From: Anaerolineae bacterium
GTDB taxonomy: Bacteria; Chloroflexota; Anaerolineae; Aggregatilineales; Aggregatilineaceae
Length of the DNA: 64,000 nucleotides
Assembly: GCA_018432315.1 (NCBI GenBank)
Contig: JAHDLB010000006.1
Location: 124,001 to 188,000 of the forward strand
Direction of reading: 5' to 3'
Below, one piece after another: positions 1-64,000 of the stretch (the stretch's first letter is position 1; each line of letters starts with the position of its first letter). Below the pieces are notes generated by a model. It was not told where the DNA came from and did no database searches. It was given only the letters and a program-made list of their open reading frames with translations. A program made the position numbers and the translations under genes.

Positions 1-798
1 GGCCAGTTCCTTGCGGTGGCGGCTGACCCACACGTACAGATCGGCTTCCGTCCGGCCCGGAAATTGATCCAACACCCCGGATTCCTTGATGATCTCGATC
101 GCGGTAGTATAGATCATGTCGTACCAGGCCGACGCCGCATCTCGATACGAGCGAGGCTCGCCGTCGATCCGCTCCAGGTTTTCCCGGTACAGCTCGATCT
201 CGAGTTCCAGTTCCGGATACATACCCGGCTCGGTCAGGATGATGTTCTGATCCGGCTGCGTAACGTCAAGCTCTGTGTGGTCCAGGAAGGCCCGGTACTC
301 CGCCTTGACGATGAGCTCGCTGAGTTCCGCCTCCGCCGACACCCCGCCCACCGGCGTCTGGTACTCCCACACGTACGCCTCGATCGTCTGCATCCCGAAC
401 TGGCGGGCCACCGAAACCCGGTGATTGCCGTCCTTCACGAAATAGGCTTCGCCCACCTTGTACAGCTCGATCGGGGGCAGGCCGGAATCGAACTGAAGCT
501 CCGCGACCCGCCGCCAGCGCTGGCCGTCGCCCTCCACCAGCGGCAGAAACGTGCGCGTGAAGTCGTGATAGCGTCCCACACTGCCCACGATCTGGCTCAA
601 CGGCACCTGCTGCAGCCCGCGATAAGCGCTCTGGGTCAGGCGGAGTTTCTGCTGCACGTCCTCGAACGACAGCAGGCTGACAGGCTGCCGCGTCAATCCG
701 AGCGCGCTGGACAGCCGCTGGTAGAAGGCCTGCCGGCGCGCCTGATTCCATTTCTCGCGTGACTGGCTCTGCGCCGTCATGCTCGTATCTTCGCTCAT
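1..798 (-). CDS. ParB-like DGNHR-motif protein, C-terminus cut by the window edge
   Basis: The reading frame starts at ATG 798-796 and stays open for 266 codons to the window edge, so the C-terminus is missing. An AAAGGA ribosome site lies 8 nt upstream. Around residues 100-120 it carries KDGNHRVSVARQFG, which matches the core of the ParB/sulfiredoxin-like nuclease fold, preceded by PPIELYKVGEAYFV. The remainder is charged and helical with no membrane segment. Such stand-alone DGNHR proteins in Chloroflexota are usually left as hypothetical or ParB-like; I see no helix-turn-helix or partner parA, so a chromosome segregation role is not supported. It diverges from the acyl-AMP ligase gene. Frame and start are firm, function is not. 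Confidence 0.75.
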   Translation of the reverse strand, partial: MSEDTSMTAQSQSREKWNQARRQAFYQRLSSALGLTRQPVSLLSFEDVQQKLRLTQSAYRGLQQVPLSQIVGSVGRYHDFTRTFLPLVEGDGQRWRRVAELQFDSGLPPIELYKVGEAYFVKDGNHRVSVARQFGMQTIEAYVWEYQTPVGGVSAEAELSELIVKAEYRAFLDHTELDVTQPDQNIILTEPGMYPELELEIELYRENLERIDGEPRSYRDAASAWYDMIYTTAIEIIKESGVLDQFPGRTEADLYVWVSRHRKELA

Positions 799-983
799 TG
801 CGCGATCCTTTTCCGCAGCGACACCGTCCCATGCCCGGTCACCTGGGCAAAACGGTGCGCATCGATCGGAATGGCATATTTCACTGCCGCCTATTGTAGA
901 CTCTTTTGCCGCCGATTACCGCAATGTCAGGACATGGCCTGGGCAGAAACGCGTCTTCTCCTGGTCGGGCACGGAGAAACAGG

Positions 984-989
984 TATAAT
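984..989 (+). promoter_or_regulatory. Candidate -10 element (TATAAT) before the acyl-AMP ligase
   Basis: A perfect TATAAT lies 60 nt before the chosen ATG at 1050. No good -35 hexamer is visible at the proper distance, so this is only a partial promoter match. Confidence 0.35.
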
Positions 990-1049
990 CGCGGTCGATT
1001 TGCTCGTTTCGCTATCTCTATCGCCCAACAACGAAATGGCCGACTCATC

Positions 1050-2780
1050 ATGACACAGACGACCCAGACACAGCTAACCGTTCGCATGGACGACCGGCCC
1101 GCCACTCTGTTGGCCTGCGCCCAGGAACTGGCCGGCTCAGCGTCTAATCGTACCGCGCTGACGCTGTTCGCGCCCAACGAAAGCCATTCGATCACCTATC
1201 GCGAGTTTTTCGACCAGGCGGCCCGCTATGCCCGCGCGCTCGAGAAAGCGGGTGTGCAGTCCGGCGACCTGGTCGTGCTGGTGCTCCAGCATGGGCCGGA
1301 CGTGCTGTACGGGTTCTGGGGAGCGATGCTGGTCGGTGCCGTCCCGTCGATCTTCCCATTCCTGACCCCCAAGCTCGATCCGGACCGCTACTACGAAAGC
1401 GTGCGCGCCCTGGTCGAGCTGTCCGCCGTCAAGGCCGTCGTCACCTACCCGGACATGCAAGGCGCGCTCGAACACCATCTGGACGGCATTCCCACGCTGG
1501 GCGCCATCCTGAACGTGACCGATCTCGAGCCGGAAGGCACGCTCGACGACTACCTGGGCCGCGATCTGGCCCGGCCCGGCGACACGGCGTTTCTGCAGCA
1601 CTCGTCCGGCAGCACGGGGCTGCAAAAAGGCGTGATGCTGTCGCACGCCGCCGTGCTCAACCAGGTGGCGGCCTACAGCGCCGCCATCGACCTGTCGACC
1701 GACGACGTGATCGTGAGCTGGCTGCCGCTCTACCACGACATGGGGTTGATCGCGGGCTTCATCATGCCCATCATCCAGGGCATCCCCCTGGTGCTCATGT
1801 CGCCCTTCGACTGGGTGCGCGAGCCTCACATCCTGCTGCACGCCATCCAGCGCCACGGCGGGACGTTGTGCTGGCTGCCAAATTTCGCCTACAGCTTCCT
1901 GGCGACCCGCGTCCGCAAATCGATGCTCGACGGCCTGGACCTGTCCAGCCTGCGCGCGGTGATCAACTGCTCGGAGCCGGTGCGCGACGAGAGTCACGCG
2001 GCGTTCGCAGCCAAATACACGCCCTTCGGCCTGCCTCGGAATGCCCTGGCGACGTGCTACGCCATGGCCGAGAACACCTTCGCCGTGACGCAAAGCCCGA
2101 TCGGGACTCTCCCCACGCTGGACGTCATCGACCGCGCGCTGCTCATGGAGCGCCGGGTCGCCCAGCCTTCGGACGGCGCAAACGGGCCGGCGACGACGAT
2201 GGTGTCGTGCGGCAAGCCGATCCCCAACACCGAGATCCGCGTCGTGGATGCTGAGCGCCGCGACCTGCCCGAGCGCCACGTGGGCGAGATCGCGCTGCGC
2301 AGCGATTGCATGCTCACCGGCTACTACCACCGCGAAGACGCCACCGCTCAGGCTATGCAGGACGGCTGGTATTTCACCGGCGACCTGGGCTACATCGCAG
2401 ACGGCGAGCTGTACATCACAGGCCGCCAGAAAGACCTGATCATCGTCGGCGGGAAGAACATCTACCCGCAGGACATCGAGCACATCCTGAACGCCATCCC
2501 CGGCGTGCATCCGGGCCGCACGGTGGCCTTCGGGGTCATGAACGAGTCGCTGGGGACCGAAGACGTCGCCGTCATCTGCGAGGTCGAGACGAATGATCCC
2601 GCCGAGCGCGACCAGATCACCAAAGAGATTCGCTCGCAGATCGCGCAGACGACCGACGTGATGGCCCATTACGTCCACCTGGTCGGCGCAGGCTGGCTGA
2701 TCAAGACGTCGAGCGGCAAGATCGCCCGCGCGGCCAACCGCGAGAAATTCATGCAAGAAGTGCTCGGCAAGATATCCTGA
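1050..2780 (+). CDS. AMP-dependent acyl ligase (fatty-acyl-AMP ligase-like)
   Basis: A 576-residue adenylate-forming enzyme of the ANL superfamily, expected to activate a carboxylic acid with ATP to an acyl-AMP and pass it to CoA or a carrier protein. The P-loop-like motif HSSGSTGLQKGVMLSH lies near residue 180, the hinge region YFTGDLGYIADGELYITGR near 450, and the final catalytic lysine motif KTSSGKIAR at the C-terminus. The combination FLQHSSGSTGLQKGV resembles fatty-acyl-AMP ligases rather than acetyl-CoA synthetases. Longer upstream in-frame extension has no ribosome site; ATG 1050 follows the TATAAT at 984. The stop codon is part of TGAGGAGG, which forms the ribosome site of the 45-residue peptide gene 12 nt downstream, so the two are translationally linked. 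Substrate cannot be read from the sequence. Confidence 0.85.
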   Translation: MTQTTQTQLTVRMDDRPATLLACAQELAGSASNRTALTLFAPNESHSITYREFFDQAARYARALEKAGVQSGDLVVLVLQHGPDVLYGFWGAMLVGAVPSIFPFLTPKLDPDRYYESVRALVELSAVKAVVTYPDMQGALEHHLDGIPTLGAILNVTDLEPEGTLDDYLGRDLARPGDTAFLQHSSGSTGLQKGVMLSHAAVLNQVAAYSAAIDLSTDDVIVSWLPLYHDMGLIAGFIMPIIQGIPLVLMSPFDWVREPHILLHAIQRHGGTLCWLPNFAYSFLATRVRKSMLDGLDLSSLRAVINCSEPVRDESHAAFAAKYTPFGLPRNALATCYAMAENTFAVTQSPIGTLPTLDVIDRALLMERRVAQPSDGANGPATTMVSCGKPIPNTEIRVVDAERRDLPERHVGEIALRSDCMLTGYYHREDATAQAMQDGWYFTGDLGYIADGELYITGRQKDLIIVGGKNIYPQDIEHILNAIPGVHPGRTVAFGVMNESLGTEDVAVICEVETNDPAERDQITKEIRSQIAQTTDVMAHYVHLVGAGWLIKTSSGKIARAANREKFMQEVLGKIS

Positions 2781-2792
2781 GGAGGCTGCACC

Positions 2793-2930
2793 ATGCCCCT
2801 GGTCACCCGTGTTCTGAGGCGCGCCTTCAGCCGCGAGAATGTGTTTGCGCTGTTGCTCTGCACGATCCTGGTCCTGCTGATCATCGTGACCGCGGACTCG
2901 TCGCCGCAATGGATCTATCAGGGATTTTAA
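2793..2930 (+). CDS. 45-residue membrane micropeptide with DltX-like C-terminus
   Basis: ATG 2793 follows a strong GGAGG site (2781-2785) that overlaps the end of the acyl-ligase gene. The product is a basic N-terminus (RVLRRAFSREN), one hydrophobic segment at residues 18-32 (VFALLLCTILVLLII), and an outside tail ending PQWIYQGF. DltX, the small membrane protein of the D-alanylation pathway, has the same size and topology and, from memory, ends in an aromatic-I-Y-x-x-F motif whose tyrosine accepts the acyl group from DltC/DltB. The neighbour is an acyl-AMP ligase, the same enzyme class as DltA. No DltB-like MBOAT, carrier protein or DltD is present in the window. The gene is clearly translated-looking; the acyl-acceptor role is inference. 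Confidence 0.7.
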   Translation: MPLVTRVLRRAFSRENVFALLLCTILVLLIIVTADSSPQWIYQGF

Positions 2931-2977
2931 GCATCCTTTCCTGGTCACATTCATCACCTGGAACGGCCCGCCGCGTG

Positions 2978-2986
2978 TGTTATGAT
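2978..2986 (+). promoter_or_regulatory. Extended -10 element (TGTTATGAT) before hypA
   Basis: TG-T-TATGAT fits an extended -10 and lies about 46 nt before hypA. The -35 region is poor, which an extended -10 can compensate. Confidence 0.35.
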
Positions 2987-3031
2987 TTACGTGATTAGCA
3001 TGAACCAAATCAAAAGAAGCAGGTTCGCAGC

Positions 3032-3385
3032 ATGCACGAACTCGGCGTGACCCAGAGTCTCCTCGATATCGCCCTTCACCACGGGCGCCAGGCCGGCGCA
3101 GCCCGAATCAACGAGCTCAACCTGGTGGTGGGCGAGCTGTCGAGCATCGTCGATGACTCCGTCCAGTTTTACTGGGACATGCTCAGCGAGGGGACCATCG
3201 CGCAGGGCGCCCGGCTGAACTTCAAGCGCGTGCCTGCCGAGCTGCACTGTCACGACTGCGAGCATCGCTTTCCGCTCAATCACCAGGAATACGTCTGCCC
3301 GATGTGCGGCAGCGCCAACCTCACCGTGTCCGGCGGCGAGGAGTTCTTTCTCGAAAGTATCGATGTCGATCTAGACGAAACGTGA
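3032..3385 (+). CDS. hypA: Hydrogenase/urease nickel chaperone HypA
   Basis: A 117-residue HypA/HybF protein that delivers nickel to the large subunit of [NiFe] hydrogenases. The N-terminus MHEL supplies the nickel-binding His2. A zinc site is formed by two CxxC pairs, C73-HD-C76 and C89-PM-C92, spaced as in the family. Length is standard. It is the first gene of hypA-hypB-hypF-hypC-hypD, with hypB 15 nt downstream. The ribosome site is weak (AAGAAG). Confidence 0.96.
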   Translation: MHELGVTQSLLDIALHHGRQAGAARINELNLVVGELSSIVDDSVQFYWDMLSEGTIAQGARLNFKRVPAELHCHDCEHRFPLNHQEYVCPMCGSANLTVSGGEEFFLESIDVDLDET

Positions 3386-3400
3386 GGAACGGTATCACCT

Positions 3401-4066
3401 ATGCCGAATACAATTCCCGTAGTCGAGAATATCCTGAGCGCCAACGACCAGATCGCAACCCAGACGCGCGCCCAGTTGGATCGGGACGGTGTGCTGGCGA
3501 TCAACGTGATGGCGTCACCGGGCGGGGGGAAGACCAGCGTCATCCTCAAGACAATCGAGGCGCTCCACGATCAGGTACGCATCGGCGTCATGGATGGCGA
3601 CATCGTGCCGCTCGATCTGGAGAAGATCGCCGAGCTGGGCATCCCCGTCTCGCTGATCAACACCGGCGGTAACTGCCATCTCGACGCCAACATGGTTCAC
3701 GGCGCCCTTCCCTCGCTCCAACTCGACGCCCTCGATCTGCTGATCATCGAGAACGTGGGCAACCTGATCTGCCCCGCCGCGTTCAAGTTGGGCACCCATC
3801 TCAACATCGTGATCGCCAGCGTTCCGGAGGGCGACGACAAACCGTACAAATACCCGGCCATGTTCAAGGGCGCCGACGTGCTGCTGCTCAACAAAATGGA
3901 CCTGTGCGAGTACCAGGATTTCAACGTGGACTACTTCCGGCACGGCGTAGAGGTGCTCAATCCCGGCCTGGCCTTCTTCCCGATCTCGTGCCGCACCGGC
4001 GAGGGCTTCGACGCCTGGTTGGACTGGCTGCGGGACCGTGTCACCCAACGGAGCAGCGTCGGATAA
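3401..4066 (+). CDS. hypB: Hydrogenase nickel incorporation GTPase HypB
   Basis: A 221-residue SIMIBI-class GTPase that drives nickel insertion together with HypA. Walker A is ASPGGGKTS at residues 39-46, and the metal site following NTGG has the conserved Cys92-His93 (NCHLDANMV). The base-recognition motif NKMD is near residue 165. The N-terminus has no histidine-rich nickel-storage stretch or CxxCGC high-affinity site, so it is the minimal form. AGGAA lies upstream of ATG 3401. The next gene, hypF, begins at or just after its stop codon. Confidence 0.95.
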   Translation: MPNTIPVVENILSANDQIATQTRAQLDRDGVLAINVMASPGGGKTSVILKTIEALHDQVRIGVMDGDIVPLDLEKIAELGIPVSLINTGGNCHLDANMVHGALPSLQLDALDLLIIENVGNLICPAAFKLGTHLNIVIASVPEGDDKPYKYPAMFKGADVLLLNKMDLCEYQDFNVDYFRHGVEVLNPGLAFFPISCRTGEGFDAWLDWLRDRVTQRSSVG

Positions 4067-4073
4067 ACCCACC

Positions 4074-6383
4074 GTGACCGAATCCGCCCTTCGCATCCAC
4101 GTCACCGGCGTCGTCCAGGGTGTGGGGTTTCGCCCCTTCATCTACGGGCTTGCCACCCGCTACGCGCTCACGGGTTGGGTTCGCAACACCTCGTCCGGCG
4201 TCGATATCGAGGTGTGCGGCGCGCCCGACGCGCTGGATGCGTTCGCCGAGGCCATCACCGCCGAGGCCCCACCGCTGTCGCGGATCGAAGCCGTGCAGGC
4301 GCATCGCGTCACCACCAACGGCTACACGCGCTTCGAGATCCAGCACAGCGCGGCCCAGGACGGCGCCTACCAGCCGATTTCGCCCGACGTCGCGACCTGT
4401 GACGACTGTCTGGCCGAGGTCTTCGACCCGTCCAACCGGCGCTACCGCTACGCCTTCACCAACTGCACCAACTGCGGGCCGCGCTTCACGATCATCCAGG
4501 ACATCCCCTACGACCGCCCGGCCACGACCATGGCGCCGTTCGCCATGTGCCCGGACTGTCAGGCGGAATACGACGATCCACTCGACCGCCGGTTTCACGC
4601 CCAACCCAACGCGTGCCCCGTCTGCGGGCCGCACCTGGAGCTGATCGCCAGCCCGGACCAGCCACCGCTGCCCGGCTGGGACAGCCTGCCCGAAGACCCT
4701 ATCGCCGCCACCCGCGCGCTGCTCGTGGCGGGCCACATCGTGGCGATCAAGGGGCTGGGCGGGTTTCACCTGGCCTGCGACGCCACCAACCCCGACGCCG
4801 TGCGCGAGCTGCGCCGCCGCAAAGGGCGCGCCGCCAAGCCGTTCGCGGTGATGATGCCCGATCTGGCGACGGTGGCCCGGTTCTGCGATCTCACGCCGTC
4901 CGGCGAGCGGGCGCTGACCGGGCGCGAGCGCCCCATCATGCTCACCCCGCTCAAGCCGCACACCGCCCTCGCCGGAGACGTCGCGCCCGGCCTGCGCGAG
5001 CTGGGCGTGATGCTGCCCTACACGCCGCTGCACCACCTGTTGTTGGAGCCGGCGCCCGGCTTCCCTCCCGCGCTCGTCATGACCAGCGGCAATTTCAGCG
5101 AGGAGCCAATCGCCACCGCCAACGAAGACGCCATCGACCGCCTCAGCGGGCTGGCCGACGCGTTTCTGCTGCACAACCGCGACATCCACATCCGCTGTGA
5201 CGACTCGGTCGTGAAGGCGCTGCCCACGCACGTCCTGCCGCTGCGCCGGTCGCGCGGGTACGCGCCGTACCCGGTGCCGCTGCCGTTCGAGTCACCGCCC
5301 CTGCTCGCCACCGGCGCCGAGCTGAAGAACACCTTCTGCCTCGCGCGCGATCGTCACGCCTTCATGAGCCAGCACATCGGCGACCTGTCGAATTACGACG
5401 CGCTGCGCTCGTACCGGCACAGCATCGAGCACCTCAGCCGCCTCTTTCGCGTGGAGCCGGAGATCGTCGCCCACGACGCCCACCCGGACTACGTCGCCAC
5501 GCGGTACGCCGCGGGCCGCCCGGAGAACAAGATCGCCGTCCAGCACCACCACGCGCACCTGGCGAGCTGCCTGGCGGAGCACCGGCTTCCGCTCGAAGAA
5601 CCGGCCATCGGCGTCATTTTCGACGGCACCGGCCTGGGGCCGGATAACGCCATTTGGGGCGGCGAAATCCTGATCGGCAGTTACGCGTGGTATCGCCGTT
5701 TCGCCCACCTGAGCTACGTTCCGCTGCCGGGTGGCGACGCGGCCACGCTGCGCCCGTACCGGACGGCGCTCGCGCACCTGTGGCAGGCGGGCATTCCCTG
5801 GGAATCCGATCTCGCCCCCTGCCGCGCTGCCGCCCAGCAGGAACGGACGATCCTGCTCCAGCAGCTTGAGAAACAACTCAACGCGCCGCTCACGTCCAGC
5901 ATGGGCCGCCTGTTCGACGCGGTCGCCTCCCTGCTGGACGTGCTCCAGGTCGTCACCTACGAAGCCCAGGCCGCGATCTGGCTGGAAGCCAACACCGATC
6001 CCGGCGAAACCGGCACCTATCAGTTCGACATCAGCCGGGCGGCGAACGGCGATCCGCTCCGGATCGATCCGGCGCCCGTGCTAGCGGCGGTGCTGCACGA
6101 CCGGCGCCGGGGGATCGCGGCGCCGGCGATTGCGGCGCGCTTTCACAACGCGGTGGCCGGGGCCATCCACGAGGCGTGTCTCATGGCCCGGCGCAGCACG
6201 GGCCTGTCCAGTGTGGTCCTCAGCGGCGGCGTGTTCCAGAATACCACGCTGCTACTAAAGACGATTCCCCTGCTCGAGGGCGCGGGGTTCACCGTGTATA
6301 CGCATATGCTGGTCCCGCCCAACGACGGCGGGATCGCGCTCGGACAGGCGGCCATTGCGGCCTGCATGGTCCAGCATGGATGA
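4074..6383 (+). CDS. hypF: Carbamoyltransferase HypF
   Basis: A 769-residue enzyme making the cyanide ligands of the NiFe centre: it uses carbamoyl phosphate and ATP to carbamoylate the C-terminal cysteine of HypE. Domains in order are acylphosphatase (VQGVGFRPFIYGLA, residues 11-24), two zinc fingers (CDDC and NCTNCGPRF; CPDC and CPVCGPH), a YrdC-like domain (IKGLGGFHLACDATN) and a Kae1-like domain (QHHHAHLASCLAEH; VIFDGTGLGPDNAIWGGE; LSGGVFQN). All signature regions are intact. GTG 4074 follows the hypB stop at 4066; an alternative GTG at 4038 lies inside hypB and would add 12 residues. Its partner HypE is not encoded in the window. Confidence 0.95.
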   Translation: MTESALRIHVTGVVQGVGFRPFIYGLATRYALTGWVRNTSSGVDIEVCGAPDALDAFAEAITAEAPPLSRIEAVQAHRVTTNGYTRFEIQHSAAQDGAYQPISPDVATCDDCLAEVFDPSNRRYRYAFTNCTNCGPRFTIIQDIPYDRPATTMAPFAMCPDCQAEYDDPLDRRFHAQPNACPVCGPHLELIASPDQPPLPGWDSLPEDPIAATRALLVAGHIVAIKGLGGFHLACDATNPDAVRELRRRKGRAAKPFAVMMPDLATVARFCDLTPSGERALTGRERPIMLTPLKPHTALAGDVAPGLRELGVMLPYTPLHHLLLEPAPGFPPALVMTSGNFSEEPIATANEDAIDRLSGLADAFLLHNRDIHIRCDDSVVKALPTHVLPLRRSRGYAPYPVPLPFESPPLLATGAELKNTFCLARDRHAFMSQHIGDLSNYDALRSYRHSIEHLSRLFRVEPEIVAHDAHPDYVATRYAAGRPENKIAVQHHHAHLASCLAEHRLPLEEPAIGVIFDGTGLGPDNAIWGGEILIGSYAWYRRFAHLSYVPLPGGDAATLRPYRTALAHLWQAGIPWESDLAPCRAAAQQERTILLQQLEKQLNAPLTSSMGRLFDAVASLLDVLQVVTYEAQAAIWLEANTDPGETGTYQFDISRAANGDPLRIDPAPVLAAVLHDRRRGIAAPAIAARFHNAVAGAIHEACLMARRSTGLSSVVLSGGVFQNTTLLLKTIPLLEGAGFTVYTHMLVPPNDGGIALGQAAIAACMVQHG

Positions 6384-6397
6384 TCGGAGAGAACCTG

Positions 6398-6652
6398 ATG
6401 TGTTTGGGAATTCCCGGCAAGATCACTGAAATCTACGAAACAGGCGGCCTCAAGATGGGCAAGGTCGATTTTGGCGGCGTCGTCCGCGAGACGTGCCTCG
6501 CCTACGTCCCCGAAGCCCAAATCGGCGATTACACCATCGTCCACGTGGGGTTTGCCCTGAACCTCATCGACGAGGCCGAAGCGCAAAAGACGCTCGAACT
6601 GCTCGACGAGATCGGGCTGTTGGATGAAGAATTAGGGACTGGGGCCGAATGA
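6398..6652 (+). CDS. hypC: Hydrogenase assembly chaperone HypC
   Basis: An 84-residue HypC/HybG chaperone that binds HypD and carries the Fe(CN)2CO unit to the hydrogenase large subunit. It starts MCLGIPGKI with the essential Cys2. ATG 6398 is chosen because this motif must be N-terminal and GGAGAGA lies 5-11 nt upstream; an earlier in-frame ATG at 6380 would bury Cys2. The stop TGA overlaps the ATG of hypD (ATGA). Confidence 0.96.
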
Positions 6653-7746
6653 AATACGTCACCGAATACCGCGACGCGGCCCGCGTGCGCGACGTGCTGG
6701 ACGAGATCCACCGGGTCACGACCGGTTCCTGGCGGCTGATGGAGGTCTGCGGCGGCCAGACGCACTCGATCATCCGGCACGGCATCGATCAACTGCTGCC
6801 GGATTCTATCGAGATGATTCACGGGCCCGGCTGCCCGGTCTGCGTCACGCCCCAGGAGCTGATCGATCAGGCAATCGCCATCGCGTCGCTGCCCAACACG
6901 ATCATGGTGTCCTTCGGCGACATGCTGCGCGTGCCGGGCTCGCAAAAGGACCTGTTCCAGGTCAAAGCCGAAGGCGGCGACGTCCGCGTCGTGTATTCGC
7001 CGCTGGAATGCATCAAGATCGCCCAGGACAATCCCGACCGCGAGGTCGTATTCTTCGGCGTCGGCTTCGAGACCACCGCCCCCGCCAACGCGATGGCGAT
7101 CGCCCAGGCCAAACAGCTTGGCATCCCCAACTTCTCGATGTTGGTCTCTCACGTGCGCGTGCCGCCCGTGCTCGACGCCTTGCTAAGCGCCGACGATGTG
7201 CACGTCCAGGGATTCCTGCTCGCCGGGCACGTGTGCGCCGTCATGGGCTACTGGGAATATCACCCGCTGGTCGAGAAATACGGCGTGCCGATGGTCGTCA
7301 CCGGCTTCGAACCGCTCGACATCGTGCGCGGCATCGAGATGACGATCCGCCAGTTGGAAGAGGGCCGCGCCGCCGTCGAAAACGCCTACAGCCGCGTCGT
7401 GGTCGAAGGCGGCAACAAGCCCGCCATGACCATCATCAACACCGTTTTCGAGGAATGCGACCGCAACTGGCGCGGCATCGGCAATATCCCGCGCAGCGGC
7501 TGGCAGCTCAGCCCGCCGTTCCACGCGTACGACGCCGCCCGCCGCTTCGCCGTCGATCACATCCGCACGGAGGAATCGCCGCTGTGCCACGCCGGGGAAG
7601 TGCTCAAAGGGGTGATGAAGCCCAACGAGTGCCCGGCGTTCGGCAAGGAATGCACGCCGCGCAAGCCGCTCGGCGCGCCGATGGTGTCGTCCGAAGGCGC
7701 GTGCGCCGCGTACTACAACTTTGGCCGTTTCGAGGCGTCCACCTAG
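6649..7746 (+). CDS. hypD: Hydrogenase maturation Fe-S protein HypD
   Basis: A 365-residue scaffold for the Fe(CN)2CO cofactor that works with HypC and HypE. Conserved motifs are VCGGQTHSI near residue 35, [10 protein letters not shown] near residue 60, and the C-terminal [4Fe-4S] cysteines in [15 protein letters not shown] with the following [10 protein letters not shown]. It overlaps hypC by four bases, implying coupled translation. It is the last hyp gene here; the next gene is an unrelated membrane protein. Confidence 0.96.
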
Positions 7747-7782
7747 CGCGATGCCGGTGGGCCGCAGAGGGGAGGCTTTGCC

Positions 7783-8175
7783 ATGCACTCGTTTCTGATC
7801 CGCCTGATCATCAATGCGGCGGCCCTGGCGATCACCGCCTGGCTCCTGCCGGGCATCACCATCGCCGAGGGCAGCCTCGCCTCCGTGCTGCTCATCGCGC
7901 TGATCTTCGGCCTCGTCAACGCGCTGGTCAAGCCGGTCATCGTCATCCTGAGCTGTCCGCTGCTGATCCTGACCCTTGGGCTGTTCTACCTCGTGGTCAA
8001 TGGCCTGATGCTGCTGCTGACGGATGCGCTGGCAGGCGGGCGCTTCGAGGTGGACGGCATCTGGTGGGCCATTCTGGGCGGCCTCGTGATGGGGATCGTC
8101 GGCGGCATGCTGGAGTCGCTGCTCGGCGCCGACGAAGAGGACCAGCCGCCTAAGGCGCTGCCGCCAGGGTCCTGA
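7783..8175 (+). CDS. Phage-holin-4_2-type small membrane protein
   Basis: A 130-residue protein with four hydrophobic segments (about residues 5-22, 30-48, 55-78 and 92-115) and the pattern LIFGLVNALVKPVIVILSCP, which is typical of the chromosomally encoded phage_holin_4_2 (PF04020) family. Despite the name, members are widespread housekeeping membrane proteins of unknown function. A GGGGAGG site lies 8 nt before ATG 7783. Its C-terminal 25 bases overlap the convergent NTPase gene. Confidence 0.85.
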   Translation: MHSFLIRLIINAAALAITAWLLPGITIAEGSLASVLLIALIFGLVNALVKPVIVILSCPLLILTLGLFYLVVNGLMLLLTDALAGGRFEVDGIWWAILGGLVMGIVGGMLESLLGADEEDQPPKALPPGS

Positions 8176-8731
8176 TCACCCAGGCGCTCACCAACTCGGC
8201 CAGCGCACCCCGCCCGGCCTCGTCGATCTCGATTGCCGGGGAGTCGGGCGGCAAACCCAGGGCCGCCCGCGCCTGCCCGACCAGCTCCGGGCGCACGACG
8301 ACCAGCGCCACGCCGAACGCCCGCCGCCGGATCAGGGGGATAACTTCGGCCCAGCCCTCGCCGCGCACCAGTTCCAGCGGGCCAAGCTCGTCCACCAGAA
8401 ACACGTCCGCCGCCTGTCCGCGACCGGCGAACGCCAGCCCGGCTTCCAGCGCTGCCGGGTCGAATGTAAAGCGCCCGGTGGACACTGCGCCACCGGTTCC
8501 GACAGTGGCCAGCGGCAGCGTATCCCCGGTCGCCGCGTCCATCACGTCGATCCCGGTCTTCGCGCCGTCCTCGAAACGCGCCACCGACAGCAGCCCGCCC
8601 ACCGACAGCCCTGCCGCCAGCGCGGCCTGCCGGACGGCGAGCAGCAGGGTCGTCTTGCCAACGCGCCGCCAGCCGCTCACCAACAGAATGGTGCCTCGCG
8701 GCGCGGATTCAGGCAGGTTCGGATTCTGCAT
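8150..8731 (-). CDS. THEP1-like nucleoside-triphosphatase (NTPase_1)
   Basis: A 193-residue P-loop protein. Walker A is GWRRVGKTT at residues 20-28 and the Walker B region VFLVDELGPLEL at 110-121 matches the VxxxDExGPxEL signature of the THEP1/NTPase_1 family (PF03266), small NTPases of unclear physiological role. ATG 8731 is preceded by GGAA at 6 nt; an alternative ATG at 8743 sits directly against its GGGGAG site, which makes it less likely. It is convergent with the holin-like gene and divergent from the desulfhydrase gene. Linkage to molybdopterin or other cofactor work cannot be argued from the context. Confidence 0.8.
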   Translation of the reverse strand: MQNPNLPESAPRGTILLVSGWRRVGKTTLLLAVRQAALAAGLSVGGLLSVARFEDGAKTGIDVMDAATGDTLPLATVGTGGAVSTGRFTFDPAALEAGLAFAGRGQAADVFLVDELGPLELVRGEGWAEVIPLIRRRAFGVALVVVRPELVGQARAALGLPPDSPAIEIDEAGRGALAELVSAWVIRTLAAAP

Positions 8732-8842
8732 AGTGGTTTCCATCTCCCCGGCGTCATTTTGGGCCAATCCGCCAAACATATTATAGTCATGGCGTCCACA
8801 CGTGGTCGACGCGGCGATCTCGCCGCAGAAAGTGATATCCTC

Positions 8843-9853
8843 ATGCCATTCACAGCCAGTGCCACCCTTGCCCGGCTGCCACGCGTGCCACTCGCCTACC
8901 TGCCTACCCCGATCAGCCCGCTCTCCAATCTCACCCGGCATTTGGGCGGCCCGGAACTGAGCGTCAAGCGCGACGATCAAACCGGGTTGGCGACCGGCGG
9001 CAACAAGGCCCGCAAGCTCGAATTTCTGCTCGGGCAGGCCGTCCAGGCGGGCGCCGACACGCTGATCACCGCCGGATCGGTGCAGTCCAATCACGCGCGC
9101 CAGACGGCAGCCGCCGCGGCCCAGCACGGGCTGCGCTGTCACCTCGTCCTGCGCGGGCAGCCGCCCGAATTCCCCAACGGCAACCTGCTGCTCGATCACC
9201 TGCTCGGCGCGACAATTCACTGGACGGATGAGGCCGCCCCGTACAGCCAGACCATCGAGCGGGTCGAGGAAGAGCTTTTCGCCGCCGGCAGCCATCCGTA
9301 CATCATCCCCTACGGCGGATCGAGCCCGCACGGAATCATGGGATACGTGGCCGCCATGATCGAATACGCCGCCCAGGCCAGCGCGCTCGGCGCGTACGAT
9401 GCGCACGTCTTCGCCACCAGTTCCGGCGGGACGCAGGCGGGCATGCTGCTCGGCGTGCACCTGGCCGGGCTTGGTCCCGAAACGCGCATGCTGGGCATCA
9501 GCGTGGACCGCCCCCGCGACGCCCTGGCCGCCGGCGTGGCATCGCTCGCCAACCAGGGAGCGGTCCTGCTCGGCGTGGACTGGCACATCGACGCGCGCGA
9601 CATCCTGATCGACGACGGCTACCGGGGCAGCGGCTACGCGGTCATCGGCGAGCCCGAGCGCGAAGCGATCGCCCTGCTCGCGCGGACCGAGGGCATCCTG
9701 CTCGACCCGGTCTACACCGCCCGCGCCATGGCGGGCCTGCTCGACCTGATCCGGCGGGGGACCTTCGCGGCCACTGAGCGAATCCTGTTCTGGCATACCG
9801 GCGGCGTCCCGGCGCTGTTCGCTTTTCCCGGCGACCTGGAGCGTGCGCTCTGA
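8843..9853 (+). CDS. PLP-dependent D-cysteine desulfhydrase / ACC deaminase family
   Basis: A 336-residue fold-type II PLP enzyme. RDDQTGLATGGNKARKLEF near residue 45 holds the Schiff-base lysine in GGNKARK, and SVQSNHARQTAAAA near 80 is the conserved nucleophile-serine motif that follows it. The family contains D-cysteine desulfhydrase (D-Cys to pyruvate, sulfide, ammonia) and 1-aminocyclopropane-1-carboxylate deaminase; motif reading cannot separate these, and D-cysteine desulfhydrase is the commoner function. ATG 8843 is preferred because the likely -10 element TATAGT (8782-8787) would place the transcript start after the earlier ATG codons at 8789 and before. It is monocistronic. Confidence 0.85.
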   Translation: MPFTASATLARLPRVPLAYLPTPISPLSNLTRHLGGPELSVKRDDQTGLATGGNKARKLEFLLGQAVQAGADTLITAGSVQSNHARQTAAAAAQHGLRCHLVLRGQPPEFPNGNLLLDHLLGATIHWTDEAAPYSQTIERVEEELFAAGSHPYIIPYGGSSPHGIMGYVAAMIEYAAQASALGAYDAHVFATSSGGTQAGMLLGVHLAGLGPETRMLGISVDRPRDALAAGVASLANQGAVLLGVDWHIDARDILIDDGYRGSGYAVIGEPEREAIALLARTEGILLDPVYTARAMAGLLDLIRRGTFAATERILFWHTGGVPALFAFPGDLERAL

Positions 9854-9878
9854 TCCGTGACCGGCCTTACCCGGAAGT

Positions 9879-9907
9879 TTGCCCGGCCTATTCTTTTTCT
9901 GTAGAAT
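9879..9907 (+). promoter_or_regulatory. Promoter TTGCCC-17-TAGAAT
   Basis: TTGCCC at 9879-9884 and TAGAAT at 9902-9907 are separated by exactly 17 bases, 52 nt before the ATG of the propeller protein. Confidence 0.65.
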
Positions 9908-9959
9908 CCGCTCTTGAACAGGACTTGGCGGGGGCAGCATCCATCAGACAGGAACCATC

Positions 9960-12137
9960 ATGCTCGTTCGCGCGTTCCGCGTCACCGATCGGCTAGGCAA
10001 TGCGTTTCTGCGCATCAGTGCGTGGGCACTGGTCGCTTCGCTGGAGCAGGCAGCCAGCCTGAAACGGGGCCTGTTCGGCATTCTGCTCGGCGTCTGGACG
10101 GTCGTGTTCGTCGGGTCATTGAACACCGTGCGCCGCACCAGGCAGACCGCCCAACAGGCTGTGCAGATCACCCACGGGGCGGTGGAAGCCACCGCCAGCC
10201 GCCGCCAGCAGATCATGGTGCAGCGGGCCGCAGAGGCCGAGCTGAAGCCCACCATCCAGAAGGACCCGCTGCTCGTCCAGAACCGTGCCCTGAGCGCCTT
10301 CGCCGTGCTGCTCTTGCTCGTGCTGCTGGTCATTGTGGTGCTGCAAACGGGCAACGACGATGACGAGCCGGGGATCCCGGCAGGTGCCGCCGGCCAGTGG
10401 CCGGAAGCGCGCGGCACCGCGCCGCCAACGGCGATCTTCCCGACCGCCGTCCCCACTGCCACGCCCATCCCCGACCCGCTGCGCGTGGGGGGCAGCCTGG
10501 CGTACACCATGCGCGAGCACGGCCAGCTCGATCTGTGGGCCATCGGCGTGGGCGAGAGCACCCCGCTCCGGCTCACCAACCACCCCGCCGACGACCGGGA
10601 CCCGGCCTGGAGCCCCGACGGGCGGCGGCTGGCCTTCGCCAGCAACCGCGACGGCAATTGGGAACTGTACATTCTCGACGTGGCATCCGGCGCGATCACC
10701 CGCCTGACGTACACGCCGGGGTTCGAGGGCGCCCCCACCTGGAGCCCGGACGGCGCGTACATCGCGTTTGAGGGCTACACCCAGCAGACGCAGGACCTGG
10801 ACATCTACGTGATCAGCTCCGATCCGGGGCGCGCCGCCAGCGAGGGCGCGCTGCGCGTCACCTACGCGCCGGGGCCCGACATCGAGCCCGCGTGGTCGCC
10901 CCAGGGCCGCCAGATCGCCTATACCGCTGTGCGCAATGGCAACCAGGAGATCCGCGTCATCGACCTCAACAACCCCAGCGAAGAGGTAGCCCTCAACCTC
11001 ACCAGCTCGTCCAACATCGACGAAAACCATCCCGCCTGGAACCCCGACGGCACCGCCATCGCCTACACGGCAGTTGTCGACGGCGTCGAAGGCGTGTACA
11101 TCAAATCGGTCGGGGAGCCGGGGGCCGCGCCGGTCCTGGTGGGCCGCGGCAAGATGCCCACCTGGGCACCCAACGGCTCCAGTCTCGTGTATTCACACGA
11201 CACCGGCCAGCAAACGCAGCTCATCGCCGGAACGCCCGGTGGTTTCGGCGCGGCGACCGACGCGATCTCGCTGCCCAATCGCGTCACCGATCCGGACTGG
11301 ACCGCGGCCTCCCTGCCGCGCCCGGTCGTCGAGAGCGGCGGCCTGCCCGCCAACCCCGACCTGGACGGCCCGCTGTTCGTCGAGAACGAGCGGCAAAAAG
11401 CCGATGGCCTGTACGGCATGGCGCCGCTCAACAACGTGTCCGCGCCCCAGGCGTTTCTGTCCGACCGGGTTAACGATTCGTTCGAGGCGATGCGCATTCG
11501 CGTGCTGGAACGCGCCGGCTACGATTTCCTCGGCACGCTGGAGGATGCCTTCTGGCGCCTCGACCGGCCACCGGATCCCGGCGAGCCGCGCCAGAACTGG
11601 CACTATGCCGGGCGCGCGATCGCAATCCAGCGCAACCTGATTTACGCCGGGCAGCCCACGCCGATCGAGGTCGTGCGCGAGGACCGCGAAGTCAACACCT
11701 ACTGGCGCGTCTACGTGCGCGTCGTAGCCGAAGCGCAAAACGGGTCGCTGGGCGAGCCGCTGCGCCAGATCCCCTGGGACCTGACCGCGCGCGGCAGCGG
11801 CGACGTCGAGGATTACGAGCGCGGCGGGCGGCTGAAGGACAGCGTGCCCGCGGGCTATTACGTCGATCTCACCCAGATCGCCGAGGATTTCGGATGGCAG
11901 CGCGCGCCCGCCCAGCGCACCTGGCAGTTCAACTTTGGGGCCATCCAGTTCTGGGAGCTGCACAACACCGGCGGCAAGACCTGGACCGAAGCCATGCTCG
12001 AGCTGTATACGCCCGGCGAGCTGGACGCCTTCCTGAGCGAAGCGACCGCGGTCCCGTCCCCGCCGCCGCTGCCGACCGAATCGCCGACGCCCGCCGTCCA
12101 GCGCACGGCCACACCCATCCCGCCCGATCTCCAATGA
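9960..12137 (+). CDS. Membrane-anchored PD40/TolB-type beta-propeller protein
   Basis: A 725-residue protein with two hydrophobic segments (about residues 38-56 and 103-124) and then a Thr/Pro linker (TAVPTATPIPDP). Five PD40 repeats follow, each marked by W-S/N/A-P-D/Q/N-G: PAWSPDGRRLAF, PTWSPDGAYIAF, PAWSPQGRQIAY, PAWNPDGTAIAY and PTWAPNGSSLVY. The C-terminal half (about 480-700) is a separate uncharacterised domain containing WRLDRPPDPGEPRQNWHYAG. PD40 propellers such as TolB usually mediate protein contacts in the envelope; no enzyme motif is seen. It is followed after 32 nt by an M23 peptidase and is likely co-transcribed with it, which suggests a shared surface task. Confidence 0.8.
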   Translation: MLVRAFRVTDRLGNAFLRISAWALVASLEQAASLKRGLFGILLGVWTVVFVGSLNTVRRTRQTAQQAVQITHGAVEATASRRQQIMVQRAAEAELKPTIQKDPLLVQNRALSAFAVLLLLVLLVIVVLQTGNDDDEPGIPAGAAGQWPEARGTAPPTAIFPTAVPTATPIPDPLRVGGSLAYTMREHGQLDLWAIGVGESTPLRLTNHPADDRDPAWSPDGRRLAFASNRDGNWELYILDVASGAITRLTYTPGFEGAPTWSPDGAYIAFEGYTQQTQDLDIYVISSDPGRAASEGALRVTYAPGPDIEPAWSPQGRQIAYTAVRNGNQEIRVIDLNNPSEEVALNLTSSSNIDENHPAWNPDGTAIAYTAVVDGVEGVYIKSVGEPGAAPVLVGRGKMPTWAPNGSSLVYSHDTGQQTQLIAGTPGGFGAATDAISLPNRVTDPDWTAASLPRPVVESGGLPANPDLDGPLFVENERQKADGLYGMAPLNNVSAPQAFLSDRVNDSFEAMRIRVLERAGYDFLGTLEDAFWRLDRPPDPGEPRQNWHYAGRAIAIQRNLIYAGQPTPIEVVREDREVNTYWRVYVRVVAEAQNGSLGEPLRQIPWDLTARGSGDVEDYERGGRLKDSVPAGYYVDLTQIAEDFGWQRAPAQRTWQFNFGAIQFWELHNTGGKTWTEAMLELYTPGELDAFLSEATAVPSPPPLPTESPTPAVQRTATPIPPDLQ

Positions 12138-12169
12138 CGCGCCATGCGGCGCGGCTGGAACCGTGATCC

Positions 12170-13447
12170 ATGGAACGAAGCCACCATTTGCAGGGCCTGC
12201 TCATCTTGCTCGTCGTCGTCGCCATCGGCGGGCTGTACCTGTGGCAGAACAGCCAGCCGTCGATCGTCGTCTCGGTCCCGGCGGCCACGCCCACCGCGCC
12301 GGATGCCCCGCCCTCCGACTGGCAGGCCGCGCTCGAAGCCCAGCTCGCCATCGCCAGCACGCCGCTGCCCACGCCGGACCTGGACATGCCGGCCTTCGTC
12401 CCGCCCACGCTCCCGCCTAGCGCCGAGCCGGACGTCGAGGTGATCGAGCCTGAGGCAATCCCCGGCTCGCCGTGGCCGACGCCGACAACCGCCCCAACTG
12501 ACGTCGCGCCCACCATCACCGGCCCGACGCCCTTCCCCAGCCCGACCGGCGTGTTCGTCGCGCAGAACAACGAGCCGGTCGGCTTCGAGCCGCCGCCCGA
12601 GCAGGTCCCCCTGGGGCAGCACGCCGACGATCACTTCTGGCTGGTGCGCCCGGTCGATGCCAGCGCCAACAGCGAGAGCCTGTTCTATTATCCCTTCGGC
12701 TCCGACGGTCCGGGCAACGATTACCGCGTGCATCACGGCGTCGATATGCCCAACCCCATCGGCGAACGCATCCGCGCCGGGGGATCGGGCACCGTCGTCT
12801 GGGCGGCCAACGGCGCCACGCTCGCGGACCGTGAGGATCTGGATATGTACCCGTCCTATGGCAACGTCGTGATCATCGAACACGATTTCGGCTACCGCGG
12901 CCAGAAGATCTTCACACTCTACGCACACATGTCGGCCATCCTCGTCGAAGAGGGCCAGCGCGTCGAAGCGGGCGACATCATCGGCTTGATCGGCGGCACG
13001 GGCGACGTCAGCGGGCCGCACGTTCACCTGGAGGTTCGCCTGGGCGAAAACCGCTATTTCTCCGCGGTGAATCCGCTGTTGTGGATCGCGCCGTACATCG
13101 AGACGGGTGTTGTGGCGGGGCGCGTCACCTATGCCGATGGCACGCTGGCCGACGACGTCCTGGTGACGCTCAGTCGCCGCGGACGGGTCATCGAAACCAC
13201 GTCGACCTACATCCGGCCCAGGCAGCCCGGCCAAACGCGCGACTGGACCGTCGTGCCCGATCCGGCGTGGCAGGAGAATTTCGTCCTGGGCGACGTGCCC
13301 GCCGGGGAATACGACATCACGGCGACTATCGGCGAGCGGCGCATCACCAGCACGATCACCGTCAAGGCCGGCACCACCAACTTCGTGACGCTCGGCATAG
13401 ATCCCGCGGCCACGCCCCAGCCTGCCGATGCCCCTGACGAAAGCTGA
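12170..13447 (+). CDS. Membrane-anchored M23 (LytM-type) metallopeptidase
   Basis: A 425-residue protein with an N-terminal membrane anchor (residues 7-24, LLILLVVVAIGGLYLW), a Pro/Thr-rich spacer to about 150, and an M23 domain at about 180-300. The zinc ligands look complete: HHGVDMP supplies HxxxD and GPHVHLEV supplies HxH, with FTLYAHMSAILV between them. A carboxypeptidase-regulatory-like beta domain (VVAGRVTYADGTLADDVLVT) follows to the end. The expected activity is cleavage of peptidoglycan cross-bridges or presentation of that fold. It lies 32 nt after the propeller gene and probably shares its promoter. Confidence 0.88.
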   Translation: MERSHHLQGLLILLVVVAIGGLYLWQNSQPSIVVSVPAATPTAPDAPPSDWQAALEAQLAIASTPLPTPDLDMPAFVPPTLPPSAEPDVEVIEPEAIPGSPWPTPTTAPTDVAPTITGPTPFPSPTGVFVAQNNEPVGFEPPPEQVPLGQHADDHFWLVRPVDASANSESLFYYPFGSDGPGNDYRVHHGVDMPNPIGERIRAGGSGTVVWAANGATLADREDLDMYPSYGNVVIIEHDFGYRGQKIFTLYAHMSAILVEEGQRVEAGDIIGLIGGTGDVSGPHVHLEVRLGENRYFSAVNPLLWIAPYIETGVVAGRVTYADGTLADDVLVTLSRRGRVIETTSTYIRPRQPGQTRDWTVVPDPAWQENFVLGDVPAGEYDITATIGERRITSTITVKAGTTNFVTLGIDPAATPQPADAPDES

Positions 13448-13507
13448 GCCGCCGCCCGATCCAGACGGGCGCGCCCTACGACTGGCCTATTGTCGACTGA
13501 CCAACCT

Positions 13508-13536
13508 TTGCCATTGCCGGGCCGATTGGCTACACT
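13508..13536 (+). promoter_or_regulatory. Promoter TTGCCA-17-TACACT
   Basis: TTGCCA at 13508-13513 and TACACT at 13531-13536 with a 17-base spacer, 59 nt before the PPC-protein ATG. A weak hairpin without a T run (13453-13471) separates it from the preceding gene. Confidence 0.65.
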
Positions 13537-13595
13537 GGATACATTGTGAGCGGTCAGATCAAACTGTCACCGTCAGTTGAGGAGTAGTTAGCGGA

Positions 13596-15731
13596 ATGAA
13601 CATGAAAAATGCCTTTCGAGTTGGTCACCGGGCGGTCATCCGACCGCTCAGCATCGTCGTGCTGGGCGTTGCTCTCTGCGCCAGCCTGGTATCGCCGCTG
13701 GTCACCAGCGCCACCGTCCTCGCGCAGGATGATGGCGTCAACCGCTCGATTGCGGTCGGCGGCATCGCCACGGCGACTCTGGACTCGGAGAATTATCTTC
13801 AAACCTTCCGGCTCTTTGCGAGCGAGGGCGACGTCATCACCGTCGACGTGACGACGGAAGTCGAGGAACTGGCGCCGGTCGTCGTCGTCATCGACGAGCA
13901 GGGCGCGCCCATCGCCCAGGACAACGACGTGAGCAGCCCGGCGTCGGCCTCGATCCCGGACATCGACATTCCGGCCAACGGGACATACTACATCGTGGTC
14001 TCGCGCGGCAGCGGGGCCGAAGGGGACGCCAGCGGCGAGTTCACCCTGCAACTGAGCGGCGTGCAGCAGGTTGGCGGCCAGACCGTCACGCTGGAAGACG
14101 GCGGGATCGTCTTCGATCTGACCTGGAACGCCGCCGTGAACCTGAACCTGGAAGTGCGCGATCCGGTGGGTGGCACGGTCCACGCCTTCAACCCCGGCTC
14201 GCCCAGCGGCGGCACGCTCGACGCGGACATCAACGCCACGTGCGAAACGGCCATCTCCGACCAGCCGACCGAAACCATCGCCTGGCCGCGCAGCGAGGTT
14301 CCCACTGGCAGCTACGAGGTCATCGTTTACTACGTGGACGCCTGCCAGATTGGCGGCCCGCAGGTCTTCACGCTGTCCGCCAACGTGAACGGCGAAGAAG
14401 CCCAGTCACTCACCGGGACCCTCAACCCCGGCCAGGAATATCTCGCGCGGATGGTGCTCGAACCCAGCGGCGCGTGGTCGCTGATCAACGGCGGCGTCAA
14501 CGCCGGGCTGGACGTGTCGCTGTTCCAGTCGCAGATCGCCGACGCCACCCCGATCGCGGTCGGGACGACCGTCACCGGGACGATCACCAACAGCACGCCG
14601 GCCCAGGCGTATTCGTTCGAGGCGACGAGCGGCACGACGGTCACCATCGACATGCCGGCCCTCAACGGCAGCCTGGACTCCTACCTGGTACTGCTCGGCC
14701 CGGATAACACCCCGCTGGTCAGCAACGATGACCGGGACGAGACGACTGCCGACGCGGGCATCGACCGGAATCTGGCCGTCGATGGCACCTATACGATCAT
14801 CGCGACGCGCTACGGGCTGACCATTGGCGGCACCGAAGGCGACTACAACCTCGTCGTCACGACTGCCGACCAGGCCGGTGATGTGATCGATACCGGCACG
14901 ACCGGCGACGTGACCGCGACCGAAACCGGCGACACAGCAGCACTGCCCCAGGGCGCGATCGAGGTCACGCTGAGCTGGCTCACCAACGCCGACGTGCAGC
15001 TCCTGATCCGCGATCCCGCCGGGAACTCGATCTTCGACGACGAGCCCGAAAGCCCCACCGGGGGCATCCTGGCTGCCGATGGCAACGTGGGCTGTGTCGA
15101 GACGACGACCACGCCCGTTTCCTACATCTACTGGCCGCCCAACCGACTGGTGCCGGGCGTGTACGAGATCGAAGTCTGGTATCAGAACACCTGCGACGAC
15201 ACCACGCCGGTCAACTTTGCGCTCACGGTCGATGTTCAGGATCAGACCATCATCAACACCACGCAGAACATCAACTCTGACGATCGCTACATGATCACCT
15301 TCACCGTCGGCACGGACGGCACCACCGTCGCCGGGCCGGGCGGGTTCTTCGATATGGCGTCCGCCAGCTCGCTGAATTACCAGTCGCAGCTCGACACAGC
15401 CAGCCCGATCACCTACGGCCAGAGCGTGTCCGGCAGCATCACCGAGCAGCAGCGCTACCAGTTGTACGCCTTCGAGGGCCAGCAGGGTGACCTGGTCACC
15501 ATCCGGATGGAGCTGACCGGCGGCACGCTCGACACGGCGCTGTACCTGATCTCGCCCGAAGGCATCCAGCTCGCCTACAACGACGACGTGACGCCGGGCG
15601 ACAACACCAACTCGGTGATCGAAGAGGCGACCCTGGCCTCGACCGGCACCTACTACATCATCGCCACCCACTATGGCTTGAACGTGGGCGGCACGCAGGG
15701 CACCTATAACCTGGAGCTGATCCAGGAATAG
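13596..15731 (+). CDS. Secreted protein with repeated PPC-type and DUF2135-like beta modules
   Basis: A 711-residue exported protein. Residues 1-46 form a long signal peptide ending SATVLAQ. The mature part alternates PPC-like modules, each ending in a GTYYI/TYTII strand (near residues 128, 393 and 690), with modules of the type LTWNAAVNLNLEVRDPVGG and LSWLTNADVQLLIRDPAGN (near 170 and 460), which share conserved C residues and a GGxLxAD turn. The two halves are therefore an internal duplication. PPC domains are extracellular beta-sandwiches that flank peptidases, but no catalytic domain is present here, so this looks like a structural or binding surface protein. It has its own promoter and a strong terminator. 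Confidence 0.8.
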   Translation: MNMKNAFRVGHRAVIRPLSIVVLGVALCASLVSPLVTSATVLAQDDGVNRSIAVGGIATATLDSENYLQTFRLFASEGDVITVDVTTEVEELAPVVVVIDEQGAPIAQDNDVSSPASASIPDIDIPANGTYYIVVSRGSGAEGDASGEFTLQLSGVQQVGGQTVTLEDGGIVFDLTWNAAVNLNLEVRDPVGGTVHAFNPGSPSGGTLDADINATCETAISDQPTETIAWPRSEVPTGSYEVIVYYVDACQIGGPQVFTLSANVNGEEAQSLTGTLNPGQEYLARMVLEPSGAWSLINGGVNAGLDVSLFQSQIADATPIAVGTTVTGTITNSTPAQAYSFEATSGTTVTIDMPALNGSLDSYLVLLGPDNTPLVSNDDRDETTADAGIDRNLAVDGTYTIIATRYGLTIGGTEGDYNLVVTTADQAGDVIDTGTTGDVTATETGDTAALPQGAIEVTLSWLTNADVQLLIRDPAGNSIFDDEPESPTGGILAADGNVGCVETTTTPVSYIYWPPNRLVPGVYEIEVWYQNTCDDTTPVNFALTVDVQDQTIINTTQNINSDDRYMITFTVGTDGTTVAGPGGFFDMASASSLNYQSQLDTASPITYGQSVSGSITEQQRYQLYAFEGQQGDLVTIRMELTGGTLDTALYLISPEGIQLAYNDDVTPGDNTNSVIEEATLASTGTYYIIATHYGLNVGGTQGTYNLELIQE

Positions 15732-15750
15732 GCCCCACCGTAACCTGTTG

Positions 15751-15785
15751 GCGCCCGCTTTCTCGACGAGAGAGCGGGCGCTTTT
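15751..15785 (+). terminator. Intrinsic terminator after the PPC protein
   Basis: A near-perfect 14-bp stem (GCGCCCGCT arm at 15751, AGCGGGCGC arm ending 15781) with a 3-base loop is followed by TTTT. Confidence 0.9.
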
Positions 15786-15816
15786 CGTTCCCCGCGCAAG
15801 TGGCTGCATAGAAATG

Positions 15817-15845
15817 TTGACGGATTAGAACGCCTGTGCTAAACT
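15817..15845 (+). promoter_or_regulatory. recA promoter TTGACG-17-TAAACT
   Basis: TTGACG at 15817-15822, a 17-base spacer and TAAACT at 15840-15845. The spacer and -10 hold an imperfect palindrome described separately as a LexA-like box. Confidence 0.85.
15825..15842 (+). promoter_or_regulatory. Candidate LexA (SOS) box in the recA promoter
   Basis: TTAGAACGCCTGTGCTAA is an imperfect dyad whose core GAAC-N4-GTGC matches the Gram-positive LexA/DinR consensus GAAC-N4-GTTC at seven of eight fixed positions. It sits between the -35 and -10 elements, where a bound repressor would block polymerase. The lexA gene itself is not in the window. Confidence 0.55.
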
Positions 15846-15903
15846 ATGGCTATCGAAACATCCGTTCGCACTAGGCGCGCTGATACGCCGTGGAGTAGCT
15901 GCT

Positions 15904-16965
15904 ATGACAAACGATGCTCGCTTGAAAGCGCTTGAGAACACCCTCACCGACCTCACCAAGCGGTACGGAGATGGCGCTATCGTCCGCCTGGGCGATGCCG
16001 CCCATCTGAATGTGGCGGTCATCCCCACCGGGTCGCTCGCCATCGATCTGGCGCTCGGCGTCGGTGGCATTCCGCGCGGGCGCGTCACCGAAATCTACGG
16101 GCCGGAGAGCTCCGGCAAGACGACGCTGTGCCTGCACGTCGTCGCCGAAGCCCAGGCCATGGGCGGCGTGTGCGCCTTCGTCGACATGGAGCACGCCCTC
16201 GATCCGATCTATGCCGAGCGGCTCGGTGTCGACGTCGAGAACCTGTACATTTCCCAGCCCGACACCGGCGAGCAGGCATTGGAGATCACCGAGGCCCTCG
16301 TCCGCAGCGGGGCGCTCGACGTCGTCGTCGTGGACAGCGTGGCGGCCCTGGTGCCGCGCGCCGAACTCGAGGGCGAGATGGGCGACAGCCACGTGGGCTT
16401 GATGGCGCGCCTGATGAGTCAGGCGCTGCGCAAGCTGTCCGGCGCGATCAAGCAGTCGAACACCGCCGTGATCTTCACCAACCAGCTCCGCGAGAAGATC
16501 GGCGTCATGTTCGGCAACCCGGAGACGACAACCGGCGGCAGGGCGCTGCGCTTCTACGCCAGCGTCCGGGTGGACATCCGCCGCATCCAGGCGATCAAGT
16601 TCAAGGACGAGATCCTCGGCAACCGGACCCGCATCAAGGTCACCAAGAACAAGGTCGCCCCGCCCTTCCGGCAGGCGGAAGTGGACCTGATGTACGATTA
16701 CGGGTTCAGCAAGGAGAGCGACGTGCTCGATCTCGGCGTCGAGGCCGGTGTGATCGAAAAACGCGGCGCGTTCTTCCGCTACAACGACGAGATCATCGGC
16801 CAGGGACGCGAAAACGCCAAGCAGTACTTGCGCGACAATCCGGACTTCATGCACGATCTGGAGCTGCAAATCCGCGACACGTACAACATCATGCCACTGA
16901 GCCATTTCACCAGCGACGATGGAGAATACGTCGAAGACGAATTCGGCGAGCTTGTCGAAGCGTAG
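15904..16965 (+). CDS. recA: Recombinase RecA
   Basis: A 353-residue RecA, the ATP-dependent strand-exchange protein that also stimulates LexA self-cleavage. Walker A is GPESSGKTT at residues 66-74; loop L2 and the downstream region [20 protein letters not shown] are intact, as is the monomer-interface lysine-rich N-terminus. The C-terminus is acidic ([16 protein letters not shown]), as expected for RecA. A GGAG site lies 8 nt before ATG 15904. It appears to be monocistronic, with a stable GC hairpin directly after the stop. Confidence 0.98.
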
Positions 16966-16971
16966 TCTTTC

Positions 16972-17004
16972 GGGCCGCGCCGGATGATCGGGCCGGCGCG
17001 GCCC
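16972..17004 (+). terminator. Strong GC hairpin after recA, no T tract
   Basis: GGGCCGCGCCGG and CCGGCGCGGCCC form a perfect 12-bp stem with a 9-base loop, starting 6 nt after the recA stop. No T run follows, so termination by itself is uncertain. It also encloses the ATG at 16984 in its loop, arguing against that codon as the start of the next gene. Confidence 0.5.
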
Positions 17005-17028
17005 ACCCTCTCGCCCGGAGCGCTCACC

Positions 17029-17916
17029 TTGACCGGCATTCCCTCTCCAACCATCATCTCCGCCAGCCGCCGGACCGACATCCCGGCGTTTTACATGCCG
17101 TGGCTCATGCAGCGCCTGCGCGAGGGCCGCGTCGCCTATCCCAACCCGTTCTCCGGCCAGGTCTACGAGATCCCGGTCACGCCCGATGCTGTGCACAGCA
17201 TCGTCTTCTGGTCCAAGAATTATGCCCCGTTTCTGCCGCACATGAGCGAGATCGACGGGCGGGGCTACCGCTACGTCTGCCACTTCACGATCACCGGCGC
17301 GCCCCGCGAGCTTGAGCCGCATACGCCCCCGTGGCAGCGCTCGGTCGACGTTTTTCGCTGCCTTGCCGCGCACACCAGCCGGCGCCACGTCCAATGGCGG
17401 TTCGACCCGATCCTCATGACCCGGCACATGACCGCCCAGGACGTCACCGCCCGGTTCCGGCTGATCGCCGCTGCCCTCGCCGGCAGCACGCATCGCTGCT
17501 ATCTCAGCTTCGCCACGCTGTACCGCAAGGTTTCCCGCCGGCTGGCCGCCCAAGGCATACACATGGTCGATCCGCCCCTGGCCGAGAAAAAGGCGCTGCT
17601 CGCAGACCTGGCCGGGATCGCCGCGCGCTACGATATCGCCCTCTATGCATGCTGCCAGGACGCGCTAATCGGCGATGGGATTCACAAGGCCCACTGTGTC
17701 GATGGCGATCTCCTGGCCGAGCTGTTCCCGGATCGCCCCCTGGCCGCCGGGCCGCGCCCTACGCGCGATCAATGCGGGTGCGTCGCCAGCCGCGACATCG
17801 GCGCGTACGACACCTGTCCGCTTGGCTGCGTCTACTGCTACGCCAACCGGGATTCTGCCTCCCCACTCGCCGCCTTCCGGAGCCACTCACCGGACCACGT
17901 CTCGCTGCATGGCTGA
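17029..17916 (+). CDS. DUF1848 family Fe-S protein
   Basis: A 295-residue member of the DUF1848 family. Its N-terminus TIISASRRTDIPAFY and the segment FWSKNYAPF are the family hallmark, and the C-terminus holds the iron-sulfur motif CPLGCVYCYAN preceded by CGCVASRDIG. The family is believed to be radical-SAM-like but its reaction is unknown. TTG 17029 is chosen: GGAG lies 8 nt upstream and it gives the usual short N-terminus, whereas ATG 16984 is enclosed in the hairpin after recA and lacks a ribosome site. Confidence 0.8.
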   Translation: MTGIPSPTIISASRRTDIPAFYMPWLMQRLREGRVAYPNPFSGQVYEIPVTPDAVHSIVFWSKNYAPFLPHMSEIDGRGYRYVCHFTITGAPRELEPHTPPWQRSVDVFRCLAAHTSRRHVQWRFDPILMTRHMTAQDVTARFRLIAAALAGSTHRCYLSFATLYRKVSRRLAAQGIHMVDPPLAEKKALLADLAGIAARYDIALYACCQDALIGDGIHKAHCVDGDLLAELFPDRPLAAGPRPTRDQCGCVASRDIGAYDTCPLGCVYCYANRDSASPLAAFRSHSPDHVSLHG

Positions 17917-17940
17917 CCCGTCCCCCCGCCCGGAGAGATG

Positions 17941-17970
17941 TTGGCAGGCCCCACTGCGTTCTCGTATAAT
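17941..17970 (+). promoter_or_regulatory. Promoter TTGGCA-18-TATAAT before the DsbA-like gene
   Basis: TTGGCA at 17941-17946 and a perfect TATAAT at 17965-17970, 36 nt before ATG 18007. Confidence 0.75.
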
Positions 17971-18006
17971 CGAGAAACTGTTGAGGTTCAAGTAAAGGAC
18001 GTTTCG

Positions 18007-18906
18007 ATGGCTGACAATACCCCGGTCTCGCTGCGCGACTCCGCGCCCGACAACGAACCCGGCCCGGCTGAGCGCGGAGGAAGTCAGATCATTCTGTTGG
18101 TTGTTACGGCGGTCGTGTTTATGCTGGTAGGTGTATTTCTGGCGGTATTGTTCGATAACGATAACGACTCAATGTCGGATGAGGAACTCCGCAACACCGT
18201 GGCCGAGGTGGTCGGCACGCAGGTCGCGGCGCTCGACGCGCCCCTCGCCGCGCAGGATGGAAGCATCGATCAGGCGTCGCTGCAGGCCATGATCGATAGC
18301 GCTGTCGGCACGCAGGTCGCCACGCTCATCCCGACATCGACGCCCATCCCCCCCACCCCCACGCGCATCCCGCTGGACACTTCGGCGGACGATGACGCTT
18401 TTCTCGGGCCGGAAGACGCGCCGGTTGTGATCGTCGAGTTCTCGGACTTTCAGTGCGGTTACTGCGGTCGCTGGTACGACGAAACCCTGCCCCAGATTCT
18501 GGAAAAGTATCCTGACGAAGTGAAGTTCGTCTACCGCGACTTCCCGATCTTCGGTGAAGACTCGGCCCGTGCGGCCATGGCGAGTGAGTGCGCGGCAGAT
18601 CAGGACAGGTTCTGGGAGATGCACAACCGCATTTTCGAGCTCCAGACCTCCGGCGAGCTGGCGCTGGACCAGGACAGCCTCGTCAGCATGGCCGCCGATC
18701 TCGACATGAATGCCGGCGAGTTCGAGCAGTGCCTGGCGTCCGAGAAATACCTCGACGAAGTACTGATCGATTTCCAGGCCGCCGACATGTACGGATTCCG
18801 CGGCACGCCCGGCTTCATCATCAACGGCGTGGTGTATACGTTTGGCGCCCAGCCCTTCGAGATTTTCGACAGCATCATCCAAAACGAGCTGGCTAACCCC
18901 AGCTAG
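18007..18906 (+). CDS. Membrane-anchored DsbA-like thiol oxidoreductase
   Basis: A 299-residue protein with an N-terminal anchor (residues 28-49), a spacer ending in a Thr/Pro stretch (TSTPIPPTPTRIP) and a DsbA/thioredoxin domain from about 130. The active site is C150-GY-C153 in FSDFQCGYCGRWY and the cis-proline loop is in FRGTPGFIING. It most likely introduces or shuffles disulfides in exported proteins. ATG 18007 has AAAGGA upstream and follows the TATAAT at 17965; longer in-frame extension would include promoter sequence. A VKOR-type reoxidising partner is encoded 950 bp downstream on the other strand. Confidence 0.9.
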   Translation: MADNTPVSLRDSAPDNEPGPAERGGSQIILLVVTAVVFMLVGVFLAVLFDNDNDSMSDEELRNTVAEVVGTQVAALDAPLAAQDGSIDQASLQAMIDSAVGTQVATLIPTSTPIPPTPTRIPLDTSADDDAFLGPEDAPVVIVEFSDFQCGYCGRWYDETLPQILEKYPDEVKFVYRDFPIFGEDSARAAMASECAADQDRFWEMHNRIFELQTSGELALDQDSLVSMAADLDMNAGEFEQCLASEKYLDEVLIDFQAADMYGFRGTPGFIINGVVYTFGAQPFEIFDSIIQNELANPS

Positions 18907-18981
18907 GCGCCCTGCCGCGCGCAAGACCCATTTTGGGGGCCAGAAGGTGAGTGCATGTTCGCACATTCGACAAACACACCG

Positions 18982-19010
18982 TTGACCCTTCGGTAAGGAA
19001 CAGGTATAAT
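18982..19010 (+). promoter_or_regulatory. Promoter TTGACC-17-TATAAT before the S1-domain gene
   Basis: TTGACC at 18982-18987 and TATAAT at 19005-19010 with a 17-base spacer: the best sigma-70 type match on the plus strand of the window. Confidence 0.85.
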
Positions 19011-19071
19011 CCGGCCCGACAAAAACGAGAGCAAAACCGGATTTCACCGGTACGGATAAGGAGCCCGTCAG

Positions 19072-19791
19072 ATGACTACCGAAAATACCGCGCCCACCAC
19101 AATAGAAGACATTCGCCCGAAGATGCAGGTTCAGGGCACGGTCAAGAAGATCGACCTCTACGGCGCTCTGGTGGACATTGGCATTGGCCGGCTTGGCCTG
19201 CTCCATATCTCGCAGCTATCCGATCAACACGTCAAGAACGTGACCGACATCCTGAGCGAGGGCCAGGAGATCTCAGTCTGGGTTCAGGACGTGGATCGTA
19301 AGAAGGGCCGGATCAGCCTGACCATGCTCAAGCCTCCGGCGGTTTCGTGGTCCGAAATCAGCGAGGGCGGCGTGTTCAAGGGCACGGTGGTCCGCGTGGA
19401 GAAGTTCGGCGCCTTCATCGATTTCGGCGCGGAACGTCCGGGGTTGGTCCACGTGTCGGAACTGGCTCAGGGCTACGTCGGCGATCCGTCCGAGGTGGTG
19501 AGCGTGGGCGACGAAATCGAGGTCAAGGTCATCGGCGTGAATCGCCGCAAGAAGCAGATCGACCTCAGCGTGCGTGCTCTCGAAGAACCGGCCACGACGT
19601 TCTCTGAAGAAGAGCCGGAAACCGAAGCGCTGCCTACCGCCATGGAACTCGCGCTCCGCCAGGCGATGGAGAGCTCGGGGATGGAACTCCCCCAGGCGCG
19701 TCAGAGCAAGAAACGGAACAAGAAGAACCGCCGTCGCGATGACCGGGAAAGCATCTTCGCGCGGACGCTTCAGGAGCACAGCAGCGAATAA
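19072..19791 (+). CDS. Two-domain S1 RNA-binding protein
   Basis: A 239-residue cytoplasmic protein with two S1 OB-fold domains, about residues 14-85 (VKKIDLYGALVDIGIGRLG ... GRISLTML) and 98-170 (VRVEKFGAFIDFGAERPG ... KQIDLSVR). A low-complexity acidic then very basic tail follows (RQSKKRNKKNRRRDDR). Short S1 proteins of this design bind RNA or the ribosome, like general stress protein 13 or truncated ribosomal protein S1, but it is too short to be RpsA. It has a strong promoter, an AAGGAG ribosome site and its own terminator, so expression is probably high. Confidence 0.88.
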   Translation: MTTENTAPTTIEDIRPKMQVQGTVKKIDLYGALVDIGIGRLGLLHISQLSDQHVKNVTDILSEGQEISVWVQDVDRKKGRISLTMLKPPAVSWSEISEGGVFKGTVVRVEKFGAFIDFGAERPGLVHVSELAQGYVGDPSEVVSVGDEIEVKVIGVNRRKKQIDLSVRALEEPATTFSEEEPETEALPTAMELALRQAMESSGMELPQARQSKKRNKKNRRRDDRESIFARTLQEHSSE

Positions 19792-19811
19792 GTATTTCGC
19801 GGGAAAATCTG

Positions 19812-19844
19812 GCGGGCGACACTCTACGAGTATCGCCCGCTTTT
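19812..19844 (+). terminator. Intrinsic terminator after the S1 gene
   Basis: GCGGGCGA and TCGCCCGC arms extended by ACTC/GAGT around a short loop, followed by TTTT. It may also stop the convergent VKOR transcript. Confidence 0.85.
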
Positions 19845-19852
19845 GATGTCAC

Positions 19853-20347
19853 TCAACGGCGCAGCGGTTCGAGGAGCGCGTTGAGGCGCAGGGCCCCGGT
19901 CACGAGCAGCAGTGTGATGATCACAAACGAGGCCACGCACCACTGGCACCACCGCTCCAGCACCGTCGCCTCGATAACGGTGAGATAGACCTGGAAGATC
20001 ACCCCAAAGAGCGCCATCCCCACTACCAGGGTGCGCCCGTAATCGGCCAGAATCTGCACCTGATCCTCGAGCACGAGCACGCCCAGAATCATGAGATACC
20101 CCAGCATGCCCAGCAGCGCGACCGGGATCCCGAACGTCTTGGCATAGGCGCTTTCCTGCACAGCAGCACAATCGATGGTGCCTGTGTTGGCGCACACGGT
20201 CTCGTTTCCGGTCAGCTCGGCCCACGTCATATATCCGGCTACTAACACACCCAAAACGCTCAATACCACTGCGACAATCCGCATCCAGTCGCGCGCTACT
20301 TCCGCCGTGATTTCAACCCGTTTCGATTTCGCCTTTGCCGTAGTCAC
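19853..20347 (-). CDS. Vitamin K epoxide reductase (VKOR) family membrane protein
   Basis: A 164-residue four-helix membrane protein. The loop cysteines C52 and C60 (VCANTGTIDC) and the active CxxC pair C134-QW-C137 are conserved, matching bacterial VKOR, which reoxidises DsbA-type proteins and passes electrons to quinone. There is no fused thioredoxin domain. GTG 20347 is chosen because GAGG lies 6 nt upstream and homologous length fits; an upstream ATG at 20425 would add 26 residues without a ribosome site. The DsbA-like protein at 18007-18906 is the obvious partner. Confidence 0.88.
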   Translation of the reverse strand: MTTAKAKSKRVEITAEVARDWMRIVAVVLSVLGVLVAGYMTWAELTGNETVCANTGTIDCAAVQESAYAKTFGIPVALLGMLGYLMILGVLVLEDQVQILADYGRTLVVGMALFGVIFQVYLTVIEATVLERWCQWCVASFVIITLLLVTGALRLNALLEPLRR

Positions 20348-20488
20348 GTTATCCTCACCCTCCGATTTGGCCGTGAATTCGCTGATGTTTGATGTAAAAT
20401 ATAACGCAAATACCGCGAATTGCACGCGGTTTGCCGGTCCGTTGCCCGATGATGTCGCCGGTCGATGTTAGAAACCGGTTATTGCACA

Positions 20489-20517
20489 TTGCGTCTGCTA
20501 TTGGCGGTGATTATACT
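20489..20517 (+). promoter_or_regulatory. Promoter TTGCGT-17-TATACT before rel
   Basis: TTGCGT at 20489-20494 and TATACT at 20512-20517 with a 17-base spacer, 34 nt before ATG 20551. Confidence 0.65.
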
Positions 20518-20550
20518 TAAGGAATAATCCGGCTCCAAAGAGTGCGCGCC

Positions 20551-22743
20551 ATGCAAACTACCGTCGTCGATCTATCTGCCATCTTGGACGCTCTGCCCGA
20601 TCTGTCGCGGAACGAGCGAGCGCTCATCACGCGCGCCTACGAGCGGGCCCAGGCCGCGCACGAGGGCCAGTACCGCAAGTCCGGCCAGCCCTACATCGTG
20701 CATTGTGTTTCCGTGGCACAGATTTTGGCACAAATGGGCATGGATGCCACAACCGTCGCGGCGGCCCTGCTTCACGACGTGGTCGAGGACACCGGAATCA
20801 CCAGCGCCGACATCGAGCAGGAATTCGGCCCGAAGATCGCCGAACTGGTGGACGGCGTCACCAAGTTGAAGCAGCTCCCTACCGGCGTCGAGGGCATGCA
20901 CGGGGGCAAGCCGCGCGACCGCGAGATGGAATATCTGCGTAAGATGTTCCTGGCGATGGGCTCCGACTTCCGCGTGATCCTCATCAAGCTGGCGGACCGG
21001 CTGCACAACATGCGCACCCTGGGGTACATGCCGCCTCACAAACAGATCCAGAAAGCTCGCGAGACGCTGGAGATTTTCGCGCCGATCGCCAACCGTCTCG
21101 GCATCTGGCAGATCAAATGGGAGCTGGAGGACCTGGCTTTTCGCTACCTGGAGCCGGACCGCTACCGCGAGATCGCGACACAACTCCACGAGCGCCGGGC
21201 CGATCGCGAAGCCTACATGGAGCGCATCACGGCCTACATTACCGAGCAGTTCGCGCGCGAAGGACTCCACGCGGAGATCACCGGGCGGCCCAAGCACATT
21301 TACAGTATCTACCGCAAGATGGAGCGCAAGCACCTGCCCTTCAACCAGATCCACGACGTGCGCGCCATCCGGATCATCGTGAATACCATCCCCGAGTGTT
21401 ACCAGGCGCTGGGCATCATCCACAACATTTTCCACGCCATGCCGGGCGAGTTCGACGACTATATCTCGTCCCCCAAAGAGAACTCCTACCGCAGCCTGCA
21501 CACCGCCGTCCTCGACAAGGACGGAAAGCCTCTCGAGGTCCAGATCCGCACCGCAAAAATGCACGAAGAGGCCGAATACGGCATCGCGGCCCACTGGCGC
21601 TACAAGGAAAACCGCAGCGTCGCCGGGCGCGACGCGGCCTTCGAGCGCAGCCTCGAGCGCATCCGGCGCATCATGGACGATATCCAGCAGGACACCGCCG
21701 ACCAGGACGCCAACGATTTCGTCCAGGATATGATGGACCAGATTAGCCCGGAGCGCGTCTATGCCTTCACGCCGAAGGGCGACATCATCGACCTGCCGGA
21801 GGGCGCGACGCCCATCGATTTCGCCTACCACATTCACACCGAGGTCGGCCATCGCTGCCGGGGGGCCAAGGTCAACGGGCGGCTCGTCGGGCTGGACTAC
21901 CAGATCAAGAACGGGGATCGCGTCGAGATCACGACGGCCAATCGCGGCGGGCCCAGCCTCGACTGGCTCAATGCCGACCTGGGCTACGTCAAGACCAGCC
22001 GCGCCCGCAACAAAGTCAAGCAGTGGTTCCGCCGCCGCGAGCGCGAAAAGAGCATCTCCGACGGGCGCGAAGTCCTCGACCGCGAGCTGCGCAAGCTGGG
22101 CATGAGCGCCATGTCCCGCGACGAAATCGCCGCGCATCTCGGCTTTTCCCGCGCCGACGACCTGCTGGCGGCGATCGGGCACGGCGAGATCACTGGCTCG
22201 CAGATCAGCTTCCGCCTGCTAGAGGCCGAGCGGCAGTCGTCACAGGCCGCCGACGAAACGCTCGAAGCCACGGTATCCCGCGCCAAGGAGCCGGTTCAGG
22301 CCGAGGGGATGCGGATCGATGAAACGGGCGGGCTGTTGGTGACGCTGGCCCGCTGCTGCAATCCCACCTATGGCGACGAGATCACCGGCTTCATCACGCG
22401 TGGCAAAGGCGTGACCGTGCACCGCGCGGACTGCAAGAACATCCTGAACACGTCCGAGCCGGAACGCATCATCAACGTGACGTGGCCGCCAGCCAGCGAG
22501 CAGTGCTTCCCGGTGCCCGTCATGATTGTCGCCTACGACCGCGAGGGCCTCATGCGGGACATTGGCGCCGTGATCGCGGACGAAAACATCAACATGTCCA
22601 ACGTGAATATCAGCACGCGGCAGAATATCGCCACCTTTGAAGTCACGATGGAAATCCACGACATCAAGCAGCTCACGCGCATCCTCGCCAAGATCGAACG
22701 GCTACCCAACGTGGTCGAAGCCTTCCGCCGGATCGCTGTGTGA
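20551..22743 (+). CDS. rel: (p)ppGpp synthetase/hydrolase, Rel/SpoT family
   Basis: A 730-residue RSH enzyme that makes and degrades the stringent-response alarmone. The hydrolase HD domain has H51, H75-D76 and E79-D80 (LLHDVVEDTG), so hydrolysis should be possible. The synthetase domain follows at about 225-370, then TGS (YAFTPKGDIIDLPEGATPIDFAYHIHT split by reading; near 410), a helical region with conserved GxxRCCNP-like motif LARCCNPTYGDEI, and a C-terminal ACT domain. The loop that reads RFKD in most bifunctional enzymes is EFDD here (residues 300-303). ATG 20551 is preferred over GTG 20542. It is monocistronic or co-transcribed with the small lipoprotein. Confidence 0.95.
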   Translation: MQTTVVDLSAILDALPDLSRNERALITRAYERAQAAHEGQYRKSGQPYIVHCVSVAQILAQMGMDATTVAAALLHDVVEDTGITSADIEQEFGPKIAELVDGVTKLKQLPTGVEGMHGGKPRDREMEYLRKMFLAMGSDFRVILIKLADRLHNMRTLGYMPPHKQIQKARETLEIFAPIANRLGIWQIKWELEDLAFRYLEPDRYREIATQLHERRADREAYMERITAYITEQFAREGLHAEITGRPKHIYSIYRKMERKHLPFNQIHDVRAIRIIVNTIPECYQALGIIHNIFHAMPGEFDDYISSPKENSYRSLHTAVLDKDGKPLEVQIRTAKMHEEAEYGIAAHWRYKENRSVAGRDAAFERSLERIRRIMDDIQQDTADQDANDFVQDMMDQISPERVYAFTPKGDIIDLPEGATPIDFAYHIHTEVGHRCRGAKVNGRLVGLDYQIKNGDRVEITTANRGGPSLDWLNADLGYVKTSRARNKVKQWFRRREREKSISDGREVLDRELRKLGMSAMSRDEIAAHLGFSRADDLLAAIGHGEITGSQISFRLLEAERQSSQAADETLEATVSRAKEPVQAEGMRIDETGGLLVTLARCCNPTYGDEITGFITRGKGVTVHRADCKNILNTSEPERIINVTWPPASEQCFPVPVMIVAYDREGLMRDIGAVIADENINMSNVNISTRQNIATFEVTMEIHDIKQLTRILAKIERLPNVVEAFRRIAV

Positions 22744-22773
22744 TCCGCACCGCCCCGATTGGATGATACGCCG

Positions 22774-23031
22774 ATGACTCAACGACGGCTCATGCTCGCG
22801 CTCGGCCTCGCATTCCTCCTGCTGAGCATCCTGGCCTGTGCCACTTTCCGCTCGCCTGGCGATCCGGCGCCCACACCGCCGCCGACCGTAACCGTCACGC
22901 CCGAACCAACCACCACCCCTACCCTGACAGCAATCCCCACCCGGACTCGCACTCCAACCCCGACCCCAACGCCAACCGGATCGCCCACATCACGGCCTAC
23001 CATGACGTCTACGCCAGCGACCGAACAGTAA
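22774..23031 (+). CDS. Small Thr/Pro-rich lipoprotein
   Basis: An 85-residue protein: signal peptide with lipobox LSILAC (Cys at about residue 22), then almost only Thr, Pro, Arg and Ser (TPTPTPTPTGSPTSRP). The mature part is a flexible surface linker without a folded domain. It begins 30 nt after the rel stop. ATG 22774 is used; an in-frame TTG at 22759 is possible. The lipobox and fitting length support a real gene, but function is unknown. Confidence 0.65.
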   Translation: MTQRRLMLALGLAFLLLSILACATFRSPGDPAPTPPPTVTVTPEPTTTPTLTAIPTRTRTPTPTPTPTGSPTSRPTMTSTPATEQ

Positions 23032-23107
23032 TGTTAATTCATGCATGGTAGACTATAGTTAGAAATACCAACAATTCTCGGCGCAGTTTTCGGCTGTTGA
23101 TGCCGGG

Positions 23108-23136
23108 TTGTGGTGATTCCCTTATGTGTGTATAAT
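23108..23136 (+). promoter_or_regulatory. Promoter TTGTGG-17-TATAAT before the BTAD regulator
   Basis: TTGTGG at 23108-23113 and TATAAT at 23131-23136 with a 17-base spacer; leader of about 95 nt. Confidence 0.65.
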
Positions 23137-23236
23137 GCTATCGATAAAAGTGGTAGGTACAGGGCTATAACAAAACAACCAGTAATGGTTAGTCCAAACA
23201 CCCATTTTCTGTCTTTTCAAGATGGAGCAGACCCCG

Positions 23237-24484
23237 ATGAAGACACGCGATTCGTTTACCCAGGCTAAAGAGCAGTTAGACAGTCTGCCCGACGAGACCT
23301 CCCTCGCCATCCTGCACCCCGATTTTCACGGGCAGCACCGGTTGTTTGGGCCTGCGCTCAGACAGTCAGACCGACCTATCGTATTCATGGCTACCCCGGC
23401 CCCCAAGCTCACCTTTGCTCAATGGGTATCACATCTCAAATCGGCCTACGAAAGCCAGCTCAAGGCATCCATCCCCGACCTGCCTACCGATCCCAAGTCT
23501 GCGGCGGCGACGCTCGCCAGCGCGATCTCATCACACGGGAACATCCTCACCATTATTGACGCGTACGATATTGCGCCCCAGCCCGAAGCCACCACCTTTG
23601 TCGCCGCGTTTGTTAGCGCCCTGCCAGCCGGCTCTCGCGTGATCATCGGCGGGCGCGAAATGCCCATGGACCTGCTCAAGCATGACACTCTCAAAGGGCG
23701 AACCGCCCTTGTCCCGGTCAACCCGGACAAGATGATGCTGGATTACGCCCAGTCGATCGACAAGACCGTGCTTGAGGTCCGCGCGCTTGGCCCCGGACGG
23801 GTGCTCATCAACGGGCGCCTGATCGAGCACTGGGACGGCGTGCTGCCGCGGACCCTGTTCTTCTACTTTGTCGACCGCGGCATGACCACCCGCGACGAGA
23901 TTTTCCAGACCTTCTGGCCGACCCTCTCCACCCGCGAAGCGACGAACGTCTTTCACGTCACCAAGCGCAAGATCAGCGAGATCCTCGGCACCGACCTCAC
24001 CGTCTATTGGTCCGGGTTTTACCGCATTTCGCCCGAGCTTGAGCTGAATTACGATGTGGTCAAGTTTGCCGAAGCGATCCAGAACGCGGCTATCGCCGAC
24101 GACAGCGAAGCGATCGACCTGCTGCAAAACGCGATCGAGCTGTACCACGGCCCGTTTCTGAGCACGATGGACCAGGAATGGGTCATCAACCGGCGGAACG
24201 AGCTGGCGATGAGCTACGCCGAGGCGCTCGCCGGGCTGGCGCGCGTGTACCGCAACCAGGACGTTCCGCTCAACGCGTTGGGCTATTTCCTGCGCGCGGC
24301 AGCCACCAGTCCCCAACGCGAGGACCTCGCGCGCGCCATCATGGAGCTGTATCGCGGCCTGGGCAAGCCGCGTGAGGCGCTCGAAACCTACGAGCGGCTG
24401 GAACACGAGCTCAAGCGCACGCTGGATGTCGCCCCGGCGCCCCAGACGACCGAACTCGCCGACGAGATACGGGGGATGCTGTAG
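23237..24484 (+). CDS. BTAD-domain transcriptional regulator-like protein
   Basis: A 415-residue protein with three parts. Residues 1-170 resemble an ATPase-like fold (LTIIDAYDIAPQPEAT) but no Walker A is present. Residues about 185-275 form an OmpR-type winged helix (GPGRVLINGRLIEHWDG ... REATNVFHVTKRKISEIL) and 280-415 a bacterial transcriptional activation domain of TPR-like helices (LAGLARVYRNQDVPLNALGYF). The order matches the C-terminal half of SARP/MalT-like LuxR-family regulators whose STAND ATPase has decayed. ATG 23237 is preferred because GGAG lies 9 nt upstream; ATG 23222 is an alternative. Targets are unknown. Confidence 0.75.
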   Translation: MKTRDSFTQAKEQLDSLPDETSLAILHPDFHGQHRLFGPALRQSDRPIVFMATPAPKLTFAQWVSHLKSAYESQLKASIPDLPTDPKSAAATLASAISSHGNILTIIDAYDIAPQPEATTFVAAFVSALPAGSRVIIGGREMPMDLLKHDTLKGRTALVPVNPDKMMLDYAQSIDKTVLEVRALGPGRVLINGRLIEHWDGVLPRTLFFYFVDRGMTTRDEIFQTFWPTLSTREATNVFHVTKRKISEILGTDLTVYWSGFYRISPELELNYDVVKFAEAIQNAAIADDSEAIDLLQNAIELYHGPFLSTMDQEWVINRRNELAMSYAEALAGLARVYRNQDVPLNALGYFLRAAATSPQREDLARAIMELYRGLGKPREALETYERLEHELKRTLDVAPAPQTTELADEIRGML

Positions 24485-24513
24485 GTCGCGCCCTCCGCAA
24501 AACGCGCCTGTCG

Positions 24514-24549
24514 AAAAGCCCCGTCACCGAGGCGCTCGGCGCGGGGCTT
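24514..24549 (-). terminator. Terminator of the PPK2 operon
   Basis: On the minus strand AAGCCCCG and CGGGGCTT pair across an 18-base loop and are followed by TTTT; it starts 12 nt after the stop of the second PPK2 gene. Confidence 0.7.
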
Positions 24550-24560
24550 CCGGCTCGCGC

Positions 24561-25319
24561 TCATTTCTTCTTGCGTTTGCGCTGGGGATGATCCTCCACC
24601 TGCTCGAACGACAGGTCGAGGTCGCGTTCCAGGGCGTCGACGATCGTCTCCAGCACGTTGACCCGCGCGTAATATTTGTCGTTGGAGGGCACAACGGTCC
24701 ATGGCGCGGTTGTCGTGCTCGTCTTGAGCAGCATGTCCTCCACCGCGACGCGGTACTCATCCCACTTGTCGCGATTGCGCCAGTCCTCGTCGGTGAGCTT
24801 CCACGCCTTGTACGCCGTATTTTCCCGCTCCTGGAAACGCGCGAGCTGCTCTTCCTGGCTGATGTGCAGCCAGAACTTCACCAGGATCGTGCCGAAGTCG
24901 ACCAACTGGCGCTCGAAGTGGTTGATCTCCTGGTACGCGCGCCGCCATTCCTCCTCGGTGCAGAAGCCTTCGACGCGTTCCACCAGCACGCGCCCGTACC
25001 ACGTGCGGTCGAAAATCGTGATCTGGCCCGCTTCGGGCAGGCGCCGCCAAAATCGCCACAGGTAGTGGTGCTCCTTGTCGTCGCCCTGCGGCGCGCCGAT
25101 TGCGTGCACGACGTATCCCCGTGGGTCGAGCCGCTCGGTCAGGCGCCGGATCGCGCCGCCCTTGCCCGCTGCATCCCAGCCCTCGAACGCGAGGATGACC
25201 GGGCGCACCTGCTTGTACACCTGAAACCCCAACTGCGACAGGCGCACCTGCGCCCTGATCAATCGCTCGCGATATTCGTCCGAGTCCAGGCGTTTCGTCA
25301 GATCGACCGTCTCAAGCAT
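24561..25319 (-). CDS. Polyphosphate kinase 2 family protein (second of a pair)
   Basis: A 252-residue PPK2 domain, which transfers phosphate between polyphosphate and nucleotides. Walker A is FEGWDAAGKGG near residue 45, the lid/Walker B region ITIFDRTWYGRVLVERV is near 100, and a conserved helix FERQLVDFGTILVKFWLHIS near 140. A basic tail (PQRKRKKK) closes it. AAGGAG lies 6 nt before ATG 25319. It overlaps the end of the other PPK2 gene by 8 nt, so the two are co-translated. Class (AMP, ADP or GDP acceptor) cannot be decided by eye. Confidence 0.9.
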   Translation of the reverse strand: MLETVDLTKRLDSDEYRERLIRAQVRLSQLGFQVYKQVRPVILAFEGWDAAGKGGAIRRLTERLDPRGYVVHAIGAPQGDDKEHHYLWRFWRRLPEAGQITIFDRTWYGRVLVERVEGFCTEEEWRRAYQEINHFERQLVDFGTILVKFWLHISQEEQLARFQERENTAYKAWKLTDEDWRNRDKWDEYRVAVEDMLLKTSTTTAPWTVVPSNDKYYARVNVLETIVDALERDLDLSFEQVEDHPQRKRKKK

Positions 25320-26079
25320 ACTCGTCTCCTTGAGCCTCCGCCTCGCTCATCACGGGCGGCACGGCGTCCAGCTCCGCCAGCCGCGCCTCCATCGCGTTGA
25401 TCAGCGTCCGGTACACCTTGTCGAGCATGAACCAGCGGCTTGTCGCCTCGACAATGGTCCACGGGCCAAAACTCGTCTCGGTGCGCTCGAGCATTTCCTC
25501 ATAGGCGCCCAACCACACGTCGTAATTGCGGTGCCGTTCGAGATCTTCGTCCTCCAGGCGCCACCGCTCCAGCGGGTCTTTCGCGATCTTCTTGAACCGC
25601 CGTTCCTGCTCCTCGTATGAAATGTGCAAAAAGAATTTGACGATGACGTACCCGTCGAGCGCGATCAGCCGCTCGAAGTCCACGATGTCGTTGAACGCGC
25701 GCAGCACCTCGCGCTGGGGAAGCCCCATCTGCACCCGCTCCACGGTGACGCGCCCGTACCAGCTCCGGTCGAAAATCGCGATGTGCCCGTAATTCGGCAG
25801 CTTGTTCCAGAACCGCCACAGCCAGGGATGCTTGCTCTCGTGGGTGCGTGCGGCGCGGATCGGCCACACGGTGAAGCCGCGCGGATCGAGGCGTGACGTG
25901 AGCATCTTGACGCAGGTCCCTTTGCCCGCAGCATCCCACCCCTCGAATATAACGATCGTCGGCATGCCAACGTCGAACGCAACTTTTTCGAGGTCGTATA
26001 GCCGCTGCTGATAATACGGACGGCGTGCTTTCCACTCTGACTTCTTCAGCTTCTGGTCGAGATTGACGATTTCGAGCAA
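25312..26079 (-). CDS. Polyphosphate kinase 2 family protein (first of a pair)
   Basis: A 255-residue PPK2 domain with Walker A FEGWDAAGKGT near residue 45 and IAIFDRSWYGRVTVERV near 100. TTG 26079 is chosen: a strong AAAGGAGG site is 5 nt upstream and the resulting start MLEIVNLDQKL aligns with the start MLETVDLTKRL of the neighbouring paralogue; ATG 26106 would place that ribosome site inside the gene. The two overlapping single-domain genes look like a split version of the two-domain polyphosphate:AMP phosphotransferase, probably acting as a heteromer. It follows the NeuB-like gene by 48 nt. Confidence 0.88.
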   Translation of the reverse strand: MLEIVNLDQKLKKSEWKARRPYYQQRLYDLEKVAFDVGMPTIVIFEGWDAAGKGTCVKMLTSRLDPRGFTVWPIRAARTHESKHPWLWRFWNKLPNYGHIAIFDRSWYGRVTVERVQMGLPQREVLRAFNDIVDFERLIALDGYVIVKFFLHISYEEQERRFKKIAKDPLERWRLEDEDLERHRNYDVWLGAYEEMLERTETSFGPWTIVEATSRWFMLDKVYRTLINAMEARLAELDAVPPVMSEAEAQGDEYA

Positions 26080-26127
26080 ATCCGCCTCCTTTACTCTGCT
26101 ATTCATCCGGTCAGGCGAGAGCGCCCC

Positions 26128-27183
26128 CTAGTCCACCATGTCCCAGTTCAGCACGGTATCCGGTTGAATGTCCACCGTTGCCGTCCGCCCCACCAATTGC
26201 GGCAGCTCCGCCGGCGAGATTCCCGTGCCGGGGCGCTTCATGATCAGCATGTCCATCGTGATGCGCGTCCCCATCGGAATGAACACGGCTGAGACGATGC
26301 TCCGCCGGGCGAAGCGGCGCGCCTCTTCCTCTGCCGCCTGGTAGCCAAACGATGGATCGCCGAGCGCCGTCTCGATGGCCCGGATATTCCGCACCATCAC
26401 CGCGAACTGCTCCGGTTCGGCGGAGAGGTAATGATCGTCGCCAGGCAGCCCGCGGTCGAGCGTGAAATGCTTCTCGACCAGGGCCGCCCCCAGCGCCACC
26501 GCGAGCGAAGGCACCACCATGCACGGGTCCGGCAGCGAGTGGTCCGAAAAACCAACCGGCATGTCGGGAAATTCCGCCTGAAGCGTTTGAATCCGGCGCA
26601 GGTTCACCGTTTCGATGGGGGTGGGATAGCTCAGCACGGCGTAGAGCAGCACGATGTCGGAACAGCCGTGCCGGTGCAAGAAATCGACCGACGCCTGCAC
26701 TTCGACCAGCGTCGACGCGCCCGTTGACAGAATCACCGGTTTGCCCGTCTTCGCCACCGCCCGCAGCAGGGGATAGTTCGTCAGGTCCGCCGACGCCACC
26801 TTGAACGCGGGCACGCCCAGGCCGTCGAGCATCCGGACAGCCTCGAGGTCGAACGGGGTTGACAGGCACGTGATCCCGACGTTCTCAGCGTGGGTGAAAA
26901 GCGTGCGGTACTCCGCCTCGCCAAACTGGCCCGAGCGCTTGTAGACGGCATACTGAGTCGCCGTCGACTGGATGTCATCCCAGAATACGGGGGCCGTCTT
27001 GGTGACCAGTTTCTCGGCTTTGTACGTCTGGAATTTTATCGCGTCGGCGCCGGCGCGCCGGGCCTCGTCGATCATGCGCTTGGCGGCTTCGAGGCTGCCT
27101 TTGTGGTTGACGCCGGCTTCGGCGACGATAAAGGCGGGAAAGCCAGAACCAATCAGTTTGGATCCAATACGCACCGGTTCCAT
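26128..27183 (-). CDS. N-acetylneuraminate synthase family protein (NeuB/SpsE-like)
   Basis: A 351-residue enzyme that condenses phosphoenolpyruvate with an N-acylated amino sugar to make a nonulosonic acid (sialic, legionaminic or pseudaminic type). The TIM barrel shows FIVAEAGVNHKGSLEAA near residue 18, DAIKFQTYKAEKLV near 48, CLSTPFDLEAV near 105, VGFSDHSL near 205 and VEKHFTLDR near 235. A C-terminal SAF/antifreeze-like domain starts near 285. A GGGAG site precedes ATG 27183. No sugar epimerase or CMP-sugar synthetase gene lies nearby, so the specific sugar is unknown. Confidence 0.9.
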   Translation of the reverse strand: MEPVRIGSKLIGSGFPAFIVAEAGVNHKGSLEAAKRMIDEARRAGADAIKFQTYKAEKLVTKTAPVFWDDIQSTATQYAVYKRSGQFGEAEYRTLFTHAENVGITCLSTPFDLEAVRMLDGLGVPAFKVASADLTNYPLLRAVAKTGKPVILSTGASTLVEVQASVDFLHRHGCSDIVLLYAVLSYPTPIETVNLRRIQTLQAEFPDMPVGFSDHSLPDPCMVVPSLAVALGAALVEKHFTLDRGLPGDDHYLSAEPEQFAVMVRNIRAIETALGDPSFGYQAAEEEARRFARRSIVSAVFIPMGTRITMDMLIMKRPGTGISPAELPQLVGRTATVDIQPDTVLNWDMVD

Positions 27184-27257
27184 GTGAGTCTCCCGGGTTC
27201 GATAATGGTCCTACCTCAAGCATACCACCATTTTCGCACCCGGCGCCGGTTTCGCAC

Positions 27258-27332
27258 TCACAAGGATCGGCCAGCCAACACGCCTCCAAACAGGCTCAAC
27301 AAGCCGATCAGCGTCTGGATCAGGATATTCAC
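27258..27332 (-). CDS. Possible 24-residue hydrophobic peptide downstream of gyrA
   Basis: GTG 27332 is preceded by GAGGG at 5 nt and opens a 24-codon frame giving MNILIQTLIGLLSLFGG followed by VLAGRSL, a single hydrophobic helix. It lies 39 nt after the gyrA stop on the same strand. The size makes chance likely; the ribosome site and composition are the only support. Confidence 0.3.
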   Translation of the reverse strand: MNILIQTLIGLLSLFGGVLAGRSL

Positions 27333-27371
27333 CGTCGCCCTCGTCCAATCAAGGGCTGCCGTCGTTCGGGG

Positions 27372-29846
27372 TTACTTCGCCTCCTCGCCGGCCACCTCAG
27401 GCACGGGCGTCGGCAGCGCGATCCGGCCCTCCAGCCGGACCACCTTCGCCACCGCCTCTTTCGCGCGCAGCGAGATGACGTAATCGCCTTTGGTATTCCG
27501 CCCGGCCTGCGGCGCCAGGCTGACACGCATGTATTTCGCCTTGCCCTTGTCCGTCACGACGACGATGTTGTCATCCGGACGCGCGACCGTCGCCGCCGTC
27601 AGGCCACCCGCATCTTTGGGCATCTTCATCGTGATCACGCCCTGGCCGCCGCGCCCCTGAACCGGGTATTCACCGACCGGGGTGCTCTTCGCCACGCCGG
27701 TATCGGTGCACACCCACACGTTGGCCCGCTCGTCGGAGACACCGGCGCCCACCACGCGATCGCGCTTCCCCTGCAGCTTGATCGCGCGCATCCCGCCGGC
27801 CCCCAACCCGGTCGGGCGCACGTCCGACACGCGGAACCGGATCGCCTGGCCCTGGTACGTGACGAGGATCACCTCGCTCTCGTCGGTCACGAAACCGGCC
27901 CACACCAGCCGGTCGCCCTTCTCGATGTCCATGAACTTGAACGGCTTGGCGACCATGCCCGGCAGATCGTCCATTCGCAGGCGCTTGACTTCGCCCAACT
28001 GGGTGAGCGCGATCAAATAGCCTTCCTCCAGCGTCGGCGGCAGGCTCATCGCGCAGGTGACCTCATCCTGCGCCGTCAGCGGGCACAGCGAGGGATAAGC
28101 GACGCCTTGCTCTGGGTCTTCGGACTGTTGGAGCAGTTTCACCGGCACGGTCGCGCCCTGCCCGTCCGCGGTGAACAGGTACAGCGCATGGGTCGTGTTG
28201 CTGGCCATCATCGCCAGCGGCGCGTCCTTGACGTCGGTGGTGATGCGCGGCGCGGCGTCTTCGTACGTGCGGCTGAGCAGCCCGCGCTCCGTCATCGTCA
28301 CCCACGTATCCTCGTTCGGCCCCAGGAAATCGTCGGCCTTGATGTCGCCCACCGGCCCGCTAATGATCACCGTCCGGCGCGGATCAGCGTATTTCTGGCG
28401 AATCTCGCTCAGCTCGCGCGCGACTTCCGTCCGCATCATCTTCGGGCTTTGCAGCAGCGCCTCGAGCATCTTGATCAGCTTGCGTTTCTCGTCGTATTCG
28501 TCTTCGAGCTTGCGCCGCTCCAGCGAAGCCAGCCGCCGGAGCTGCATCTGCAGGATGGCTTCCGCCTGGGCGTCGGACAGCTTGAAGCGTTTGCGCAAAT
28601 TGTTGTGGGCGCTGTCGACCGTCCGCGAGCGGCGGATGATGTCGATCACCTCGTCGAGGTTTTCCAGGGCGATCAACAGGCCCTCGAGGATGTGAGCGCG
28701 CTCGCGCGCTCGCGTCAGGTCGAACTCGCTGCGCCGCCGCACGATTTCGAGTCGATGCTCCAGGTAGACGCGCAGCGCCTGTTTCAGGCTCAACATGCGT
28801 GGCTCGCCGTCCACCAGCGCCAGCGTGATGATGCTGAACGTGCTCTCCAGCGGCGTGTACTTGAACAGGTCCGCCAGCACCTCGATCGCGTTGGCAGCGC
28901 GCGTCACGTCGATCACGATGCGCAGGCCCGTCCGGTCGCTTTCGTCGCGCAGGTCCGCGATTCCCTCGATTCGCCCATCGCGCGCCAGCACGGCGATTCG
29001 CTCGATCAGGCTGGTCTTGTTCGTCTGGTACGGGATCTCGCTGATGATGATGCGGCTGCGACCGCGCCCCAGGTCCTCGATGTGCGCCTTGGCACGGACC
29101 TTGATCTTGCCGCGGCCCGTCCCGTAAGCCGCCCGGAGCTGGTCCTCGCCCGATCCATTATCGACGGTGTACACAACGCCGCCCGTCGGGAAGTCCGGCC
29201 CTTTGATAAACTGCATCAGGTCGGGCACGCCGATATCGTCCAGGTGCTCCCAGTTCTCGAGCATGAAGACCAGCGCGTCACACACCTCACCGAGGTTGTG
29301 CGGCGGCACGCTGGTCGACATCCCGACCGCAATGCCCGATGCCCCGTTGACCAGCAGGTTCGGAAGCGTCGCCGGCAGCACCGAAGGCTCGACCAGCGTC
29401 CCGTCGAAGTTCTCTTCGAAATCGACCGTGTCCCGGTCGATGTCTGCCAGCAGGTCCGCGCCCAGCGCGGCCATTCGCGCCTCGGTGTAACGCATGGCCG
29501 CCGGTGCGTCGCCGTCGATGCTGCCGAAGTTCCCCTGCCCATCGACCAGCTCGTAGCGCATGGAGAAATCCTGCGCCATACGCACCATCGCGTCGTAGAC
29601 AGCCATGTCGCCGTGCGGGTGGTACTTACCCAGCACCTCGCCGACGATACGCGCGCTTTTTTTGTAGGGCGTGTTTGGACGTATGCCCATGTCGTACATC
29701 GCGTACAGGATGCGCCGGTGCACCGGCTTGAGGCCGTCTCGGGCGTCCGGCAGCGCGCGCGCCACAATGACGCTCATCGCGTAATCAAGATACGATTCCT
29801 GCAGTTCTTCGTTGATATCTCGCTGCCGAACCAGACCGACTTCCAT
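27372..29846 (-). CDS. gyrA: DNA gyrase subunit A
   Basis: An 824-residue type II topoisomerase subunit that cleaves and rejoins DNA during negative supercoiling. The catalytic tyrosine is Tyr120 in [10 protein letters not shown]. The quinolone region reads [17 protein letters not shown]: Met81 stands where E. coli has Ser83, while the Asp87 equivalent is kept. The C-terminal pinwheel carries a GyrA box of the form QGRGGQG, marking it as GyrA rather than ParC. ATG 29846 is chosen because it gives the usual [15 protein letters not shown] start; an upstream in-frame ATG would add 16 atypical residues. A near-perfect promoter lies at 29922-29950. gyrB is not in the window. Confidence 0.97.
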
Positions 29847-29921
29847 GGTTGCCTGCCTTTTCACACCAGCGCCCAGGGCGCCGCTTGAACACATGCCGTT
29901 TGGATCTCAAAAACGCCGTGT

Positions 29922-29950
29922 AGTTTAGAGAATACCTGAAGGTCTGTCAA
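29922..29950 (-). promoter_or_regulatory. gyrA promoter TTGACA-17-TAAACT
   Basis: On the minus strand a perfect TTGACA (29950-29945), a 17-base spacer and TAAACT (29927-29922), giving a leader of about 70 nt. Confidence 0.85.
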
Positions 29951-29968
29951 TGTACATCCACAGAATCA

Positions 29969-29980
29969 GAACGTTTGTTC
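29969..29980. promoter_or_regulatory. GAAC-N4-GTTC dyad upstream of gyrA
   Basis: GAACGTTTGTTC matches all eight fixed bases of the Gram-positive LexA consensus. It lies about 20 bp upstream of the gyrA -35. Roughly one such match is expected by chance in 64 kb, so its place in an intergenic region is suggestive only. Confidence 0.35.
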
Positions 29981-30072
29981 GCTACGCTACATTATACCTG
30001 ATTGCGCCCCGCCGCACCAGCCCCATTCGAGCCCCGTTTGCCGGCGGCGCGGCATCCCCCGAAAATTGGGTA

Positions 30073-30100
30073 TTTTCATCTCCATAATGGGGAGTATAAT
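30073..30100 (+). promoter_or_regulatory. Candidate kamA promoter TTTTCA-16-TATAAT
   Basis: A perfect TATAAT at 30095-30100 with a weak -35 (TTTTCA), about 100 nt before the ATG. Confidence 0.5.
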
Positions 30101-30201
30101 TAGTAGTTGAACAATGGAACGCAGGGTTCTATCGTCCATTCACAATCATCTTCAGCCTAAGTCGACCCCGCCGGGATCGGCTTATTTTATGGGAGCACAT
30201 C

Positions 30202-31776
<1,575 letters not shown>

Positions 31777-31780
31777 TCCG

Positions 31781-32881
31781 ATGCGCATCGCTGTCCTGGC
31801 TAATCTCAAGCAAAATGCGCCCCACTGGGCAGGCATGTCGCCGGATCAGTGGGACGATCTCGATAGCCCCGTCACCGTCGACGGAATCGTGAACGCGCTG
31901 CGCGCCGGTGGGCACGAGGCGACCTTCATCGAGGCGAGCATTCACCCGCCGCACAACCTCGTCCAGCGCCTGCTCGACTACAAGCCGGACCTGTGCTTCA
32001 ACATCGCCGAGAGTCACTTCGGCGACGGGCGCGAGGCGCAGGTCCCGGCCATCCTCGAGATGCTGCGCATCCCCTACACGGGCAGCAAGGTGCTGACTCT
32101 GGCGCTGACCCTCGACAAGCCGATGACCAAGCGCATTCTGGTCTACCACGCGCTGCCCACGCCCGAATTCCAGGTGTTCGAGGAGCCGGACGAGTCGCTC
32201 GATCTCGATCTGCTGGGCGATGATGGCGAGCTGCGCTTCCCGCTGTTCGTCAAGCCCAGCCGCGAAGGGACCAGCATGGGCGTCAGCGCCGAGAGCATCG
32301 TCACCTCGGTCGATCAGCTTCGCGCTCAGGTCGAAAAGCAGCTCCAGTTGTACAGCCAGCCGATCCTGTGCGAGCACTTCATCGAGGGCCGCGAGGTCAC
32401 GATCGGGATCATCGGCAACCTGGAGCCAACCGCCGCGCGCCGCGTGAGAGAGCGCACGCTGCTCGAAGAGATCCCGGACGGGCTGATGACGCTCCCCGCC
32501 CTGGAAGTCAATCTCGACGCCTACGACGAGTCAGAGGCCGGGCTGTACACCAACCGGATCAAAACCGAGTTGGCGGACAACTTCCAGTTCCTGTGTCCGG
32601 CGCCGCTGGAGCCGGGCCTGCTGCACCATCTCAACCTGCTGGCCGCCACAGTGTTCCTCGTGACGGACTGCAAAGACGTCGCGCGGGTGGACTTCCGGCT
32701 CGACAAGCACAACGGCAACAAGCCCTACATACTCGAGGTGAATCCGCTGCCCGGCCTGAATCCCACGCTCAGCGATCTGTGCTTCCAGAGCAGCGCCCTG
32801 GGCTGGAGTTATGAACAGCTTATCAACACGATTGTCCACACGGCGGCGGAACGCCAGGGCCTGATCACCCGCGTGTCGTGA
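31781..32881 (+). CDS. D-Ala-D-Ala-ligase-like ATP-grasp protein
   Basis: A 366-residue ATP-grasp ligase, a fold that joins a carboxylate to an amine through an acyl phosphate. Motifs are LCFNIAES near residue 75, the nucleotide-binding FPLFVKPSREGTSMGVS near 165, VTIGIIGN near 215, and the metal-binding VARVDFRLD ... YILEVNPLPGLNP near 310-330. It resembles Ddl but is divergent at the N-terminus. It starts 4 nt after the aminomutase stop (AAGGGA 9 nt before ATG 31781), so the two are co-expressed and it may ligate beta-lysine or a similar amino acid. That substrate is inference. Confidence 0.85.
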   Translation: MRIAVLANLKQNAPHWAGMSPDQWDDLDSPVTVDGIVNALRAGGHEATFIEASIHPPHNLVQRLLDYKPDLCFNIAESHFGDGREAQVPAILEMLRIPYTGSKVLTLALTLDKPMTKRILVYHALPTPEFQVFEEPDESLDLDLLGDDGELRFPLFVKPSREGTSMGVSAESIVTSVDQLRAQVEKQLQLYSQPILCEHFIEGREVTIGIIGNLEPTAARRVRERTLLEEIPDGLMTLPALEVNLDAYDESEAGLYTNRIKTELADNFQFLCPAPLEPGLLHHLNLLAATVFLVTDCKDVARVDFRLDKHNGNKPYILEVNPLPGLNPTLSDLCFQSSALGWSYEQLINTIVHTAAERQGLITRVS

Positions 32882-32906
32882 GCGCGTCGTCGCCATTTAT
32901 CAACAG

Positions 32907-32928
32907 CGGGCGGGCTTCGGTCCGCCCG
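32907..32928 (+). terminator. Candidate terminator hairpin after the ATP-grasp gene
   Basis: CGGGCGG and CCGCCCG pair around a loop containing a TTCG core; the downstream T content is low (TTGCTGTGT). Confidence 0.5.
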
Positions 32929-32985
32929 TTGCTGTGTCCGCCGATCGGCGTCCCCGCATGCCACTGCTACGCGCCCGATTGGGTG

Positions 32986-32991
32986 TATAAT
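32986..32991 (+). promoter_or_regulatory. -10 element TATAAT before the KimA-like gene
   Basis: Perfect TATAAT 64 nt before GTG 33055, with no clear -35. The leader is too short for a c-di-AMP (ydaO) riboswitch. Confidence 0.45.
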
Positions 32992-33054
32992 GGAACACGT
33001 AAGAACGACCACCATAGATTCATGAACCTTACAGACTGGCGCAGGTGATTTCCC

Positions 33055-34974
33055 GTGTCCACTGACGAAACGAACAAACCCGGCTTCTCGCTTTCCAAGT
33101 TCCTGATCGGCAGGCCGCTCGAAACCACCGCACTGCCTCACCAGCGGGTGACCAAGCGCGTGGGCCTGGCCGTGTTTGCGTCCGATGCGCTTTCCTCGAC
33201 AGCCTACGCCACCGAGGAAATCCTGATCATCCTCGCGCTGGCCGGGACGGGCGCCTCGACGCTCGGCGTTTCGATCCCGATCGCCGTCGCGATCGCGATC
33301 CTGCTGGCGATTGTGACCATCTCGTACCGCCAGACGATTTTCGCGTACCCGAATGGCGGCGGCGCCTACATCGTCGCGCGCGACAACCTCGGCGAGCTTC
33401 CCGCGCAGATCGCCGGGGCCGCCCTGCTGACCGACTACATCCTCACCGTGGCGGTGAGCATTTCGGCAGGCGTGGCCCAGATCACATCCGGCTTTCCGGA
33501 CCTGCTGCCGTACCGCGTCGAGATCGCGATCGGCGTGATCCTGCTCATGACCGTCGTCAACCTGCGCGGCGTCCGCGAGAGCGGCCAGATCTTCGCCATC
33601 CCGACCTATTTCTTCATCGTCACCATGTTCGCCACGCTCGTCGTCGGGATCGTCCGCGCCCTGTCCGGCAGCCTGGACACGGTGACCGGCGTCGAGGTCG
33701 TCCACTCGACGTCACAATCGCTGACCCTGTTCCTGATTCTGCGCGCGTTTTCCAGCGGGTGCACCGCGCTCACCGGCATCGAGGCGATCTCCAACGGGAT
33801 CATGGCGTTCAAGGAGCCGCGCAGCCACAACGCGGCGGTCACCCTGGTGTGGATGAGCACAATTCTGATCGTGCTGTTCCTCGGGATCACGTTCATGGCG
33901 CACCAGGTCGGCGCCCTGCCCAGCGAGACGGAAACCGTCATCTCCCAGATCGGGCGCACCGTCTACGGGGAAAACAGCATCCTCTACCTGCTGGTGCTGG
34001 CGGGAACGGCGCTCATCCTGTTGATGGCCGCCAACACCAGCTACGCGGACTTCCCCCGGCTGGCCGCCCTGGCCGCCGGTGATGGCTTCCTGCCGCGCCA
34101 GCTCACCTATCGTGGCAGCCGGCTCGTCTTTTCGTGGGGAATCATGGGGCTGGCGGCGCTCGCTTCCCTGCTGGTCATCGCCGGAAACGCCCGGACCACG
34201 TTCCTGATCCCGCTTTATGCGATCGGCGTGTTCCTAAGCTTCACCATCTCGCAGACCGGCATGGTCATCCACCTGCGCAAGATCGGCCAGCTCAAGCCGG
34301 GCGAGGTCGTCCAGGGCCGCGAAGCGCCGCTCGAATACGATCCGAACTGGCGGCTCAAGATGTTCATCAGCGGGTTTGGCGCGGTGTGCACCGGCATCGT
34401 GATGATCATCTTCGCCGTCACCAAGTTCACCAGCGGCGCGTGGTTCGTCGTCGTCCTGATCCCGACGCTGGTGTTCATCTTCTTCCGCATCCACCGCCAC
34501 TACCAACGCGTCGCCCAGGCGCTCAGCCTGGAAGGCGTGCCGGTCGATGTCAGCCCGCGCCTGGTCCAGACGATCATCCTGGTGGACGACGTGCACGCCG
34601 AGACGGTCCGGCTGGTGAATTTTGCCAAGTCGCTCGGCCACCCGTGGCATGCCGTGCACGTCGCCACCAATCCGGACAAGATCGACGCGGTGCGCGCCAA
34701 GTGGGAGCAGCGCATCGGCGAGGGTGAGTTGGTCATTCTGCCGTCACCCTTCCGCCTGCTCGCCGATCCGATTCGTGAGTACATCGAGGAGCTTCAGGCC
34801 GGGTCGCCCGACAGCTACGTGCACATCATCATGGGGCATCTGGCCATGCCCACGTATTGGGAGCAGGCGCTGCACCAGAACACCGCGGTGGTCTTCAATC
34901 TCACGCTGAGCCGGATGCACAACATCGCCGTCACGAATGTCCCATACCAGATCCCGCACTCGCACCTGAAATGA
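33055..34974 (+). CDS. KimA-like APC-superfamily potassium/amino-acid permease
   Basis: A 639-residue membrane protein with about 12 hydrophobic helices between residues 35 and 480 and a cytoplasmic C-terminal domain of about 150 residues. The start FLIGRPLETTALPHQ and the first helix FASDALSSTAYATEEIL closely resemble KimA/YdaO, the c-di-AMP-controlled high-affinity K+/H+ symporter of Bacillus; FAYPNGGGAYIVARDNLG is another shared block. The C-terminal part (ETVRLVNFAKSLGHPWHAVHV) looks like a UspA-type fold, as in KimA. GTG 33055 has AGGTGA 6 nt upstream. Potassium uptake is the best guess; amino-acid transport remains possible. Confidence 0.85.
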   Translation: MSTDETNKPGFSLSKFLIGRPLETTALPHQRVTKRVGLAVFASDALSSTAYATEEILIILALAGTGASTLGVSIPIAVAIAILLAIVTISYRQTIFAYPNGGGAYIVARDNLGELPAQIAGAALLTDYILTVAVSISAGVAQITSGFPDLLPYRVEIAIGVILLMTVVNLRGVRESGQIFAIPTYFFIVTMFATLVVGIVRALSGSLDTVTGVEVVHSTSQSLTLFLILRAFSSGCTALTGIEAISNGIMAFKEPRSHNAAVTLVWMSTILIVLFLGITFMAHQVGALPSETETVISQIGRTVYGENSILYLLVLAGTALILLMAANTSYADFPRLAALAAGDGFLPRQLTYRGSRLVFSWGIMGLAALASLLVIAGNARTTFLIPLYAIGVFLSFTISQTGMVIHLRKIGQLKPGEVVQGREAPLEYDPNWRLKMFISGFGAVCTGIVMIIFAVTKFTSGAWFVVVLIPTLVFIFFRIHRHYQRVAQALSLEGVPVDVSPRLVQTIILVDDVHAETVRLVNFAKSLGHPWHAVHVATNPDKIDAVRAKWEQRIGEGELVILPSPFRLLADPIREYIEELQAGSPDSYVHIIMGHLAMPTYWEQALHQNTAVVFNLTLSRMHNIAVTNVPYQIPHSHLK

Positions 34975-35091
34975 CGCCCATGCCCAACCATCCACGGGCA
35001 CGCCCGGAACGCTCCCGGCGACACCTCGCCGCGCCTGGAGCTGCCGGGCCGCGCCGCTCATGGAGTTCTTATCCAATTCGCCGCCAGGTTG

Positions 35092-35100
35092 TGCTACACT
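35092..35100 (+). promoter_or_regulatory. Extended -10 (TGCTACACT) directly before the glycosidase-like lipoprotein
   Basis: TG-C-TACACT ends 7 nt before ATG 35108, so transcription would begin at or next to the start codon. Confidence 0.45.
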
Positions 35101-35107
35101 TCTGCCT

Positions 35108-36637
35108 ATGAAACTGATAACTCACACCCCAGCCGCCCTTGCGATCATCGTGCTCCTGACCATCCTGGGAGTGTCCGCCTGCGGGCCGGACCGCGCCATG
35201 GACACCGTTTCCCAACAATCCGAATCGACCGCGCCGGATGACCTGATCACCTTCCAGGAGCCGGCGCGCGATACGGCCCGACTCCAGGCCACGCCCAGCC
35301 CGTCGCCCACGCCTGCCGCCGGGTTTGGACCCATCGTCGGCCCGGAGGCCACGCTGCCGCCCCCCGCGACTCAGCCGCCACCCGCCGAGACGCGCATCGC
35401 GCCCACGGCGGCGCTACCCGGCGCGGGCCAGTTTGGCCCGATAGTCGGTCCCGATCACACCCTGGCCCCGACCCAGACGCGCGTCGCGCCGACCGCCCCG
35501 CCGACGCCGATTCCGACCGCCGGACCCAGCCCCACGCCGGGGCCGGACCTGCGCCGGGAGCTGATGGGCCTCCAGATTCACTCGCAGATCGACAGCCGCG
35601 AATATGCCGATGTCCTCGCGCGCTTCAGCGACCTGGGAGTCGGCTGGATCAAGTTCCAGTACAACTGGTCGCTGCTAGAGTCCGCGCCGGGGCAGTACAC
35701 CAACCTGCTCTACATTCTCAACGAGTACGTGAAGCAGGCCCATGCCGCAGGGCTGAAGACCATGATCAGCGTTGCCAAGGCGCCCGGCTGGTCGCGTACG
35801 CCGGACCGTGACGGAACCATGCGTGAGAACGGTCCCCCGGACGACCCGCGTGCGCTGGCGAATTTCCTGTCGGGGATGCTGGCCCGGCTGGGCACCGACG
35901 ACCACGGGCGGCCCTATGTCGACGCGATCGAGGTCTGGAACGAGCCGAACCTGCTGCGCGAATGGTACGGCCTGCCGATGACTGGCAGCACCTATATGGG
36001 CTACTTCGCCCCCGCCTATGCCGCCATCCGCGCATACTCGCCGGACATCACCGTGATCACCGCGGCGCCCGCACCCGCCGGAGATACGGACGTCTCCACC
36101 GATGACCGGCTGTGGTTGCAGCAGCTATACGGCGCCGGGCTGGCCCGCTACGGCGCGGATGTCGCAGTCGGCATTCACCCCTATGGCTGGGCCAACGCGC
36201 CTGACGCGCGCTGCTGCAGCAATCCCTCGAACGGTTGGGACGACCAGCCGCAGTTCTTCTTCCTGGACACCATCGAGGACTACCACGCGATCATGGTGGC
36301 GAATGGACACGCCAGCGCCCAACTCTGGACGACCGAATTCGGCTGGGCGACATTCGACGGGCTGAACACCAGCGCGGGCGTCCAGCCCTCCGCGCCCGGC
36401 GATTCGGGCTATTTCGCCTCGGTCAACCAGAGCCAGCAGGCCGCCTACACCCTCCGCGCGTTCGAGATCGGCCAGTCACTGCCGTACATGGGCCCAATGA
36501 TCCTGTGGAATCTCAACTTCAGCACGATCGACGGCGCGCTCGACCGCGCCGACCTGATGGCCGGGTATTCGCTGGTGGACAACCGCTGGCAGCCGCGCCC
36601 GGTCTATCACGCGCTGCGACAGGCGCCCAAACAGTAG
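35108..36637 (+). CDS. Lipoprotein with clan-A glycoside hydrolase-like domain
   Basis: A 509-residue lipoprotein: lipobox GVSAC with Cys25, a Pro/Thr-rich spacer with a doubled FGPIVGPxxTL motif (residues ~77 and ~113), then a TIM-barrel domain from about 150. The acid/base glutamate is in EVWNEPNLLREWYG and the probable nucleophile in LWTTEFGWATF, the arrangement of GH39/GH5-like clan-A glycosidases, so an exported retaining beta-glycosidase is likely. Substrate is unknown. ATG 35108 is required for a proper signal peptide. No ribosome site is visible, fitting a leaderless transcript. A strong shared terminator follows. Confidence 0.82.
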   Translation: MKLITHTPAALAIIVLLTILGVSACGPDRAMDTVSQQSESTAPDDLITFQEPARDTARLQATPSPSPTPAAGFGPIVGPEATLPPPATQPPPAETRIAPTAALPGAGQFGPIVGPDHTLAPTQTRVAPTAPPTPIPTAGPSPTPGPDLRRELMGLQIHSQIDSREYADVLARFSDLGVGWIKFQYNWSLLESAPGQYTNLLYILNEYVKQAHAAGLKTMISVAKAPGWSRTPDRDGTMRENGPPDDPRALANFLSGMLARLGTDDHGRPYVDAIEVWNEPNLLREWYGLPMTGSTYMGYFAPAYAAIRAYSPDITVITAAPAPAGDTDVSTDDRLWLQQLYGAGLARYGADVAVGIHPYGWANAPDARCCSNPSNGWDDQPQFFFLDTIEDYHAIMVANGHASAQLWTTEFGWATFDGLNTSAGVQPSAPGDSGYFASVNQSQQAAYTLRAFEIGQSLPYMGPMILWNLNFSTIDGALDRADLMAGYSLVDNRWQPRPVYHALRQAPKQ

Positions 36638-36653
36638 CGCAAGCCGTAAACGA

Positions 36654-36693
36654 AAGCGAGCGAATACCGGCCCGGCATTCGCTCGCTTGTTTT
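36654..36693. terminator. Bidirectional terminator between the lipoprotein gene and rpoC
   Basis: AAGCGAGCGAAT and ATTCGCTCGCTT form a perfect 12-bp stem around an 11-base loop, with GTTTTCG on the plus side and TTCGTTT on the minus side. Confidence 0.9.
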
Positions 36694-36713
36694 CGCTCGT
36701 TTATGGGCGAGAG

Positions 36714-41510
<4,797 letters not shown>

Positions 41511-41638
41511 GGCGTACCCTCCTCTGCGCTGGGTAATTGCTATCCAACTGGAACGACATGATCCCTGTGTGAACGGCCCAATGATTACATGTAGGTGGAG
41601 CGTAGAAAACGATCGGCGCGCGGGCGCGGCTGAGATGC

Positions 41639-41670
41639 AAAAACGGCGCATGGAACCAAGGTTCCAGCGC
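41639..41670 (-). terminator. Terminator-like hairpin (attenuator) inside the rpoC leader
   Basis: Minus strand: GCGC-TGGAAC, loop CTTG, GTTCCA-(T)-GCGC, then CG and TTTTT. This is a complete intrinsic-terminator layout 130 nt before the rpoC start and about 165 nt after the promoter. Confidence 0.6.
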
Positions 41671-41810
41671 TTGAGTGTTTCCCACTATGACGCCTGGGGA
41701 AAATATCGTCTCACCGCCACGTACCCGCTGAATCCGGTTTTGATTGTTGCGCCACGAGTAGATTTCGCTGCCCGCCCAACCAGCAGGCACTGGTACTTCG
41801 CCAAACTATA

Positions 41811-41838
41811 ATTATATCAATTTGGTGCCAGAAGTCAA
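41811..41838 (-). promoter_or_regulatory. rpoC promoter TTGACT-16-TATAAT
   Basis: On the minus strand TTGACT (41838-41833), a 16-base spacer and TATAAT (41816-41811). Confidence 0.8.
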
Positions 41839-41941
41839 TCCCGATTCGACAGAAATCGACCCGGCGGCACCGCACAGCCACTCGCGCGCGGCTCAGCGAC
41901 GATTCGTTTTTAACACAAAATACCCGTTCTGCACACTCCGC

Positions 41942-44050
41942 CTAGCGGAAGGCGCCCATCCGCCCCGACGACTCGTACAGCATGATCTCGGCGATCCGGG
42001 TCCGTGCGCCGTCAGCCCGCGGCAGTACTGCCTGCGCGATCTCCAGCCGGCTCGCCAGGCTGCTGCCGATCTCCAGGCTGGCGGACAGTCTCTCCCTGGC
42101 GCCCGGATCGAACGCCTCGCCGACCAGATCGACCTCCGCGCCGTGCTCGTCGAGTGCGGTCAGGGCATACTCCGACGCCTGCTCGACCGCGAACGTGACG
42201 CCCACCCCGCCCACCGGCCCGCGCTCCGACGACACGATCAGGCCGCCGTCGGTGCACTGCGCGGGATCGGCGGGCTTGCCCGTGCTCATGAAGACGCCGT
42301 CCGGCTCGACGATAATCCACGGCACAGCGTCCTCGCATCCCGGCGCGTCCGGCGGCACCGCCTCCCAGGCCAAACCCCACGGAGCAAACACCGACTCGGC
42401 CAGCGGCGCCGATTCGTCGAACGTGACGCCATTCGGCATCGCCTCCAGGTTCAACACCAGCGGCGCGCTGCTCGTGACGACCGGATTTCGCAGGATATTG
42501 TTGAACTCGTCGGTTTCGGGCACCGCGCTCGTCACGTCCACGCGCAGCTCGGACACGAAAGCGCCCCACCACGTGTAATAGAACGGGATGAAGAGTGTCT
42601 CTGTGCTCCCCGGTCCCAGGCCGGTGATCTCGCCCACCACGCTCGGCGTGCTGTCGAGCACGTCCTCGCGGAATTCATATTCAAACGGCCCGATCTCGCG
42701 CTCGCCCGTGTTGCTGATCTTCACGATGACCGCGACCCGCTCGCCCGGTATCGGGCGCGAAGGGATCACGTCGATCTCGTCGATCGTGATGTCGACATCG
42801 GGCACCGCTGGCCCATCCGGCTCGTTGCCGGTCACCAGCAGGTAAATCAGCACGACCAGCGCAACGGCCACCGCCGCCACGCCCAGCGCCACGCCGGCCC
42901 GCCACCACGACACGCGCCGCGGCGGGCTCTCCGCCGCCTGCCGGACGTCGAACAGCCGCCCATCCGGGGCGCGCATGAACAGCACCGGCGTCGCCCACTC
43001 GATCCCACTGACAGCGTGACTCACCGACCGGCGCGCCTCGGACACCGCCGCATCGACCGGCAGCCCATCCGCCACAGCACGGTACAGTTCCTCCGAGAAC
43101 ACGCGCGCCGCCTGCTCGCTAATCGTGAACTGCATCGCCACCACCGCCGGAATCCCGCGCGCGACCAGGCTGCTCGAAATCCCGGCGAACGGATCGTCGC
43201 GGCGCTCGACCGCGCTCTGGCACGAGTTCAGCACGACGAGGCGGATCGTGTTCTCCTCGCTCAGCTCGCGCGCCAGGTCTTCGCCGCCCACGGGAAAGGC
43301 CGTGTTCTCGCCGAGCGAGTCTTCGAGCACCAGCCGCCCCTGGCCCGAAACGGGATCGAACGTGCTGTGGCCGATGTAGTGGAAGACGTGATACTCGTCC
43401 CCGCGCAGCACCTGCTGCAGCGTGCGGAGCGAGGCATCCTCCAGCCGCTCGACCTCCACCAGCCCGCGGGCGCGCAGTCGCTCCGTGGCCGCCAGCAGAT
43501 TGGCCCATTCTCCTTCCACGTCCACCGGCGGCATGTCTGCCGGGGCCGATACCAGCACCAGCACCCGCAGCGGGGGCGTGAACGCCGGGCGCGACCGGAT
43601 CACCAGCCGGCGTGGGTAGCGGACCAGCGGCGTCGCCCGCGACAGGGCGAGGTAATCCACCGCCGGATCGCGCAGGAACTCCCACGGCAGCGACGCCAGC
43701 GCTCCCGCGCGGTCCAGCGACAGCTTGACGCGCAGCCCCTGCGCCGTCCGCGCGCGATCGCGGCTGGAGAAATAGACGGTGTACACTGGGCCGGCGAACA
43801 CCGTCCGGAACAACGTCTCGCCGAACGTCCGGGCCTGGCGCGCGCGCTCGGCTTCGGATACGCTAATCTGCCCGCTCAAGATTCCCAGCACGCGGGACAG
43901 TTCGTCATCAGAAAAAGGCAGCGTGAATTCATGCGACACGTCGGGCTGGCTGTCGCCCAACGGCATATCCTCCACGCTGGCCCGGTAGCGCCCACCGCCA
44001 AGTTCAACGATAGCGAGTTCGAAGTCGAGATAGACTGGCGTTGCGCTCAT
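41942..44050 (-). CDS. Membrane-anchored CHAT-domain (caspase-like) protease
   Basis: A 702-residue protein. Residues 1-150 are an N-terminal domain typical of Chloroflexota CHAT proteins; 160-365 are the CHAT peptidase with catalytic His228 (FHYIGHSTFD) and Cys277 (VLNSCQSA). A membrane helix spans 385-407, followed by a CARDB-like domain (415-525, VIVKISNTGEREIGPFEYEF) and a C-terminal beta domain. The caspase dyad is intact, so it should be an active cysteine protease whose CARDB part probably lies outside the membrane. It is the second gene after the coiled-coil/GRAM protein, 83 nt apart, with AAGGG before ATG 44050. Such proteases act in regulated cell death or signalling; targets are unknown. 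Confidence 0.85.
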   Translation of the reverse strand: MSATPVYLDFELAIVELGGGRYRASVEDMPLGDSQPDVSHEFTLPFSDDELSRVLGILSGQISVSEAERARQARTFGETLFRTVFAGPVYTVYFSSRDRARTAQGLRVKLSLDRAGALASLPWEFLRDPAVDYLALSRATPLVRYPRRLVIRSRPAFTPPLRVLVLVSAPADMPPVDVEGEWANLLAATERLRARGLVEVERLEDASLRTLQQVLRGDEYHVFHYIGHSTFDPVSGQGRLVLEDSLGENTAFPVGGEDLARELSEENTIRLVVLNSCQSAVERRDDPFAGISSSLVARGIPAVVAMQFTISEQAARVFSEELYRAVADGLPVDAAVSEARRSVSHAVSGIEWATPVLFMRAPDGRLFDVRQAAESPPRRVSWWRAGVALGVAAVAVALVVLIYLLVTGNEPDGPAVPDVDITIDEIDVIPSRPIPGERVAVIVKISNTGEREIGPFEYEFREDVLDSTPSVVGEITGLGPGSTETLFIPFYYTWWGAFVSELRVDVTSAVPETDEFNNILRNPVVTSSAPLVLNLEAMPNGVTFDESAPLAESVFAPWGLAWEAVPPDAPGCEDAVPWIIVEPDGVFMSTGKPADPAQCTDGGLIVSSERGPVGGVGVTFAVEQASEYALTALDEHGAEVDLVGEAFDPGARERLSASLEIGSSLASRLEIAQAVLPRADGARTRIAEIMLYESSGRMGAFR

Positions 44051-44133
44051 ACGTTTGGCCCTTCATCTAGCTTCAGGCAGTCCCGAACAACCTCCCCACC
44101 CACCCCGGTGAACCACCTCAGCCCGCCACGTCA

Positions 44134-45174
44134 TCAGATACGGATCACCGTCCCGCAGTATTCGCAAGCGATCTCGGTCATGCCGCGCGCCAGCGGCGGC
44201 AGCACGGCGCCGCAGGTGGTGCACGCGGTTGGCGCGGCGCTCACCTTTTCGACCAGCGTCTCGTCGACCGGGATCGCTCGCTCGCGCTCGATCTCGCCGG
44301 TGATCACGCGGTTCAACTGCTGGACGTACCACTTCGAGTCCACCCCACTCTTGACTTCGACGGTGAGATCGGCATAGTCGCCCGCGCTCAGCTTCAGGTG
44401 GACCAGGTCCTTCCGGCCAAACAGCCCCTTGTCCTCGGCCACTGCTTCCGAGATCGCGCCCACCGGCACGTCCCACAAGAGGCTCTGCACCTTCTCCCCG
44501 CCAAACCCAAACCGCCCGCCGACCTTCTCCTTCTGCTCGAAGATCAGCCGCTGGTCGGTCAGGTACAGCACGCCATCGGGGTCCTCTTTGCCCTTCCCCG
44601 TGGCGACCCACTCGGCCTCCACCGCCAGGACGATACACTCTGTCGGGTTCCAGCTCGCCGTGGATTCATCGACCAGGGCCAGGTAGCGTTTGATCTGCAC
44701 CAGTTGCGATTTCGTCTGCTGCACGTTTTGGGGCACCTGCCCGTACATCCCCTCGACCCGCTTGCGCGCCGAATCGGCGGCGGTTTCGAGCTCGCCAATC
44801 GCCCGCTCGATTTGCTCGGCGACGATCTCGCGCCCCTGCCCGCTCCAGCGCGCTTCGAGCTTCTTCCACAGGGTACCGATCGCCTCGAACTGCTCCTGCA
44901 CCCGCGCGATCTCCTCGGTGGCCGCCCGGTTGACCTGCTGCCGCACCTCGCCCCACTGCTCGGCCAGCACCTCGACTTTGCGCTCCAGGTAACCGGCGAA
45001 TGCGTAGCCGCGCGCCCGGATCTGCTCGATCTCGCCCGGCAGTCCCGCGATCTCCGTCGCGGTGTCGCCCAGCTTGCGGGTGACGTCCTCCATGCCGATC
45101 TTGCCCTGCAACTGCGTGTATCGCGTGCGCAGCTTCTCGATTCGTTCTTCCCAGGTCGGTTGTTGCGAGCTCAT
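44134..45174 (-). CDS. Coiled-coil, GRAM/PH-like and zinc-ribbon protein
   Basis: A 346-residue cytoplasmic protein. Residues 1-170 are mostly coiled coil; about 180-290 look like a bacterial PH/GRAM domain (DGVLYLTDQRLIFEQKEK); the C-terminus is a zinc ribbon with CTTC and CEYC pairs (residues ~317-340). The GRAM part suggests membrane or lipid contact, the coiled coil oligomerisation. AAGGAG lies 8 nt before ATG 45174 and a TTGCGT-18-TATATA promoter precedes it. It is the first gene of a two-gene operon with the CHAT protease, so it may be its sensor or adaptor; that is inference. Confidence 0.75.
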   Translation of the reverse strand: MSSQQPTWEERIEKLRTRYTQLQGKIGMEDVTRKLGDTATEIAGLPGEIEQIRARGYAFAGYLERKVEVLAEQWGEVRQQVNRAATEEIARVQEQFEAIGTLWKKLEARWSGQGREIVAEQIERAIGELETAADSARKRVEGMYGQVPQNVQQTKSQLVQIKRYLALVDESTASWNPTECIVLAVEAEWVATGKGKEDPDGVLYLTDQRLIFEQKEKVGGRFGFGGEKVQSLLWDVPVGAISEAVAEDKGLFGRKDLVHLKLSAGDYADLTVEVKSGVDSKWYVQQLNRVITGEIERERAIPVDETLVEKVSAAPTACTTCGAVLPPLARGMTEIACEYCGTVIRI

Positions 45175-45223
45175 ACCCTACACTCCTTGAATACGCGTCG
45201 CAGGCACTCCCTGCTTGTGAGGG

Positions 45224-45253
45224 TATATACACTCATTCCGGGTGATAACGCAA
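45224..45253 (-). promoter_or_regulatory. Promoter TTGCGT-18-TATATA of the GRAM/CHAT operon
   Basis: Minus strand TTGCGT (45253-45248) and TATATA (45229-45224), spacer 18; leader of about 40 nt. The -35 touches the base of the prfB hairpin. Confidence 0.55.
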
Positions 45254-45282
45254 CTTCCCGACGGCGTGCAATCGGGAAGTTG
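45251..45282 (-). terminator. Hairpin after prfB
   Basis: A perfect 11-bp inverted repeat (CAACTTCCCGA / TCGGGAAGTTG) with a 10-base loop, 34 nt after the prfB stop; only a weak T tract follows. Confidence 0.55.
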
Positions 45283-45316
45283 GGCGAATTTCAGGTGATC
45301 GTCGGGACAAAGCCCG

Positions 45317-46418
45317 TCAGGACGCCTCGGCGCCGACCGTCGCTTGCAGATAGGCTTCCATGAAAGCATCGAGATCGCCTTCCAGCACGGCCTGTGTGTT
45401 GCCGGTTTCGTGCCCCGTGCGCGTATCCTTGACCATCTGGTACGGGTGCAGCACGTACGACCGGATCGCGTTTCCCCAGCCCGCGCTGATGTGTTCGCCC
45501 TTCAACTCGGCGAATTCCTCCTCCTGCTTTTCGCGCTGCAAATCCAGCAGGCGCATCTTGAGCACCTGCATCGCGCGTTCCTTGTTCTGCGACTGGCTGC
45601 GCTCGTTCTGGCAACTCACCACGATCCCCGTCGGCAGGTGCGTGATCCGGATCGCCGTCTCGTTCTTCTGGACGTTCTGCCCGCCCGCCCCGCTGCTGCG
45701 GAACGTGTCAATCTGCAGGTCCTTGTCCTCGATCACGATGTCGATGTCATCCTGCACGTCGGGCCACACTTCTACCAGGCAGAAAGACGTGTGCCGCCGG
45801 TGGGCCGAATCGAACGGGCTCAGGCGGACCAGCCGGTGAACGCCTCGCTCGGATTTGAGATAACCGTAGACGTAATCACCCTGGATCGACAGCGTGGCGC
45901 TCTTGATCCCGGCCTCGTCGCCGGGCATCTCGTCCACCGTCTCGACCTTGAACCCCCGGCGCTCGGCCCAGCGCAGGTACATGCGCAGCAGCATGGCCGC
46001 CCAGTCCTGGGCATCCGTGCCCCCGGCCCCCGCGTGAATCGCCAGGTAGGCATCTTCGGTATCGTAGTCGCCGCTGAGCTTGGCGCGAAAGGCCAGCCGC
46101 TCGATGATCTCTTCGAGGTGATCGGCTTCCTGGGCGAGGTCCGGCAGCATCTCCTCGTCGCCCATTTCCGACAGTTCGATCGCGTCCCGGACGCGCTGGT
46201 CGGTTTCGCGCCAGATCGTTACCGCGTTCCGCAGCCGCGACAGGCGGCGCATGGCGCGCTGGGCATTTTGTGGATCGTCCCAAAAACCCGGCTGTGCGGA
46301 GTCATCTTCCAGGCGCGCCAGTTCGTCAGACTGTGCCGCCAGGTCAAAGACGCTCCATAAGTTGTTCGACCGTCTCGCGCATTTCGTTCAACCGGCTGAG
46401 GACATCTTCCAGACCCAT
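45317..46418 (-). CDS. prfB: Peptide chain release factor 2 with programmed +1 frameshift
   Basis: RF2 ends translation at UGA and UAA. The gene is split: ATG 46418 opens 24 codons ending in CTT, followed by TGA at 46346-46344; a +1 shift at CTT-TGA-C (46349-46343) gives GAC and the remaining 342 codons, total 366 residues as in other bacteria. A Shine-Dalgarno-like GGAG lies 3 nt before the slippery CTT, as in E. coli. The main part has the RF2 stop-codon motif SPF (LSPFDSAHRRHTSF) and the catalytic GGQ (GAGGQNVQKNE). ATG 46418 overlaps the stop of ftsY (TAATG), so the genes are coupled. The shift is autoregulatory: low RF2 allows it. Confidence 0.96.
46344..46349 (-). other. prfB +1 recoding site (CTT TGA)
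   Basis: CTT-TGA-C with GGAG three bases upstream is the conserved RF2 frameshift signal; the in-frame TGA is read only when RF2 is abundant. Confidence 0.93.
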
Positions 46419-47335
46419 TATGCTGATTCTCCGTTTCCATTTTCGAAAAGGCTGTCGACGAACGCCGTCGGGTTGAAGAACACGAGATCGTACATCGTTT
46501 CACCGATGCCGATATAGTGCACCGGCAGCCCCAGCTCGCGCTGGATGGCGAACAACATGCCGCCCTTCGCCGTGCTGTCTAGCTTGGTCACCACCACGCC
46601 GGTGATGTCGATCGCTTCCTGGAATTTCTTGGCCTGCGACAGCGCGTTCTGGCCGGTCGTGCCGTCCAGCACCAGCAGCGTTTCGTGCGGCGCGTCCGGC
46701 ACCACCTTGCGCAGCACATCGCGCACTTTCACCAGCTCGGCCATCAGGTTGAAGTTGCTGTGCAGCCGCCCCGCCGTATCGACGATCAACACCTCGGCAT
46801 GGCGGGCGTGCGCCGCGTTGACCGCGTCGTAGACCACCGCCGCCGGGTCGCTGTTCGGCTGCCCCGCGATCACCGGGACGCCGGCGCGCTCGCCCCACAG
46901 CTTGAGCTGGTCGATCGCCGCCGCGCGAAACGTGTCGCCCGCCGCCAGGATCACCTTGCGGTTGTTCAGGCGCATGCGGTACGCCATCTTGCCGATCGAT
47001 GTCGTCTTGCCAGAGCCGTTCACCCCGGCCACCAGCACCACCGACAGCTCGCGCCCGCTCAGGTTCAGCGGTGTCGGCTCGATGAGCAGCCCGCGCAGTT
47101 CTTCCTTCAGCGCCTCGATGAGCTGCTCCTGCCGGGTGATCCCCTCGCTCCGGACGCGACTCCGCATTCGATCCAACAGGCTCATCGTCGTCGGCACGCC
47201 GACATCCGCCTGGACCAGCAGCGCCTCGATATCTTCCCATGTATCGTCGTCAATCTCGGTCGCGCCGAACATGTTGGCGATGCGGCCAAAAAACGATTGG
47301 CGCGTCCGGCTCAACCCTGAACGTAATGATGCCAC
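46418..47335 (-). CDS. ftsY: Signal recognition particle receptor FtsY
   Basis: A 305-residue SRP receptor GTPase that docks ribosome-SRP complexes to the membrane. NG domain motifs are VNGSGKTTSIGKMA (G1), DTAGRLHSNFNLM (G3) and TKLDSTAKGG (G4). It has only a short basic N-terminus and no acidic A domain. GTG 47335 is chosen: AAAGGGA lies upstream and the start MASLRSGLSRTRQSF is typical; an upstream in-frame ATG at 47413 would add 26 residues containing no family signature. Its stop overlaps the prfB start. Confidence 0.94.
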   Translation of the reverse strand: MASLRSGLSRTRQSFFGRIANMFGATEIDDDTWEDIEALLVQADVGVPTTMSLLDRMRSRVRSEGITRQEQLIEALKEELRGLLIEPTPLNLSGRELSVVLVAGVNGSGKTTSIGKMAYRMRLNNRKVILAAGDTFRAAAIDQLKLWGERAGVPVIAGQPNSDPAAVVYDAVNAAHARHAEVLIVDTAGRLHSNFNLMAELVKVRDVLRKVVPDAPHETLLVLDGTTGQNALSQAKKFQEAIDITGVVVTKLDSTAKGGMLFAIQRELGLPVHYIGIGETMYDLVFFNPTAFVDSLFENGNGESA

Positions 47336-47500
47336 GCTATCTGTCCCTTTGTGTCGTGAAAGCACTCGCTTCGAACCGCCGGAGAGTATAGTGATTCGCC
47401 GGACGCTCTGCAACTGATATGTTCAAGCCAGCGCGATTAAGTTATACTAAACTTAGCCCAACACATTCAATGTTCACTCGTAACCATTTGGCTGACATAG

Positions 47501-49306
47501 ATGGAAATCTCCAAAATCCGAAATTTCTCGATCATCGCCCATATCGATCACGGCAAGAGCACGCTCGCCGACCGCCTGCTCCAGTTGACCGGGACCATCA
47601 GCGAGCGCGACATGCAAGAGCAGGTGCTCGATGCGATGGACCTCGAACGCGAGCGCGGCGTCACGATCAAAGCGTCCGCGGTGCGCATGCAGTACGCCGC
47701 GCAAGACGGCGAAACCTACGAAATGAACCTGATCGACACGCCCGGCCACGTTGATTTTTCATACGAGGTCAGCCGGGCTCTCCAGGCGTGCGAAGGCGCG
47801 CTGCTGGTCGTCGACAGCACCCAGGGCATCGAAGCCCAGACGCTCGCCAATCTCTACATGGCGCTGGAACAGGACCTTGAGATCATCGCCGTCGTCAACA
47901 AGACCGACCTGCCCGCCGCGCGCCCGGACGAGATCGCCCAGGAGATCGAGGACCTGATCGGCCTCGATGCCGCCGACGTCCTCCAGGTGAGCGCGAAAAC
48001 CGGCGCCAACGTGGACCGCATTCTCGAAGCCATCGTCCGCAAGATTCCGCCGCCCAAGGGCGATCCTGATGCCCCGGCGCGCGCCCTGATCTTCGACAGC
48101 CACTACGACGCTTATAAGGGCGTCATCGCCTACGTGCGCGTGGTCGATGGCACCATCACCAAAGCCGACACGCTGCGCCTGATGGCCTCGCGCGCCGAGA
48201 TTCTCCCGGTCGAGATCGGGATCTTCAACCCGAACATGCAGCCCATCGACTCGCTGTCGGTGGGCGAAGTGGGCTACATCGCCACCGGGCTGAAAACCGT
48301 CCGCGAGTGCCGCGTCGGCGACACGGTTACTGTAGCCGGACACGGCGCGCAAAAGCCGCTGCCGGGGTACAAACAGGCCAAGCCGATGGTCTTCGCCGGG
48401 TTCTACCCCTCCGACAATGACGACTATGACGATCTGCGCGACGCGCTGGAAAAACTCCAGCTCAACGACGCCTCGCTGATCTACGAACCGGAGACGTCGC
48501 AAGCGCTCAATTTTGGCTTTCGCGTCGGCTTCCTCGGCCTGTTCCACATGGAGATCGTGCAGGAACGGCTGGAGCGCGAATACGACCTGGACATTCTGGC
48601 GACAGCCCCCAGCGTGGAGTACCAGGTCGTGCTGCACGATGGCGAGGTCCTCAACATTCACTCACCATCCGACCTGCCCGATCCCAGCACGATCAGCGAG
48701 ATCCGCGAGCCATGGATGGCGATCGAAATCTTCACGCCCGAAGACTACATCGGCCCGATCATGGACCTCGTCACCAAGAAGCGCGGCGAATACGTCAGCA
48801 TGGACTACCTCGACAGCAAACGCGTTCAGCTCAAGTACAAGATCCCGCTCGCCGAGTTGATCGTCGATTTCTACGACCGGCTCAAGTCCGGCACCAAAGG
48901 CTACGCCAGCCTCGACTATCACTTCGATTCCTACCGTCCCGAAAAGCTGGTTAAACTGGATGTGCTCGTCAACAAGCACCCGGTCGACGCGCTGGCGATG
49001 ATCGTCCACGAAGATGAGGCTTATCGCAAAGGGACGCGCCTGGTATCCAAGCTCAAGCGGCTCATCCCGCGTCAATTGTACGAAGTCCCCATTCAGGCCG
49101 CCGTTGGCAAAACCGTGATCAGCCGGGCGAACGTCAAAGCCCTGCGCAAGGATGTGCTCGCCAAGTGCTATGGCGGGGACGTCACCCGCAAGAAGAAGCT
49201 TCTTGAAAAACAGAAGAAAGGGAAGAAGCGCCTAAAGATGATCGGGAATGTCGAGGTTCCCCAGGAAGCGTTCATGGCAGTTCTCAGGCTGGATGACGAT
49301 GGTTAA
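47501..49306 (+). CDS. lepA: Elongation factor 4 (LepA)
   Basis: A 601-residue translational GTPase that binds stalled or pre-initiated ribosomes. G1 is [10 protein letters not shown]2 [11 protein letters not shown]3 DTPGHVDF and G4 NKTD; the C-terminal domain ends [23 protein letters not shown], the LepA hallmark region (split here for brevity: [14 protein letters not shown] and KGKKRLK). Length matches the family. It is divergent from ftsY; TATACT at 47443-47448 is the likely -10. No ribosome site is visible before ATG 47501. Confidence 0.97.
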
Positions 49307-49883
49307 CGGAACACAGACCAAATGCCCGCCGGTCCCGCAGCGAGTGGTCACCGAGCGCCTTATCATCAGGCCGTCCGCCCGGTCCGATGCGCCTTACCTG
49401 CGCCGGTGGTGGAATGACCCCACCGTCATGGGCCCCGGCGGTAACATGGACGGGATGCAGTACGACGATGCCGACATGGAGGATTGGTTCCGCCGCTATT
49501 CCGACGGGCAGGACTACGCGACTCATTTCGTAATCTGCCGGCGCGATCCCGGCGAAACACCCATCGGCGAGTTCTACATCGCCTATGACGACCGCCCCGG
49601 CTGCGTGGGTTTTGCGCTGGTCATCGGCGAAAAAGACCTGTGGGGCCAGGGGTTCGGGCGCGAGGCGCTGCGCGGGTACGCCGCCGCGCTGTTCGCTTCC
49701 AACTGCTGCGGCGCGATGCGCATGGACATTCGCCGGGACAACGTTCGGGCTATCCGGTTGTGCGAGAGCGTCGGCTTCGAGGTCGAGCATATCTGGGCTA
49801 ACGGCCAGTTCCAGACCATGATCCTGACTCAGGATGCCTTCGAGAGACTCGAAGACTCGCGCTCTGCCGGCGAAACCGGGTAA
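49293..49883 (+). CDS. GNAT family N-acetyltransferase
   Basis: A 196-residue GNAT of the RimJ-like type: [19 protein letters not shown] at the start, [19 protein letters not shown] in the centre and the acetyl-CoA pyrophosphate loop [13 protein letters not shown]. The following [19 protein letters not shown] is the usual late motif. ATG 49293 has AGG 4 nt upstream and overlaps the end of lepA by 14 nt, so it is translated from the lepA message. The acceptor (protein N-terminus or small amine) cannot be told. Confidence 0.85.
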
Positions 49884-49904
49884 CCAACCCGACGCTTTCG
49901 AGCA

Positions 49905-49930
49905 GCGCCCGCGCCTCGCCGGGCGTTTTT
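49905..49930 (+). terminator. Terminator after lepA-GNAT
   Basis: CGCCCG/CGGGCG stem with an 8-base loop followed by TTTTT, ending 19 nt before the MFS start codon. Confidence 0.75.
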
Positions 49931-49949
49931 GCCTGTATCAGAAACCGCC

Positions 49950-51212
49950 ATGACCGAATCGCCGTTGAGCCCTCCACCTGTGTCGACGCTCGCGCTGCCG
50001 CGCGCGTTTTACGTTTCGCTGGCGGCTACCGCGCTCTTTGCGTTTGGCCTCACCATCCTCGTCCCCATCATCCCGCTGTACGTCACCGACGAGCTGGGCA
50101 TGGCCGAACGCTGGATCGGCACGTCTACGCTGGCGGTGGCGTTCGTGGCCGTCGCCTCGCGCATCCCCGCTGGCGCCCTGTCGGACCGGATCGGGCGGCG
50201 CAAGATCATGATCGTGGGGGCCTACCTGGGGCTGGCCGCCGCCGGGTTGTACCTCGTGAGCCAGCATTTCGCGGTGTTCCTCGTGGCGCGGACGCTCACC
50301 GGCGCCAGCCTGGCGCTGTTCACCACCACGAGCAAAGCCCTGTCGGCGGACCTGTCGCCGCCGCGCCGCCGTGGCGAGGCGCTGGGGATGAACAACGCGG
50401 CCTTCTCGCTGGCGACGGTCGCCAGCCCCTTGCTCAGCGAGGGACTCAAGAACGCAGTGGGCTTTCAGGCCGTGTTCGCCCTCAGCGGGGTCCTCAACGT
50501 CCTCGCCCTGCTGATCACCTACAGCCTGCCGCGCACCCGCCCGGAGGTAGTCTCCAGCCTGGGCGCGCGGCGCGACACGCTCAGCGCGCTCCACGAGCGC
50601 GGCACCTGGGCCAGCCTGCTCCTCATGGCGGGCCTGGGTGGGGTCCTGGCGTTGATGTTCACCTTCTACCCGTTTTTCTCCGAGCGCAAGGACCTGTTCG
50701 CCGACGCGCCCGATGTTCTGAGCAGCGTCTCGATGGGCCTGGGGCTGAGCATCTGGGCTTTCATGAACACCGTGATCGAGCCGGTCGCGGGCCGCCTGTC
50801 GGACCGGATAGGCCGGCTGCCGGTTGCCGCGCCGGGGCTTGTCTGCGCGGTGCTGGGCGTGCTGGCGCTCAGCCAGGCGAGCGGCACGCTGCCCACCTAT
50901 CTGGCGATCGTCCTGCTGGCGAGCGGTTTTGCTGCTGTGTCGTCGGCGGCCAACTCGATCTCGCAGGATGCCGTCGCGCCCACGCTGCGCGGCATGAGCG
51001 CGGCCATGATCTACACCAGCTTCGATCTGTCCGTCGGGGTGAACGCGCAGGTGCTCAGCGCGTTGATCGATGGGACCGATTTTGGCGCGTTCTTCGCGGC
51101 CCTCATGGTCGTCGTGATCGGTTTCGGCGTGGCCGGGCTCGCCCTCTCGACGCGGCTCGTCGCCTACGAGAAGCGCCTCCCGGCCCCGGAAACCATGCCC
51201 AGCGCCGACTAA
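49950..51212 (+). CDS. Major facilitator superfamily transporter
   Basis: A 420-residue 12-helix MFS protein, probably a drug or metabolite:H+ antiporter. The loop 2-3 motif GALSDRIGRRKIMI (near residue 70) and its repeat in the second half, GRLSDRIGRLPV, are clear, and RTLTGASLALF resembles motif C surroundings. ATG 49950 is preferred over an in-frame TTG at 49929, which would lie inside the terminator. No own promoter is visible in the 19 nt after that terminator. Substrate unknown. Confidence 0.87.
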   Translation: MTESPLSPPPVSTLALPRAFYVSLAATALFAFGLTILVPIIPLYVTDELGMAERWIGTSTLAVAFVAVASRIPAGALSDRIGRRKIMIVGAYLGLAAAGLYLVSQHFAVFLVARTLTGASLALFTTTSKALSADLSPPRRRGEALGMNNAAFSLATVASPLLSEGLKNAVGFQAVFALSGVLNVLALLITYSLPRTRPEVVSSLGARRDTLSALHERGTWASLLLMAGLGGVLALMFTFYPFFSERKDLFADAPDVLSSVSMGLGLSIWAFMNTVIEPVAGRLSDRIGRLPVAAPGLVCAVLGVLALSQASGTLPTYLAIVLLASGFAAVSSAANSISQDAVAPTLRGMSAAMIYTSFDLSVGVNAQVLSALIDGTDFGAFFAALMVVVIGFGVAGLALSTRLVAYEKRLPAPETMPSAD

Positions 51213-51230
51213 TCGCGCCGCATCCGCCCG

Positions 51231-51851
51231 TCAGCCGCCCGCCTGCGCCGCGATCCAGCGCTCGACTCCGGCCCGCATGCCCGCCGGCAGCCATCCTTCG
51301 CGTTCCAGTTGGGGCAGCGCCGCCGGCAGCGCGACCGTTGCCTCCACGGCGAACCCGGCGCGCTCCAGTTCCTCGCGCGCGCCGATGCCGAGATCGAGCG
51401 CGGCCAGCACCAGCGTGATGTCCAGTCCCACGCGCCGCGCCAGCGCTGCGATCGCCCGCGCCTGCTCCGCGCCCAGCAGCACGTCCGACAGCAGCAGCGT
51501 CGGGTGGCCCACGTCGTACGCGCCCTCGATCGCGTAGGCAGCCGTGTGATCGGCTACCTGCCCATACGGGTACACCATCGGCACGTCGCTCGCCAGGCTG
51601 ACCGCCGTCCCCAGCGGAATCGCGTCGCGCGTCGTCAGAATCCGGTCCGCGCCCGCCGCCGCCACGCGCGGCGCCAGCTCGCTGGCCACCCGCCGCAGCA
51701 GCGCCGGATAGGACGGCAGCCAGCGCAGGTGAATCGCCACCGGCCACGGCGCGCCCACCGCCTGTTCGAAATGTCCGAACTGGATCAACCCGGCCTGTGC
51801 CAGCGCCACCACCAGGGCTTCCGGGCCGGACTCAGCGTGTCCCTGCCTCAT
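51231..51851 (-). CDS. Orotate phosphoribosyltransferase-like protein
   Basis: A 206-residue PRTase-fold protein. LLRRVASELAPRV, ILTTRDAIPLGTAVSLASD and VGHPTLLLSDVLLGAEQA follow the order of the substrate loop, flexible loop and PRPP loop, but the PRPP motif is atypical (LLLSDVLLGAEQA instead of VEDVITTGGS-like). It may therefore not bind PRPP in the normal way. ATG 51851 starts 1 nt after the cinA stop, with GAGGAG shared with the end of cinA, so it is the second gene of a cinA operon. pyrF and other pyrimidine genes are absent. Confidence 0.65.
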   Translation of the reverse strand: MRQGHAESGPEALVVALAQAGLIQFGHFEQAVGAPWPVAIHLRWLPSYPALLRRVASELAPRVAAAGADRILTTRDAIPLGTAVSLASDVPMVYPYGQVADHTAAYAIEGAYDVGHPTLLLSDVLLGAEQARAIAALARRVGLDITLVLAALDLGIGAREELERAGFAVEATVALPAALPQLEREGWLPAGMRAGVERWIAAQAGG

Positions 51852-51852
51852 G

Positions 51853-53049
51853 TCACTCCTCGGCAATCTGCCGCACCAGCCGCCACGCCATGCTGATCCC
51901 CCACGTGCCCGCCCAGTGAGGCGCGTCGGTGTCGGCGCCGCCAAAACCATAGCTGCGGCTCCGCTCGCCGTGCGCGGTCAGCGCGGTGATGCCGGTGCCG
52001 GAGGCGTGCGTCACGACCGCGATCACCACGTCCGCGCCGGACTCGTCGCGCAGCCGCCGCGCCTCGACGCGCGACAGCTCGCTGAAGTCCTGAACTGGCG
52101 CGCCAGGGTCCAGCCCCAGGCGTTCCATGGTCTGCGCGATGTCCGGCTCGCTGACCATCCCCGCGAGGACGTCATCCCCGCCCAGGCGCGCCTCGAACAC
52201 GTTCGCCTCCGGGCCGGTGTAGCTCACCGCCAGCCGCAGCCGCCGGTCGCGCAGCAGTTGGAGAAACGTGTCTTCCAGCGACTCTTTGCCCGTCCCATAG
52301 ATGAAGTCCCCCACCCGCTCCCGGATGATCGTCTCGGCCTGCGCGATCAGCGCGTCGGCTTCGGCCTCGGTGTCGGCGCGCGCCGTCACGCGGATGTCCG
52401 TCTGCCCGGTGTGCGCCGCCAGCCCCACGGTAGGATTGCTCCACGTCTCCAGGTCGCTGATCCGCGCGTCGATCTGGCTCTCGCCGATCCCGGCGGTGCG
52501 CAGCACGAGCGCCTTGATGATTCCCTTGCCGCCCATGCGATCGCGCAGGTACGGGATCACGCTGGCGGCGAGGATGTCCTTCATCTCGCGCGGGACGCCG
52601 GGCAGGCTGATGATCGTCCCTTCCTCGGCTTCGACGATGTAGCACGGCGCGGTTCCCAGGCGGTTGAAGACTGGGATCGACCCCTCCGGCAGGTACGCCT
52701 GGACCCGGTTGTTTTCGCTCATCTTCGCGCCGAGCTGGCGAAACCGTTCGGCAATCTGTTCGAGCAGCTCCGGGTGAAACTCCAGGCTGCGCCCCAGCGC
52801 GTCGGCCACGCCCTGCCGCGTCATGTCGTCCACCGTCGGCCCCAGCCCGCCGGTCGTGATCACCACGTCGGCCCGGCGCAGCCCGGTGCGCACCACGTCC
52901 GTGATCCGCTCCAGGTTGTCGCCGACGGTCGTCAGGTAATAGATATTGACGCCCACGTCCCGAAGCTGCCGCGCGATATACGCCGAGTTGGTGTCGACGA
53001 TCTCACCTAACAGCAGTTCAGTCCCAATCGTAACGATTTCGACGTTCAT
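51853..53049 (-). CDS. CinA-like protein with degenerate C-terminal domain
   Basis: A 398-residue protein. The N-terminal molybdopterin-binding-like (COG1058) domain is well conserved: VEIVTIGTELLLGEIVDTNS, ITTGGLGPTVDDMTRQGV and ISLPGVPREMKDIL. The C-terminal domain normally is a nicotinamide-nucleotide amidase with AESCTGG; here the matching place reads AVSYTGPEAN and the later catalytic lysine region is missing. So pyrophosphatase-type activity may remain while amidase activity is doubtful. ATG 53049 has GGGGGAAA upstream and the canonical start MNVEIVTIG; upstream extension has no family match. It is followed by the OPRT-like gene. Confidence 0.85.
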   Translation of the reverse strand: MNVEIVTIGTELLLGEIVDTNSAYIARQLRDVGVNIYYLTTVGDNLERITDVVRTGLRRADVVITTGGLGPTVDDMTRQGVADALGRSLEFHPELLEQIAERFRQLGAKMSENNRVQAYLPEGSIPVFNRLGTAPCYIVEAEEGTIISLPGVPREMKDILAASVIPYLRDRMGGKGIIKALVLRTAGIGESQIDARISDLETWSNPTVGLAAHTGQTDIRVTARADTEAEADALIAQAETIIRERVGDFIYGTGKESLEDTFLQLLRDRRLRLAVSYTGPEANVFEARLGGDDVLAGMVSEPDIAQTMERLGLDPGAPVQDFSELSRVEARRLRDESGADVVIAVVTHASGTGITALTAHGERSRSYGFGGADTDAPHWAGTWGISMAWRLVRQIAEE

Positions 53050-53213
53050 GGCTTTCCCCCAAAGTACAGAACGCACGGCATATCGCGTCCCGTGCGTTCG
53101 ATGCGTCTCAAAAATCACCTGCCGGTTTGGGCCGGGCAGGCGCGATTGTAGCATGATCGGGAATTTCCTGGCAAGATAGGATGAGGTCACTTCTCGCCAA
53201 AAGGAGCGCCATC

Positions 53214-53594
53214 ATGCCCGATCCGCGCCGGACGTTGGGACAACGCGGCGAAACCTTCGTGGCCGGGTGCCTGCGCCGGGCCGGGTATACGATTCTGGAG
53301 CGCAACTGGCGCACGGCTTCGGGCGAGATCGACATCATCGCGCGCCAGCCGGGCGTCCCGCCAACCCTCGTGTTCGTCGAGGTTCGGGCGCGTCAGGGCC
53401 CGCTCCGGGCCGCCATCGAGGCGGCGCTCGAGAGCGTGAACGCGCGCAAGCGGGCCCGCCTGTCCGCCCTGGCCGAGGAGTATCTTGGGGCGCAGGGTCT
53501 GGACGATATCGCGTGGCGGATCGACGTGGCCGCCGTCGCGTATGACAACGGTCGATTTGCTCTGGAGGTCATCCACCATGCGGTGGACTGGTGA
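53214..53594 (+). CDS. YraN/UPF0102 family endonuclease-like protein
   Basis: A 126-residue protein of the UPF0102 family. Conserved are LGQRGETFVAGCLRRAGYTIL, NWRTASGEIDIIARQ and VFVEVRARQ: the spacing of E, D and E-V-R matches the PD-(D/E)xK nuclease-like core, with R in place of the usual K. AAGGAG lies 7 nt before ATG 53214. It overlaps miaA by 17 nt. Its cellular role is unknown. Confidence 0.88.
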   Translation: MPDPRRTLGQRGETFVAGCLRRAGYTILERNWRTASGEIDIIARQPGVPPTLVFVEVRARQGPLRAAIEAALESVNARKRARLSALAEEYLGAQGLDDIAWRIDVAAVAYDNGRFALEVIHHAVDW

Positions 53595-54627
53595 GAACCG
53601 GGCCGGCAGCACAGCCCAGCTTGCCGCCCAATCCGGGCAGGCGGACACGCGCCCATCGGCACAGCCCCAGCCCGCTCCCGATGCCGAAACCCGGCCAGAC
53701 GCCCAGCCGCTCATCGTGGTACTGGGTCCCACCGCCGTCGGCAAAACCGCGCTCGCGATCCAGCTTGCCCAGGCAGTAGAGGGTGAGATCGTCAGCGCCG
53801 ACAGCCGCCAGATCTACGCGCACATGGATATCGGGACGGCGAAACCGTCCGCGCACGAGCGCGCCGCCGTCCCGCACCACCTGCTGGACGTTGTCACGCC
53901 AGCCGAAACGTTCACGCTGGCGCAGTACCAGCGCGCCGCCGTCCGCGCCATCGGCAGCATCCACCAACGCGACCGCGTGCCGCTGTTGGTCGGCGGGACC
54001 GGGCAGTACATCACCGCCGTCGTCGAAGGCTGGGGTATCCCGGAAGTGCCGCCCAACGCCGAGCTGCGCGAGAAGCTCGAGGCCATCGCGCGCGATCAGG
54101 GCGCCCGCGCGCTGCACAACCGCCTGCAGGACGTCGATCCCGAGGCCGCCCAGCGCATCGACTACCGCAACGTGCGCCGTGTCATCCGGGCGCTGGAGGT
54201 CTACCACGAAACCGGCACGCCGATATCGGTCCTCCAGCGCAAGACGCCGCCCCCCTACCGGATTCTGCAGATCGGCCTGACCATGCCGCGCGAGGACCTC
54301 TACGCGCGCATCGACGCCCGCATCGACCGCATGATCGACGCCGGCCTGTTGGACGAGGTGCGCGCTTTGCTCCATGCGGGCTATACTTGGTCATGTCCGG
54401 CCATGAGCGGCCTGGGATACGCGCAGTGGCGCCCGTACCTCGCCGGCCAGTCCTCGTTGGCCGAAACGGTCGCCGCGATCCGGCGCGACACGCGCGCGTT
54501 CGTCCGCCGCCAATACACCTGGTTCAACGGCCACGACTCGGGCATCCGCTGGCTGGACGTGTCCCAGGTGACGCCCGCTGCCGCGGTCGATCTGGCGGCG
54601 AATTGGCTCGGACACGGAGGGGAATAG
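53578..54627 (+). CDS. miaA: tRNA dimethylallyltransferase MiaA
   Basis: A 349-residue enzyme adding a dimethylallyl group to A37 of tRNAs that read UNN codons. The P-loop is GPTAVGKT at residues 50-57; DSRQIYAHMDIGTAKPS and LVGGTGQYITAVVEGW are signatures, followed by DYRNVRRVIRALEV. A Gln/Pro-rich N-terminal extension of about 43 residues precedes the P-loop. ATG 53578 is used: GGAGG lies 9 nt upstream. Translation is coupled to yraN. Confidence 0.95.
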   Translation: MRWTGENRAGSTAQLAAQSGQADTRPSAQPQPAPDAETRPDAQPLIVVLGPTAVGKTALAIQLAQAVEGEIVSADSRQIYAHMDIGTAKPSAHERAAVPHHLLDVVTPAETFTLAQYQRAAVRAIGSIHQRDRVPLLVGGTGQYITAVVEGWGIPEVPPNAELREKLEAIARDQGARALHNRLQDVDPEAAQRIDYRNVRRVIRALEVYHETGTPISVLQRKTPPPYRILQIGLTMPREDLYARIDARIDRMIDAGLLDEVRALLHAGYTWSCPAMSGLGYAQWRPYLAGQSSLAETVAAIRRDTRAFVRRQYTWFNGHDSGIRWLDVSQVTPAAAVDLAANWLGHGGE

Positions 54628-54632
54628 CGGTT

Positions 54633-55346
54633 ATGCAGGGCTTCAGGGAACGATTCAGCGGCGGCGGAAGAGGAGACCGGTCGACGGTTGCGCTGGCTGC
54701 CGCCACACTGGCGCTCATCGCGGCGCTCGTGTTTCCCCGCGTCTATCCGGCGGCGCGCCGCGGCCCGACCTGCTCGGACCTGGCCGCCCCGCTCGGCGGC
54801 AACAACCGCTCGGTGCTGTCTTTCCAGAGCACCGATCCCGGCGCGCTGGATCTGCGGCTGGAACTATCCAGCGACACCGTCAGCGCCAGCCAGCCGGTCG
54901 AAGTGATCGTGACGTTCGTCAACGAAGATCGCGGCCCGCTCATTCTGCATTTCAACCCCGACGGGCCGATCCTGACCGCCAACGATAACATCGACGGCGT
55001 CACCCTCGAGATCACGCGCGTCGGGGTCGCGCAGGCCGTCGCCGACCAGCCGCAAACCTACACCTCGCCCGCGACGTTCGCGAATCCGGAAGATCTGCAC
55101 CTGCTGGGATCGCGCGCGCGCTGCTCCGAGGAATACGCCATCGCGCCCGGCGATCTGGCCGCCATCGGCATCGGCCCCGGCGAGTACCGGATGCGCGCCC
55201 ACTACCGCAACCGCAGCCCTGGCGATCCGCGACCCATCCAGCCGCCCAACGCCACCGCCACGCCGATCCCGCAGTACGCCACCAACCAGGGCGTCTGGGT
55301 TGGCGAAGCGGCCTCCAACGAGGTCCGCTTCACGATCCAGCCCTGA
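54633..55346 (+). CDS. Anchored protein with Ig-like domain, function unknown
   Basis: A 237-residue protein starting 5 nt after miaA. Residues 18-36 form a signal anchor (STVALAAATLALIAALVF). The rest is a beta-rich domain (RLELSSDTVSASQPVEVIV, ILHFNPDGPI) like BsuPI/Ig-type sandwiches, and contains two cysteines at about 47 and 165. GGAGGGG precedes ATG 54633. No enzymatic motif is seen. Confidence 0.7.
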   Translation: MQGFRERFSGGGRGDRSTVALAAATLALIAALVFPRVYPAARRGPTCSDLAAPLGGNNRSVLSFQSTDPGALDLRLELSSDTVSASQPVEVIVTFVNEDRGPLILHFNPDGPILTANDNIDGVTLEITRVGVAQAVADQPQTYTSPATFANPEDLHLLGSRARCSEEYAIAPGDLAAIGIGPGEYRMRAHYRNRSPGDPRPIQPPNATATPIPQYATNQGVWVGEAASNEVRFTIQP

Positions 55347-55357
55347 TCGCCGCTCCC

Positions 55358-56167
55358 CTAGCGATTGGCAGGCGGCGGGGCCACGCTGTTCCCCAGCAGG
55401 TTGATCGCGAACACGGTCAGGCTCAACGCCACGCCGGGCGCCACCGCCACCCACGGCCCGGTGCGGAACGACTCGCGCCCGTCGGCCAGCATCACGCCCC
55501 AATCCGGCGCGGCGACGTCGCCCCCATAGCCCAGGAACATCAGCGCCGCGCTGTTCAGAATGGCCCAGCTCAGCGTCACTCCGGCGAAGGACAACAGCGG
55601 AGTTGCTATCGCCGGCACCACGTGCCGGGCCAGGATCCCCGCCGGGCGGGCACCGATCGCGCGCGCGGCCTCCACGTACGGGACGGCCCGCGCCTCGAGC
55701 ACGGCGGCGCGCACGACGCGCGCATACGCGGGAATCCCGGCTATCCCGACCGCGAAGGCAATCTGCACCACCCCGCTGCCGAACACGGTCACCAGCGCCA
55801 GCGCCAGCAGCAGGCTGGGGAACGCCAGCAGCGCATCCATGACCGACATCAGCGCCCAGTCGAGCCAGCGCCCGGCATAGCCCGCCACCAGCCCGATCGC
55901 GATTCCGGGCGCGAGCGTGATTCCGGCGGTCAGCAGCGCGACGCCCAGCGTCCGCCGCCCACCGTACACCACGCGGCTGAAGACGTCCCGCCCCAACAGG
56001 TCGGTCCCGAACAGGTATTCGCCCGATGGTTCGAGGAGTTGGTTTTCAGGCTCCGCCGCGCGCGGATCGTGGCTGGCGATCCAGGGAGCGCCGAGCGACA
56101 CCAGCGCGATCAGGCCGAGCACGCCCAGCGCCACGGCCAGCCGGGGGTTGCGTGCCGCCGCGCTCAC
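55358..56167 (-). CDS. Peptide/nickel-type ABC permease, DppC-like
   Basis: A 269-residue inner-membrane permease with about six helices and the binding-protein-dependent EAA-type motif YVEAARAIGARPAGIL (near residue 165). The N-terminal LFGTDLLGRDVFSRVVYG is the DppC/OppC hallmark. GTG 56167 has GGAG 7 nt upstream and is 3 nt after the DppB-like stop. It is the last gene of the three-gene importer unit. Confidence 0.9.
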   Translation of the reverse strand: MSAAARNPRLAVALGVLGLIALVSLGAPWIASHDPRAAEPENQLLEPSGEYLFGTDLLGRDVFSRVVYGGRRTLGVALLTAGITLAPGIAIGLVAGYAGRWLDWALMSVMDALLAFPSLLLALALVTVFGSGVVQIAFAVGIAGIPAYARVVRAAVLEARAVPYVEAARAIGARPAGILARHVVPAIATPLLSFAGVTLSWAILNSAALMFLGYGGDVAAPDWGVMLADGRESFRTGPWVAVAPGVALSLTVFAINLLGNSVAPPPANR

Positions 56168-56170
56168 ACC

Positions 56171-57094
56171 CTACTCCTCCATGCGCACGCGCGGATCGAT
56201 CACGCGGTACGCGACATCGGCCAGCATATTGATCGCGCTGTACGTCAGCGCCGACAGCACAACCAGCCCCTCGACGACCGGATAGTCCCGGTTGTCGATC
56301 GCCGTCAGCAGCACACGTCCCAGCCCGCGCCGCACGAAGATGATCTCGGTGATCACCGTGCCGCTGAGCAGAAAGCCAAGCTGCAGCGCCACCACCGCCA
56401 CCACCGGCAGCATCCCAACGCGCAGCACGTGGTCGAGCACGTCCAGCTCCGGCAGCCCTTTGGCCCGCGCCGTCCGCACGAACCCCTGGCCCATCGCGTT
56501 CCTAATGCTCCCGGCGGTCACCTGCGCGATGCTGCCCGCCGTGTGGAATCCCAGCACCACCGCCGGCAGGATCAAATAGCGGATACCCTCGCCCCCCACG
56601 CCGGGGAGGATGCCCAACACGATCGAGAAGACGTAGATCGCCAGCGTGGAGGTCCAGTACACCGGTGTGCTGAGCGCCAGCGAGGCGAGCCCTTCCGCCC
56701 CATAGCGAACCGGACGCCACCGTCCCAGGCTGGCCGCGATCCCCAGTGCCACACCCAGCGTCACGGCGATCAACAGCGCCGCGCCCGACAGGGCGGACGT
56801 CGCGCCGATGTTCTGCCGGATGATCTCCGCGACTGGCTGCTCCGTCACCAGCGACTCGCCCCAGTCGCCCCGCACGAGGCCCAGCACGTAATCGCCGTAC
56901 TGCCGCCACAGCGGATCGTTCAGCCCCAGCATGTCACGGCGAGCGGCCACCTCGCCGGGCGACGCGCCGCCGCGTGCCAGCGTCGCGTCCACGGCGTCAC
57001 CGGGCACCCAGCGCAGCGCCACGAAGGCGAGCGTCAGCGCCAGCCACGCCACGAACAGGGCCGAGCCGAACCGCTTGATGCTGTAGCCTATCAT
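56171..57094 (-). CDS. Peptide/nickel-type ABC permease, DppB-like
   Basis: A 307-residue permease with the DppB start (YSIKRFGSALFVAWLALTLAF), LGLNDPLWRQYGDYVLGLVRGDWG and the EAA loop FVRTARAKGLPELDVLDHVL. It pairs with the DppC-like protein to form the membrane channel. It starts 13 nt after the solute-binding protein gene. Confidence 0.9.
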   Translation of the reverse strand: MIGYSIKRFGSALFVAWLALTLAFVALRWVPGDAVDATLARGGASPGEVAARRDMLGLNDPLWRQYGDYVLGLVRGDWGESLVTEQPVAEIIRQNIGATSALSGAALLIAVTLGVALGIAASLGRWRPVRYGAEGLASLALSTPVYWTSTLAIYVFSIVLGILPGVGGEGIRYLILPAVVLGFHTAGSIAQVTAGSIRNAMGQGFVRTARAKGLPELDVLDHVLRVGMLPVVAVVALQLGFLLSGTVITEIIFVRRGLGRVLLTAIDNRDYPVVEGLVVLSALTYSAINMLADVAYRVIDPRVRMEE

Positions 57095-57107
57095 GGGCGG
57101 CTTCGGA

Positions 57108-58754
57108 TCAGGACGTCAGTTGGAAGTTGCGCAGCAACGGCCACCACCCGTGGGCGCCGAAGATCACGCCATCCAGTCGCGCCGACGCGCCGTTCAGGTT
57201 GACGTAATCCCGAATGGGCAGCACCAGCGCCTGCTCCATGATCCGGTCCTGTATGGCGGCGTAAAGCTGCGCCCGGTCGGCCTGATTCGGCGTGCGAATT
57301 GCGTCCTCCAGCCATTCGTCCAGTTCCGGATCGCTGACGCCGGACCAGTTGCGCGCACCGTCGCTCTGGTAGAACTGGTTGAGGATGCTCGCCTCTACCG
57401 CAAAATCGTACAGGCTGATCAGGTCGTAGTCGCCTTCTTCGGCATACGCCGCCAGGGTGGGATAGTCCGGGACCTGAATCAACTCGACGTCGATGCCGAT
57501 GTCGCGCCACTGGCTCTGGATCAACTGGGCGACGTCGCTCATCTGGTTCCACGGGGCGAAGACCATCGTCAGTTCCAACGGCGCGCCGTCCCGGTCGAGC
57601 ACGCCATCGCTGTCGGTATCCTGGTAGCCGATCCCCTGCAGCAGCCCGCGCGCAAAGTCCGGGTCGAACGGGTATTTTTCAGCCACGCCCGGATCGTAAA
57701 ACGGCGTGACTGCCGTGAGCGGGCCATACGCCAGCGGGGACTGGCCCTGGAACACCGCGTCCACAATCGCCGTCCGGTTCGTCGCGTACAGCAGCGCCTG
57801 ACGAAACGACTGCTCATCGCCGGGCGAGCGCCGCGTGTTGATGAAGAACTGCTGCGGCGTGCCCGCGATCGGCACGCGGAAGATTTGCAGCGCGGGATTC
57901 CCCACCAACAGCTCGGTGTCGGTTGGGAGCAGCTCGCCGATCATCTGGATTGCGCCGCTTTCCAGCGCGAGGCTGCGGGTTGGCGGATCGGTGAAAAAGC
58001 GGAATTCGATCATGTCCAGCGACTGGCCGGTCACCGGCGCGTAGAAGACCGGCCCCCAGGCGTAATCGTCGTTCCGCGTTAGCACGATCCGGTCGCCCGG
58101 CACAATCTCCTCGACGCGGTACGGGCCGGTGCCAACCTGGTGCCACTGGTAGGTGTTGTTCGAGTAGCTCGCCAGCGCCGTCGGGCTGGCAATTCCCAGG
58201 TAAACCTGGCTCAGCCCGTCCAGCAGCGGGGCGTATGGCTCGGACAGGTTGAGCCGGATCGTGAACGGGTCGACGATCTCATAACCGGCAAACGGGCCGA
58301 GCAGGCCCCGCGCCTTCGCCGAGCCAATACCAGGGTTCATCACCCGGTCCAGGTTGGCGCCCACCGCCTGCGCGTCGAACGGCGTGCCGTCGTGAAAGGT
58401 GACGCCCTGCTTCAGGTAGAACGTCCACGACAGGCCATCCGGCGCCATCTCCCAGCGTTCGGCCAGGCCGGGCACGAATTCCATCGTTTGGGGGTGGCGG
58501 TAAACCAGCGTGTCGTAGACCGAAAACAACGGTATTCCAAGCTCGCTCGAAATATGCCGGTGCGGATCGAAACCGGACGGTTCGAGCGTCAGCCCGTACA
58601 CGATCCGGTTGCCGTTGTCGCCACTGTCGTCCGCATCCGTGCGCAGCAGCAGCACCGCAACCACACCCACCATCAAACAGAACAACATCAGCAGCGCGCC
58701 CAGCACGCCGATCCGAACAGGCGCCCTTTGCCTGCGTCCAGCATCAAATGCCAT
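57108..58754 (-). CDS. ABC extracellular solute-binding protein, family 5
   Basis: A 548-residue peptide-type binding protein with an N-terminal signal anchor (residues 15-37). Family 5 signatures are EPSGFDPHRH near residue 58, YDTLVYR, FVPGLAERWEMAPDGLSWTFYL and VTFHDGTPFDAQAVG. The anchor lacks a lipobox, so it stays tethered by the helix. It opens the operon with the DppB and DppC proteins; the two ATPases usual for this importer are not present downstream, where the next gene is convergent. Confidence 0.9.
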   Translation of the reverse strand: MAFDAGRRQRAPVRIGVLGALLMLFCLMVGVVAVLLLRTDADDSGDNGNRIVYGLTLEPSGFDPHRHISSELGIPLFSVYDTLVYRHPQTMEFVPGLAERWEMAPDGLSWTFYLKQGVTFHDGTPFDAQAVGANLDRVMNPGIGSAKARGLLGPFAGYEIVDPFTIRLNLSEPYAPLLDGLSQVYLGIASPTALASYSNNTYQWHQVGTGPYRVEEIVPGDRIVLTRNDDYAWGPVFYAPVTGQSLDMIEFRFFTDPPTRSLALESGAIQMIGELLPTDTELLVGNPALQIFRVPIAGTPQQFFINTRRSPGDEQSFRQALLYATNRTAIVDAVFQGQSPLAYGPLTAVTPFYDPGVAEKYPFDPDFARGLLQGIGYQDTDSDGVLDRDGAPLELTMVFAPWNQMSDVAQLIQSQWRDIGIDVELIQVPDYPTLAAYAEEGDYDLISLYDFAVEASILNQFYQSDGARNWSGVSDPELDEWLEDAIRTPNQADRAQLYAAIQDRIMEQALVLPIRDYVNLNGASARLDGVIFGAHGWWPLLRNFQLTS

Positions 58755-58816
58755 AGTGCACTATGCCCTCACCGTATCAGGTGCACATCGCGCGCCGGTT
58801 CGCGCGCCCAGGAGGC

Positions 58817-58844
58817 TCGACAGAACACCGAGGTGCGGTAAAAT
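58817..58844 (+). promoter_or_regulatory. Promoter TCGACA-16-TAAAAT of the envelope operon
   Basis: TCGACA at 58817-58822 and TAAAAT at 58839-58844 with a 16-base spacer, 73 nt before GTG 58918. Confidence 0.55.
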
Positions 58845-58917
58845 CACGACGTCCAACGAGAAAGTCTACCACTGCGCAGGGCCGACTTCAACAAGCCGGC
58901 CATGAGGAGCACCAAAC

Positions 58918-59823
58918 GTGTCGTTTGAACCGATTCTGCTGGCGCCAGAAGAAGAACTCGAGGAAATTTATCCGTACCGCCGGGTATGGCGCACATCCTG
59001 GATCGAGGTCAGCCTGCTGCTGATCGCCGTGCTCGCCATCTACAGCCTGACGACGATCGTCGCTATCATCCCCGCCGACTCGCGCGAGCCGCTGGTGAAG
59101 GCCGGGGTCGCGAGCCTGCCGCTCGCGCTCTGGCTGGCGATCTCGTATCGCGGCGAGCGGCGCGCGCTCCAACCGCGACCGGGCCTGCTCGGCGTGATGG
59201 TGCTCGGCATATTGGTCGCGAACGGCGTCGCCATCCCGCTGGAAGAGCGCGTCTTCGTCCCGGAGCGATGGCTGCCCGCCGCCGGTTTCTTCGGGCGCGT
59301 GCTCGGCTATGCGTTCACCATCGGGTTCGCTGCCGAGTTCCTGAAATACGCCGTGCTGCGCTATGCCGTATGGCCTCACCGCTTTCACCGCCGCCTGGAC
59401 GCCATGGCCTACGCTCTCGCCGTGTCGATCGGGTTCGCGACGGCGCTCAATTTCCGCGTGGCCCTGGTCACCGATGCGACGGTGCTCGCCACCGCGCTGC
59501 GCGTCGCCAGCACGACGTTCTCGCACCTCGCCGTCGGGCTGATCGTCGCCTACTTCCTGGTCGAGCTGAATATCGGGCGCCCGCCCATCTTCTGGATTTC
59601 GGCAGGGCTGCTGCTCGCCGCGCTGCTGAGCGGGCTGTATTACGGCTTCCGGGGCATCGCCATCGTCAGCGGCCTCAGCGTCGAGGGGACGGGCAGCGCG
59701 CCGATCCGCGGGCTGGCCCTGGCATTCGGCTTCGTCGCCGTGATGTTTGCGAGCATCGCCTTCATCGTGCAGAGCGCCGATGCCCGCACCGAAGCCCTGG
59801 CCGGAGGCCGCCAGACGCTATGA
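58918..59823 (+). CDS. PrsW-like intramembrane protease family protein
   Basis: A 301-residue protein with about eight hydrophobic helices. The motif AAEFLKYAVLRY resembles the EExxK signature of PrsW (CAAX/rhomboid-like CPBP fold) with the first glutamate changed to alanine, and STTFSHLAVGL carries a conserved histidine. PrsW cleaves anti-sigma factors; activity here is uncertain. GTG 58918 has GAGGAG 7 nt upstream. It begins a four-gene operon with ATGA/TGATG overlaps. Confidence 0.7.
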   Translation: MSFEPILLAPEEELEEIYPYRRVWRTSWIEVSLLLIAVLAIYSLTTIVAIIPADSREPLVKAGVASLPLALWLAISYRGERRALQPRPGLLGVMVLGILVANGVAIPLEERVFVPERWLPAAGFFGRVLGYAFTIGFAAEFLKYAVLRYAVWPHRFHRRLDAMAYALAVSIGFATALNFRVALVTDATVLATALRVASTTFSHLAVGLIVAYFLVELNIGRPPIFWISAGLLLAALLSGLYYGFRGIAIVSGLSVEGTGSAPIRGLALAFGFVAVMFASIAFIVQSADARTEALAGGRQTL

Positions 59824-60422
59824 CCGAGTTCGTCGAAATCCGCGAAAGCGCGCCGCTCACCTTCACGCAGCGCTGGAACACTTACCTGGCGATCGTCCTG
59901 GCCGTCGGGGTAATGGTCCTGGGCATCACCCTGCGTGACTCGAATCTGAACGCGACCGTCACGCTCGAAAACCTGGAGTCCGGTGTGCGCGCCCAGGTCC
60001 CGGCCAACTGGCTGCAGGACACCCGGGGCGAAGACTACCTGTTCCGCGTGCGCGATCCGAACGCCGTGCCGTTCAAGACCACGCTTCAGGTTTCCGTCCT
60101 GACGGTCGGCCCGGACGCCACGCCCGATCTCGTGCTGAATCTGCTCACCATGCAGCGGTCCAGCCGGTTCGCCACCTATCACGAGATCTCGCGCAGTGAC
60201 GCCATGCTGCGCGATGATCCCGCCAAGCGCATGGTCTACGCCTATACCGAGTTCGAGCGCAACCCGGCATTGCAGAGCTTGCCCATGGTGATCGAGGGAG
60301 TGGACCTGGTCGTTCTGCAAGGCACCCAGGCGGTGGTGGTGACCTACCGCGAGGAACAGAGCGCCTTCGACGACCACCTGTACCGTTTCGAGAGTTTGTT
60401 GCGAACCCTGGAAATCTTCTGA
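59820..60422 (+). CDS. Membrane-anchored PsbP/DcrB-like protein
   Basis: A 200-residue protein overlapping the previous gene by four bases (ATGA). One helix at residues 20-38 (NTYLAIVLAVGVMVLGI) anchors a mixed alpha/beta domain with VRAQVPANWLQ and VYAYTEFERNP, which resembles the PsbP/Mog1/DcrB fold. No catalytic residues are apparent; it may support the protease encoded next. Confidence 0.7.
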   Translation: MTEFVEIRESAPLTFTQRWNTYLAIVLAVGVMVLGITLRDSNLNATVTLENLESGVRAQVPANWLQDTRGEDYLFRVRDPNAVPFKTTLQVSVLTVGPDATPDLVLNLLTMQRSSRFATYHEISRSDAMLRDDPAKRMVYAYTEFERNPALQSLPMVIEGVDLVVLQGTQAVVVTYREEQSAFDDHLYRFESLLRTLEIF

Positions 60423-62698
60423 TGATGGCCCATCACCTGTTCCGACGCCTCATACTCTGCGCGGGAATCCTCGTCGTGCTGGCCGGTGCTGGCCTGCCCG
60501 CGTTCGCGCCGCCGCGCGCCGCTGCCCAGGCCGACCCGCCGCTGGTCGAGCTGAACGAGGACGTGATCAAGCAAGCCACCGTCTTCGTCATGCAGTCGTT
60601 CCTGGTGACCGGCCAGCCGATGATCTCGTGCATCGGCTCCGGCACGCTGATCAGCCGGGATGGCCTGATCCTGACCAACGCCCACAGCGCCACGCCCAGC
60701 GAGGCGTGCCCGTCGGATGTACTCGTCATCGCGATCACGGTTCGCCTCGACGAGCCGCCCATCCCGACCTATACCGCCGAGGTCGTCGACGCCAGCCACG
60801 GCCTGGACCTGGCCGTCCTGCGCATCAACGGCTACCTCGACGGGCGCGAGATTCTGCCCGGCAGCCTCGAACTGCCGTTCGTCGAGCTGGGCGACTCGCT
60901 GAACGTCGGCCTGGACGACACGATCACGATCGTCGGCTATCCCAACTTCGGCAACGACCCCGTGGAGGTCACGCGCGGCACGGTGAACGGCTTCACCGCC
61001 GAGGCGCGCGCGGGGGACCGCGCCTGGATCCGCACCAGCGCCGTCATCCCCGGCACGATGAGCGGCGGCGGCGCCTACAACCGCGACGGCCAGCTCATCG
61101 GCATCCCGACGATCGCGCCCGCGCGGGCCGGTGGCGAAGCCGTGGACTGCCGCTACCTGCAAGACACCAACCTTGACGGGCGTGCCGACTCCAGCGATCA
61201 CTGCGTGCCGGTTGGCGGGTTCATCAGCGCGCTGCGCCCATCGCGGCTGGCGCGCGGATTGGTGCGCGCGGCGGCGCTGGGCATTCGCCAGGGCGAGATT
61301 TCGGCCACCAACCCGGCCCCGTCACAGGACGGCGAGCCGGTATTCAGCCGGCTGTTCTTCAGCACGCGCGTCAACGAGGTCGGCCAGGCGAGCAACGTGG
61401 TTGGCAGCGTCCCGGCGGGCACGACCAGCCTGTACCTGTTCTTCGACTACAACCGGATGGAAGACGGGGCGGTGTACGAGCTTCGCGTCAGCGTGGACAA
61501 CGTCCAGGACCCCACCTACAGCCTCCCGCCCGTCACCTGGAGCGGCGGCAGGCGTGGCACGTGGTACATCGGCACCGCCGGGCTTCCCCTCCGCAACGGC
61601 CTGTACGACTTCCGGCTGTTCATCGAGGGCCGCGAAGTCGCCAGCCGCCGGATCCTGGTGGGCGGCGGCCCGGCGGATGAACCGGCGTTTACCGACATCA
61701 TCTTCGGCCTGCTCGACGCCAACGGCAACCTCGTCGGGACCAGCTACGTACTGCCCGAAGGCAGCGCCATCCAGGCGCGGTTCAACTACCGCAACATGCA
61801 GCCGGGCACTCCCTGGAGCTTCGTCTGGTATTTCGAGGGCCAGGAACTGACGCGCGACACCGCCGCCTGGGACGGCGACCAGCAAGGCACGCGCCTGATC
61901 ACCGCCGCGGCGGATTTCCTGGCCGGGCAGTATCGCCTGGAGCTGTACATCGATGGCGTCTTGAGCGCGACCGCCGATTTCGTGATCGCCGGTGCTGCCG
62001 AATCGGCGCGCGCCGCCGTGTTCAGCAATTTCCGGTTCGCCACCGCCCAGGCGGGCGGCGCTCCTGGCGGCACCATCCGGGCCGATTTTCCGGCGGGCAT
62101 CGACCGGCTGTACGTGTTCTTCGACTGGCGGCTGCTCGCGTCCGGCACCATGTGGACCCGCCGCTGGCTGGTCGATGGCGATGTGTTGTTCGAGATCACC
62201 GAGCCGTGGAACGCTCCGCCGGACGGCGAGAATTTCTTCGCCTCGCTGGCGGGCCTCGCAGCGCTGCCCGACGCCACGTACAGCTTCGAGATCAGCATCG
62301 CCAACGTCACGCGGCAGTCCGTCAGCGCGCGGGTGGGCCTCGGCCAGCTCCCGGTCGGCACATTTGCCAGCGCGGCAGGCATCCAGATGACGGGCCGCAT
62401 CATCGACGCTGAAACGCAGGAAGGTATTCCCGGCGCCATGTTTATTGTCCTCAACCCGGAATACAGCGTCGAAGACTTCCTGTGGGATCAATCCCAGGTG
62501 CTGGGCGTGTCAATGGCCGACAGTGAGGGACGCTTCCAGATCCCGGTGCTGCTCCCACGCGGCACAGAAGACGATCCGCTGCTGTACAGCGTGCTCGTCC
62601 AGGCCGAAGGCTACCTGCCCCTCAGCGCGGACGGAATCGCCGTCACCGAAGAGACACAGAGTCCGGTCGAGATCAACGCCGCGCTGAGCCGGAACTGA
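60422..62698 (+). CDS. Secreted trypsin-like serine protease with three repeated modules
   Basis: A 758-residue exported protein. The signal peptide covers about residues 1-36 (cleavage near AAAQADPP). The HtrA/trypsin-like domain (45-270) has a full triad: His88 (LTNAHS), Asp129 (GLDLAVLRI) and Ser214 (GTMSGGGAYN). Three related beta modules follow, each starting FSRLFFST/FTDIIFGL/FSNFRFAT and containing a YxxxFxxxxM core, at about 300-410, 420-530 and 540-650. The C-terminus is a carboxypeptidase-regulatory domain (TGRIIDAETQEGIPGAM). No PDZ domain is seen. ATG 60422 overlaps the previous stop by one base. Confidence 0.85.
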   Translation: MMAHHLFRRLILCAGILVVLAGAGLPAFAPPRAAAQADPPLVELNEDVIKQATVFVMQSFLVTGQPMISCIGSGTLISRDGLILTNAHSATPSEACPSDVLVIAITVRLDEPPIPTYTAEVVDASHGLDLAVLRINGYLDGREILPGSLELPFVELGDSLNVGLDDTITIVGYPNFGNDPVEVTRGTVNGFTAEARAGDRAWIRTSAVIPGTMSGGGAYNRDGQLIGIPTIAPARAGGEAVDCRYLQDTNLDGRADSSDHCVPVGGFISALRPSRLARGLVRAAALGIRQGEISATNPAPSQDGEPVFSRLFFSTRVNEVGQASNVVGSVPAGTTSLYLFFDYNRMEDGAVYELRVSVDNVQDPTYSLPPVTWSGGRRGTWYIGTAGLPLRNGLYDFRLFIEGREVASRRILVGGGPADEPAFTDIIFGLLDANGNLVGTSYVLPEGSAIQARFNYRNMQPGTPWSFVWYFEGQELTRDTAAWDGDQQGTRLITAAADFLAGQYRLELYIDGVLSATADFVIAGAAESARAAVFSNFRFATAQAGGAPGGTIRADFPAGIDRLYVFFDWRLLASGTMWTRRWLVDGDVLFEITEPWNAPPDGENFFASLAGLAALPDATYSFEISIANVTRQSVSARVGLGQLPVGTFASAAGIQMTGRIIDAETQEGIPGAMFIVLNPEYSVEDFLWDQSQVLGVSMADSEGRFQIPVLLPRGTEDDPLLYSVLVQAEGYLPLSADGIAVTEETQSPVEINAALSRN

Positions 62699-62732
62699 GC
62701 GCAAACGCGCTCGTAGAAACGAGTTGTGACCC

Positions 62733-64000
62733 GTGAACATCCTGGCCGGTCTGCTGCGTCCCTTCCTGCTGCTGATCCTGATCGGCGGGCTGCTGCTGCT
62801 CCCCATTGTCGCGCCGGCCACCGCCAACGACGACGCGCGTTCGCCCGACTGGATCGAGCAGGAAATCGAGCGGCTCAAGGAATCGCTGACCGCCGAGGAA
62901 CGCGTCGGCCAGTTGATGATCGTCACGTTCGAGGGCACCTACCTCGACTCGCAAACGTCCATCAACCGGCTGATCGACCGGTACAACATCGGCGGCGTGG
63001 TGCTGCTGGCCGCCAACGACAACATCAACGGCCAGGTGAACACCCCGCGCCTGGTCCAGGCGCTCAACGCCGATCTCCAGCAGCTCGCCGCTCAGGCCGC
63101 CCGGCGCACCGAGGACCGGGACACGCCGCGCGAGTACATCCCCCTGTTCATCGCCACGACTCACGCCGGTGAGAGCCGCCCCGGCACCCAGATCGCCCTG
63201 GGAACGACGCCCCTGCCCAGCAGCATGGCCCTGGGCGCGACATGGAATCCTGACTCCGTGCAGAAAGTGGGCCAGATCGCCGGGTCCGAGTTGAGCGCGA
63301 TGGGCGTCAACATGCTGTTGGGTCCTGCCCTGGACGTATACCAGCGCCTGCCCAACGAGCGCACGTTCGATCTGGGCGTGAATTCGTTCGGCGGCGAGCC
63401 GTACTGGGTTGGCGAGATGGGACAGGCCTACGTGACCGGGGTTCACCAGGGCAGCGACGGGCGCATCGCCGTGATCGCTCAGAATTTCCCCGGCCTGGGG
63501 CTGGCGGACACCCAGCCCGACCAGGAGATACCGGTCCTGCCGCGCGCGGTGGATGAGCTGCGCAAGTTCGACCTGGTCCCCTTCCACGCCGTCACCGGCG
63601 GCGCGGACGATCCGCTCGCGCGCGCCGACGGCATCCAGTGCGCCAACATTCGCTACCAGGGCGAGAATATCCGCTCGATCACGCGCCCGATCTGCATCGA
63701 CGAACAGGCCGCCGACCAGCTTTTCCAGCTCGATCTCTTTCGCTCGTGGCGCGCAACGGGCCTGGTCGTGAGCAGCCCGCTCGGCACGCGGGCGATCCGG
63801 CGCTACTACAACGCCACGCCGTTCCCGCACCGGCAGGTCGCGCGCGAGGCATTCCTGGCCGGCAACGACCTGCTGTACCTGACCGACTTCGGCCCTACGC
63901 CGGGCCAGGACCAGCACGAGAATGTCGTCGACGTGATCGAGTTCTTCGCCGAGCAGTACGAAGACGATCCCGTCTTCCGCGCCCAGGTCGACCGCTCGCT
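62733..64000 (+). CDS. GH3-fold protein lacking catalytic residues, cut by the window end
   Basis: GTG 62733 is the first possible start after an in-frame TGA; 422 codons lie in the window and the gene continues. Residues 4-28 are a membrane helix. The fold of NagZ-type family 3 beta-N-acetylhexosaminidases is clear: SLTAEERVGQLMIV, DRYNIGGVVLL, LGPALDVY and NFPGLGLADT. However, the KHFPGHG motif has become AQNFPGLG, PLFIATDQEG-like sequence has become PLFIATTHAG, and the nucleophile region reads SSPLGTRAI with no aspartate. It is therefore likely a non-catalytic binding or scaffold protein. It lies 34 nt after the protease gene. Confidence 0.75.
   Translation, partial: MNILAGLLRPFLLLILIGGLLLLPIVAPATANDDARSPDWIEQEIERLKESLTAEERVGQLMIVTFEGTYLDSQTSINRLIDRYNIGGVVLLAANDNINGQVNTPRLVQALNADLQQLAAQAARRTEDRDTPREYIPLFIATTHAGESRPGTQIALGTTPLPSSMALGATWNPDSVQKVGQIAGSELSAMGVNMLLGPALDVYQRLPNERTFDLGVNSFGGEPYWVGEMGQAYVTGVHQGSDGRIAVIAQNFPGLGLADTQPDQEIPVLPRAVDELRKFDLVPFHAVTGGADDPLARADGIQCANIRYQGENIRSITRPICIDEQAADQLFQLDLFRSWRATGLVVSSPLGTRAIRRYYNATPFPHRQVAREAFLAGNDLLYLTDFGPTPGQDQHENVVDVIEFFAEQYEDDPVFRAQVDRS

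Follow-up and report, generated by a model that had tools for sequence, protein, structure and literature searches.

A ligase gene and a small membrane peptide

The window analyzed here is a stretch of 64,000 nucleotides from an Anaerolineae bacterium (family Aggregatilineaceae; GCA_018432315.1, contig JAHDLB010000006.1, positions 124,001 to 188,000 of the forward strand), whose genome we call G000. Two genes near its start carry the following features:

1050 to 2780, plus strand: fatty acyl-AMP ligase (FAAL; putative DltA role), a 576 aa ORF with no internal stop, AMP-binding domain PF00501 at E 7.5e-62
2779 to 2785, plus strand: Shine-Dalgarno sequence GAGGAGG of the peptide, read directly, overlapping the ligase stop TGA (2778 to 2780)
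2793 to 2930, plus strand: predicted DltX-like membrane microprotein, a free acyl-shuttle tail; 45 aa, with class-wide homologues that precede tail-less MBOATs
2844 to 2894, plus strand: hydrophobic helix of the peptide, one stretch, from hydropathy and not from a TM predictor
2910 to 2927, plus strand: C-terminal hexapeptide WIYQGF, conserved by column entropies, with Tyr42 (2916 to 2918) as proposed acyl acceptor

A preliminary description of this DNA had reported a 45-residue single-helix peptide after an acyl-AMP ligase, and the ORF with its one hydrophobic stretch bears this out. It had also placed the ribosome site over the end of the ligase gene: GAGGAGG does overlap the stop codon, with 7 nt between it and the ATG of the peptide, but the genes themselves do not overlap and are separated by a 12 bp gap. 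In translation the peptide ends PQWIYQGF. Since the gene 5′ of the ligase lies on the minus strand and a hydrogenase maturation cluster lies 3′ of the peptide, the ligase and peptide look like a two-gene unit. The cluster (window positions 3032 to 7746), in which hypA, hypB, hypF, hypC and hypD were recognized by eye on the same strand, shows no visible tie to the acylation genes.

Judged by its closest curated models and solved relatives, the ligase is a FAAL, a member of an enzyme family that loads carrier proteins. The best NCBIfam models are of the PRK07768/PRK09192 type, long-chain/fatty acyl-AMP ligases, matched below their curated cut-offs, and in the best 60 of 76 PDB matches the nearest relatives are FAALs (e.g. 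3kxw, 3pbk) and no DltA entry is named. We take 3kxw and 7r7e-g to be FAALs; their PDB record names differ. Ordinary D-alanylation, in which the ligase would load D-alanine or another amino acid, would suit the Dlt-like character of the whole architecture described below, but the agreement of two libraries on FAALs as closest relatives makes it improbable, and we continue with the ligase as a FAAL.

Conservation and distribution of the peptide

A scan for small ORFs behind the ligase recovered the peptide only in G000 and in G232, a genome of the same family, and so pointed to poor conservation; this was overturned by a profile search, in which a two-sequence profile, at E values no worse than 1.3e-5, picked up the peptide in 95 of the 396 class genomes searched. 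In a sample of the phylum it was present in 34 of 400 genomes, all from its own order or class, the share of the 400 outside the class not being stated. The ligase occurs in 91 of 298 class genomes at E ≤ 1e-60 (the 298 lie, judging from their genome handles, within the 396), and the 72 of these with at least 45% identity form a list, drawn up by hand, that was used for co-occurrence. Across the 298 genomes ligase and peptide occur together in 67, the ligase without the peptide in 5 of its 72, the peptide without the ligase in 4 of its 71, and neither in 222 (p 2.4e-55). In 80 loci retrieved through the ligase only, the C-terminal pattern [WF][IVL]YxxF occurs in 14 of 179 small hydrophobic ORFs, versus 1 of 17,900 shuffled ones.

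Behind its ligase, G232 has a 46-aa version of the peptide, 69% identical to that of the window. The last 16 codons of the two differ by six synonymous changes and one amino-acid change, and by this comparison the tail is under purifying selection relative to G232. The tail tyrosine is present in all of 100 peptide loci, which were retrieved with a profile in which the tail is included, 20 of them being chosen for a nearby ligase; L162 (no peptide), L242 (a duplicate) and L243 (a ligase locus) were left out of the 100, and some ligase-anchored loci repeat genomes of other loci, e.g. L056 and L159. The C-terminal six residues read WIYQGF in 90 loci, FIYQGF in 3, WIYQNF in 2, and WIYQAF, WVYGGF, WMYQGF, WIYQGY and FIY-stop-GF in one each, with W at the first position in 96 and F in 4. 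Four loci that failed the tail motif were read directly (WIYQGY, WMYQGF, a WIYQGF where the contig ends, and a tail broken by an in-frame stop behind FIY). The last is L239:1483-1602, in genome G021, where a TAA stands in frame inside the tail.

The preliminary description had likened PQWIYQGF to the aromatic-I-Y-x-x-F end of DltX and had asked whether the last six residues are conserved. Few positions of the peptide are as well conserved as these: in 80 representatives, admitted only with the tail motif, P-8, Y-4 and F-1 do not vary and the rest of the tail hardly does, with column entropies of 0–0.27 bits over the last six. Most helix positions vary. The same representatives carry on average 2.25 K+R in the up to nine residues before the helix versus 0.06 in the last 14, and a basic N side with a non-basic C side places the tail outside by the positive-inside rule, which suggests an N-in/C-out topology.

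The peptide could instead be a structural or regulatory subunit of an MBOAT, serving its stability or the docking of a carrier, with a tyrosine that is not acylated. Small membrane subunits often stabilize their partners, and E-31 and A-27, on the helix side, are nearly invariant as well. The longest conserved run, however, is P-x-W-I-Y-Q-G-F at the extreme C-terminus, which is similar to the FXYXXF tails that PMC12148441 gives for DltX and PatA, and such a tail is built into MBOATs that adjoin FAALs without the peptide (see below). We consider the subunit explanation quite unlikely and read the peptide as an acyl-shuttle tail.

Family libraries did not name the peptide: against Pfam and NCBIfam there was no match over any cut-off, and its profile drew a single row from the PDB sequences, at E 0.95. 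The comparison with PF12459 (DltX), proposed in the preliminary description, fell short of the cut-off, with one of 40 peptides matching at E 0.033 and no PF12459 match in the window genome. The set A6 consists of 40 rows picked by hand.

The usual neighbor of the peptide is an MBOAT

Among loci L001 to L111, the peptide lies directly 3′ of the ligase only in G000 and G232; elsewhere it mostly stands before an MBOAT gene. Among 88 peptides followed by 1.5 kb or more of sequence, again selected for the tail motif, 69 have a tail-less MBOAT downstream on the same strand within 300 bp and 81 have one within 8 kb, the other 7 having none within 8 kb. If the 20 regions picked for a nearby ligase are set aside, the counts are 50 of 68 within 300 bp and 61 of 68 within 8 kb. 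From the opposite direction, 14 of the 80 loci found by the ligase hold a tail-less MBOAT, and all 13 of those with upstream sequence have a peptide ending in WIYQGF there. All 65 of the 298 genomes with a tail-less MBOAT at E ≤ 1e-100 contain the peptide, and 6 of the 71 peptide genomes have no such MBOAT at that threshold. MBOAT and ligase occur together in 62 genomes, the MBOAT alone in 3, the ligase alone in 10, and neither in 223. The usual neighbor of the peptide is thus an MBOAT rather than the ligase: the coupling of peptide and ligase claimed earlier stands as co-occurrence in 67 of 298 genomes, but by position the peptide belongs with the MBOAT.

Genes for the MBOAT, a carrier and an SGNH protein are linked to the peptide in many genomes; the first two are those that the preliminary description had proposed to look for. 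The full order of peptide, MBOAT, SGNH protein, carrier and FAAL (X-B-D-C-A) was seen in 30 of the 70 loci long enough to show it, being complete in 17 of 20 regions chosen for ligase proximity and in 13 of the 50 remaining loci, which offer 6.5 kb or more of downstream sequence. Since only 13 of the 50 unselected regions hold the full order, the parts of the pathway are often scattered. In the genomes G107, G222, G242 and G333 of the same order, peptide, MBOAT and SGNH protein are divergent from carrier and FAAL.

Identity of the MBOAT, SGNH and carrier proteins

The MBOAT of locus L144 matches PF03062 at E 1e-20, and the tail-less MBOATs seen in relatives share an invariant WHG (with the conserved His) and have C-termini that lack the tail. 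The only PDB sequences that the MBOAT profile matches at E ≤ 0.01 are those of DltB (6bug at 6e-61, 8jem at 1e-60), and a structural model (pLDDT 90) fits DltB best, with Z 29.7 and rmsd 3.1 over 382 aligned residues; PORCN is next at Z 23.7. The carrier of L144 matches PF00550 over the cut-off (E 2.3e-6), and in many loci the carrier adjoins the FAAL.

The assignment of the SGNH protein is looser. That of L144 matches PF13472 below the cut-off, at 4.5e-4, that of L262 has no Pfam match, and neither matches the DltD family model, while G90, D91, S92 and H346 are invariant in 16 rows. Its model (pLDDT 80) aligns to DltD over 276–280 residues (Z 13.1–13.3, rmsd 4.8–5.3), to plain SGNH esterases over about 176 residues (best Z 14.7) and to PatB over about 175 (Z 12.8–12.9). 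Since the model fits many SGNH enzymes, and plain esterases at a higher Z than DltD, we call it an SGNH protein for which DltD is only a candidate identity.

Free and fused tails

Unlike the peptide-linked MBOATs, other MBOATs end in a tail of their own: DFIYFQF (L144, L055), PFVYQGF and PFVYQSF (L050), VPFIYFQF (L058) and AFVYQQF (L060), among others. MBOATs with such tails (DFIYFQF, PFVYQGF, VPFIYFQF and more) adjoin FAALs in loci that have no free peptide. From these C-termini it appears that tail-less MBOATs go with a free tail, and that other FAAL-adjacent MBOATs carry their own. Ligases of one family accompany both forms, which supports a modular tail. In a further case, L070:9585-10972 (Polyangiaceae), carrier and FAAL are followed by a tail-less MBOAT whose gene overlaps, at an ATGA, that of a separate peptide; this peptide ends in GFIYGNF and has two hydrophobic stretches by eye, apparently an independent split of the tail. 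Counting against the rule is L075:7944-11107 (deltaproteobacterial): around its FAAL, carrier and tail-less MBOAT no tail peptide could be found.

Two of these loci hold more than one fused-tail MBOAT. In L050:3644-9683, from an Anaerolinea MAG, two such MBOATs, a homologue of SGNH-like genes from contig C50 of G000 (described below), a carrier and a FAAL stand in a row. In L144:521-5393 (genome G027), two more lie just 5′ of the five-gene run, each followed by a related gene, one of which has weak DUF1574/GDSL matches.

The window genome and its sister

The preliminary description had supposed that the remaining parts lie elsewhere in the genome, and a carrier and an MBOAT were indeed found on another contig of G000. 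This MBOAT, on C50, is the single one found in the genome and has a fused FVYQGF tail; it is followed by the carrier (PF00550 at E 0.017, below the cut-off; self-match 99%), and the two genes 5′ of it show SGNH-like motifs by eye, have no Pfam match, and are homologous to the gene beside the L050 MBOATs. It is 55–56% identical to the two fused-tail MBOATs beside ACP and FAAL in L050. Neither a tail-less MBOAT nor a matching SGNH gene was found in G000 (66 contigs, 99.4% complete by tool). G232, of a sister genus, has a tail-less MBOAT with its SGNH gene on contig C7, FAAL and peptide on C1 and the carrier on C25. The carriers of the two genomes are 66% identical, and the genes that follow them are homologous (54% over 440 residues). 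In a synteny check for a lost MBOAT, the flanks of the G232 MBOAT-SGNH pair proved to be rearranged in G000. The two sisters thus differ in MBOAT type, fused-tail in G000 and tail-less in G232, and the MBOAT of the pathway in G000 may be the fused-tail one on C50.

One consequence could be that the free peptide of G000 is a relic, its tail-less MBOAT and SGNH partners having been lost, with the FAAL now feeding the ACP and the fused-tail MBOAT on C50. The sole MBOAT found in G000, its place beside an ACP and behind SGNH-like genes, its resemblance to the L050 proteins and the retention of the tail-less pair in G232 would all be accounted for in this way. On the other hand, the peptide is intact, its ribosome site is strong and its tail, compared with that of G232, shows purifying selection, and since G000 is in 66 contigs the missing MBOAT-SGNH pair could be present. 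We hold the loss to be a tangible possibility, if a somewhat doubtful one, and the reading developed below is that of a free peptide working as a tail.

A proposed acyl relay

We consider it likely that the two genes, for ligase (A) and peptide (X), belong to a transmembrane acylation pathway of the Dlt type in Anaerolineae. The reading of the preliminary description, a Dlt-related acylation system, is supported, since the last six residues of the peptide are conserved and MBOAT, carrier and SGNH genes are linked to it in many genomes. The peptide is probably the tail piece of a multi-part machine that carries an acid of fatty type through the membrane to a surface molecule. According to PMC12148441 (2025), neither a carrier nor a DltX-like microprotein occurs in MBOAT/SGNH pathways other than Dlt; since both are present here with a FAAL, we propose a relay from FAAL to carrier, MBOAT, peptide Tyr, SGNH Ser and acceptor.

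The gene set, linkage, co-occurrence and folds were read from sequence, and the catalytic steps, kind of acid and acceptor that we infer would be as follows. The FAAL would activate a carboxylic acid, fatty or related, by turning it into acyl-AMP, and would load it onto the small acyl carrier protein. On the cytoplasmic side, the DltB-like MBOAT would take the acyl group from the carrier and transfer it to the Tyr of the WIYQGF tail, the single-helix peptide standing in for the tail that this MBOAT lacks. The acyl-tyrosine tail would then pass the group to the Ser of the membrane-anchored SGNH protein outside the membrane, and the SGNH protein would esterify an envelope polymer or glycolipid.

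We lean slightly towards a wider view, in which this is a widespread carrier-dependent fatty-acyl shuttle that takes the microprotein acyl-Tyr relay beyond the D-alanylation of teichoic acids and esterifies an envelope polymer of Anaerolineae. Over evolutionary time its tail would switch between the free form and the MBOAT-fused form, with no change of ligase or carrier. The proposal predicts acyl-modified surface molecules in Chloroflexota and offers, for a peptide family named by no library searched, a function that can be tested.

Comparison with known systems

In a literature search for which most subscription papers were beyond reach, we found no account of an acyl-AMP ligase with an MBOAT, of dltB D-alanylation in Chloroflexi or of an exopolysaccharide system with MBOAT, adenylation and carrier genes, and nothing related for O-acyltransferases and the cell envelope in Anaerolineae. 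The expression 'DltX-like' does appear in the literature, in at least one paper.

A close parallel is Dlt itself, with a ligase, a carrier, a tail-less MBOAT of DltB fold, a single-helix microprotein with a C-terminal aromatic-I-Y-x-x-F and an SGNH-fold protein. As in DltX, the peptide is a short single-helix protein with an FXYXXF-type C-terminal hexapeptide and an invariant Tyr. Unlike in Dlt, the ligase here is of FAAL type, the peptide lies below the PF12459 cut-off, the gene order is X-B-D-C-A where complete and often scattered, and the system is found in Anaerolineae. FAALs of lipopeptide/polyketide and mycobacterial lipid synthesis belong to the same enzyme family, but here the FAAL is tied to a transmembrane MBOAT/SGNH pair and a microprotein.

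PMC12148441 describes two forms of the acyl-tyrosine relay, that of Dlt, whose microprotein is free, and that of Pat and its relatives, whose tail is fused; it presents the acyl-Tyr in the PatA tail as demonstrated and summarizes the DltX relay. PatA/PatB, AlgIJFX, WssHIFG and CcsHI share with the present system an MBOAT, an SGNH protein and an FXYXXF-type tail. According to that source, however, theirs are fused-tail systems with an acyl-CoA donor and with neither carrier nor microprotein, whereas the system here has a carrier, a ligase and a free tail. The fused-tail MBOATs that stand beside FAAL and ACP in L050, or beside a carrier only on C50 of G000, are intermediate between the Dlt and Pat types.
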